Source: Flavobacteriales bacterium (GTDB taxonomy: Bacteria; Bacteroidota; Bacteroidia; Flavobacteriales_D; Parvicellaceae). From it: a stretch of DNA of 36,982 nt. The stretch lies in contig JAQXDK010000034.1 of the NCBI GenBank assembly GCA_029251405.1, positions 1-36,982 of the forward strand, in the 5' to 3' direction. The position numbers and the translations under genes were made by a program. Below the pieces are notes generated by a model. The model ran no database searches and had not been told where the DNA came from. It saw only the letters and a list, made by a program, of their open reading frames with translations. Position 1 is the stretch's first letter. The number at the start of each line of letters is the position of its first letter. Of this stretch, positions 1-36,982 are shown one piece after another.

Positions 1-3000
1 AACCCATTCACTTTGACAGGATTAAATCCTGGACAGAATGTAGATATTTATATTCAATCTAATTGTGGAAGTGGTGATTTAAGTTTATGGTCTAGTCCAA
101 TTAATATTCAAACCCCTTGTGGAATAGCAATTGCTCCTTATTTTGATAATTTTGATACTGGGATTCCATGTTGGACACAAGATCAAAATGATGTCTTTGA
201 TTGGACTTTAAATTCTGGAGGAACACCATCTAGTGGTACAGGTCCTTCTGATGATTTATCTTTTGGAGGAGATTATATATATATAGAAACTTCTAGCCCA
301 AGAGTTCAGGGAGATAGAGCCATATTATATTCACCAAATATTGATATCTCAGCTTTAGCTTCTCCACAGTTAAGATTTTTTACCCATATGTTTGGAAGTA
401 ATATAGATTCCTTAATTATTGACTTAACAGATGATGGAGGTTTAACTTACAATAATATTTTTATCAAAAATGGTAATCAAGTAAACCAATGGGTTGAAGA
501 ATCTATATTATTATCAAATTATTCTGATACAATTCAATTCAAAATTACCGGTACTAGAGGTTCTAGCTGGGCTGGGGATATTTCAATTGATAATTTTCAA
601 ATTATAGAGGCCCCAACCTGCCCCAAGCCAACTGCATTATCAGCCTCAAATATAACAGCAACATCCTCAGATTTTTCTTGGACACCTGTTGGAACAGAAA
701 CAGCTTGGAATATTGAAATTGGAACTACTGGGTTCGCTCAAGGAAGTGGTACTACGTCAGTAGTTAATACACCAGCAATATCATTTAGTTCTTTAAGTCC
801 TTTTTCATCATACGATGTTTATGTCCAAGCTGATTGTGGTGGTGATGTTAGTGCTTGGTTTGGACCTGTTTCTTTTACGACTTCTGGTCCTGGAGACTGT
901 TCTTCAAGCTTAACCTATTCTTATACTGATAATAGTACTATTACATCTAGTTTGAAAGGGTTTGTCGCAAATAACCCTGGTGATTACATCACTTTAACAT
1001 TTACTGGTGGTTCTACGGAAAATTGTTGTGACAACTGGTATATAAATGACGCTGCAGATGGTTCTGGAAATACTATTGCATCAGGTGCTGGTTTTATTAC
1101 ATCTTCTTCTAGCGGAGGTATTTTTGAATCATCAACCGGAGAAATTTCTTTTTATGTTCTTTCAGATGGTTCTGTTACCGGAAATCCATTTGTTTTCTCT
1201 GCATCTTGTGTTGCTGCCCCAACTTGCCCCGAGCCAACAGGATTAACAGCTAGTAACATTACTACTAATTCTGCTGATATTACATGGACACCTGGTGGAA
1301 CTGAAACTGCTTGGAACCTTGAATTTGGTCCATCAGGATTTTCTCAAGGTACAGGCACTAATATTTCAGTTGCCAATAATCCGCACACATTATCCGGATT
1401 GAACCCTAGTTCTAACTACGATATTTATATACAGGCAGACTGTGGAAGTGGTGACTTGAGTAATTGGACTGGGCCCTATTCATTCTCTACTTCATGTGGA
1501 ATAGACTTGTCTCCTTATTTTGAAAACTTTGATAGTGGGCTTTCACAATGCTGGATTCAAGAAACTAGTGATCAATTTGATTGGTCAATTAACAGTGGAA
1601 CGACACCTTCAACTCCAACTGGCCCTTCGGATGATATTACGGGTGGAGGTAATTATTTATATATAGAAACATCTTCTCCAAGAACTCCTGGGGACTCTGC
1701 AATAATAAACTCTAACTTTATTGATATTAGTAATTTATCAAATCCAGAATTGAGTTTTTCTTATCACATGTTTGGTGCTTCCATTGGTGAATTATCTATT
1801 TGGATTACTGATGCTACAGGATTATCTAATCAAATTTTCATAAAAAATGGAGATCAGGGCGATCAATGGAATTTTGAATTTATTGATCTTTCTAGCTATT
1901 CAGGTATAGTACAATTCTCAATTATTGGAGCAGTTGGAGATGATGGTACAGGAGTTCAATATTGGGGAGATATTGCTATAGATAATTTTAAAGTGGCGGA
2001 AATTCCAATTTCTGGCACATGGAAATTAGCAACTATTCCAGGGGCTTTAAAAGTAGGACCGAATTTTAATGATGGATCTTGGTGGTCTAGTTCGTTAATG
2101 AATTTATTTGACCGATCTTGTCATTTTGATGATTCCATCACTTTTTCTCCTAACGGTGACTACATTCATCACATGAATGGTAGCACTTTTATTGAAAATT
2201 GGCAAGATGGACAAGGTGATAGATGTGATGTTCCAGTTTATCCTCATGATGGATCGGTGCCAGCAACATGGACTTATGATGCAACTACTTCTCAAGTTAC
2301 ACTAAACGGACTTGGTGCACATATGGGACTACCTAAAGTAAATAACAGCGGAGAAATTTCAGATCCTGCAAATGCTGTTTCTTCTATTACCTATGACATT
2401 TCTTTTTCACCCAATAGAGATACAATGTATTCTGACATTAATTTTGGACCAGGATGGTGGAGATATATTTATGTTAAAAATTCCTTATGCTCTCCAATAA
2501 TTTATACTGATGTAGTTTCATCAGCTTGTAGTAACTATACTTGGCCATTAAGTGGAAATACCTACACTGTTAGCAATAATTCAGATATTATAGAAACTTC
2601 TAATGGGCAAGGGGCTTGTAATGACAGTATTGTTCTTTTGGATTTAACCATTGATTATCCATCATCTGGAACGGATACTATTACTGCTTGTGATAGTTAT
2701 ACTTGGATAAATGGATCAACATATATATTTAGTAATAATACAGCTACACATACTATAACCAATGCAGCTGGTTGCGATAGTGTAGTGACTTTAGATTTAA
2801 CCATTAATTACAGCACTACCGGAACGGATGTAATCACTGCGTGCGATAATTATACGTGGATAGACGGGATTACTTATACGAGTAGTAATAATTCAGCTAT
2901 GCATACTTTAACTAATGCTATTGGTTGCGATAGTGTAGTGACTTTAGATTTAACTATTAATTACAGCACTGCCGGAACAGATGCTATTACCGCTTGTGAC

Positions 3001-5052
3001 AATTATACATGGATAGACGGGGTAACTTATACGAGTAGTAACAATGCAGCTACGCATACTCTTACAAATGCAGTTGGCTGTGATAGTATAGTGACTTTAG
3101 ATTTAACTATTAATTACAGCACTACCGGAACGGATGTAATTTCAGTATGTGATAGTTACACTTGGATAGATGGAGTTACTTATACTTCTAGCAACTTTAA
3201 TGCTAAAGACACGCTGACTAATGCAGTTGGCTGCGATAGTGTAGTTTCACTAAACTTATCTGTCCAGTATTCTACTTCTTCGCTCTCAACAGTTGCATCT
3301 TGTAATAGCTATACTTGGAACGGAATGATGTTATTTTCTAATGGAATTTATGTTTCTACATCTACCAATTCTTCTGGTTGTGTTCAGACGGACAGTTTAG
3401 ATTTAACGATTACCACGTCTAGTACAACTGTAAATGACACGGTATGTGATAGCTATTCATGGAATGGAAATACGTTTAGTACTAGCGGAACCTACTATAA
3501 TCCTAATGGTAGTTGTGTTGATACATTAAACTTAGTAGTGAATTATTCCACTAGTACTTATTTAAGCACCATATCTTGTGATGAATATGTTTGGAATGGC
3601 AATGCCATTACAGGTACAGGGTTGTATTTAAATACTTCTACTAATAGTGATGGATGTCCTCAGTATGATTCATTAGATTTAGTGGTAAACAACAGTACAT
3701 TTGGTACGGATGTGATTACAGCATGTGACAGTTACACTTGGATAGATGGAATTACCTATACGAGTACCAATAACACTGCTCAAGATACTTTAGTTAATGC
3801 AGTAGGTTGTGACAGTATTGTTACCCTAGATTTAAGAATGTATTATACTAATTATGGTACAGATGTGATAGCTGTGTGTGATAGCTTAACTTGGATAGAT
3901 GGAATTACTTACACAAGTAGTAATAATACGGCAACTGATACTTTAATGAATATAGATGGTTGTGACAGTATTGTAACCTTAGATTTAACGATTAATTATT
4001 CGATAGCAACGAATGATAGTTTAGTGGTTTGTGATGTTGCTAATTGGAATGGCAATTTATATACAACAACTGGGATATATGTAGATACGTTACAGACGAT
4101 ACATGGATGTGATAGTATAGTTACGATGGATTTGGTAGTGAATTATTCAATAGCGACTAATGATAGTTTAGTGGTTTGTGATAGTGCATTATGGAATGGA
4201 AATACGTATACAACAACAGGAACTTATGTGGATATTTTACAGACGATACATGGATGTGATAGTGTGGTTACGATGGATTTAGTGGTGAATTATTCCATAG
4301 CAACTAATGACAGTTTAGTGGTATGTGACAGTGCATTATGGAATGGGAATAACTACACAACAACTGGGATATATGTAGATACGTTACAGACGATACATGG
4401 ATGTGATAGTGTGGTTACAATGGATTTAGTAGTAAACTATAGTGCAAGTTCTATTGATACTGTAATAGCGTGTTATGAGTACCTATGGAATGGGAATAAC
4501 TACACAACAACTGGGATATATTTAGATACGCTACAGACGATATACGGTTGCGATAGTTTAGCTACATTAGATTTAACGGTTGTTGATTTAAGTGTTAGTA
4601 TTGATACTGCACAATTAACCCTTGTGGCAAACATTATTGGTGGTATGGGGCCATTTAATTATACTTGGAATACAGGTGAAACAGTTGCAACTATAACCCC
4701 AACAGCTAACGGTCAATATTGGTTAGTGGTAGTTGATATCAATGGATGTAGTTCTGACACAGTGTTTTTTGATGTCACCTACTTGCCAAATGTCGGAATA
4801 GTTGATAATGGAAAGCCGATGATTATTAATGTTTATCCAAACCCAACACTAGGAAATGTTACCATTGACATAGTAAATCAACAAACCGATGTACAAATAA
4901 CATTGTATGACATGTATGGGAAACTAGTTTACTTAAATAAATACCAGGATTCTAAACTAATAGAGTTTAGTTTTGATGCTCCACCAGGAATATATTACTT
5001 AGATATAAAATCTGGTGAGAGGTCTTCAAGACATAAAATTATTAATCTATAA
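1..5052 (+). CDS. Giant T9SS-secreted multidomain adhesin-like protein, 5' end missing
   Basis: The reading frame is open from base 1, so the true start lies upstream; 1683 codons are present. Order by nucleotide: end of an FnIII domain (to about 115); MAM-like domain (136-609); FnIII (616-890); Cys-rich CUB-like domain (898-1215); FnIII (1222-1490); second MAM-like domain (1498-2001); a Trp/Gly-rich beta domain (2008-2487); 14 tandem Cys-paired repeats (2506-4590); an Ig/PKD-like domain (4591-4790); and a type A T9SS sorting domain with the VYPNP motif near 4828 and a short basic end (RSSRHKIINL). Inference: it is exported by the Sec system, crosses the outer membrane by T9SS and is anchored or released at the surface, where FnIII/MAM domains suggest adhesion. 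No catalytic domain is visible. The gene ends at a hairpin facing the convergent downstream gene. Substrate or partner is unknown. Confidence 0.9.
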   Translation, partial: NPFTLTGLNPGQNVDIYIQSNCGSGDLSLWSSPINIQTPCGIAIAPYFDNFDTGIPCWTQDQNDVFDWTLNSGGTPSSGTGPSDDLSFGGDYIYIETSSPRVQGDRAILYSPNIDISALASPQLRFFTHMFGSNIDSLIIDLTDDGGLTYNNIFIKNGNQVNQWVEESILLSNYSDTIQFKITGTRGSSWAGDISIDNFQIIEAPTCPKPTALSASNITATSSDFSWTPVGTETAWNIEIGTTGFAQGSGTTSVVNTPAISFSSLSPFSSYDVYVQADCGGDVSAWFGPVSFTTSGPGDCSSSLTYSYTDNSTITSSLKGFVANNPGDYITLTFTGGSTENCCDNWYINDAADGSGNTIASGAGFITSSSSGGIFESSTGEISFYVLSDGSVTGNPFVFSASCVAAPTCPEPTGLTASNITTNSADITWTPGGTETAWNLEFGPSGFSQGTGTNISVANNPHTLSGLNPSSNYDIYIQADCGSGDLSNWTGPYSFSTSCGIDLSPYFENFDSGLSQCWIQETSDQFDWSINSGTTPSTPTGPSDDITGGGNYLYIETSSPRTPGDSAIINSNFIDISNLSNPELSFSYHMFGASIGELSIWITDATGLSNQIFIKNGDQGDQWNFEFIDLSSYSGIVQFSIIGAVGDDGTGVQYWGDIAIDNFKVAEIPISGTWKLATIPGALKVGPNFNDGSWWSSSLMNLFDRSCHFDDSITFSPNGDYIHHMNGSTFIENWQDGQGDRCDVPVYPHDGSVPATWTYDATTSQVTLNGLGAHMGLPKVNNSGEISDPANAVSSITYDISFSPNRDTMYSDINFGPGWWRYIYVKNSLCSPIIYTDVVSSACSNYTWPLSGNTYTVSNNSDIIETSNGQGACNDSIVLLDLTIDYPSSGTDTITACDSYTWINGSTYIFSNNTATHTITNAAGCDSVVTLDLTINYSTTGTDVITACDNYTWIDGITYTSSNNSAMHTLTNAIGCDSVVTLDLTINYSTAGTDAITACDNYTWIDGVTYTSSNNAATHTLTNAVGCDSIVTLDLTINYSTTGTDVISVCDSYTWIDGVTYTSSNFNAKDTLTNAVGCDSVVSLNLSVQYSTSSLSTVASCNSYTWNGMMLFSNGIYVSTSTNSSGCVQTDSLDLTITTSSTTVNDTVCDSYSWNGNTFSTSGTYYNPNGSCVDTLNLVVNYSTSTYLSTISCDEYVWNGNAITGTGLYLNTSTNSDGCPQYDSLDLVVNNSTFGTDVITACDSYTWIDGITYTSTNNTAQDTLVNAVGCDSIVTLDLRMYYTNYGTDVIAVCDSLTWIDGITYTSSNNTATDTLMNIDGCDSIVTLDLTINYSIATNDSLVVCDVANWNGNLYTTTGIYVDTLQTIHGCDSIVTMDLVVNYSIATNDSLVVCDSALWNGNTYTTTGTYVDILQTIHGCDSVVTMDLVVNYSIATNDSLVVCDSALWNGNNYTTTGIYVDTLQTIHGCDSVVTMDLVVNYSASSIDTVIACYEYLWNGNNYTTTGIYLDTLQTIYGCDSLATLDLTVVDLSVSIDTAQLTLVANIIGGMGPFNYTWNTGETVATITPTANGQYWLVVVDINGCSSDTVFFDVTYLPNVGIVDNGKPMIINVYPNPTLGNVTIDIVNQQTDVQITLYDMYGKLVYLNKYQDSKLIEFSFDAPPGIYYLDIKSGERSSRHKIINL
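2506..4590 (+). repeat. 14-unit protein-coding tandem repeat, mostly 147 or 153 bp
   Basis: Units start at 2506, 2662, 2815, 2968, 3121, 3274, 3421, 3550, 3697, 3850, 4003, 4150, 4297 and 4444. Units 2-5, 9 and 10 encode 51 residues with an ACDSYTWIDG core; units 6, 8 and 11-14 encode 49 residues with a WNGN core; unit 1 has 52 and unit 7 has 43. Nearly every unit has two Cys (positions 10 and 36-38), suggesting a disulfide within or between repeats. Units 12 and 13 differ at only 3 of 49 residues, and units 13 and 14 share an identical 38-nt block (4337-4374 and 4484-4521), signs of recent duplication or conversion. This is a coding repeat and not a CRISPR array. Confidence 0.93.
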
Positions 5053-5054
5053 AT

Positions 5055-5088
5055 AAGTAATGGCCAGATAATTATTTGGCTATTACTT
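5055..5088. terminator. Hairpin between convergent genes, possible bidirectional terminator
   Basis: A 12-bp stem (5055-5066 with 5077-5088, one G-U pair) closes a 10-nt loop. It lies just after the stop of the adhesin gene and includes the stop codon of the convergent gene at 5072. There is no long U tract on either side, so termination is plausible but not certain. Confidence 0.45.
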
Positions 5089-6661
5089 TACCAAACTGAG
5101 TACTTCCATTTTTGTGATAAAGTCTTACCAAAACGACTTGATCAGAGACCTTAGAAAATATTTCTTGTTTATCGTAATTTTTTTGAAAGTAAATATTAGT
5201 TAATTCACTTATATTTTCTGAATAAATTAAGTTTCCACCAAGATTATAAAATTCAATTTTATTAATTTCTCTTGATAACCAATTAGACTCTACTGTAAAA
5301 CTTTTTCCAACTGGATTTGGAAATATTCTTATTGAATTATTTTGTAAATAATTATAATTAATACTTGTCATTCCATTTTGGTTTAAGGAGTCTAAATCTA
5401 GAGTTTCATCACCAACCATATAGTCTGTAAAGAGACAGAAAATCACAAACATTTCGTCAGTTGTGTTTAAACCACCACAAATTGTTTGAGGAGGTGTATT
5501 GGGATTGTGTAAATTTGCAGATGTATTATCGTAAAAAGCAGATGCTTTTATAGTACTTCCAGGATCAATTTTTAGCATTTTTTTAAAATGATAAGATCCT
5601 TGCCATTCAAAATCCCAGTTAGGAACCTTAATAAATTTACTTGTATCTCCATTTGAGTTTAAACCATAAGTTTCAATGGATTTCCCAATTAAATGCATGT
5701 GAGGGAATATACCAAAAAGGGATAATATTGGAGATGAATTTGGTATTTGATATGAGTCATTTACAGTCTTTGTCTGATTTGGAGGAACGCAAAAACTAAT
5801 GTTTTGTATAATTGGATTTATTTCAATTTCTCTAAACTGATTTACTTGATCTGGATAAAAATAAAAGTGAACTTTTGTACTGTCCATCATCCCTAAAGAC
5901 CCAACAGGATAGTGCATTGCCAATATAACATTACTATTTGCTGGAAAACTCATTCCAAATGCCATATTTTCGTCTCCAGGATAAGTAATCGGTAAAGAAC
6001 CAGGTGTAAATTCTCCAACTAAAATACCGTTACTTGGTCCCATACAGTTATTTTCTATCCCAATTGTTGAGTTACCAGTTGGATCAATATAGACTAAACA
6101 ATGGTGGACTATAGAATTATTTCCAGGAACAACTTCAACAGACCTTATTTTTTTATCTGTCAGCAGTTGACTTGGGATAGTAAAACATACGTAGTCATCG
6201 GCTTGAAAGGCATTACTGCTATAGGTTGGAGCCTGAATAGTTAAGTCAGGAGTTCCAAGTTGAGGTCCTGAAGTATTATAGCTTGGAGGGGATGGTAACA
6301 TATTAGGATTTCCTTCAGGAGCTCCAAAACCAATCCAATCGTTAATTAAATTTATTTCTTGATTAGTTAATACTCTTTCATGTCTAAACCTAGTATAGTT
6401 AGTGTCTGGAGGCCAAGGAGGCATGTACCCACTTAATACTGAAGATTGTATCTCGTTTCTCCTACTGAACGCATCTTGATAATTAATTAAAGAAAATGGA
6501 CCGACGCCACCCGAATGATGACATCCTGTGCAATTAGTATAAAAAATTGGTGCAATATGCTCGCTAAAAGTTATAACTCTGGTATTTGAATTTTTAGAGT
6601 TATTTAAAATAAAGGAGCTTATTAAAAAAACAAGAATAGATAAAGGAAATAATTTTTTCAT
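5072..6661 (-). CDS. Secreted heme c plus PHM-like copper monooxygenase, T9SS type A
   Basis: 529 residues. N-terminal signal peptide (about 1-20). A c-type heme domain follows, with CTGCHH (C44, C47, H48) and a likely distal Met80 in GYMPPWPPD. Residues about 135-415 resemble copper type II monooxygenases of the peptidylglycine hydroxylase (PHM)/DBM class: HH at 186-187 and H250 (MHYP) fit the CuH site, while H321 and H323 (HMH) and M404 fit the CuM site. The C terminus (about 440-529) has FPNP at 447-450 and reads as a type A T9SS sorting domain. Inference: a surface or secreted oxidase/hydroxylase in which the heme could feed electrons to the copper centre. Substrate is unknown. It may be cotranscribed with the tRNA gene 45 nt upstream. 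ATG start at 6661. Confidence 0.82.
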   Translation of the reverse strand: MKKLFPLSILVFLISSFILNNSKNSNTRVITFSEHIAPIFYTNCTGCHHSGGVGPFSLINYQDAFSRRNEIQSSVLSGYMPPWPPDTNYTRFRHERVLTNQEINLINDWIGFGAPEGNPNMLPSPPSYNTSGPQLGTPDLTIQAPTYSSNAFQADDYVCFTIPSQLLTDKKIRSVEVVPGNNSIVHHCLVYIDPTGNSTIGIENNCMGPSNGILVGEFTPGSLPITYPGDENMAFGMSFPANSNVILAMHYPVGSLGMMDSTKVHFYFYPDQVNQFREIEINPIIQNISFCVPPNQTKTVNDSYQIPNSSPILSLFGIFPHMHLIGKSIETYGLNSNGDTSKFIKVPNWDFEWQGSYHFKKMLKIDPGSTIKASAFYDNTSANLHNPNTPPQTICGGLNTTDEMFVIFCLFTDYMVGDETLDLDSLNQNGMTSINYNYLQNNSIRIFPNPVGKSFTVESNWLSREINKIEFYNLGGNLIYSENISELTNIYFQKNYDKQEIFSKVSDQVVLVRLYHKNGSTQFGKVIAK

Positions 6662-6706
6662 TTCTAAAGGATTGACAAATCTTGAAAAAGATTAGGTTTA
6701 AAAAAG

Positions 6707-6777
6707 AGGTCTCGATCGGATTCGAACCGATGTAGATGGTTTTGCAGACCACTGCCTAGCCACTCGGCCACGAGACC
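6707..6777 (-). tRNA. tRNA-Cys (anticodon GCA)
   Basis: A full cloverleaf folds on the minus strand: 7-bp acceptor stem (6771-6777 with 6708-6714), anticodon stem GTGGT/ACCAT, loop CTGCAAA with anticodon GCA at 6743-6745, T loop TTCGAAT, and U at the discriminator position (6707), which is the known identity base for Cys. The variable arm is 4 nt, ruling out Ser or Leu. CCA is not encoded. Confidence 0.96.
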
Positions 6778-6791
6778 TTTTAATTGAATTA

Positions 6792-6821
6792 CAAAAGTAT
6801 AACTTCCAGTGAAATAAACAA
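6792..6821 (-). promoter_or_regulatory. Bacteroidota-type promoter for tRNA-Cys
   Basis: On the minus strand TTG (6819-6821) is followed after 19 nt by TACTTTTG (6792-6799), a perfect TAnnTTTG -7 box for the Bacteroidota primary sigma factor. Transcription would start around 6786, about nine bases before the mature tRNA. Confidence 0.7.
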
Positions 6822-6822
6822 T

Positions 6823-7173
6823 TTATTCTTCAACAACAACTGATACATACTCAACATCGCCATTTATTGGAGGATTAATTTTTTTAATTTCTATTTTACA
6901 GTTGGTTACAAGATTAAAAGATTTTTTAATTGTATTAACTATTTCATAGGCAACTGACTCAATTAACTTTTTATCATTTTTCATCTTTGAAATAACAACT
7001 TCTTTAATGGCAACATAATCCACCGTTTTAGTTAAATCATCAGCTTTAGCTGCAGACTTGAAATCACAATGTACCTCAATATCAATAATATAATCAGCTC
7101 CGATTTTGGTTTCTTCACTTAAACAACCATGAAATGAATAGGTTCTAATTCCTTGAACTTTTATAATATTCAT
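6823..7173 (-). CDS. folB: Dihydroneopterin aldolase
   Basis: 116 residues, the normal length. FolB splits 7,8-dihydroneopterin to 6-hydroxymethyl-dihydropterin and glycolaldehyde in folate synthesis, in the cytoplasm. The family landmarks are present: the acidic residue pair E20/E21 after FHGCL, Tyr53 (in TVDY) and the catalytic Lys98 (KKINPP), matching the E. coli numbering for Tyr53 and Lys98. It starts one base after the gltX stop, so the two genes form one transcription unit and folB translation is probably coupled to gltX. ATG at 7173. Confidence 0.94.
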   Translation of the reverse strand: MNIIKVQGIRTYSFHGCLSEETKIGADYIIDIEVHCDFKSAAKADDLTKTVDYVAIKEVVISKMKNDKKLIESVAYEIVNTIKKSFNLVTNCKIEIKKINPPINGDVEYVSVVVEE

Positions 7174-7174
7174 C

Positions 7175-8719
7175 TTAATTTGACTTTTCTAAATATAGAT
7201 TTCCAAAAAAGATGGATCTTTCTTGATGTCTTTTCATTACCTCTTCTTTACCTAGAAGTGCCATTATCTCAAACAATGAAGGTCCCATTCCTTTACCTGT
7301 TAAAATCAATCTTAAATTTGGTAAAACAGCACCCATACCTATTTCTCTTGACTCAGTGAACTTTTTAAATACTTCTTCAGTTGAAATAGCACTGAAAACA
7401 GTATCACTATTTAATATTTTAAAAAAATCATTTACAATTTCAAGAGTATTTGATTTCCATTTTTTTTTAAATGTTTTTTCATTAAAATCTAATGGCATTT
7501 TAAAGAAATAATCTTCAGACAATAAATCTGAAGAAAAAGTTGCTCTTTCTTTCATAAGCCCTATTACCTGACTCAGATAAGTATCGCTTACGTCGTACTC
7601 ACAAACTTCCCTTACTAATGAAACAAGATCTGAGTTAGACATTTCTCTTAAATGTTGTTGATTGAACCATTTAGATTTATCTGGATCGAACTTAGCACCA
7701 CTTTTACCAACTCTATCTAATGAAAAGTCAGTAATTAATTCTTTTAAAGAATAAACTTCTTTAGAAGTACCTGGATTCCAACCTAAGAAAGCTAACATAT
7801 TTACAAATGATTCAGAAAAATAGCCTTTTTCCCTATAGCCTGAGGATATTTCTTTGGTTTCTGGATCTTGCCACTCAAGCGGAAAAACTGGGAATCCTAA
7901 TCGGTCTCCATCTCGTTTACTTAATTTACCATTTCCATCGGGTTTTAAAATTAATGGAAGGTGAGCAAATTTAGGCATGAATTCTTCCCAATCTAAAAAC
8001 TTATACAACAACACATGTAATGGTGCAGAAGGGAGCCATTCCTCGCCTCTTATAACATGAGTTATTTTCATTAAATAGTCGTCAACCACATTTGCTAAAT
8101 GATAAGTAGGCATTCCATCTCCTTTAAAAATAACTTTATCGTCCATATTGTTAGTGTTAACAATTACCCAGCCTCTTATCTCGTCATAAAACCTAACGTC
8201 CTCATTCCTTGGCATTTTTATTCTTATAGTGTAGGACTCCTTATTTTGAATTCTTTTCTCTACTTCTTCACTGGAAAGTGATAATGAATTTTTCATAGAG
8301 TTTCTTGAAATAGAATTGTACTGCCAATTAGGCATCTTGGCTTTTTTAGCCAATAATCTCATATTTTCTAACTCTTCAGCAGTATCAAATGCATAATATG
8401 CATTTCCAGATGTTACAAGCTTATCTGCGTATTCTTTATATAAATGTTTTCTTTCGGATTGCCTGTAGGGTCCGTATGTATTGTTTTCTAACCCTGGTCC
8501 TTCATCCATTTTAAGTCCGCACCATTTTAACGATTCAATAATATAATGCTCAGCTCCTTTGACATATCTATTTTGATCTGTGTCCTCAATCCTTAATATA
8601 AAATCACCTTGGTGTTTTTTTGCGAATAAATAATTATACAAAGCTGTTCTTATTCCGCCCATGTGAAGTGGACCTGTTGGGCTGGGAGCAAACCTTACTC
8701 GAATTTTTTGTTCAGACAT
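7175..8719 (-). CDS. gltX: Glutamyl-tRNA synthetase
   Basis: 514 residues, typical for Bacteroidota GltX. It charges tRNA-Glu with glutamate, using ATP. The class I signatures are clear: the HIGH-type motif HMGG at 19-22 after RFAPSPTGPL, and the KMSKS-type motif KLSKR at 265-269. The C-terminal helical anticodon-binding region runs from about 330 to the end. ATG at 8719 is preceded by a possible promoter box. It overlaps no neighbour; folB follows at one base spacing. Nothing in the sequence separates a discriminating from a non-discriminating enzyme. Confidence 0.97.
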   Translation of the reverse strand: MSEQKIRVRFAPSPTGPLHMGGIRTALYNYLFAKKHQGDFILRIEDTDQNRYVKGAEHYIIESLKWCGLKMDEGPGLENNTYGPYRQSERKHLYKEYADKLVTSGNAYYAFDTAEELENMRLLAKKAKMPNWQYNSISRNSMKNSLSLSSEEVEKRIQNKESYTIRIKMPRNEDVRFYDEIRGWVIVNTNNMDDKVIFKGDGMPTYHLANVVDDYLMKITHVIRGEEWLPSAPLHVLLYKFLDWEEFMPKFAHLPLILKPDGNGKLSKRDGDRLGFPVFPLEWQDPETKEISSGYREKGYFSESFVNMLAFLGWNPGTSKEVYSLKELITDFSLDRVGKSGAKFDPDKSKWFNQQHLREMSNSDLVSLVREVCEYDVSDTYLSQVIGLMKERATFSSDLLSEDYFFKMPLDFNEKTFKKKWKSNTLEIVNDFFKILNSDTVFSAISTEEVFKKFTESREIGMGAVLPNLRLILTGKGMGPSLFEIMALLGKEEVMKRHQERSIFFGNLYLEKSN

Positions 8720-8739
8720 ATCTTAAAATGATTAAAACG

Positions 8740-8747
8740 CGAAAGTA
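8740..8747 (-). promoter_or_regulatory. Possible -7 box upstream of gltX
   Basis: TACTTTCG on the minus strand resembles the TAnnTTTG box with one change and lies 20 nt from the gltX start codon in the only gap between gltX and the preceding gene. No good TTG -33 element sits at the usual distance, so confidence is limited. Confidence 0.35.
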
Positions 8748-8799
8748 ATGCTTATAGCTATAACGGAAAATACATTTGGCGATTATTTTCCCGATAATA

Positions 8800-11592
8800 T
8801 TAATTGTCGATTAACTGAAACTCACATCTTCTATTCTCTCTATGTTCTGTCTCCGTACAATCTTCAATATTAAAGCAAGAATTAACAAAATTTACAGCAC
8901 CTCTACCTACTACATTTACTCTTGACCTAGCAATTCCTTTAAACTCTAAATATCTTCTAGTAGCAGTAGCTCTATTTTTTCCAAGAACAACGTTAAACTT
9001 GTTTTCAAGATATTCTTTAGTTCCTAAACAATCGGTATATCCAAATATAGTAATCGACTTTTCTTTATTTTTCTTTAAATATCTAGCCAAAGAGTCTAAC
9101 TCAGACCTTGATTCTCTAGTTAATTTATGGCTCTTAAAGTCAAAATAAATTGGAGTAATTTGAAATCCTGACTTTGTTAAACTTAAATTAAAATCTTTAT
9201 TCAAATCAATAACTTTAGGAAGAGTGTCTCCAATATTTAAGATCAAGGTTTTAGTGAAATAATTTCTTTTTTCTATAATTAAATAGTAAATATTATTTTC
9301 ATGTAGGTGTAATTCAAAATTTCCTAAATCATTCGTGTAGCTGATGTCTTTAGCATTAGTAGTAGAATCAACAACAGTTACTTTTACAAAACTTAATGGT
9401 TCTTTATTTTCGGCATCAATAATTTTACCAATTGTTGGGACATAATCTTCGGTTATAAACACATCGATATCTTCTTCATATCTATGTAAAATACTAGTAT
9501 GAATATTGGCTACGCCATCTGCTTTTTCTTTAAAAGCATGTATTTCATAATCGTGAGCAATTTTTAAATTAAAGAAAAAATGTCCTGTGGTGTCTGTATA
9601 TGAAGAGTCTATTTTTTCACCCTCCATATTAATAAGAACAACCTTAGCCGCTACCTGAATTTCATTTGTTTTTTCGTCCAACACTTTTCCCTTGAACACT
9701 TTTTCAATACTATCTAAAACTAGATTATATTTTTTATCAGAAAAATAAGTAGAGTCAATATAAAATTCTTTAGTTCCATAAAAATGCTGATTGTAACCTT
9801 CCAGCATTAAAATAGAATCTTTATTAAATGCCAACTGAAAATACCCGTTTTCATCTGAATAAATCGTTAATTTTTTAGATTTAATTCCAATATTAATGTT
9901 TACCTTGACATTTGGTATTTTTTCGTTATTCTCTCTAAATACTGTATAACCTTGGATGGTTTTATCTGGAAACATATTAATGTCTTTTCTTTCATTTCTA
10001 AAAAGTGTTTTGTCAGAAATAACTGTAGTATCTCCATAATAGTTTTTTTTAGTGGCAACTAGTTTATATACTTCATCTTTATCAAGGTCAAATCTATATT
10101 TACCTGGAAAGCCAGTTCTAAATTGCTTAATTTCTTCATTTTTACTATTTAATAACCTAACAATTGTATTTTTTTGTGCGCTACTATCATTGTTATATTT
10201 AGTATAACCTTTAACGTAGGGTAATATTGGGACTAAATGAGCTAAATAAACATCATTGTCCCCCATACCACTAGCTCTATTAGAATTTAACACTCCAATA
10301 CTTTCATCAAAAGGATGTATTGAGAAATGATTATCATCAGCAGAGGAGTTTATTGGAAAAGGTAAATGTTTAAAATCAAAAACACTGTCATTTATCACCT
10401 TACACTTAAAAACATCTGATTTACCATACCCAGGCAAACCATTTGAAGAGAAAAAGAGGATACTATCATCATATATTTTCGGAGATTCTTCCATAAAAGG
10501 CGTGTTTACCAAAGGTCCTAAATTGATAGCTTTTCCCCAGGAACCAGACTTGTTTTTATGTGCCACATAAATATCGGTTTGGCCAAATCCCTTATTTTTA
10601 TCAGATACAAAATAAATAGTTTTACCATCGGAAGAAGCGCTCACCTGACCAGAGCCAACCGAGCTAGATAAAAATCTGACTGGAATTCTTCTTCTCTTTG
10701 AAATTTTCTTTTTTTCGGATTTTAATTTACCTTGATATATAATCGGATTTAATGATGCTTCCGAATTGGAATTAGTTAAATAAGGGTGTCTTGTATAAAA
10801 TACTTTTTCATTAGTAAATCCAGATGAAAAAGAAGTTATATTAAAGTTTTTATGGCTAATTATTAGATCGTTACTTAAAATAGCTCCGTTTGGTATAAGA
10901 TGCTCTTTGTCGTCAAAAAGTTGAGAAAAATCTAACTCCATATTGTAGACAGAAGTTCTTGGAGAGACAGAAGTTCCAAATGATAATATTTTATTAAGTT
11001 CGTTAGTAAACTCTCTTTTCTCTTTAATAGTTAGGGAATCGTTCTCTTGAATAAAACTAATATTATTCGTAAATGAATTTTCTTTACTTTTTTCTATAAT
11101 GTAGTATATTCCGTCATCGTAAAATGAAGGTGAAAACTCAGAGGAAGCAGAATTTATAAAATCTAAACCAACCAATTTCTTAAACATCTTTGTGGTGTCC
11201 CAACTAATAAGTGAATCAATTGATCTCAAGTTAAATTCAATGAATTTATTATTACTATCTAACAATGATAATTCATTAAGTATTTTTTTTGAAGATTGAT
11301 ATCTTCCTGTGCTTTTAAGTGCAATACCTAACCGTAATTTCAGTTGAAAATCAGCTGGGTTTTTTTCTAATGCAAGTTTGAAAATTGGAATTGATTTTTG
11401 GAAATCATTAACCAAATAATAGGAGTAAGCATAATTTTTGAGCTGCGTATTGTTTAAGAATTGAGATTCACTATAAACTTTTGCTGCAGTTTTATACTCA
11501 AAATTAGAAAATAGTATGTCTGCTAATTTAGACTGACTGAAAGAAAGGGAAATGTAAAATGTAGTAAGTATAAATAAGATACTTTTTTTCAT
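8800..11592 (-). CDS. OmpA-family protein with TPR, WD40-like and CRD domains (PorE-like)
   Basis: 930 residues with a signal peptide (cut near 19). Order: TPR-like helices (about 25-130), a WD40-like PD40 beta-propeller region (about 150-450, with repeated SSDGKTIYFVSD-type motifs), several carboxypeptidase-regulatory-like beta sandwiches (about 455-800), and a C-terminal OmpA peptidoglycan-binding domain (814-930, PIYFDF to the conserved GYTD and LGKNRA). This architecture matches PorE of the Porphyromonas T9SS and the OmpA partners encoded next to PorP/SprF proteins. Inference: it sits in the periplasm, bound to peptidoglycan, tethering or supporting an outer-membrane PorP/SprF complex. 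It starts 9 nt after the porP-like gene and is third in the cassette. Whether it is the core PorE or a cassette-specific paralogue cannot be told here. Confidence 0.88.
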   Translation of the reverse strand: MKKSILFILTTFYISLSFSQSKLADILFSNFEYKTAAKVYSESQFLNNTQLKNYAYSYYLVNDFQKSIPIFKLALEKNPADFQLKLRLGIALKSTGRYQSSKKILNELSLLDSNNKFIEFNLRSIDSLISWDTTKMFKKLVGLDFINSASSEFSPSFYDDGIYYIIEKSKENSFTNNISFIQENDSLTIKEKREFTNELNKILSFGTSVSPRTSVYNMELDFSQLFDDKEHLIPNGAILSNDLIISHKNFNITSFSSGFTNEKVFYTRHPYLTNSNSEASLNPIIYQGKLKSEKKKISKRRRIPVRFLSSSVGSGQVSASSDGKTIYFVSDKNKGFGQTDIYVAHKNKSGSWGKAINLGPLVNTPFMEESPKIYDDSILFFSSNGLPGYGKSDVFKCKVINDSVFDFKHLPFPINSSADDNHFSIHPFDESIGVLNSNRASGMGDNDVYLAHLVPILPYVKGYTKYNNDSSAQKNTIVRLLNSKNEEIKQFRTGFPGKYRFDLDKDEVYKLVATKKNYYGDTTVISDKTLFRNERKDINMFPDKTIQGYTVFRENNEKIPNVKVNINIGIKSKKLTIYSDENGYFQLAFNKDSILMLEGYNQHFYGTKEFYIDSTYFSDKKYNLVLDSIEKVFKGKVLDEKTNEIQVAAKVVLINMEGEKIDSSYTDTTGHFFFNLKIAHDYEIHAFKEKADGVANIHTSILHRYEEDIDVFITEDYVPTIGKIIDAENKEPLSFVKVTVVDSTTNAKDISYTNDLGNFELHLHENNIYYLIIEKRNYFTKTLILNIGDTLPKVIDLNKDFNLSLTKSGFQITPIYFDFKSHKLTRESRSELDSLARYLKKNKEKSITIFGYTDCLGTKEYLENKFNVVLGKNRATATRRYLEFKGIARSRVNVVGRGAVNFVNSCFNIEDCTETEHRENRRCEFQLIDN

Positions 11593-11601
11593 TCTATGTT
11601 C

Positions 11602-12546
11602 TTAATTTTCTGAAGAATTACTTGAATAAACTTTGTTCCTGTTTTTCCAAGGAGTTTTTGTTTTATCGTCTTTTTTCAATTTATAACTAACAAAAATTTC
11701 ATGTGTTCCAGATTTATAAGTATTTAGATCAGAAACTCCCAAATCATAGGCATAACCAATTGATGCTGTTCCTAAATTAACGGCTCCCATAAAAGATAGT
11801 GCGTCTTGATTTCTATAAGACATTGCTAAAGAATATATGTTTTTTACAGTAAATTTTAAGTTCCCATCTACTTGAAATAAACCATTTGCAATTAGTCTAA
11901 CAACTGCGGATGGTTGAACTTCAATAATGGCTCCTATTTTAAAATTATAACCACCGTTTAAATACATTACTCTTTCCAATGGATTATTAATGGGGGTTGT
12001 TAAAGCCAAAAAATTTACTTTATTTTCAAATAAATTAAATCCTGAAATTCCAACAAAATGTCTTTCACCCGACCAATACAATCCAAAATTACAATCCGTT
12101 ATGAGTTGATTTTCAGAATTTAAAACTGCAATATCTCCAGGAATTTCTGTTATCAGTCGATCCCTATCTATGGAGAATTGTGTCATGGAGGCAGAAATTC
12201 CAAATGATAATTTTGTCCTCCTACTAGTTTTAATATTGTAAGCAAATGTTGAACTTAAACCAGATCTTCTAGTTGGTCCAGAAGCGTCATTGTAAATATG
12301 CGCACCAAGCCCCATTTTTTCACCAAAATAAGTGTGATACATTAAATTTTGAGTTACTGGAGCCTCATCAATCCCCATCCATTGCCTTCTAAAGCTAAAG
12401 GAAAGTGGAGCGTACGATTTTGATCCTGCTACAGCAGGATTTATTGCAAAGTCGTTAAAAAGGTATTGGCTATTAAGAGCAATTTGTTGTGACTTAAAAG
12501 TTAATGCTCCTATAATAATTACAGAAATAATTATAATTCTTTTCAT
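11602..12546 (-). CDS. PorP/SprF-family T9SS outer-membrane protein
   Basis: 314 residues. After a signal peptide (about 1-19) the mature start QQIALNSQYLFNDFAINPA, followed by FRRQWMGIDEAPVTQ and YNDASGPTRRSG, is diagnostic of the PorP/SprF family, a beta-barrel of the outer membrane. In Flavobacterium johnsoniae SprF is needed to bring the adhesin SprB to the surface, and SprF-like proteins are usually encoded beside a type B sorting-domain cargo. Here the upstream neighbour is just such a cargo, ending 4 nt before this start; the OmpA-type partner follows 9 nt later. Inference: a dedicated surface-attachment or translocation factor for the upstream protein. ATG at 12546. Confidence 0.94.
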   Translation of the reverse strand: MKRIIIISVIIIGALTFKSQQIALNSQYLFNDFAINPAVAGSKSYAPLSFSFRRQWMGIDEAPVTQNLMYHTYFGEKMGLGAHIYNDASGPTRRSGLSSTFAYNIKTSRRTKLSFGISASMTQFSIDRDRLITEIPGDIAVLNSENQLITDCNFGLYWSGERHFVGISGFNLFENKVNFLALTTPINNPLERVMYLNGGYNFKIGAIIEVQPSAVVRLIANGLFQVDGNLKFTVKNIYSLAMSYRNQDALSFMGAVNLGTASIGYAYDLGVSDLNTYKSGTHEIFVSYKLKKDDKTKTPWKNRNKVYSSNSSEN

Positions 12547-12550
12547 AATC

Positions 12551-14803
12551 TTATCTAATTATAGTTATTGGCCCAGTTTGTGTTGATTGTGATGGTTTTA
12601 ATTCTAGAATATAGTAATAAGTGCCAGAAGGAAGTTCATTTCCTTCTTTTGTCATACCATCCCACTGGAAGTTATTTTCATTAAATTCTATTATTTTGTT
12701 TCCCCATTTATTAAAGATGACCATTCTAACTTCATTAGAATTAGGAAAATCTAAATTCCAATAATCATTAATGCCATCGCTATTAGGACTGAATGTATTT
12801 GCAATTTCAATACAATCTGGGTAATTCGAAACCTCTATACTATCTAAAAGTGTAAAGCAGTTATTTGCGTCAGAAACTAGTACACTGTAATTTGTGTTTT
12901 CTGCATAGAGAAGTGGGTTTACTAATGATCCATCTGACCAATTATAGCCATAATAACCTAATCCATTTCTAGAATGAGCATGTATCATGATTCCACCTTC
13001 TGAACATGTTTCTTCTTCTATTGAATAATTTACAATAATAGGACTTTCATTAACCTTAATGGTTTCAACATCTGTTGCAATGCAAGGGCCTAAAGTGTAA
13101 GTGTAAGTGATGTTATGTACTCCTAAACCTGCAGTCTTTGGATTAAAGAAACCATTTTCAACACCAACTCCTGAAAAAACTCCTCCAGAAGGATTTCCTC
13201 CTGAAAGTTCAAAAATTGGAGCATCATCTCCACAAATTTTCTCAAATTCATTTAAATGTGTTTCGAGTGTATAAACATCTACGGTTACACCAATACAATT
13301 ACTTGCAGGACACAAGCCTCCTTCAGCCCTAACATAATAATTTGAAGTCGTTAACGGAGAAACAGTAATTTGATTGTTTGTTGTTGTTGAATCAATTAAA
13401 TTACCAGTGCCACAGCTTCCCTTATACCAAAACCATTGACTTCCATTGTTTAATTGATTGGAAGTGTCTAATGTTATTGTGGATGAATTGCCATTACAAA
13501 TCTCATAAAGACTTGCATTGATAGTGTGGGGATCTGCATTTGATGGCAACACAACTACAGGAATTTGAGTGGTATTTGTGCAGTTATTACTATCGGTAAA
13601 AGAATAAGTAATTATGTGATCACCTAAACCAGAAATATTTGGGTCAAAAACACTATCAATTATTCCAGTTCCTGAATAAATACCTCCTTGTGGAAATCCA
13701 CCTTGTAGCAGAATAGGTGATGATTCACAAATAGTATCAAGTGGTGAATGATAAACATTTAAATCGTATGTATTGATTAATATTTCTTCACAGGATGATG
13801 CACCACAAAGACCACCAATTGCTCTCACATAGTACATCGTTGTGGAAGATGGTGTTACTGTCAAGGATGTTCCCGTTCCAATTATAGTACCACTACAAGA
13901 AGCTTCATACCAGTTCCATGTAGCAGAAGATCCTAATTGACCACCTACAACATTCAAAGTTGTTGCACCACCTGTGCAAAAATTATTAGCACTTGCTTGG
14001 ATTGCAGAAGGTGCGATTGAACCATCTTTTGTGTAAACAGTTATGCTTTTACATAAAGAAGCTCCACAAGTCCCAATAACTCTTGCGTAATAAGTAGTTG
14101 AGGAATCTGGAAATACAGTTATAGAATCACCTACACCAACCAAAGAAGAACCGCAAGAATTTTCGTGCCAAGATATTGAATACCCATTAGGAAAAGGATT
14201 TGAAAAATGAGCAAACAACTGTACGGCTGTTTGTGGACATACTGTATCTTCTATAATCCAAGTGTTAGAAATTGCATCGAATGTTGAATCTATACTTAAC
14301 GAATCCAAAGGAATAAAATAAGGTAAGGAATTTATTGTAATATCTTTACAAATAGTGTTATTACATGATCCTTCAGCTCTAACAAAATAAGTAGTATTTG
14401 ATGTTTGAGTTGTATTAATTGAGGACCCATTACCTACAACATTACCACCGCAAAAATCATCATACCAAACCCATTGACTGTTAGTTCCTAAAGAACCACC
14501 AACAACATTTAAATTGATGTTAGAATTATTACAAATTATAGTATCAGAACTGGAAACATTAGACGGATCAGTAGAGCTTAGATTCACAACTAAATTTAGT
14601 GTAACTACACTATCGCAACCAGCTGCATTTGTTAGCGTATGTGTAGCAGTAGTGTTAGAAGATGTGTAAGTTACCCCGTCTATCCAAGTGTAGCTGTCAC
14701 AAGCTATTTGATTGTCGGTGCCAGTAGTTTCACATTGGCTAAATCCTTTGTTAAAAGATAAACTCATTACGATGAGCCATATTAATATCGAAAACTTATT
14801 CAT
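12551..14803 (-). CDS. T9SS type B (gliding-motility C-terminal) surface protein with Ig-like repeats
   Basis: 750 residues. Signal peptide 1-22; one 51-residue Cys-paired repeat (26-76) of the kind tandemly repeated in the gene at 1-5052; then alternating Ig-like modules, one class with WYxxxCG and YYVRAxGxC motifs (about 80-155, 170-255, 260-345, 420-505), the other with GGxxSGxGV motifs (about 350-415, 510-580). The C terminus (667-750, starting IANTFSPNSDGINDYW) is the type B gliding-motility-associated sorting domain. Inference: a T9SS-exported surface filament or adhesin, first gene of a cassette with PorP/SprF and the OmpA-like protein. No enzyme domain is seen. ATG at 14803; the 101-nt gap upstream has no convincing promoter or terminator. 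Confidence 0.92.
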   Translation of the reverse strand: MNKFSILIWLIVMSLSFNKGFSQCETTGTDNQIACDSYTWIDGVTYTSSNTTATHTLTNAAGCDSVVTLNLVVNLSSTDPSNVSSSDTIICNNSNINLNVVGGSLGTNSQWVWYDDFCGGNVVGNGSSINTTQTSNTTYFVRAEGSCNNTICKDITINSLPYFIPLDSLSIDSTFDAISNTWIIEDTVCPQTAVQLFAHFSNPFPNGYSISWHENSCGSSLVGVGDSITVFPDSSTTYYARVIGTCGASLCKSITVYTKDGSIAPSAIQASANNFCTGGATTLNVVGGQLGSSATWNWYEASCSGTIIGTGTSLTVTPSSTTMYYVRAIGGLCGASSCEEILINTYDLNVYHSPLDTICESSPILLQGGFPQGGIYSGTGIIDSVFDPNISGLGDHIITYSFTDSNNCTNTTQIPVVVLPSNADPHTINASLYEICNGNSSTITLDTSNQLNNGSQWFWYKGSCGTGNLIDSTTTNNQITVSPLTTSNYYVRAEGGLCPASNCIGVTVDVYTLETHLNEFEKICGDDAPIFELSGGNPSGGVFSGVGVENGFFNPKTAGLGVHNITYTYTLGPCIATDVETIKVNESPIIVNYSIEEETCSEGGIMIHAHSRNGLGYYGYNWSDGSLVNPLLYAENTNYSVLVSDANNCFTLLDSIEVSNYPDCIEIANTFSPNSDGINDYWNLDFPNSNEVRMVIFNKWGNKIIEFNENNFQWDGMTKEGNELPSGTYYYILELKPSQSTQTGPITIIR
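14576..14728 (-). repeat. Single copy of the 153-bp repeat unit also found at 2506-4590
   Basis: This exactly unit-length block encodes residues 26-76 of the type B surface protein. It matches unit 4 of the array (2968-3120) at 38 of 51 residues, including an identical 20-nt stretch (14667-14686 against 3010-3029). It lies right after the signal peptide. Confidence 0.88.
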
Positions 14804-14904
14804 TCTAATGATTGATAAATTAATGTTATTTAGAGAAGTAAATTTAAAGCTATAAAGTTAACTTTTTAAATTTTAAATAATTATGAGTACTGTTTGAGTA
14901 ATAA

Positions 14905-15540
14905 TTAACTTCTGTAAGCAGTGATATCGATATCTAGATAAATGAAATTATTGGGACCCTTGATTTCGTCCCGATTTTCTTTACTATGGGTCTTCAACAA
15001 GTCTGGCATTTTAAAAGGCAACATATCTATTAAAGCTGTACCCTTTGCTTGAATAGATTCGTCAGAAATTAAAACTTCTAATGGAAAATTTATTTGTTGG
15101 TTTACTCCTATTACACTTAGTTCGCCAAAGCAACTGTCATTTGTAAAGTTGGTAATTGTGTAATCAATAAAAGGGAAAGATGCTAAATTAAAATAGCCGG
15201 TAGAAGTTAAATGTTTAATCAAGTTTCCAGGTAACTCGTCATCCATTTTCATAGAAGCAAGATTAATACTGATAGAACCACCTACAATCTTATCATCCAA
15301 TACCTCGATTTTTCCGTTTTTTACATATAACTTACTAACATAGTCATCTGTAGTGTCTTTCATGTGTCTTGCCCTCCAAATAACATAGTTGGTAGTGTCA
15401 ATAACATAATTTGCGCTTTTTGTAACACTGACTAAACTGTTATTAGTGACAGAATCATTAGTTAAGGACTCAGAATTCCCACAACTAAAAAAAAGAAATA
15501 TTAAAAGTATACTTGATAATAAAGAGAATAATTTTTTCAT
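14905..15540 (-). CDS. YceI-like lipoprotein
   Basis: 211 residues. A lipoprotein signal ends in LFFSC with Cys20 as the lipidation site. The mature part follows the YceI lipid-binding-like fold: NYVIDTTNYVIWRARHMKD, then GGSISINLASMKMDD and a later GELSVIGVNQQINFPLEV strand region. YceI proteins are lipocalin-like barrels that in some cases bind isoprenoids; no specific ligand can be given here. It probably sits on the periplasmic face of the membrane. It precedes the T9SS cassette by 101 nt, and diverges from ftsX across 93 nt. Cotranscription with the cassette is possible but not shown. Confidence 0.8.
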   Translation of the reverse strand: MKKLFSLLSSILLIFLFFSCGNSESLTNDSVTNNSLVSVTKSANYVIDTTNYVIWRARHMKDTTDDYVSKLYVKNGKIEVLDDKIVGGSISINLASMKMDDELPGNLIKHLTSTGYFNLASFPFIDYTITNFTNDSCFGELSVIGVNQQINFPLEVLISDESIQAKGTALIDMLPFKMPDLLKTHSKENRDEIKGPNNFIYLDIDITAYRS

Positions 15541-15633
15541 TTTGAGTTTTTTCGTAAAAATAGATATTAATCGTTAAATTTCAATTGTATATATTAATTA
15601 CATTTACAACTGAATTAATTTTTTTATACTTAA

Positions 15634-16533
15634 ATGTCAAAATCTCACAAGTCGAATTCCTTAGCAGAAATTTCAACTATTTTTGGAATGACTTTGTTAC
15701 TAACACTTTTTGGTGTATTTGTTTACTTCATGGTCTCCGCTAATAAAAAATCCTCAGAAATTAAAGAGCAGCTTAGTATAGACATACTTTTTCATGAAAG
15801 TGTTGATGAATCTACTGTTAAGATGATGGAGAAGAAACTAAAATCTATGAACGGGGTTGTTAAAAACGCTCTTTATGTTTCGAAAGATGATGCACAAAAA
15901 CTTATGATGAAACATGTCGGAGAAGATGCCTTTGAAATATTAGATGGCGTTAACCCTCTACCTTCATCTATACATGTGAATTTAACCTCGGATTATGTAA
16001 ATCCTGATAGTGCAAAACATTTTTCGTCTGCTCTATTAAAGGGTAATCAGCATATAATTTCTGAAATCGCTTACAACGAATCTCAATTTCTTGAAATTGG
16101 TAATGTCTTTAAAAATTTTAGATTAATTATGATTTTTATTGCTACGGTCTTATTAATAATTGCAATTTTATTAATTTACAATACCATAAGATTGGCAGTA
16201 TTTTCAAAAAGATTTATGATTAGAACAATGCAACTAGTTGGGGCTAAATCCTACTTTATTAGAAGACCTTTTATTTTTAGAGCTTTTTACCAAGGGCTTA
16301 TTTCTGGAGTATTGGCCATTTTATTTTTAATTTCCTTATGGTATTCTTTTACTTACATAAATCCAAATATTATTATTTCCTTAAGTTCAAATTCTTCTGC
16401 ACTAAATAAGGAAATTTTAGACTTTACAATTGTATCATCTGGAATTTTAGTTGCAGGTATTCTAATAAGTGTAATTTCCACTTACTTTGCATTAAATAAA
16501 TTCATTTGGGTAAAATCTGAAAAACTATATTAA
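15634..16533 (+). CDS. ftsX: Cell division protein FtsX
   Basis: 299 residues with the FtsX layout: TM1 (about 15-35), a periplasmic domain (about 40-160), then three TMs (about 163-187, 219-240, 265-288) separated by a cytoplasmic loop with MIRTMQLVGAKSYFIRRPF, the family signature. With the ATPase FtsE it forms an ABC-type complex at the septum that controls peptidoglycan hydrolases. ftsE is not next to it here. First gene of a plus-strand operon: DUF3098 follows after one base, then uppP, truB and queA, an order I recall as common in Flavobacteria. ATG at 15634. Confidence 0.94.
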   Translation: MSKSHKSNSLAEISTIFGMTLLLTLFGVFVYFMVSANKKSSEIKEQLSIDILFHESVDESTVKMMEKKLKSMNGVVKNALYVSKDDAQKLMMKHVGEDAFEILDGVNPLPSSIHVNLTSDYVNPDSAKHFSSALLKGNQHIISEIAYNESQFLEIGNVFKNFRLIMIFIATVLLIIAILLIYNTIRLAVFSKRFMIRTMQLVGAKSYFIRRPFIFRAFYQGLISGVLAILFLISLWYSFTYINPNIIISLSSNSSALNKEILDFTIVSSGILVAGILISVISTYFALNKFIWVKSEKLY

Positions 16534-16534
16534 A

Positions 16535-16765
16535 ATGGAAGAAAAAACAAAAATGGTCCTCGGTAAAAAAAATTATATGTTCATAATTACAGGTTGTTTA
16601 GTTGTTATACTAGGATTCATTCTAATGTCCGGTGGTGGCTCTGAGGATCCCAATGTGTTTCAAGAAGATGAACTTTTTTCATTTAGAAGAATTACACTTG
16701 CTCCTTTCATGGTTATGGTTGGTTATGGAGTAGTACTTTATGGAATAATGAAAAAACAACAATAG
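16535..16765 (+). CDS. DUF3098 small membrane protein
   Basis: 76 residues with two predicted membrane helices (about 13-31 and 54-72) around a short polar loop containing GGGSEDPNVFQEDELFSFRR. This matches the DUF3098 family of Bacteroidota, for which no function is established. It begins one base after the ftsX stop, and its own TAG stop (16763-16765) is in frame with and only two codons before the TTG start of uppP. Position between ftsX and uppP suggests an envelope or division-linked role, which is inference only. Confidence 0.85.
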   Translation: MEEKTKMVLGKKNYMFIITGCLVVILGFILMSGGGSEDPNVFQEDELFSFRRITLAPFMVMVGYGVVLYGIMKKQQ

Positions 16766-16771
16766 AATTAT

Positions 16772-17563
16772 TTGGATTATATAATTGCCTTTTTCTTAGG
16801 AATTATTCAGGGACTTACCGAATTTCTACCTGTTAGCAGCAGTGGACACTTAGAAATTGTAAAAGGAATTTTCAAAACAGATTATGAAGCTAAAGAAAGT
16901 TTAGTGATGACAGTTGTTTTGCATTTTGCAACTGCACTAAGTACCTTATTCATATTTAAAAATGACATACTCAAAATATTAAAAGGTGTTTTTACAAAGA
17001 AAATAAATGAAGAAAAAATATTTGCGCTAAAAATCATTATTTCTATGATTCCTGCTGTAATTATTGGTTTATTTTTCGAAGAAATTATTGAACAATTTTT
17101 CAATGGCCAACTAATATTAGTTGGATTCATGCTCATATTAACAGGTTTCTTACTTTTTTTAGCAGATAAATCCAAGCAAACGATTAATGAAATTAGTTAT
17201 CTAAATAGTTTAATTATTGGGATTGCTCAAGCAATTGCAATTTTACCTGGAATTTCAAGATCAGGTGCTACAATAGCAACTTCAGTAATTTTAGGAATTG
17301 ATAAATCTTCGTCCGCAAAATTTTCTTTTTTAATGGTTGTTCCTTTAATATTTGGGAAAGTTTTAAAAGATCTTTTATCAGGTGACATATTATCTGAATC
17401 TATTGCTGTTGGGCCATTAATTATTGGATTTATTGGTGCATTTTTAACTGGATTATTTGCCTGCAAATGGATGATTAAGTTGGTGAAAGCTAGTCAATTA
17501 AAATATTTCTCGTTTTATTGTTTTTTCATTGCGTTAATTACAATTTTATGGAAAACAATCTAG
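16772..17563 (+). CDS. uppP: Undecaprenyl-diphosphatase UppP (BacA family)
   Basis: 263 residues, multi-pass membrane protein. It removes a phosphate from undecaprenyl diphosphate to recycle the lipid carrier for peptidoglycan and other envelope polymers. Both signatures are present: GLTEFLPVSSSGH (14-26, with Glu17 and His26) and PGISRSG (159-165, with Arg163). The start is TTG at 16772: the family begins just before this MDYIIAFFLGIIQG-type helix, and an in-frame TAG nine bases upstream excludes a longer form. No ATG is available. Translation is probably coupled to DUF3098. It overlaps truB by 16 nt at its end. Confidence 0.95.
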   Translation: MDYIIAFFLGIIQGLTEFLPVSSSGHLEIVKGIFKTDYEAKESLVMTVVLHFATALSTLFIFKNDILKILKGVFTKKINEEKIFALKIIISMIPAVIIGLFFEEIIEQFFNGQLILVGFMLILTGFLLFLADKSKQTINEISYLNSLIIGIAQAIAILPGISRSGATIATSVILGIDKSSSAKFSFLMVVPLIFGKVLKDLLSGDILSESIAVGPLIIGFIGAFLTGLFACKWMIKLVKASQLKYFSFYCFFIALITILWKTI

Positions 17564-18252
17564 ATGTGATTCCATTTAATAGTGGAGCTGTTTTAATTGT
17601 AGATAAACCTCTAAATTGGACTTCTTTTGATGTTGTAAAAAAAATCAGATATGAAATATCGAAACATTATCGCATAAAAAAAATTAAAGTTGGTCATGCA
17701 GGAACATTAGATCCACTTGCAAGTGGTGTAGTAGTAGTTTGTACTGGTAAAAAAACAAAAACAATAAGTGAGTATTTAAATGATTCCAAAGTTTATGAAG
17801 GAACTATCAGACTTGGCAGCACTACCCCTTCTTACGACTTAGAAACGGAAATAGACAAGAAATTTAAGCTCCCTATTTTAAACCAAACCGTACTTAAACA
17901 AATTGAAAAAGAATTCATTGGGGAACAAGAACAAGTGCCGCCTATTTTTTCTGCAAAACGTATTAACGGTAAAAGAGCATATGAATTTGCAAGGAATAAT
18001 GAACATATCGAATTAAAGCCTAGTTTAATTACTATTTACAGCTTGGAATTAAAAATAGAAGATTCTGAAAACTTAAGTTTTATTTGTCATTGTTCTAAAG
18101 GGACTTATATTCGTTCGTTGGCAAACGATATTGGATTTAAGTTGAATTCAGGAGCTCATCTAACATCACTGAGGAGAATAAAATCAGGAAAATTCACTAT
18201 TGAAATGGCAAAAACAGTAGAGGATTGGATAGATATAATAAAAGCGTCGTAA
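17548..18252 (+). CDS. truB: tRNA pseudouridine(55) synthase
   Basis: 234 residues from ATG 17548, chosen over an upstream TTG at 17518 because family members start shortly before the GAVLIVDKPLNWTSFDVV segment. TruB makes pseudouridine at position 55 of the tRNA T loop. The catalytic motif GHAGTLDPLASG is at 49-60, with Asp55 as the nucleophile. KGTYIRSLANDIG near 190 is the second family motif. The start lies within uppP (16-nt overlap, different frame), so it belongs to the same operon; queA follows after 37 nt. Confidence 0.95.
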   Translation: MENNLDVIPFNSGAVLIVDKPLNWTSFDVVKKIRYEISKHYRIKKIKVGHAGTLDPLASGVVVVCTGKKTKTISEYLNDSKVYEGTIRLGSTTPSYDLETEIDKKFKLPILNQTVLKQIEKEFIGEQEQVPPIFSAKRINGKRAYEFARNNEHIELKPSLITIYSLELKIEDSENLSFICHCSKGTYIRSLANDIGFKLNSGAHLTSLRRIKSGKFTIEMAKTVEDWIDIIKAS

Positions 18253-18259
18253 TTTTTAT

Positions 18260-18267
18260 TAATTTCG
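18260..18267 (+). promoter_or_regulatory. Possible -7 box before queA
   Basis: TAATTTCG lies in the 37-nt truB-queA gap, 22 nt before the queA ATG, and is one change from TAnnTTTG. It could give queA an internal promoter. No -33 element is convincing. Confidence 0.28.
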
Positions 18268-18289
18268 TGCCTCGTTTATAAACTATAAT

Positions 18290-19339
18290 ATGAAATTATC
18301 AGAATTTGAATTTGAATTACCAGAAAATTTGATTGCTGAATTCCCAGCAGATCAAAGAGATGAATCTAGACTAATGGTTGTCCATAGAGATACAGGGAAA
18401 ATAGAACATAAAACATTTAAAGATGTTATTGACTATTTTGATGATGGAGATGTCATGGTAATGAACGATACAAAAGTTTTTCCAGCTAGAATGTATGGAA
18501 ATAAAGAAAAAACAGGTGCAAAAATCGAAGTTTTTCTTTTGAGGGAATTAAATAGGGAAAGTTTACTCTGGGATGTACTAGTAGACCCAGCTAGAAAAAT
18601 AAGAATTGGAAATAAGTTATATTTTGGTGAGGAAGATGAATTAGTTGCTGAAGTTATTGACAATACAACATCAAGAGGAAGAACTTTAAGATTTTTATTT
18701 GATGGTTCTTACGAAGATTTCAAAGCTACGATTACCAAACTTGGACAAACTCCTCTTCCAAAGTACATTAAAAGAGATCCTGTTCCTGAAGACCAAGAAC
18801 GATATCAAACTATTTTTGCTGAAAATGAAGGTGCTGTTGCTGCTCCAACTGCTGGACTTCACTTTAGTAAGCAATTAATGAAAAGGTTAGAAATAAAAGG
18901 AATTGAATTTACACCAATTACTTTACATGTTGGATTGGGAACATTTAGACCGGTTGAAGTAGAAGATTTAACTAAGCATAAAATGGATTCTGAAGAGTTG
19001 TATGTTGGTGAAGAAACTGTTAAACTAGTTAATCAAGCAAAATTAAATAAAAGAAAAGTTTGTTCTATTGGTACAACTGTAACCAGAGCTTTAGAGTCTT
19101 CTGTTACTGTAAATAAAGAACTTAAACCATTTGCTGGCTGGACCAATAAATTTATATTCCCACCTTATATATGTAATATTCCAGACGCGATGATTACCAA
19201 TTTTCATACTCCAAAATCTACCTTATTAATGATGATCTCTGCATATTGTGGGCATGATTTGGTTATGAAGGCTTATAAAGAAGCGGTAAAAGAAAAATAT
19301 CGATTTTATTCATATGGTGACGCCATGTTAATATTATAA
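18290..19339 (+). CDS. queA: S-adenosylmethionine:tRNA ribosyltransferase-isomerase
   Basis: 349 residues, full length. QueA transfers and isomerises the ribose of S-adenosylmethionine onto preQ1 in tRNA, giving epoxyqueuosine. Family signatures are clear: [20 protein letters not shown] near the N terminus, [14 protein letters not shown] near 59-72, AAPTAGLHF near 184-192 and [20 protein letters not shown]. Last gene of the ftsX operon; a strong intrinsic terminator begins 7 nt after its stop. No queuosine partner genes (queC-G) are in the window. ATG at 18290. Confidence 0.97.
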
Positions 19340-19345
19340 ACTTTT

Positions 19346-19374
19346 AAAAAACCTCGAAATCGAGGTTTTTTTTT
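19346..19374 (+). terminator. Intrinsic terminator after queA, ending one base before rlmN
   Basis: An 11-bp perfect stem (19346-19356 with 19361-19371, core CCTCG/CGAGG) with a 4-nt AAAT loop is followed by a run of T to 19374. This is a textbook Rho-independent terminator. The ATG of the next gene is at 19376, so the hairpin fills its whole leader. Confidence 0.9.
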
Positions 19375-19375
19375 G

Positions 19376-20425
19376 ATGAAAACAAAAATAGACATACGAC
19401 AACTTTCTTTAGAAGAGCTTACTGCTAAAATTGAAGTTCTAGGTGAAAAAAAGTTTAGAGCCAAACAAGTCCACGAATGGTTATGGAAAAAAAGAGCAAT
19501 TGACTTTAACCAGATGACCAACTTATCAAAGTCATTAAGAAACCTACTAGACGAAAACTTTATTATAAATGGTATTTTATTAAAAGAGGCTCAAAAAAGT
19601 AATGACAAAACGATTAAAAATGCCTTTTTACTATCCGATCAATCAGTTATTGAAGGGGTTTTAATCCCCACAAAAAAAAGAATGACTGCTTGTGTTTCTG
19701 TACAAGTTGGATGCAGTTTAGATTGTGCGTTCTGTGCTACTGGAAAACTTAAAAGAGTAAGAAATCTAAATGCTGATGAAATATATGATCAAGTAGTTAT
19801 GATCAATGAGCAATCTATTAATGAATATGAAATACCAATATCTAATATAGTTTACATGGGTATGGGAGAACCTTTGTTAAATTACAATAGCGTAATAAAA
19901 TCAATTGACAAAATCACCTCTCCAGACGGACTTGGTATGTCTCCAAAAAGAATCACAGTAAGTACCGCAGGTATATCTAAAATGATTCTAAAACTAGCAG
20001 ACGATAAAGTAAGGTTCAATTTAGCATTATCTCTTCATGCTGCAAATGATGAAAAAAGAAATAAAATAATGCCTATAAACGAATCTAACACCTTAGATAC
20101 TTTAAAGGAGTCTATGATATATTTCTCTGAAAAAACTGGAACAAGACCTACTTTAGAATATATAATTTTTAAAGATTTTAATGACGAGATAAGTGATGCA
20201 GAAGAACTTTTTCAATTTGGGAAATCATTTCCAAGCAAAGTAAACATTATAGAATATAATTCTATTGACGATGGAAAATACCAACAAGCAGAAAGAAAAA
20301 AAGTAGATGCTTTTGCAGCGTATTTAGAGTCTAAAAAAGTAATTGTTAATATTAGAAGAAGCAGGGGTAAAGACATAGATGCTGCTTGTGGCCAATTGGC
20401 AAATAAAAATGATTTATCTATTTAG
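19376..20425 (+). CDS. rlmN: 23S rRNA/tRNA adenine-C2 methyltransferase RlmN
   Basis: 349 residues from ATG 19376; the family N terminus (IRQLSLEELTAKIEVLGEKK) supports it. RlmN is a radical-SAM enzyme that methylates C2 of A2503 in 23S rRNA and A37 in some tRNAs. The iron-sulfur Cys are C113, C117 and C120 (CSLDCAFC), and the two catalytic Cys are C106 and C338 (AACGQL), with the same 7-residue spacing from C106 to C113 as in E. coli. Oddity: the terminator of the upstream operon ends one base before this ATG, so the gene has no ordinary leader; it must depend on readthrough or on a leaderless start. Its 3' end overlaps the convergent MATE gene by 12 nt. Confidence 0.96.
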   Translation: MKTKIDIRQLSLEELTAKIEVLGEKKFRAKQVHEWLWKKRAIDFNQMTNLSKSLRNLLDENFIINGILLKEAQKSNDKTIKNAFLLSDQSVIEGVLIPTKKRMTACVSVQVGCSLDCAFCATGKLKRVRNLNADEIYDQVVMINEQSINEYEIPISNIVYMGMGEPLLNYNSVIKSIDKITSPDGLGMSPKRITVSTAGISKMILKLADDKVRFNLALSLHAANDEKRNKIMPINESNTLDTLKESMIYFSEKTGTRPTLEYIIFKDFNDEISDAEELFQFGKSFPSKVNIIEYNSIDDGKYQQAERKKVDAFAAYLESKKVIVNIRRSRGKDIDAACGQLANKNDLSI

Positions 20426-21787
20426 TTTAAAAGCGCTTTTTCTTAGAAAATAATAGCATATTCCTGCTGATAAAATATCTGAAATTGGGAAAGAGTACCA
20501 AACACCATTTATTCCGTAAAAATATGGTAGTATTAAAACAAGTGGAATAAGAAAGACTCCTTGTTTTAATAATGTAAGAAGTAAAGCTGGTATTGGTTTA
20601 CCAATTGCTTGGTAAAAAGAAGGTGGTATCAAGTGAAAAACTACAATTGGTGTAGCGGAAAATATCCAAAAAATTGCATTTGGTCCAAATTCAATTAGCT
20701 TTTCGTCTTGGGTAAATATATGAGGGATAATTTCTGAACATGACATTAGTATCAACCCAATTAGGGATGCTATTACAAAGCCACTTGATAAGGAAGTTTT
20801 AATAACTCTATTAACTCTTTCAAAGTTTTTTGCACCATAATTATATCCTGCAATTGGCATAAATCCTTGAGCAATTCCAATTAATGGAAATAAGGCAAAC
20901 ATCGTCATTCTAGTAGCTAAACCATAAACTGATATTGCTATTTCACCACCCATTCCACCCTCCAAATTTCCATAGTAATACAGCGTATTATTTAGAACAA
21001 TGGCTAAAAAACTAATAGTACCTTGTCTGACTAAATTTACAGACCCGATACTAAAAATCTCAGCTACTACACTTGTGTCTAATTTAAAAAGGGAAAGTTT
21101 TACTTTTAATTCACCCCTTCCAGATAAATAAAAATAAATGATATAAACTGCACATCCAATGTAAGAAATAGTAGTTGCCCATCCAGCACCTTCCATACCC
21201 CAATTAAAAATATCTATAAAAATATAGTCTAAAAAAATATTTAATAAAGAAGGAATTAATAAAGCAATCATTGCGATTTTAGCCTTGCCCTCGGCTCTTA
21301 AATTATTATTCGCCATCATTGAAATAGCTAAAAAAGGGATACCTATTAAAACTATAGAAAAATAAGAATCTGCTAGCGGCATTATATCACCTTTAGCACC
21401 AAATATATTTAAGATTGGTATTTTAAAAAATACTCCTAAAATTATGGCAAAAATGGCAAGAAATATGGTTAAAGTAATTTGATTATTAAAAGAAAGAAGC
21501 GCTTTTTTACTATTGTTCCCACCTAAAGACCTAGAAACAATACTTCCACCTCCAATACCTATAGACATACCAATAGAAGAAAATAAAAACGAAATGGGAA
21601 ATATGACAGAGATTGCTCCTATAGCCAATTCACCAATATATTGACCCACAAAATAGGTGTCTACAATCATATTCATAGACATTACCATAAAACCAATAGC
21701 AGCTGGAAGAGCTTGTTTAAGTAATAATCTTGGGATGGGTTCAACACCTAGATAGCTGGATTTTTCATCCAATTTCTTATCTGCCAT
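20414..21787 (-). CDS. MATE-family efflux transporter
   Basis: 457 residues with about 12 hydrophobic segments arranged as two homologous MatE halves. The N-terminal half carries the family-type stretch LKQALPAAIGFMVMSMNMIVDTYFVGQ and the second half shows GIAQGFMPIAGYNYGAKNFERV, a MATE hallmark. Such proteins export cationic drugs or metabolites in exchange for Na+ or H+; the substrate cannot be read from sequence. It follows asd after a 3-nt gap, so the two are probably cotranscribed, although no functional link is obvious. Its stop overlaps the end of rlmN on the other strand by 12 nt. ATG at 21787. Confidence 0.93.
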   Translation of the reverse strand: MADKKLDEKSSYLGVEPIPRLLLKQALPAAIGFMVMSMNMIVDTYFVGQYIGELAIGAISVIFPISFLFSSIGMSIGIGGGSIVSRSLGGNNSKKALLSFNNQITLTIFLAIFAIILGVFFKIPILNIFGAKGDIMPLADSYFSIVLIGIPFLAISMMANNNLRAEGKAKIAMIALLIPSLLNIFLDYIFIDIFNWGMEGAGWATTISYIGCAVYIIYFYLSGRGELKVKLSLFKLDTSVVAEIFSIGSVNLVRQGTISFLAIVLNNTLYYYGNLEGGMGGEIAISVYGLATRMTMFALFPLIGIAQGFMPIAGYNYGAKNFERVNRVIKTSLSSGFVIASLIGLILMSCSEIIPHIFTQDEKLIEFGPNAIFWIFSATPIVVFHLIPPSFYQAIGKPIPALLLTLLKQGVFLIPLVLILPYFYGINGVWYSFPISDILSAGICYYFLRKSAFKLNR

Positions 21788-21790
21788 TTA

Positions 21791-22783
21791 TTATTGTAAA
21801 AGTTTATTCTGGAACATATAATCGGCAATTTGAACAGCATTTGTAGCGGCACCTTTTCTTAAATTGTCAGCAACTATCCACATATTGAGCCCATTTTTAA
21901 TAGTTTCATCTAATCGAATTCTTCCAACAAAAACATCATTTTTTAAATGCGCATTGATTGGCATTGGATATTCAAACTTTTTTGGATTATCCAATACTTT
22001 AACTCCTTTGGTGTTTTCTAAGGTCTCAACAATATCTTTTAATTTAAAAGGTTGGATTGTTTCAATATTTACTGATTCACTGTGACCTCCTATTACGGGA
22101 ATCCTAACAACAGTTGCTGTAATTTTTAGGTTTTCATTATTAAAAATTTTCCTAGTCTCATCAACTAATTTAAGTTCTTCTGTAGTGTAGCCGTTTTCTA
22201 AAAATTCACCACCATGAGGGAAACAATTTTGATCAATTGGATGTGGGTACACCTTCTTCCCTTTAACACCTTTTCTCTCATCTTCCATCTGTTGAACTGC
22301 TGCTACACCCGTTCCTGTTACAGACTGGTAAGTGGAAATCACGATTCTTTTAATTCCAAATTTTAAATAAATATTATTTAGAGCTACCACCATTTGAATG
22401 GTAGAACAGTTGGGGTTGGCGATAATCTTGTTAGACTTGGCAATATCTTTTCCATTAACTTCAGGAACAATTAATGGAATCTCTTTTTTCATCCTCCAAA
22501 AAGAAGAGTTATCAATTACTTTCGTTCCATTATCAACAAACTTCTGAGCCCACTCTTGAGAAACTGAGCTGCCTGCAGAAAAAATAGCTACATCTAATTG
22601 TTTTTTTGAAGCCTCTGAAATAGTGACAACTTCAATTTCTTTATTTCTAAATACTATTTTTTTTCCAATGCTCTTTGAAGATGCAACTAAAGTTAATTCT
22701 GAAATTTCTATTGAAAACTCATCCAATACTTTTAAAATAACAGTACCAACAAGGCCTGTACAGCCTACAATAGCTAATTTCAT
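21791..22783 (-). CDS. asd: Aspartate-semialdehyde dehydrogenase
   Basis: 330 residues. It reduces aspartyl phosphate to aspartate semialdehyde with NADPH, the branch to lysine/diaminopimelate, threonine and methionine. The nucleotide-binding start VGCTGLVGT (6-14), the catalytic Cys126 in NPNCST, and His234 in GGHSESVN are all present. ATG at 22783. A 50-nt gap separates it from the divergent lamin-tail gene; a TACTTTTG box lies 14 nt from its start. First gene of a two-gene unit with the MATE transporter. Confidence 0.96.
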   Translation of the reverse strand: MKLAIVGCTGLVGTVILKVLDEFSIEISELTLVASSKSIGKKIVFRNKEIEVVTISEASKKQLDVAIFSAGSSVSQEWAQKFVDNGTKVIDNSSFWRMKKEIPLIVPEVNGKDIAKSNKIIANPNCSTIQMVVALNNIYLKFGIKRIVISTYQSVTGTGVAAVQQMEDERKGVKGKKVYPHPIDQNCFPHGGEFLENGYTTEELKLVDETRKIFNNENLKITATVVRIPVIGGHSESVNIETIQPFKLKDIVETLENTKGVKVLDNPKKFEYPMPINAHLKNDVFVGRIRLDETIKNGLNMWIVADNLRKGAATNAVQIADYMFQNKLLQ

Positions 22784-22797
22784 TTAACAACTTTAGT

Positions 22798-22805
22798 CAA
22801 AAGTA
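22798..22805 (-). promoter_or_regulatory. -7 box of the asd promoter
   Basis: TACTTTTG on the minus strand is a perfect TAnnTTTG box, identical to that of the tRNA-Cys promoter, and lies 14 nt before the asd ATG in the divergent 50-nt gap. The nearest TTG (22821-22823) is only 15 nt away, shorter than usual. Confidence 0.5.
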
Positions 22806-22833
22806 GTATATTTATTTCTACAAAAATAAAGAG

Positions 22834-24621
22834 ATGAGAGCTATAGGCCTTATAATTTTTTTTACTGCACTTTCTCTTGGTGGATTATGTCAACTTAATG
22901 AGGATTTTTCGGATGGAAATTTTTCGATTAACCCTGATTGGGGGGGAGATACTTCTGAATTTTTGGTGAATGGAAACTTTAGTTTACAATTAAACGCTCC
23001 CTCAGCTACTGACACTTCTTATTTAAGCGTTGAAATTGGGACTCTAGATTTTTCATCAAATATTAATTGGGAATTTTATGTGAAAATGGACTTCTCTCCT
23101 TCTAACAATAATAATTTTAGATATTATTTAACCTCTAATAATAATAATTTAGAGGGCTATTTAAATGGCTACTTTATAAGGGTTGGTGAAAACGGTTCCT
23201 TAGACAAATTAAAACTATACAGACAAGATGGTTTGGCGACTACTTTATTAGCTTCTTCATTACATGGCGCTTTTGGTGTGAATCCTGAATTTAGAGTCCA
23301 GGTTAATAGAGACGTAAATGGGAATTGGGAAATATTATGTGACTCAACAGGTGGTACTAATTTCACATATGAGTTAGGGGCAACAGATGTAAATCATACC
23401 TTTTCAAATTTCACAGGTCTATGGAGTAAACATACTTCATCTAATAATGATAATATATTTTTTGACGACATATCTATTAACGGAAATATTGTAGTAGATT
23501 CTTTATCACCTTTTATTCAAAGTTCCATTATAAAATCGTCTAATTCCATTGAACTTCAGTTTTCAGAACCACTTGATAACAGTGTTTTTGATATCAATAA
23601 TTATTCTCTTATCACCAATCAAATTTCCAATCCAACTATAATAAATACTTCAACCGGCGGATATGAAGTTTTCTTCCAAGAATCATTTACTGGAAATCAA
23701 ACGGTAAGACTAGCAATTAAAGATATTTATGATCTTGCTGGGAATTTTTTAATAGATACCTTAGAAATTGTTGTTCCTGATACTGCAAAAAGAGGAGAAA
23801 TTTTAATCAATGAAATTTTATTTGATCCTTTTTCAGGTGGATCAGATTATGTTGAAATTATTAATACGACAACCCGGTCTTTTGACATTTTCAATTATTT
23901 TATTGCAGATTACGATAACGGCATTTCAAACCTTAAAAAAATAAATCAACATTTTACGATAGGCCCCAAACAACTCGTTCTATTTACAGAAGACACATTA
24001 GCTACTATTGCTGACTATGGTACAAATAATCCTTCTAGATTTATTGAAATGGATTTACCCAGTTTTCCTAATGATTCAGGAACCGTTTATTTATTGAATA
24101 TAGATTCTAATACTTTGGATAAATTTAGCTATAAGGATGACTACCATTTCGATTTAATTAACGATCCAGAAGGAATTGCTTTAGAAAGGTTTTTACTAGA
24201 CAGCAACGTTGATCCTTCTTTGGCTTGGCATAGTGCAGCAGAAAATATTGGGTGGGGAACTCCTGGTTTAGTAAATTCACAGTATTACTTAATAGAACCT
24301 TCAAATGCTACTTTTGAAGCTCTTAATGAGGTTTTTTCACCAGATAATGATGGGTATCAAGATGTTGCTATTTTCTCTTATAATCTTCCTCAAATTGGAA
24401 TGGTAGGCAATGCATCTGTTTTTGACAACAGAGGTAGACTTATAAAAAAAATATTGAATAACGAACTTCTTCAAATAAAAGGACAATTTTCTTGGGACGG
24501 AGTTAATCAATTTGGTCAAAAATCTCCACTAGGGATTTATTTAATTCACTTCGAATGTTTTTCAACAGATGGAAAGATCTTAAACTTTAAAACTACAACT
24601 ACTTTAAAAACAAGGTTTTAA
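22834..24621 (+). CDS. Secreted lamin-tail-domain protein with FlgD-like C terminus
   Basis: 595 residues with a signal peptide (1-19). The N-terminal part (about 20-215) is a beta-rich concanavalin/LamG-like region starting NEDFSDGNFSINPDWGGD. Residues about 220-315 look like a Big_5-type Ig domain (SSNSIELQFSEPLDNSVFDI). A lamin-tail domain follows (about 319-430, with RGEILINEILFDPFSGGSDY). The C-terminal 100 residues contain VFSPDNDGYQDVAIFSY and FSWDGVNQFGQKSPLGIYLI, matching FlgD-Ig or type B-like domains that can serve in T9SS export. Inference: a surface or extracellular protein, perhaps envelope-linked; function unknown. No PorP/SprF partner is adjacent. ATG at 22834. Confidence 0.82.
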   Translation: MRAIGLIIFFTALSLGGLCQLNEDFSDGNFSINPDWGGDTSEFLVNGNFSLQLNAPSATDTSYLSVEIGTLDFSSNINWEFYVKMDFSPSNNNNFRYYLTSNNNNLEGYLNGYFIRVGENGSLDKLKLYRQDGLATTLLASSLHGAFGVNPEFRVQVNRDVNGNWEILCDSTGGTNFTYELGATDVNHTFSNFTGLWSKHTSSNNDNIFFDDISINGNIVVDSLSPFIQSSIIKSSNSIELQFSEPLDNSVFDINNYSLITNQISNPTIINTSTGGYEVFFQESFTGNQTVRLAIKDIYDLAGNFLIDTLEIVVPDTAKRGEILINEILFDPFSGGSDYVEIINTTTRSFDIFNYFIADYDNGISNLKKINQHFTIGPKQLVLFTEDTLATIADYGTNNPSRFIEMDLPSFPNDSGTVYLLNIDSNTLDKFSYKDDYHFDLINDPEGIALERFLLDSNVDPSLAWHSAAENIGWGTPGLVNSQYYLIEPSNATFEALNEVFSPDNDGYQDVAIFSYNLPQIGMVGNASVFDNRGRLIKKILNNELLQIKGQFSWDGVNQFGQKSPLGIYLIHFECFSTDGKILNFKTTTTLKTRF

Positions 24622-24693
24622 CAATTCATTTATAAATAAGTTTATTCAAAACCTCATAAGAATATTAAATGTTGGATATTTGTTTTGTTGGTA

Positions 24694-25665
24694 ATGACTG
24701 TTGAAGATATCAAGGAACCTGTTAAAGAGGAAATGGCACTTTTTGAAAAAAAATTCAAAGCTGCCATGAAGAGTGATGTGGCTCTTCTTGATAAAATCAC
24801 TCATTACATTATCAAAAGGAAAGGAAAGCAATTACGACCGCTATTTGTTTTCTTGTCTGCTAAAATGCTGGGTGCAGTAAATGAAGGTACTTATATTGCT
24901 GCATCTTTAATTGAATTACTACATACTGCAACACTAGTTCACGACGATGTAGTAGATGATGCTTCTGAAAGGAGAGGTTTTTTATCAATTAATGCGCTGT
25001 GGAAAAATAAAATTGCTGTATTAGTAGGTGATTTTTTATTATCTCAAGGTCTTTTATTAACAACCTCAAAAAATAGAATCGACTTATTACATATTGTAAG
25101 TAAAGCAGTTAAAGCAATGTCAGAAGGTGAACTTCTTCAAATGGAAAAGTCTAGGAAAATGGATATTACAGAAAATATTTATTACAAAATAATCGAACAA
25201 AAAACAGCTTCGCTTGTTGCTGCTTGCTGCGGTACCGGAGCTTGTTCTGTTACCGATGATAAAAAAATTATTTCTGCTATGGAAAATGTTGGTATTTATG
25301 TAGGTATGGCGTTCCAAATAAAAGACGATATTTTTGATTATGGTTTTTCAAATGATATAGGAAAACCTACAGGAATAGATATCAAAGAACGAAAACTAAC
25401 ATTGCCTCTAATTCATGTAATGAATAAGGTTAATAAAAAACAAAAAAGACTCATAATAAATACCATTAAAAAAGAGAATCAAGATCCAAAAAAAATTAAA
25501 GAAATTGTTTCAATGGTCATTGAAGAAGGTGGAATATCTTATGCAGAAAATAAGATGCATCATTATAAAAATTTAGCACTTAAAGAACTGGAAAACTTCC
25601 CTGAATCTTCTTCAAAAAAAGCTTTTATTGGGCTTATTAATTACTCGATTAACAGAAAAAAATAA
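24694..25665 (+). CDS. ispB: Polyprenyl (octaprenyl-type) diphosphate synthase
   Basis: 323 residues from ATG 24694; a TTG at 24685 is possible but less likely. An all-helical trans-isoprenyl diphosphate synthase that extends farnesyl or geranylgeranyl diphosphate with isopentenyl diphosphate, probably for the menaquinone side chain. First Asp-rich motif DDVVDD at 84-89, preceded by KGKQLRP (43-49), and second Asp-rich motif DDIFD at 211-215. The small residues before the first motif fit long-chain products, but chain length cannot be fixed; hence the symbol is tentative. uvrC starts 21 nt downstream. Confidence 0.9.
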   Translation: MTVEDIKEPVKEEMALFEKKFKAAMKSDVALLDKITHYIIKRKGKQLRPLFVFLSAKMLGAVNEGTYIAASLIELLHTATLVHDDVVDDASERRGFLSINALWKNKIAVLVGDFLLSQGLLLTTSKNRIDLLHIVSKAVKAMSEGELLQMEKSRKMDITENIYYKIIEQKTASLVAACCGTGACSVTDDKKIISAMENVGIYVGMAFQIKDDIFDYGFSNDIGKPTGIDIKERKLTLPLIHVMNKVNKKQKRLIINTIKKENQDPKKIKEIVSMVIEEGGISYAENKMHHYKNLALKELENFPESSSKKAFIGLINYSINRKK

Positions 25666-25686
25666 GTTTATTTATTTTTACAATAA

Positions 25687-27489
25687 ATGACTACCTCTAA
25701 ATTAGGATTGAAAGAAAAAATAAAACACTTAGAAAATGTTCCTGGAGTCTATCAGTTTTACGACTCCGATGATAAATTATTATATGTAGGAAAAGCTAAA
25801 AAGTTAAAAAATAGAGTTTCTTCTTACTTCAATAAAATCAAGTTTGAGAATAGAAAAACTCAAATCATGGTTCAAAAAATTTCAGACGTAAAAATAATTC
25901 AATTGGATTCAGAAATTGATGCTCTATTACTTGAGAATTCACTTATTAAAAAGTACCAACCACGATACAATATTCAACTAAAAGATGACAAAACTTATCC
26001 ATGGATTTGCATAAAAAACGAGTATTTTCCTAGAGTATTTTATACTAGAAAAAAAATAAATGATGGATCATTATATTTTGGTCCGTACCCATCCGTTAAA
26101 GTAGTTAAAACTGTACTTGAATTAGTCAGAGAAAACTTTGAAATTAGAAAATGTGATCATCAATTAAGTGAAGAAAAAATAAATGATGAGCTATTTAAAA
26201 CTTCAGTAGATTTTTACATCGGAAATTGTAAAGGGTGTTGCCAAGGGGAAGTAAGTATCGAAGAATATGAAAATAGAATTTTAAACGTCAAACAGGTACT
26301 AAATGGCTATACAACTAAAGTATTAAAGTCGATGAAGTTGATCATGCAACAACATGCTAGTTTATATCGGTTTGAAGATGCAGAGAGAATAAAAGTGAAA
26401 ATTAATAACATAAAAAAATTCCAATCAAAATCTGTTGTAGTAGATTCTAACCTAACTCAATTAGGTGTTGTCAACATTATAAGTCATGAAAAATATGCAT
26501 TTGTAAACCTAATTAAAGTAATGAATGGTGCTATCATTAAATCTAAGACAACAGTGGTTCAAAAAAAATTAGACGAATCTGAACCAGAAATTTTAAGCTA
26601 TTTAATTGCAGAAAACTTTACTGAATTCTTTAATGACGTAAAAGAAATTATTTTACCATTTGACCTAACATTTGACTATCCAATAAACTTCTTAGCCCCG
26701 AAAAGAGGAGATAAAAAATCTTTATTGCTACTGTCAAAGAAAAATGCAATGGCTAAAAAAATGGAATTTTTGAAAACAGAACTGATAAAAAATCCATCTA
26801 CACCAACAACGAAACTGTTGGAAATCATTCAAAGAGATTTGAAACTGAAGGAGCAACCTATCATCATGGAATGTTTTGATAATTCTAATATTCAAGGAAA
26901 TTTCCCAGTAGCTGCATGCGTTGTTTTTAAAAATGGAAAACCCCTAAAAAAAGAATATAGACATTATAATATTAAAACTGTAGAGGGACCTGATGACTTT
27001 GCTTCAATGGAAGAGGTCATCTTTAGAAGATATAAAAGGCTGATTAAAGAAAATAAGTCCTTACCTCAACTTGTTATTGTTGATGGTGGGAAAGGGCAAC
27101 TGTCAAGCGCTTTAAAAAGCTTGAAAAAACTAGATCTTGATAAAAAAATCCCAATAATTGGTATTGCAAAAAGACTTGAAGAAATATATTACCCTGGTGA
27201 TAAATACCCACTTTATCTGGACAAAAAGACACCTACTTTAAAAGTTATCCAAAGTATGAGAAATGAAGCACATAGATTTGGAATTACCCATCATAGAAAT
27301 AGAAGACTAAAAGGATTAATCAAAACTGATTTAAGTAATGTCGAAGGAGTTGGAGAAAAAACAGTTCTAATCTTACTGAAGAAATATAAGTCTGTTAATG
27401 CAATAAAGAAAATTCCTTTAGCAGAATTAATAGCTTTTATTGGCAAATCTAAAGGTCAAAAAGTATTTGAGTCTCTTAAACGTTTATAA
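25687..27489 (+). CDS. uvrC: Excinuclease ABC subunit C
   Basis: 600 residues, the usual UvrC length. With UvrA and UvrB it cuts DNA on both sides of a bulky lesion. The N-terminal GIY-YIG nuclease shows GVY (20-22), YVG (33-35) and Arg43; a UVR helix pair sits near 205-240; the RNase H-like second nuclease has ECFDNSNIQG near 397-406 and VDGGKGQLSSA; two helix-hairpin-helix motifs close the protein (NVEGVGEKTVLILLKKY). ATG at 25687, 21 nt after the polyprenyl synthase gene, so they may share a transcript. Confidence 0.97.
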   Translation: MTTSKLGLKEKIKHLENVPGVYQFYDSDDKLLYVGKAKKLKNRVSSYFNKIKFENRKTQIMVQKISDVKIIQLDSEIDALLLENSLIKKYQPRYNIQLKDDKTYPWICIKNEYFPRVFYTRKKINDGSLYFGPYPSVKVVKTVLELVRENFEIRKCDHQLSEEKINDELFKTSVDFYIGNCKGCCQGEVSIEEYENRILNVKQVLNGYTTKVLKSMKLIMQQHASLYRFEDAERIKVKINNIKKFQSKSVVVDSNLTQLGVVNIISHEKYAFVNLIKVMNGAIIKSKTTVVQKKLDESEPEILSYLIAENFTEFFNDVKEIILPFDLTFDYPINFLAPKRGDKKSLLLLSKKNAMAKKMEFLKTELIKNPSTPTTKLLEIIQRDLKLKEQPIIMECFDNSNIQGNFPVAACVVFKNGKPLKKEYRHYNIKTVEGPDDFASMEEVIFRRYKRLIKENKSLPQLVIVDGGKGQLSSALKSLKKLDLDKKIPIIGIAKRLEEIYYPGDKYPLYLDKKTPTLKVIQSMRNEAHRFGITHHRNRRLKGLIKTDLSNVEGVGEKTVLILLKKYKSVNAIKKIPLAELIAFIGKSKGQKVFESLKRL

Positions 27490-27505
27490 TTTATTTATAC
27501 AGAAT

Positions 27506-27538
27506 TTTGGGTTCTTGACTCATAATTTCTTATTTTTG
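27506..27538 (+). promoter_or_regulatory. Promoter before the HU-like/SPOR gene
   Basis: TTTG (27506-27509) is followed after 21 nt by a perfect TATTTTTG -7 box (27531-27538). The expected transcript start, about 5-7 nt further on, falls after the ATG at 27540, which favours the second ATG (27549) as the true start codon. Confidence 0.6.
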
Positions 27539-27548
27539 AATGTATATC

Positions 27549-28544
27549 ATGGTAAACATTAATGACATATTAAAAGAGTTGTTGATATTACACGATTGTG
27601 TAATATTCCCAAACTTAGGTGGTTTTGTAGGTCAATATTCTCCAGCTAAGTTAAATAGTCACGACTTGTCTTATGAAACACCTTATAAACAAATCTTATT
27701 CAATAAAAATTTAGTAAATAACGACGGATTGTTAGCTAATGCAATAGCGAAAAAACACAACTTGAGCTATGAAATGGCAAAAGAAGAAATCTCAGCGTTA
27801 TTAGTTCAGATTAAAAATGATTTAAAATTAAGAAAACAGTTTTCATTTAATGGAATTGGAATATTGTACGAAGACAATGGCGTACTTAACTTCAAACAAA
27901 AATCAGAGAACTTATTAATTGATTCATATGGTTTAAAACCCATCAATATGAATAATTTTACTGCCAATTATTCAGAAGTAAAAGTCTTAAATATTAATTC
28001 TGTATCATCTAAAAAGCATATCAAAAATTTAGGAATGGTTGCTGGTGTTCTTATCCTATTGTTTTACTCTGCATGGATTCCGTTAAAGACTGATTTATTA
28101 AATGGTCATGAGTCATTTAAATACTCTGACCTAAATCCTTTTACTTTTAATAAGTCGGAATCATTAAGCACCAAAACTAAATCAAATACCTTTATTAAAA
28201 AAGTAGAACTTAAGACAGAGAAATCTTCTGAAATTTCATCGATAAAATCTAAATCCAAAGAAAAATCAAAAGATGTTGTTTTGCAGTCCAAGAATATTGC
28301 AGTCAACATTCCAATAAAAATTACGAGTTTTGAGGTAATAATAGGATCTTTTGGAAATCAAAAAAATGCAAAAAAATTAATTAAAACACTTCAAAGAAAA
28401 TCCTTAAACGCAAGGCAATTACCTTTTGAAAATAATCTGTTTAGAGTTTCTGTTGGGAAATTTTCTAATCGAAAAAATGCTCTCGAATATCAAAGAATTG
28501 TAAAGAAAAAATTACAGCTTTCTTCATGGGTTTTAACTAAGTAA
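27549..28544 (+). CDS. HU-CCDC81-like plus SPOR-domain membrane protein
   Basis: 331 residues from ATG 27549 (an ATG at 27540 would add three). N-terminal half (1-118) resembles the bacterial HU-CCDC81 domain pair: ILKELLILHDCVIFPNLGGF, the ETPYKQILFNKNLVNNDGLL segment, and the FSFNGIGILY strand. One membrane helix at about 161-179 follows, then a charged Ser/Lys-rich linker (about 190-255) and a C-terminal SPOR domain (about 259-331, EVIIGSFGNQKNAKKLI). Known: SPOR domains bind denuded septal peptidoglycan. Inference: the HU-like part faces the cytoplasm and the SPOR part the periplasm, so the protein could link a cytoplasmic polymer or DNA to the division site. recX overlaps its stop by one base. 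Confidence 0.85.
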   Translation: MVNINDILKELLILHDCVIFPNLGGFVGQYSPAKLNSHDLSYETPYKQILFNKNLVNNDGLLANAIAKKHNLSYEMAKEEISALLVQIKNDLKLRKQFSFNGIGILYEDNGVLNFKQKSENLLIDSYGLKPINMNNFTANYSEVKVLNINSVSSKKHIKNLGMVAGVLILLFYSAWIPLKTDLLNGHESFKYSDLNPFTFNKSESLSTKTKSNTFIKKVELKTEKSSEISSIKSKSKEKSKDVVLQSKNIAVNIPIKITSFEVIIGSFGNQKNAKKLIKTLQRKSLNARQLPFENNLFRVSVGKFSNRKNALEYQRIVKKKLQLSSWVLTK

Positions 28545-29008
28545 TGCCATCTGAGGAATATAAAAAGGCATTTCTTTATTTATCCAATAAATGTTCTAAA
28601 AAGGAAATTACTTCAAAAGAAGCCCTTGTGCTTGCTTCCAAGTTCAAGTTGAAAATAGTTGATAAAAAGCAGTTAATTAACGATCTTAAAAAAAAACAAT
28701 TCATTAATCATATAAGATTCGCTAAAGCTTTTACCCATGATAGGTTTAATTTTTATAACTGGGGAAAACTAAAAATCAAATATTATTTAAAGCAGAAGGG
28801 GATTGAAGAAGCTTTTATTAGTGAAGCTCTTTCAACTATTGATATAAAACTATACAAGGACCTAGTAAAACAAGAAACTGAAAAAAAAATAGTTGCAATG
28901 GGATCTCCAACAGACTATAATTCTAAACAAAAGCTATTAAAATATTTATCTCAAAAGGGGTTTGAAACAGATTTAATTTTTGATGTTGTAGAGGATTTAT
29001 ATTCCTAA
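28544..29008 (+). CDS. recX: Regulatory protein RecX
   Basis: 154 residues, the usual size. RecX binds RecA filaments and limits recombination activity. The three-helix-repeat pattern and motifs RFAKAFTHDRFNFYNWGKLKIKY-like (FAKAFTHDRFNFYNWGK) and KLLKYLSQKGFETDLIFDVV near the end identify it. Its ATG shares one base with the TAA of the preceding gene (TAATG), indicating translational coupling. The 3' end overlaps the convergent TonB-dependent receptor by 4 nt. recA is not in the window. Confidence 0.92.
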   Translation: MPSEEYKKAFLYLSNKCSKKEITSKEALVLASKFKLKIVDKKQLINDLKKKQFINHIRFAKAFTHDRFNFYNWGKLKIKYYLKQKGIEEAFISEALSTIDIKLYKDLVKQETEKKIVAMGSPTDYNSKQKLLKYLSQKGFETDLIFDVVEDLYS

Positions 29009-31479
29009 AAACAAAGAGAATATTGCCAAATTACAGTTCTTGGAGGTAATACATTACCGGGTCTATTAGTGTATTCTCTATTTAACATATTATTAAATAA
29101 TATTGAAAATTTAGACTTATTACTTATAGTATAAGACAATCTTGTATCAAAAACTATATCACCGTTCATTCTTGCTCTCCTGTAATCCCCATAACCACTT
29201 AAAATATTTTGCCCCGTCTGAACAGATGATGGTCCTAAAGTAGGATGTACAACGGTTATTTCTATATTATCCGTTTCAAATATTTTATCAATGTTCTGCA
29301 TTAAACTCAAGTACCTACAACTAATTCCAAAACCAATTTTTTTATAATTTATTTGAAAATCCATTTTAAACATGTGCTTATTTCTGTATTTTAAAGTTTC
29401 CAACTCAGGATTACTAAAAGTTGATAGATATGCAGAATCTGGATTAATTGACATTGGATTGATAAACGTATACCCAGCCAAAGTGGCTACTGAAATATTA
29501 TTGTCGAAATCCCCCTCCCCAACAAGATTAATTTCAAAACCTGGAATTATAGCATTTTGGACATTACTGCTTCGCGCACCAAATAACGTAAATAAATTAT
29601 CTATGTTTTGACCTAGTGCGCTTATAAATTGATCATAACTTAAATCATTCCCTAAAGAGTCGTAGACTCCAAACACAAACTCCATCATGTCAGTATACTG
29701 AGTTAAAAAAGCAGAAAAATCGATGTAGCCTTTAAAGTTGTTAATTGCAAAACCCTGCTTAAATCCTATTTCACTACTCCAACCGTATTCTGGTTGAATA
29801 TTTGCATTTGGAAAAACATTTAATCCTCCTACAAAAGTTGAAATATACTTTTCAGCAATTGAAGGGAATCTAAACCCTTGGCCATAAGAAGCTCTTAAAA
29901 AAGTATATTTAAATGGGTTATAAGTACCTCCCAATCTAAAAACTGGTTGAAATGGAATATTTAGTTCTTTTTGAAACAGCTTCCCTTTAGATTGAACACT
30001 ATCTATTTTAAAGTATTCCATTCGCATACCTGCAGAAAATGTTACTTTATCCCACTTTTTATCTCCTTGTAAATAAGTTGCAAAATTAGTTGAGTTATGG
30101 TCCCCATAAAGCTCAGAGTCAACGTTAGTATACGATCCAGTAATTCCGAAGGTTAAAGTAGATTTATTTTTAAATTTTTGTTGAAATTGATACTCAGAGA
30201 AAAAATAATCAGATAAAGAACCTTGATTTTTGTTGTTTACATTATCAGTTTTAAAAAATCTTGTTTTAAGATGATGTTCTTTGTTGTCTTTACTGATAAA
30301 TGAAATATAAGGATCAATCATTATTCTAGAGTTTCGAGTGTTACTTAGAGTAGTTGTTAATGGATCTGTCCCCCCTAGAGCATGAAGAGCACTATCAGCA
30401 CCTGCCCACAAGAAAAACATTACGCTTTTATTAAAATTAGAATTGATGTTTAAACCATAAGAAAGTCCTTTATTAGCTTTTGAGAAATGTTTCCAGCCAA
30501 AGTTTAACCGTGTTCTAAGATCGTCTGACCCGTAACGATATCCCTGATCTTTCATAAAAGAACCCCCAAAAACTAATTCATTATTTTCATTCAATTTATT
30601 TAAATGAGTAAAATTCCCTTGAAGGTATCCCTGTGGCTGTTTCCACCAAGTTTGATCATCTCTTTCATTCAATAAAGAATCACCCGAAATAAAAGAAGTC
30701 CCTTTTCTTTTGCTGTAACCAGGCATATAGAATCCATTAGAGATATTAATTTTTGTAATGGGCTTATCTTTTGGATATTGTGTTCTAATATTAATAACCC
30801 CATTCAATGCAGATGAACCATATAAAACAGAAGAAGCTCCCTTTAAAATTTCAATTTGAGAAATATTTTCTAATGGGATTGCCGTCCATTTAATGTCATT
30901 GCCGTCTCCTCCTAGCATGGGCATTCCATCAACCATTACCAGCACCCTGCTACCAGCACCATAACTCCAACCACTCCCCCCTCTAATACTTGCTTGGTTT
31001 TCATTTATTTGAACTCCTGGTACTTGTTCAATAATTGCTTCTGCATCTCTAGTTGCTTTGTTTTCTATTAATGTCGGCTTTATTACAGACATAGAAATTG
31101 GCACATTACCTAGCTTTTCTTCGTATTTATTAGCAGAAATCACCAATTCGTCCAACTGATTTGTAATGCTATTTAATGCTGCCTCAATTTTAACCGAATC
31201 ATTGCTTTTAAGAAAAACTTCTCTAATAATTCTTTGATAACCAATATACTTAAATGTTATTTTTTGTTTTCCTACAGGTAACTTAAGAGAGAAATTACCA
31301 TCAATATCTGTTATAGTTCCAATATTATTTTCATTAAAAATATTTACACCTATTAAAAATTCAGAATCTTGACTATCATAAACATTACCAAAAATGGTTG
31401 CTGTTTGAGAAAAAAATGCAGAAGAACTTAGTAGACTAAAAAAAAGTGTAACTACGTTTGTTATTATACTATTTCTCAT
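29005..31479 (-). CDS. TonB-dependent receptor with carboxypeptidase-regulatory-like domain
   Basis: 824 residues. Signal peptide (about 1-25); a carboxypeptidase-regulatory-like sandwich (about 27-110, TIFGNVYDSQDSEFLIGVNI); a plug domain (about 120-235, with IIEQVPGVQINENQASIRGG, RVLVMVDGMPM and EILKGASSVLYGSSALNGV); and a 22-strand type barrel to the end (GQGFRFPSIAEKY; terminal PRTVIWQYSLCF). It imports a siderophore, cobalamin, sugar or other large solute across the outer membrane with TonB energy. No SusD partner is nearby, so a polysaccharide-utilisation role is not indicated. The last gene of a set with a TonB-like protein and a MORN-repeat protein upstream (12-nt gap). Substrate unknown. 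Confidence 0.93.
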   Translation of the reverse strand: MRNSIITNVVTLFFSLLSSSAFFSQTATIFGNVYDSQDSEFLIGVNIFNENNIGTITDIDGNFSLKLPVGKQKITFKYIGYQRIIREVFLKSNDSVKIEAALNSITNQLDELVISANKYEEKLGNVPISMSVIKPTLIENKATRDAEAIIEQVPGVQINENQASIRGGSGWSYGAGSRVLVMVDGMPMLGGDGNDIKWTAIPLENISQIEILKGASSVLYGSSALNGVINIRTQYPKDKPITKINISNGFYMPGYSKRKGTSFISGDSLLNERDDQTWWKQPQGYLQGNFTHLNKLNENNELVFGGSFMKDQGYRYGSDDLRTRLNFGWKHFSKANKGLSYGLNINSNFNKSVMFFLWAGADSALHALGGTDPLTTTLSNTRNSRIMIDPYISFISKDNKEHHLKTRFFKTDNVNNKNQGSLSDYFFSEYQFQQKFKNKSTLTFGITGSYTNVDSELYGDHNSTNFATYLQGDKKWDKVTFSAGMRMEYFKIDSVQSKGKLFQKELNIPFQPVFRLGGTYNPFKYTFLRASYGQGFRFPSIAEKYISTFVGGLNVFPNANIQPEYGWSSEIGFKQGFAINNFKGYIDFSAFLTQYTDMMEFVFGVYDSLGNDLSYDQFISALGQNIDNLFTLFGARSSNVQNAIIPGFEINLVGEGDFDNNISVATLAGYTFINPMSINPDSAYLSTFSNPELETLKYRNKHMFKMDFQINYKKIGFGISCRYLSLMQNIDKIFETDNIEITVVHPTLGPSSVQTGQNILSGYGDYRRARMNGDIVFDTRLSYTISNKSKFSILFNNMLNREYTNRPGNVLPPRTVIWQYSLCF

Positions 31480-31491
31480 TTTTAAATAATT

Positions 31492-33291
31492 CTATTTTAT
31501 ATTACTTTTTTGTTTTGGAGAACTGTAATTATAATAAATTTTATTAATCTCATCTTTAATTTTAACACCATCCTTGTATACTAAGTGTGATATCAATTTA
31601 CCTCTTTTACTATAAGTTTTTACATCTCCGTGCTTTTTATTTTGCTTGTAATTAGTTTCACTTATTAAATTTCCTTTTCTACTAAAATTTTGATAAACTC
31701 CATTTAGCTTTCCAGCTTTATAGTTTACAATTCTATTTGCTATAACCCCACCAGGATAATAATAGTAGCAAACACCATTTAGATCCCCATTTTCATAATT
31801 TTCTAAACTTTTTACACTTTGGTCGTACTCGCTATATTTTATCCATTTGCCGTCTGGAACTGATTTTTTAACAAGTCTGTTCTCGCTCGGCACTAATAAG
31901 CTTTTATTGCTAATTAATTTATAGTTTTTCGTTTCAATTATTTCATCTTTTTCAGACCAAAATGTCCAGGTTCCTATTTTGTAGTCGTTATCATACTCCC
32001 CAGAGTATTTAAGATGACCGCTTTTATAATAACCTTTCCAACTGCTATTCATCTTTCCTAAATTAAAATATCCAATATCCTTTAATTGTCCATTTTCATA
32101 CCACGATTTCCAAAGTCCATTTTCTTTGTCCATAATATATTTTCCAGCCATAGCAGTATCACCATCTTCGAATTTAGTTATCCAATATCCATCTTTTAAA
32201 TCGTGCATGTAATTTCCTTTTTTCCAAAGATTTGAATTGTTGTAGAAAAACTTCCATTCACCAGATTTTTGACCGTTAATGAAATTACCCTTATAATATT
32301 CAATTCCTTTTGGATAGTAAAATGTCCAGAATCCATCTTGTTTATCATTCTTAAATGTCCCTTTCATATCTAAAGATCCGTTTATATAACTGTAAGTCCA
32401 GAATCCGTTTTTTAAATCGTTTTCATAAGAACCGGCCATACTAATTTTACCATTTTTATAATATTCTTTAAAGACTCCATTTTTTGCACCTTTCAAGTAA
32501 CTAACCTGCTGGTAAATTGTATCGGTTGTTAAAAATAACTCCATCCAATCACCAGATTTTTCACCTTTTAAAAATTCTCCAGATATTCGTTCCTTACCGT
32601 TGGGCTTAAAATATTTGTATGCCCCATTCTTTATTCCATTTTCATATGCTACAACAGATTTAATTTTTTTAGATGGAAAGTAGGATTTTCTGGTGCCTCT
32701 ACCATTACTTATTAAGGTATCTCCTTGTGGATCTACAAATAAGTCTATATATTCAGTAGAATCGTTTTGTATAAAATGTGTTTTTTCCATCAAACTACCA
32801 TTTTCATAGAAATATTTCCAGTCACCTATTTTAACAGAATTTATTAGCTCAGTCTTGGTAATCCAGTAATCTAAAAGGGAGGTGTCACTATTCAATATTT
32901 TTGGGGAAATCGTATAATTTCCACTTTCTGCTAAAATTCCATTTAAATAATAGGCTTCAAAAGTCGAATCAACACCTCCAGCAGTATAAAAGGTTTTAAT
33001 CTTCAAGTTTCCGTTCAAATAATAAGAAATATAACTACCATTTAAAACCCCCTTGTAGTAATTATTTATTTCTTGAATGTTTCCATTTTTATAATAATGA
33101 ATCCACTTACCGCTTTTAGATCCAATTTGTGAATAACCAGTATTTTGATAAATACCCTCGCTACGAACTTGTTTTTTTTCTTTGTTCCAATAAGTGGTGA
33201 TTTTTTCAGATTTCAATAATCCACTCTGCTGACTGGATATAGATGCAAGAAAAAGAAATTGAAAAAACGAAAGTGTAAAAATTCTCATCAT
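31492..33291 (-). CDS. Secreted MORN-repeat (YwqK-like) protein
   Basis: 599 residues. A signal peptide (about 1-21) precedes some 17 or more MORN_2-type repeats of about 24 residues (62-578), with the pattern G-x-W-x-x-Y-Y-x-N-G-x-L-x-x-x-G-x-Y. Runs such as 24-residue units from VFKEYYKNGKISMAGSY onward keep perfect period for seven units. Such families are labelled YwqK-type antitoxins by homology, but the signal peptide, length and context argue against an antitoxin. The fold is expected to be a long beta-solenoid-like sheet. Inference: a periplasmic or surface protein coupled to the TonB-like and receptor genes (10-nt and 12-nt gaps). A tandem ATG ATG is at the start. Confidence 0.88.
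   Translation of the reverse strand: MMRIFTLSFFQFLFLASISSQQSGLLKSEKITTYWNKEKKQVRSEGIYQNTGYSQIGSKSGKWIHYYKNGNIQEINNYYKGVLNGSYISYYLNGNLKIKTFYTAGGVDSTFEAYYLNGILAESGNYTISPKILNSDTSLLDYWITKTELINSVKIGDWKYFYENGSLMEKTHFIQNDSTEYIDLFVDPQGDTLISNGRGTRKSYFPSKKIKSVVAYENGIKNGAYKYFKPNGKERISGEFLKGEKSGDWMELFLTTDTIYQQVSYLKGAKNGVFKEYYKNGKISMAGSYENDLKNGFWTYSYINGSLDMKGTFKNDKQDGFWTFYYPKGIEYYKGNFINGQKSGEWKFFYNNSNLWKKGNYMHDLKDGYWITKFEDGDTAMAGKYIMDKENGLWKSWYENGQLKDIGYFNLGKMNSSWKGYYKSGHLKYSGEYDNDYKIGTWTFWSEKDEIIETKNYKLISNKSLLVPSENRLVKKSVPDGKWIKYSEYDQSVKSLENYENGDLNGVCYYYYPGGVIANRIVNYKAGKLNGVYQNFSRKGNLISETNYKQNKKHGDVKTYSKRGKLISHLVYKDGVKIKDEINKIYYNYSSPKQKSNIK
31558..33108 (-). repeat. MORN-type repeat tract, period about 72 bp
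   Basis: Protein-level tandem repeat covering residues about 62-578 of the MORN-repeat protein. The seven units from the one starting VFKEYYKNG keep an exact 24-residue period; units before and after vary. DNA copies are diverged, so the tract is old, unlike the adhesin array at 2506-4590. Confidence 0.8.
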
Positions 33292-33301
33292 GAATTGTTC
33301 A

Positions 33302-34015
33302 TTATTGTGAAATATAAGTAAATTCTATCCAGCCATCTTGTTTTTGAGATTTCTCAAAATCTTGATTAAACCTCCAGTTGCTAGCATAATTTAAAGCATT
33401 TTTAATCAAACAAGCATCATTGGTTGTTGTTTTAATATTGTCTATTCTACAATCTGTTACAAAACCTTTGGAATTTACCTTAATATTTAACCTAACTAAA
33501 CCTGTAGCATTACACAAATAAGAAGGTGTTTTTTGAAGGATCATGTTTCTTCCTCTGCAAAAATATTTTGCAGTAGCGCTAGACGATTTGGCGAGTGATT
33601 TATAAAGAATGTCGTCTTCTTGATTTTTTTTAGACTCCAGAAAAAAATTTGATTTGAGTATAGGATTATCTTCTCCAAGCTCTTGAAATTGAGATTGTTC
33701 ATAGTTTTTGACCTCATTTATTATTTGCTGTTCCAATTGTTGCTTTTGGGAAGCGGATAATTCTTGATTTTGATCATAATTAGATGCTGCATTAGTTAAT
33801 TTAATTGGAGCTATTGGTTCACTACTCTTATCATCTATATTATTAATTGGTTTTGTTATTTCTGTAAAATCAAAAGTTGCTATGGTTTTCTCTTTAGGTT
33901 GAATGACGTAAAATGAAATGTTCTGAATATTTAACCAAACAAAAACTAAGACGTGAATAATAAGTGCTCCAATAATAGCATTTTGGTTTTTTTCAATAAG
34001 AGCCAAAAATTTCAT
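33302..34015 (-). CDS. TonB-like energy transducer
   Basis: 237 residues. One N-terminal membrane anchor (about 13-33, AIIGALIIHVLVFVWLNI), a charged coiled-coil stretch (about 85-115, SASQKQQLEQQI) in place of the usual Pro-rich linker, and a C-terminal domain (about 150-237) with FCRGRNM, TPSYLC, GLVRLNIKVNSKG and ANWRF-like NWRFNQDF, which is the TonB_C-like form common in Bacteroidota. It would carry energy from ExbB/ExbD to outer-membrane receptors; exbBD are not in the window. The receptor two genes downstream is an obvious candidate partner. The gap to the OmpH-like gene is 57 nt. Confidence 0.8.
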   Translation of the reverse strand: MKFLALIEKNQNAIIGALIIHVLVFVWLNIQNISFYVIQPKEKTIATFDFTEITKPINNIDDKSSEPIAPIKLTNAASNYDQNQELSASQKQQLEQQIINEVKNYEQSQFQELGEDNPILKSNFFLESKKNQEDDILYKSLAKSSSATAKYFCRGRNMILQKTPSYLCNATGLVRLNIKVNSKGFVTDCRIDNIKTTTNDACLIKNALNYASNWRFNQDFEKSQKQDGWIEFTYISQ

Positions 34016-34072
34016 CGTATTTTATAATTTACAACTTTAATATGCAATACGAAAATAAAAGATAAACGTTTC

Positions 34073-34681
34073 TTATTTCAAATCTTGATACCTCTGATTG
34101 AGAAGCTCAATTATCTGTGGAGTAATATCCAAATTAGTATTGGCATATAGCATTGCCCCACCAACTCTGTAGCTCATTACATAATCATAACCAATTTCTT
34201 TACCAATTTCTTGCATAAATTCATTGGTTTTTAAAATATATTCTTCGGTTAACCGCAGTTCTTCTTTGGTAACTTTTTCAGAAAGTTGCTGCTCTACTTG
34301 CATTATTTCTTGCTCTAACATTCTAATTTTTTGAGCTTTCTCCATTTTTTCACGATCCCCCATAATTGGAGAAGCTTTCTCAAAATCTTTTACCAAACTT
34401 TCGTAAGAGAAATATTTACTTTTAATCTGATTTTCGGCTTCAGTTCTTTTAGTTGAAAGTGTTTTTTGAATTTTAATAGCATAATTGTAGTATTTGGAAA
34501 CGGTATCACTGTTTACATATGCAATTCTCGAGGTGCTATTGTTGTTAATGAAATTTGCCTTACTTGAAGCCTTCTCTTTTTTTGGTTGAACATTATTGCT
34601 GTTGGAAAATTGTTTAAATACTAAGAATAGTACAGCTGCAAAAAGGACAGTGTACAGTATAATGTGCGTAGATTTTTTCAT
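34073..34681 (-). CDS. OmpH/Skp-like periplasmic chaperone
   Basis: 202 residues. N-terminal hydrophobic segment (about 8-23) without an obvious signal-peptidase site, so it may stay membrane-anchored. A Lys/Ser/Asn-rich spacer is followed by the Skp-type core: SRIAYVNSDTVSKYYNYAIK, then long coiled-coil arms (about 75-160, with QIKSKYFSYESLVKDFEKA and MLEQEIMQVEQQLSEKV) and the closing region DYVMSYRVGGAMLYANTNLDIT typical of OmpH. Skp holds unfolded outer-membrane proteins in the periplasm. It lies 28 nt after the SiaC-like gene and 57 nt before the TonB-like gene. Confidence 0.86.
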   Translation of the reverse strand: MKKSTHIILYTVLFAAVLFLVFKQFSNSNNVQPKKEKASSKANFINNNSTSRIAYVNSDTVSKYYNYAIKIQKTLSTKRTEAENQIKSKYFSYESLVKDFEKASPIMGDREKMEKAQKIRMLEQEIMQVEQQLSEKVTKEELRLTEEYILKTNEFMQEIGKEIGYDYVMSYRVGGAMLYANTNLDITPQIIELLNQRYQDLK

Positions 34682-34709
34682 AAAGTAATGTTTAGCTTAA
34701 AAAATAATT

Positions 34710-35102
34710 CTATATGTTCGAGACAAAATTTTCTACAGTTTCAATAAACTCAAATGGAATAGAAACCATCTCATCATAATCTTTTCCAAGTTCATAATTA
34801 CCGTCTTCTCCATTTTTATAAACCCACCTAATGTTTACAGAGAAACTGTTTTTGTGAAGCGCTTCTAATTGGTATATAATATTTAATAAAAATTTGGATG
34901 AAGAAATATTAATACCTCCCAGATTTATGGTCAATGTAGTTTTATTAGACGGGTTTTTTGAATAGTTATTTATCCAGGAACTTATTTCATTAAAGAAAGA
35001 TTCTGGTGATTCAGAGAGGCAATCTCCGTCGATTAACAGCACACCTTTATCAGAGTTAAATGAAATAAGAGGTGTCTCTTTAGTAGGTTCTTTATAATAC
35101 AA
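34710..35102 (-). CDS. SiaC-like regulatory phosphoprotein (DUF1987)
   Basis: 130 residues. The DUF1987/SiaC fold is recognised by TPLISFNSDKGVLLIDGDC, LTINLGGINISSSKFLLNI and IRWVYKNGEDGNYELGKDYD. In Pseudomonas SiaC is a STAS-like protein phosphorylated on a Thr in a NTSS motif by SiaB and controls a diguanylate cyclase; here the matching position is Ile66 (NISSSK), with Ser67-69 next to it. The start is TTG at 35102: an in-frame TGA lies at 35109-35111 and no upstream ATG exists. A -7 promoter box ends 7 nt before it, implying a leaderless message. No siaA or siaB partner is in the window. Confidence 0.84.
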   Translation of the reverse strand: MYYKEPTKETPLISFNSDKGVLLIDGDCLSESPESFFNEISSWINNYSKNPSNKTTLTINLGGINISSSKFLLNIIYQLEALHKNSFSVNIRWVYKNGEDGNYELGKDYDEMVSIPFEFIETVENFVSNI

Positions 35103-35109
35103 ACTAACT

Positions 35110-35117
35110 CAAATATA
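35110..35117 (-). promoter_or_regulatory. -7 box for the SiaC-like gene
   Basis: TATATTTG on the minus strand is a perfect TAnnTTTG box in the 71-nt gap after tsaB. Initiation 5-7 nt further on falls at or next to the TTG start. A TTTA at 17 nt upstream is a weak -33 element. Confidence 0.55.
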
Positions 35118-35173
35118 AATTCTCAGCTAATATCTAAAGAATTTTTATTTTACGTGATATTTTTATTCTTTTT

Positions 35174-35848
35174 TTAATTTGTTTTAAAATCTTTTAGATA
35201 AAATGGATTAAAGTAAGAAAGATCTTCAAAATCTTTTTTAATAAACTTCTCATAGGTACCTGAAATCATTCCCAATGAAGAGTTTAAAGCTAAGTCATCG
35301 AAAAATACATTTCGATCATTCCATTTATTCTTGAATTTAGTTGCTCCGTTTCCTAAAAAATAAACTTCCTTGAATGATTTATAATTATTGAAAAAAAGCT
35401 CATTTATTTCTGGACAAGAAATTTTATCAAGTCGCTTTTTATGACAATCATATCCAGCTGTGTAAACCTCTTCTCTTCTAGCGTCAATCATAGGAAGAAA
35501 TATTGCGTTATTATTATTTCCAGAAGGCATTTGATAATTTTGAATCATAATATCGATAGCATTCATGCTAATTAAAGGTATTTTTAAAGCAAATGCTATT
35601 CCTTTTGCTGCTGAAACACCTATTCTAAGACCTGTAAATGATCCTGGACCCGAACTTACACCCACTGCTTCTAAGTTTTTTAGGTTTATTTTGGTAGACT
35701 CAAACAGTTCTTTAATAAGTAAGTGTAGTTTTTCATCGTGGATGTATTTTTCACTTGTAATTTCTCTTTTTTCTAAGAGATCACCCTTTTTGGCCAAATT
35801 AACAGAACAGGTTTTTGTTGCTGTTTCAATATTTAGAATCAAGCTCAT
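35174..35848 (-). CDS. tsaB: tRNA threonylcarbamoyladenosine synthesis protein TsaB
   Basis: 224 residues. TsaB partners TsaD and TsaE to add threonylcarbamoyl to A37 of ANN-decoding tRNAs. The signature is the ASKHA-fold start [16 protein letters not shown] (4-19), HDEKLHLLI, and [20 protein letters not shown] (62-81). ATG at 35848 overlaps the lptB stop by four bases (ATGA), so translation is coupled. tsaD and tsaE are elsewhere. Confidence 0.95.
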
Positions 35849-36591
35849 TTTTTAAGACCTATGGTTTTCTTTTTTAGCTCAAAACTTTGGCCTAGATAAA
35901 CTTTTCTTACTTGCTCATCTTGGGCAAGGTCTTCTGCAGAGCCATCTTTTAAAATATTTCCTTCAAAAAGTAAATATGCTCTGTCTACTATTGATAACGT
36001 TTCTTGAACATTATGGTCAGTTATGAGTATTCCTATATTTTTCCTTCTTAATTTTAAAACAATTTTTTGAATGTCTTCAACTGCTATGGGGTCTACTCCA
36101 GCAAATGGTTCGTCTAATAATATGAAGTCTGGACTATTTGCTAAACATCTTGCAATTTCAGTTCTTCTCTTTTCTCCACCAGAAAGATTTCTTCCAAGGT
36201 TTTTACGAACATGACTGAGTCCAAATTCATCAATTAAATCTTCTAATTTATCGTACTGCTCTTGCTTTGACAACTTAGACATTTCAAGAATTGCTTTTAT
36301 GTTATCCTCTACTGATAATTTTCTGAAAACAGAAACTTCTTGAGGTAGATAACCAATCCCCATTTGGGATCGTTTATACATTGGCAATCTAGTTATTTTA
36401 ACTCCGTTATGAAAAACCTCACCAGAATCAGGGTTTATCAGCCCAACAATCATATCAAAAGTTGTTGTTTTACCAGCTCCGTTAGGACCTAAAAGACCAA
36501 CGATTTCTCCTTTTTTAAGATGTACAGAAACGCCTTTAACAACTTTTATCCCTTTGTAAGATTTACAAATATTTTCAGTCTTTATTTCCAT
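35845..36591 (-). CDS. lptB: LPS export ABC transporter ATP-binding protein
   Basis: 248 residues. LptB powers the LptFG complex that pulls lipopolysaccharide from the inner membrane. Walker [10 protein letters not shown] (35-43), Q84, signature LSGGEKRR (136-143), Walker B FILLDEP (156-162) and the switch His in TDH near 195 are complete; the [14 protein letters not shown] and [11 protein letters not shown] stretches are LptB-typical. It lies 3 nt after tatC and overlaps tsaB by 4 nt. I recall the tatC-lptB pair as frequent in Bacteroidota. Confidence 0.95.
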
Positions 36592-36594
36592 GTA

Positions 36595-36982
36595 TTAATT
36601 TTTCAAATTTACATCAGAATCAAGGTCTTTTAACCTTTTCTTTTCCACTCTTTTTACAATAACAATACCCAGTTCGTATAGTGCATAAATTGGAAAAGAC
36701 ACGAGTAACTGACTAACTACATCTGGTGGAGTGATTAATGCCGATAAAATAAGAATTGCAACTAAAGAGTGTTTTCTATATTTTTTTAATATGTCTGGAC
36801 CTAGAATTCCAATCTTAGCTAAAATATACATAACAATGGGCAATTCAAAAAAGAGTCCTGATAAAAAAGTTGATGTAGTTATCATAGACATGTAAGAACT
36901 AATGGTAAAATTATTTTGTATTTGAGCTGTTAATTTATAAAAAAAAAAAAACTGGACACAGAGTGGACTAATTAAAAAATAA
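36595..36982 (-). CDS. tatC: Twin-arginine translocase TatC, 5' end outside the window
   Basis: The frame is open from the window edge to the stop at 36595, giving the C-terminal 128 or so residues. The visible part covers the last membrane helices: YFLISPLCVQ, then QIQNNFTISSYMSM, GLFFELPIVMYILAKIGIL and ITPPDVVSQ, all TatC landmarks; a Lys/Arg-rich tail follows. TatC recognises the twin-Arg signal and forms the core of the folded-protein export channel. An internal ATG at 36891 is not the start, because homologous sequence continues upstream. A run of 13 T (36939-36951 on the minus strand) encodes four Phe and keeps the frame open. Confidence 0.95.
   Translation of the reverse strand, partial: YFLISPLCVQFFFFYKLTAQIQNNFTISSYMSMITTSTFLSGLFFELPIVMYILAKIGILGPDILKKYRKHSLVAILILSALITPPDVVSQLLVSFPIYALYELGIVIVKRVEKKRLKDLDSDVNLKN

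Follow-up and report, generated by a model that had tools for sequence, protein, structure and literature searches.

A Bacteroidota protein family joining a predicted c-type cytochrome to a copper core of the PHM/DBM fold

Here we describe P0001, a protein of a Flavobacteriales bacterium in which a predicted c-type heme domain, a dicopper core of the PHM/DBM fold and a type IX secretion (T9SS) tail follow one another in a single chain. Computation establishes the homology, the fold, the ten ligands, the old fusion and the secretion tail, and we regard both the homology to PHM/DBM and the assignment of copper and heme ligands as practically certain. P0001 is probably an exported O2-using copper monooxygenase whose built-in c-type cytochrome would pass electrons to the copper site CuH. 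This architecture of heme c, PHM-like dicopper core and T9SS signal, put forward in an original prediction made from the sequence, is borne out by Pfam, invariant ligands and fold matches.

Results

Gene and genomic setting

The gene occupies positions 5072-6661 of the window (the whole stretch of 36,982 nucleotides that was analysed) as an open reading frame of 529 codons on the minus strand; the original prediction had the coordinates exactly, its strand is here corrected to minus, and the opposite plus strand is rich in stops there. It lies downstream of gltX-like and folB-like genes, named by sequence likeness, and of a tRNA-Cys gene. The stop of a convergent gene for a 1679-residue repeat protein is 19 bases away; this neighbour carries tandem-like repeats of 147 and 153 bases (49 and 51 residues) at window positions 3007-4587, and its repeat motif, judged by eye, recurs once, early in the protein encoded at 12551-14803. 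The features referred to below are as follows.

13..5052, plus strand: convergent neighbour, 1679-residue repeat protein, T9SS-adhesin-like (open reading frame; T9SS role by eye)
5072..6661, minus strand: whole gene P0001, 529 residues, with signal peptide, heme c, CuH, CuM and T9SS tail (open reading frame, invariant ligands, purifying selection)
5075..5341, minus strand: T9SS C-terminal sorting domain, residues 441-529 (PF18962 at 20.1 bits, below its cut-off; fold matches to T9SS tails)
5408..5800, minus strand: CuM (catalytic copper) domain, residues ~288-418 (PF03712, E 2.6e-9; found in 64/67 relatives)
5450..5452, minus strand: Met404, predicted CuM ligand (67/67; in register with the EEM/DEM Met of DBH/PHM)
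5693..5701, minus strand: His321-Met-His323, predicted CuM ligands (both His 67/67; in register with HTH of DBH/PHM)
5801..6256, minus strand: CuH (N-terminal copper) domain, residues ~136-287 (PF01082 in 34/67 relatives; DBH/PHM fold match)
5912..5914, minus strand: His250, predicted third CuH ligand (67/67; in register with HY of DBH/PHM)
6101..6106, minus strand: His186-His187, predicted CuH ligands (67/67; in register with HH of DBH and PHM)
6308..6574, minus strand: c-type heme domain, residues ~30-118 (CxxCH and the MPPW Met 67/67; domain model matches PccH)
6422..6424, minus strand: Met80 (MPPW), predicted second axial heme ligand (67/67)
6518..6532, minus strand: heme-attachment motif C44-T-G-C47-H48 (invariant in relatives)
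6596..6661, minus strand: signal peptide, residues ~1-22 (hydrophobic helix at residues 5-19 of the model; boundary by eye)
6706..6777, minus strand: tRNA-Cys, between the folB-like gene and the P0001 gene
6823..7173, minus strand: folB-like upstream neighbour (open reading frame; similar neighbour in 6/80 related loci)

P0001 is a single-copy protein in its own genome, where the two other matches are T9SS tails only. Against five relatives its whole-gene dN/dS is 0.10-0.16, and the gene is therefore under purifying selection; a pseudogene reading was dropped on the same values. The copper core gives 0.06-0.08 against five relatives, and in four of six comparisons its dN/dS is below that of the other two protein parts.

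Domain families and conserved ligands

Pfam recognises the second copper domain, Cu2_monoox_C (PF03712), at residues 291-412 (37.2 bits against a cut-off of 23, E 2.6e-9). Por_Secre_tail (PF18962; 20.1 bits against 27) and Cytochrome_CBB3 both score below their cut-offs, and Cu2_monooxygen (PF01082) is absent from P0001 up to E 10; the latter is found in 34/67 relatives, and the fold match described below spans both copper domains. Pfam showed no PAL lyase domain in the chain, and NCBIfam yielded no catalytic family. Across the 67 aligned relatives, each scanned singly at E<=0.01, Cu2_monoox_C was found in 64, Por_Secre_tail in 53, Cu2_monooxygen in 34 and Cytochrome_CBB3 in 29.

C44, C47, H48, M80, H186, H187, H250, H321, H323 and M404 are invariant in a 24-row and in a 67-row alignment (24/24 and 67/67). 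The larger of the two was built from 150 profile hits, of which 141 open reading frames cover more than 360 profile positions, with rows containing X and rows more than 72% alike removed. All ten residue numbers given beforehand for the heme, CuH and CuM ligands were thus correct, and no family member devoid of them appeared among the 67. For 38 of these rows the conservation is partly built in, because they came from a pattern scan that included HMH/HxH or MPPW; for the remaining 29 the source was a whole-genome protein, profile or family search. The original prediction had proposed a survey of the fusion across Bacteroidota. When the copper domain PF03712 alone was used as query against 247 Bacteroidota genomes, 16 of them gave 18 matches, and every match carries an N-terminal CxxCH or CX4CH together with HH and HxH. 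A D/E-E-M string is present in 17 of the 18; in L130, which lacks it, the 67-row alignment shows the Met in place. At family composition, CxxCH would be expected by chance about 0.0003 times per 110 residues; a chance-motif reading was dropped on the ligand conservation and on the heme motif in 18/18 copper-domain matches.

Two further cysteine pairs vary among the 67 relatives. C159 and C206 occur together in 41 and are both missing in 18, with C159 alone in 8. C291 and C395 are both present in six rows and both absent from 61, never mixed, and since the pair co-occurs or is wholly missing it probably forms a clade-specific disulfide.

The copper core resembles DBH and PHM

With the 67-row profile as query against all PDB chains, human dopamine beta-hydroxylase (DBH, 4zel) ranked first (E 3.9e-12) and PHM next (E 2.2e-7 to 1e-5). 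The HH, HY, HxH and Met of the family stand in register with all six DBH copper ligands, and the invariant Q354 and E403-M404 correspond to FQE and EEM in DBH. An AlphaFold2 model from the same alignment (mean pLDDT 91, pTM 0.76) superposes on DBH 4zel_A with Z 23.5 and rmsd 2.5 over 271 residues at about 17% identity, and on PHM 6ala_C with Z 22.9, the double jelly-roll core included; Foldseek concurs (4zel_A, E 3.4e-14). The superposition on PHM or DBM proposed at the outset gave this fold, and together with the DBH/PHM alignments it makes it likely that the copper ligands converge. The label "PHM-like" needs adjusting: by fold PHM and DBH are tied, the profile lies nearer to DBH (3.9e-12 against 2e-7), and the PHM substrate arginine, discussed below, is replaced throughout the family.

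All other matches have Z of 9.0 or less. One of them is PNGase F (Z 8.5), a bacterial double jelly roll which an excerpt of PMC8812541 places in the same Pfam clan as PHM; its general fold is alike, P0001 has the PHM-type copper ligands, and identity with PNGase F was dropped on Z 8.5 against 23.5 for DBH. By its Cu2_monoox_C domain, its six ligands and its double jelly-roll, P0001 fits the copper type II ascorbate-dependent monooxygenase superfamily on all three counts.

The likeness to DBH, tyramine beta-hydroxylase and MOXD lies in the two-domain jelly-roll copper core with ligands in register, and P0001 and DBH each bear an extra domain N-terminal to that core. They differ in what flanks it: DBH has an N-terminal DOMON and a dimerisation domain, whereas P0001 has a c-type cytochrome and a T9SS tail. 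DOMON is a beta-sandwich, and that of DBH has a cytochrome fold without heme according to the portion of PMC4846438 cited here; the N-terminal domain of P0001 is instead helical, with CxxCH. PHM shares the copper core and its ligands, and differs in that P0001 is without an equivalent of Arg240 (0/67), is without a PAL domain by Pfam and has an added heme c domain.

The closest structures (4zel_A, 6ala and 5wja_D) superpose at rmsd 2.5-2.8, against 3.7-4.7 for the other PHM structures listed, and in Foldseek the open 4zel_B ranks below the closed 4zel_A. Chain 4zel_A is termed closed by its authors (PMC4846438, in part), and the PHM citrate forms 6ala and 5wja_D have an altered domain arrangement (PMC6123673, in part). 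The model of P0001 may accordingly resemble a closed form, a hint and no more because the predictor may have trained on 4zel.

A predicted N-terminal heme domain at near-constant sequence spacing

Modelled alone, the heme domain is helical (pLDDT 84.5), and its nearest fold is the stand-alone monoheme cytochrome PccH (Z 7.2, 1.8 A over 75 residues), a Z in the range that the aligner calls common. YhjA, a cytochrome c peroxidase, and then hydrazine synthase follow, and all seven matches listed are heme proteins. In a profile search hydrazine synthase was nearest (E 0.0011); the heme part of its alpha subunit, near by both fold and profile, belongs to an anaerobic enzyme. Foldseek with the heme domain alone gave nothing significant (best E 0.72). 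Because of this common Z, the non-significant Foldseek search and the sub-cut-off Pfam score, the heme domain is assigned chiefly by its invariant CxxCH and Met; with this motif, the distal Met and a small all-helical domain, P0001 has the marks of a class I c-type cytochrome, and heme binding is predicted.

Spacing within the heme part is nearly fixed (H48 to M80, 32 residues in 65/67 relatives; M80 to W109, 29 in 67/67). From heme to CuH, H48 to H186, it is 138.3 +/- 1.4 residues, with 137-139 in 60/67, which suggests a set geometry. Distances between relatives in the heme part correlate with those in the copper part across the 67 rows (r 0.73, reached in none of 1000 permutations), which points to long shared inheritance of the two parts. 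These alignments favour an ancient fusion of set geometry over a loose tether.

Predicted export

By fold, residues 441-529 match the T9SS tails of RemA, NucA and mirolase (Z 8.3-8.5; RemA 8.5); the T9SS tail 8gl6_D gives Z 8.5 at 25% identity. A T9SS-like tail of at least 70 residues ends 55 of the 67 relatives, nine end directly after the core, two of these with a lipobox, and three have a short extension. P0001 is a predicted T9SS cargo, given a Por_Secre_tail hit in 53/67 relatives and the fold match to the RemA tail. Its own genome encodes a cytochrome c assembly gene and a GldM-like gene, the latter in two pieces and under that family's cut-off, which makes it plausible that heme is attached and that the protein leaves through the type IX system.

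Distribution and variant forms

Matches at E<=1e-5 were found in 34 of 60 genomes of close relatives, and the gene is thus not universal there; among these 34, G055 holds the heme part only and G008 a fragment at a contig edge. In G014 the copy is broken by three stops, a loss in progress. A pattern scan of named genomes returned at least 583 relatives, of which 80 were kept, with Bacteroidota-type names (Crocinitomicaceae, Flavobacteriales, Chitinophagaceae, Saprospiraceae and others). The gene is present in two cultured relatives, Crocinitomix catalasitica and Fluviicola chungangensis. In a protein search of the 247 Bacteroidota genomes 51 matched, 20 of them over the heme-copper part and the rest over T9SS tails, an undercount given that six candidates were scored per genome; with five genomes found only via PF03712, at least 25 of the 247 have a heme-copper protein.

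A distant second branch comprises six lipoprotein-like sequences (L115, L119 and L124-L127) that keep every copper motif and have CX4CH or CxxCH as well as MPLG. Aligned by hhalign with the main family, the branch reaches a probability of 99.3, and its profile matches PHM alone in the PDB, weakly (E 0.22). One relative, L150, has an extra N-terminal redoxin domain. On an IMG/VR contig (L164:1104-2990), a 629-residue redoxin-heme c-PHM protein is encoded with a TetR-type regulator downstream, and the gene adjoins phage head-decoration and tail genes; it is possibly a phage-carried copper monooxygenase, or else the edge of a prophage. In Nonomuraea gerenzanensis (L165:3530-4690, unannotated in the plasmid table), a 385-residue lipoprotein-like relative has all copper motifs and no CxxCH. 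Since this heme-less form exists, the fold does not require heme, which is standard in the sampled Bacteroidota, not in all bacteria. A plasmid collection queried with P0001 and L032 gave no match.

Neighbouring genes

The original prediction had also pointed to the neighbouring genes, which gave a weak pointer and no partner common to all: apart from the gene itself, no family lies nearby in more than 20 of 80 loci. A secreted BD-FAE-type esterase is near in 20 of the 80 and in ten adjoins the gene at a distance of 5-81 bases (family confirmed by Pfam for two members, the only ones scanned), and FadL- and GDSL-lipase-like genes lie upstream in eight (family checked for one locus). These neighbours point weakly to hydrophobic esters, weakly because they may be the synteny of one lineage. 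The neighbour list held 79 proteins, those above 450 residues cut to 400; 58 were scanned with Pfam, the 21 left out being minus-strand neighbours.

Within the window no gene next to P0001 was recognised as an electron donor, and across the 80 related loci a CxxCH neighbour is rare. At L112:3655-9169 a relative stands in a same-strand run with two further CxxCH proteins, one a two-heme Cytochrome_CBB3, and with two similar small exported proteins, YceI-like by eye; the run is a possible electron-donor cluster. At L110:3222-6328 the gene is present in two tandem copies.

Discussion

Monooxygenase chemistry is, from sequence and model, quite likely for P0001, and the heme is likely to be the electron port to CuH; metal loading, electron direction and catalysis are what we infer for this protein. 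In the proposed cycle the apoprotein would be exported by Sec and heme c attached in the periplasm, after which the type IX system would hand the folded protein to the surface or the medium. Some donor would reduce the His48/Met80 heme, which would give electrons singly to CuH (His186, His187, His250), in the role that ascorbate has in PHM/DBM. O2 would bind at CuM (His321, His323, Met404), the substrate would lose hydrogen, CuH would supply the second electron, and the hydroxylated product would be released. The original description of the cytochrome as a self-contained electron supply was overstated: a single heme carries a single electron and depends on a reductant of its own, which makes it a relay at most. 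A heme module that feeds a copper enzyme is also seen in copper nitrite reductases with fused cytochrome c and in fungal cellobiose dehydrogenase feeding LPMO, whose catalytic folds and chemistry are unrelated.

The substrate is probably not a glycine-extended peptide. Arg240 of PHM, which we take to lie two residues before the first CuM His and to bind the carboxylate of the peptide substrate, corresponds to position 319, where the 67 relatives have F in 43, A in 11, W in four, N in three, L in three, others in three and R in none. Because this arginine is replaced in every relative, peptide amidation is unlikely, and PHM-type amidation was dropped as a reading. Our best guess is an extracellular compound, aliphatic or aromatic, that is small or hydrophobic.

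Electrons might also run outward from the same fold and metals, the copper core oxidising a substrate or working as oxidase or peroxidase, with the heme as the exit to a respiratory chain or acceptor. Class I c-type hemes pass electrons both ways, and the near folds of the heme domain include the monoheme cytochrome PccH and the peroxidase YhjA; yet PHM/DBM chemistry takes in two electrons from a reductant, and all six PHM/DBM ligands are kept in 67/67 relatives, so that we consider outward flow unlikely. That the scaffold is non-catalytic or differently catalytic, a copper/heme protein for scavenging, sensing or surface redox relay, seems quite improbable: it would accord with substrate contacts unlike those of PHM (F, A, W or another residue at the Arg240 position in all 67) and with the lack of conserved pathway neighbours in the 80 loci, but both copper sites, including the CuM Met, are invariant, and it is the copper core that most often has the lowest dN/dS.

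The invariance of C44, C47, H48 and M80 in 67/67 relatives, and the heme motif in 18/18 copper-domain matches of the Bacteroidota sample, make it very unlikely that ascorbate or another small reductant feeds CuH directly, as in animals, with the heme domain there for folding, docking or the sensing of O2. Such direct reduction would suit the heme-less Nonomuraea relative, which implies that some bacterial members must be reduced otherwise, and the DOMON of DBH, where a cytochrome fold stands in the N-terminal position without heme (PMC4846438, in part). The preferred reading remains a monooxygenase with the heme as inward port.

The PHM/DBM fold is known already, and a Pfam scan alone would reveal the pairing of heme and copper domains. 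In the CC-licensed part of PubMed Central, which omits most subscription journals and all preprints, we found no account of bacterial PHM/DBM-type enzymes with heme c. A PNAS 2022 paper, in the part cited here, assigns the PHM family to eukaryotes (PMC8812541); by contrast, PHM/DBM-type proteins are common in the sampled Bacteroidota. Electron passage between the two coppers of PHM/DBM is still debated, as is the question of which form does the work, open or closed, according to portions of PMC4846438 and PMC6123673. If the heme of this family is covalent on the CuH side, it would be a built-in optical reporter of each incoming electron, and inter-copper transfer and the open-closed question would therefore become directly testable.

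A speculative extension, to which we give a rather low probability, is that bacteria hold an ascorbate-independent PHM/DBM branch in which a near-fixed N-terminal cytochrome c would be the regular electron port, the closed conformer with its coppers close would be the one that works, and the N-terminal slot would be filled per lineage by heme c, by redoxin and heme c or, in animal DBH, by a heme-less DOMON. A secreted heme-driven hydroxylase with no need for ascorbate could be a useful catalyst of C-H oxidation. Amidated peptide hormones and noradrenaline are products of PHM and DBM, and our findings suggest a marine-bacterial counterpart of these animal enzymes, wired by heme and not by vitamin C.
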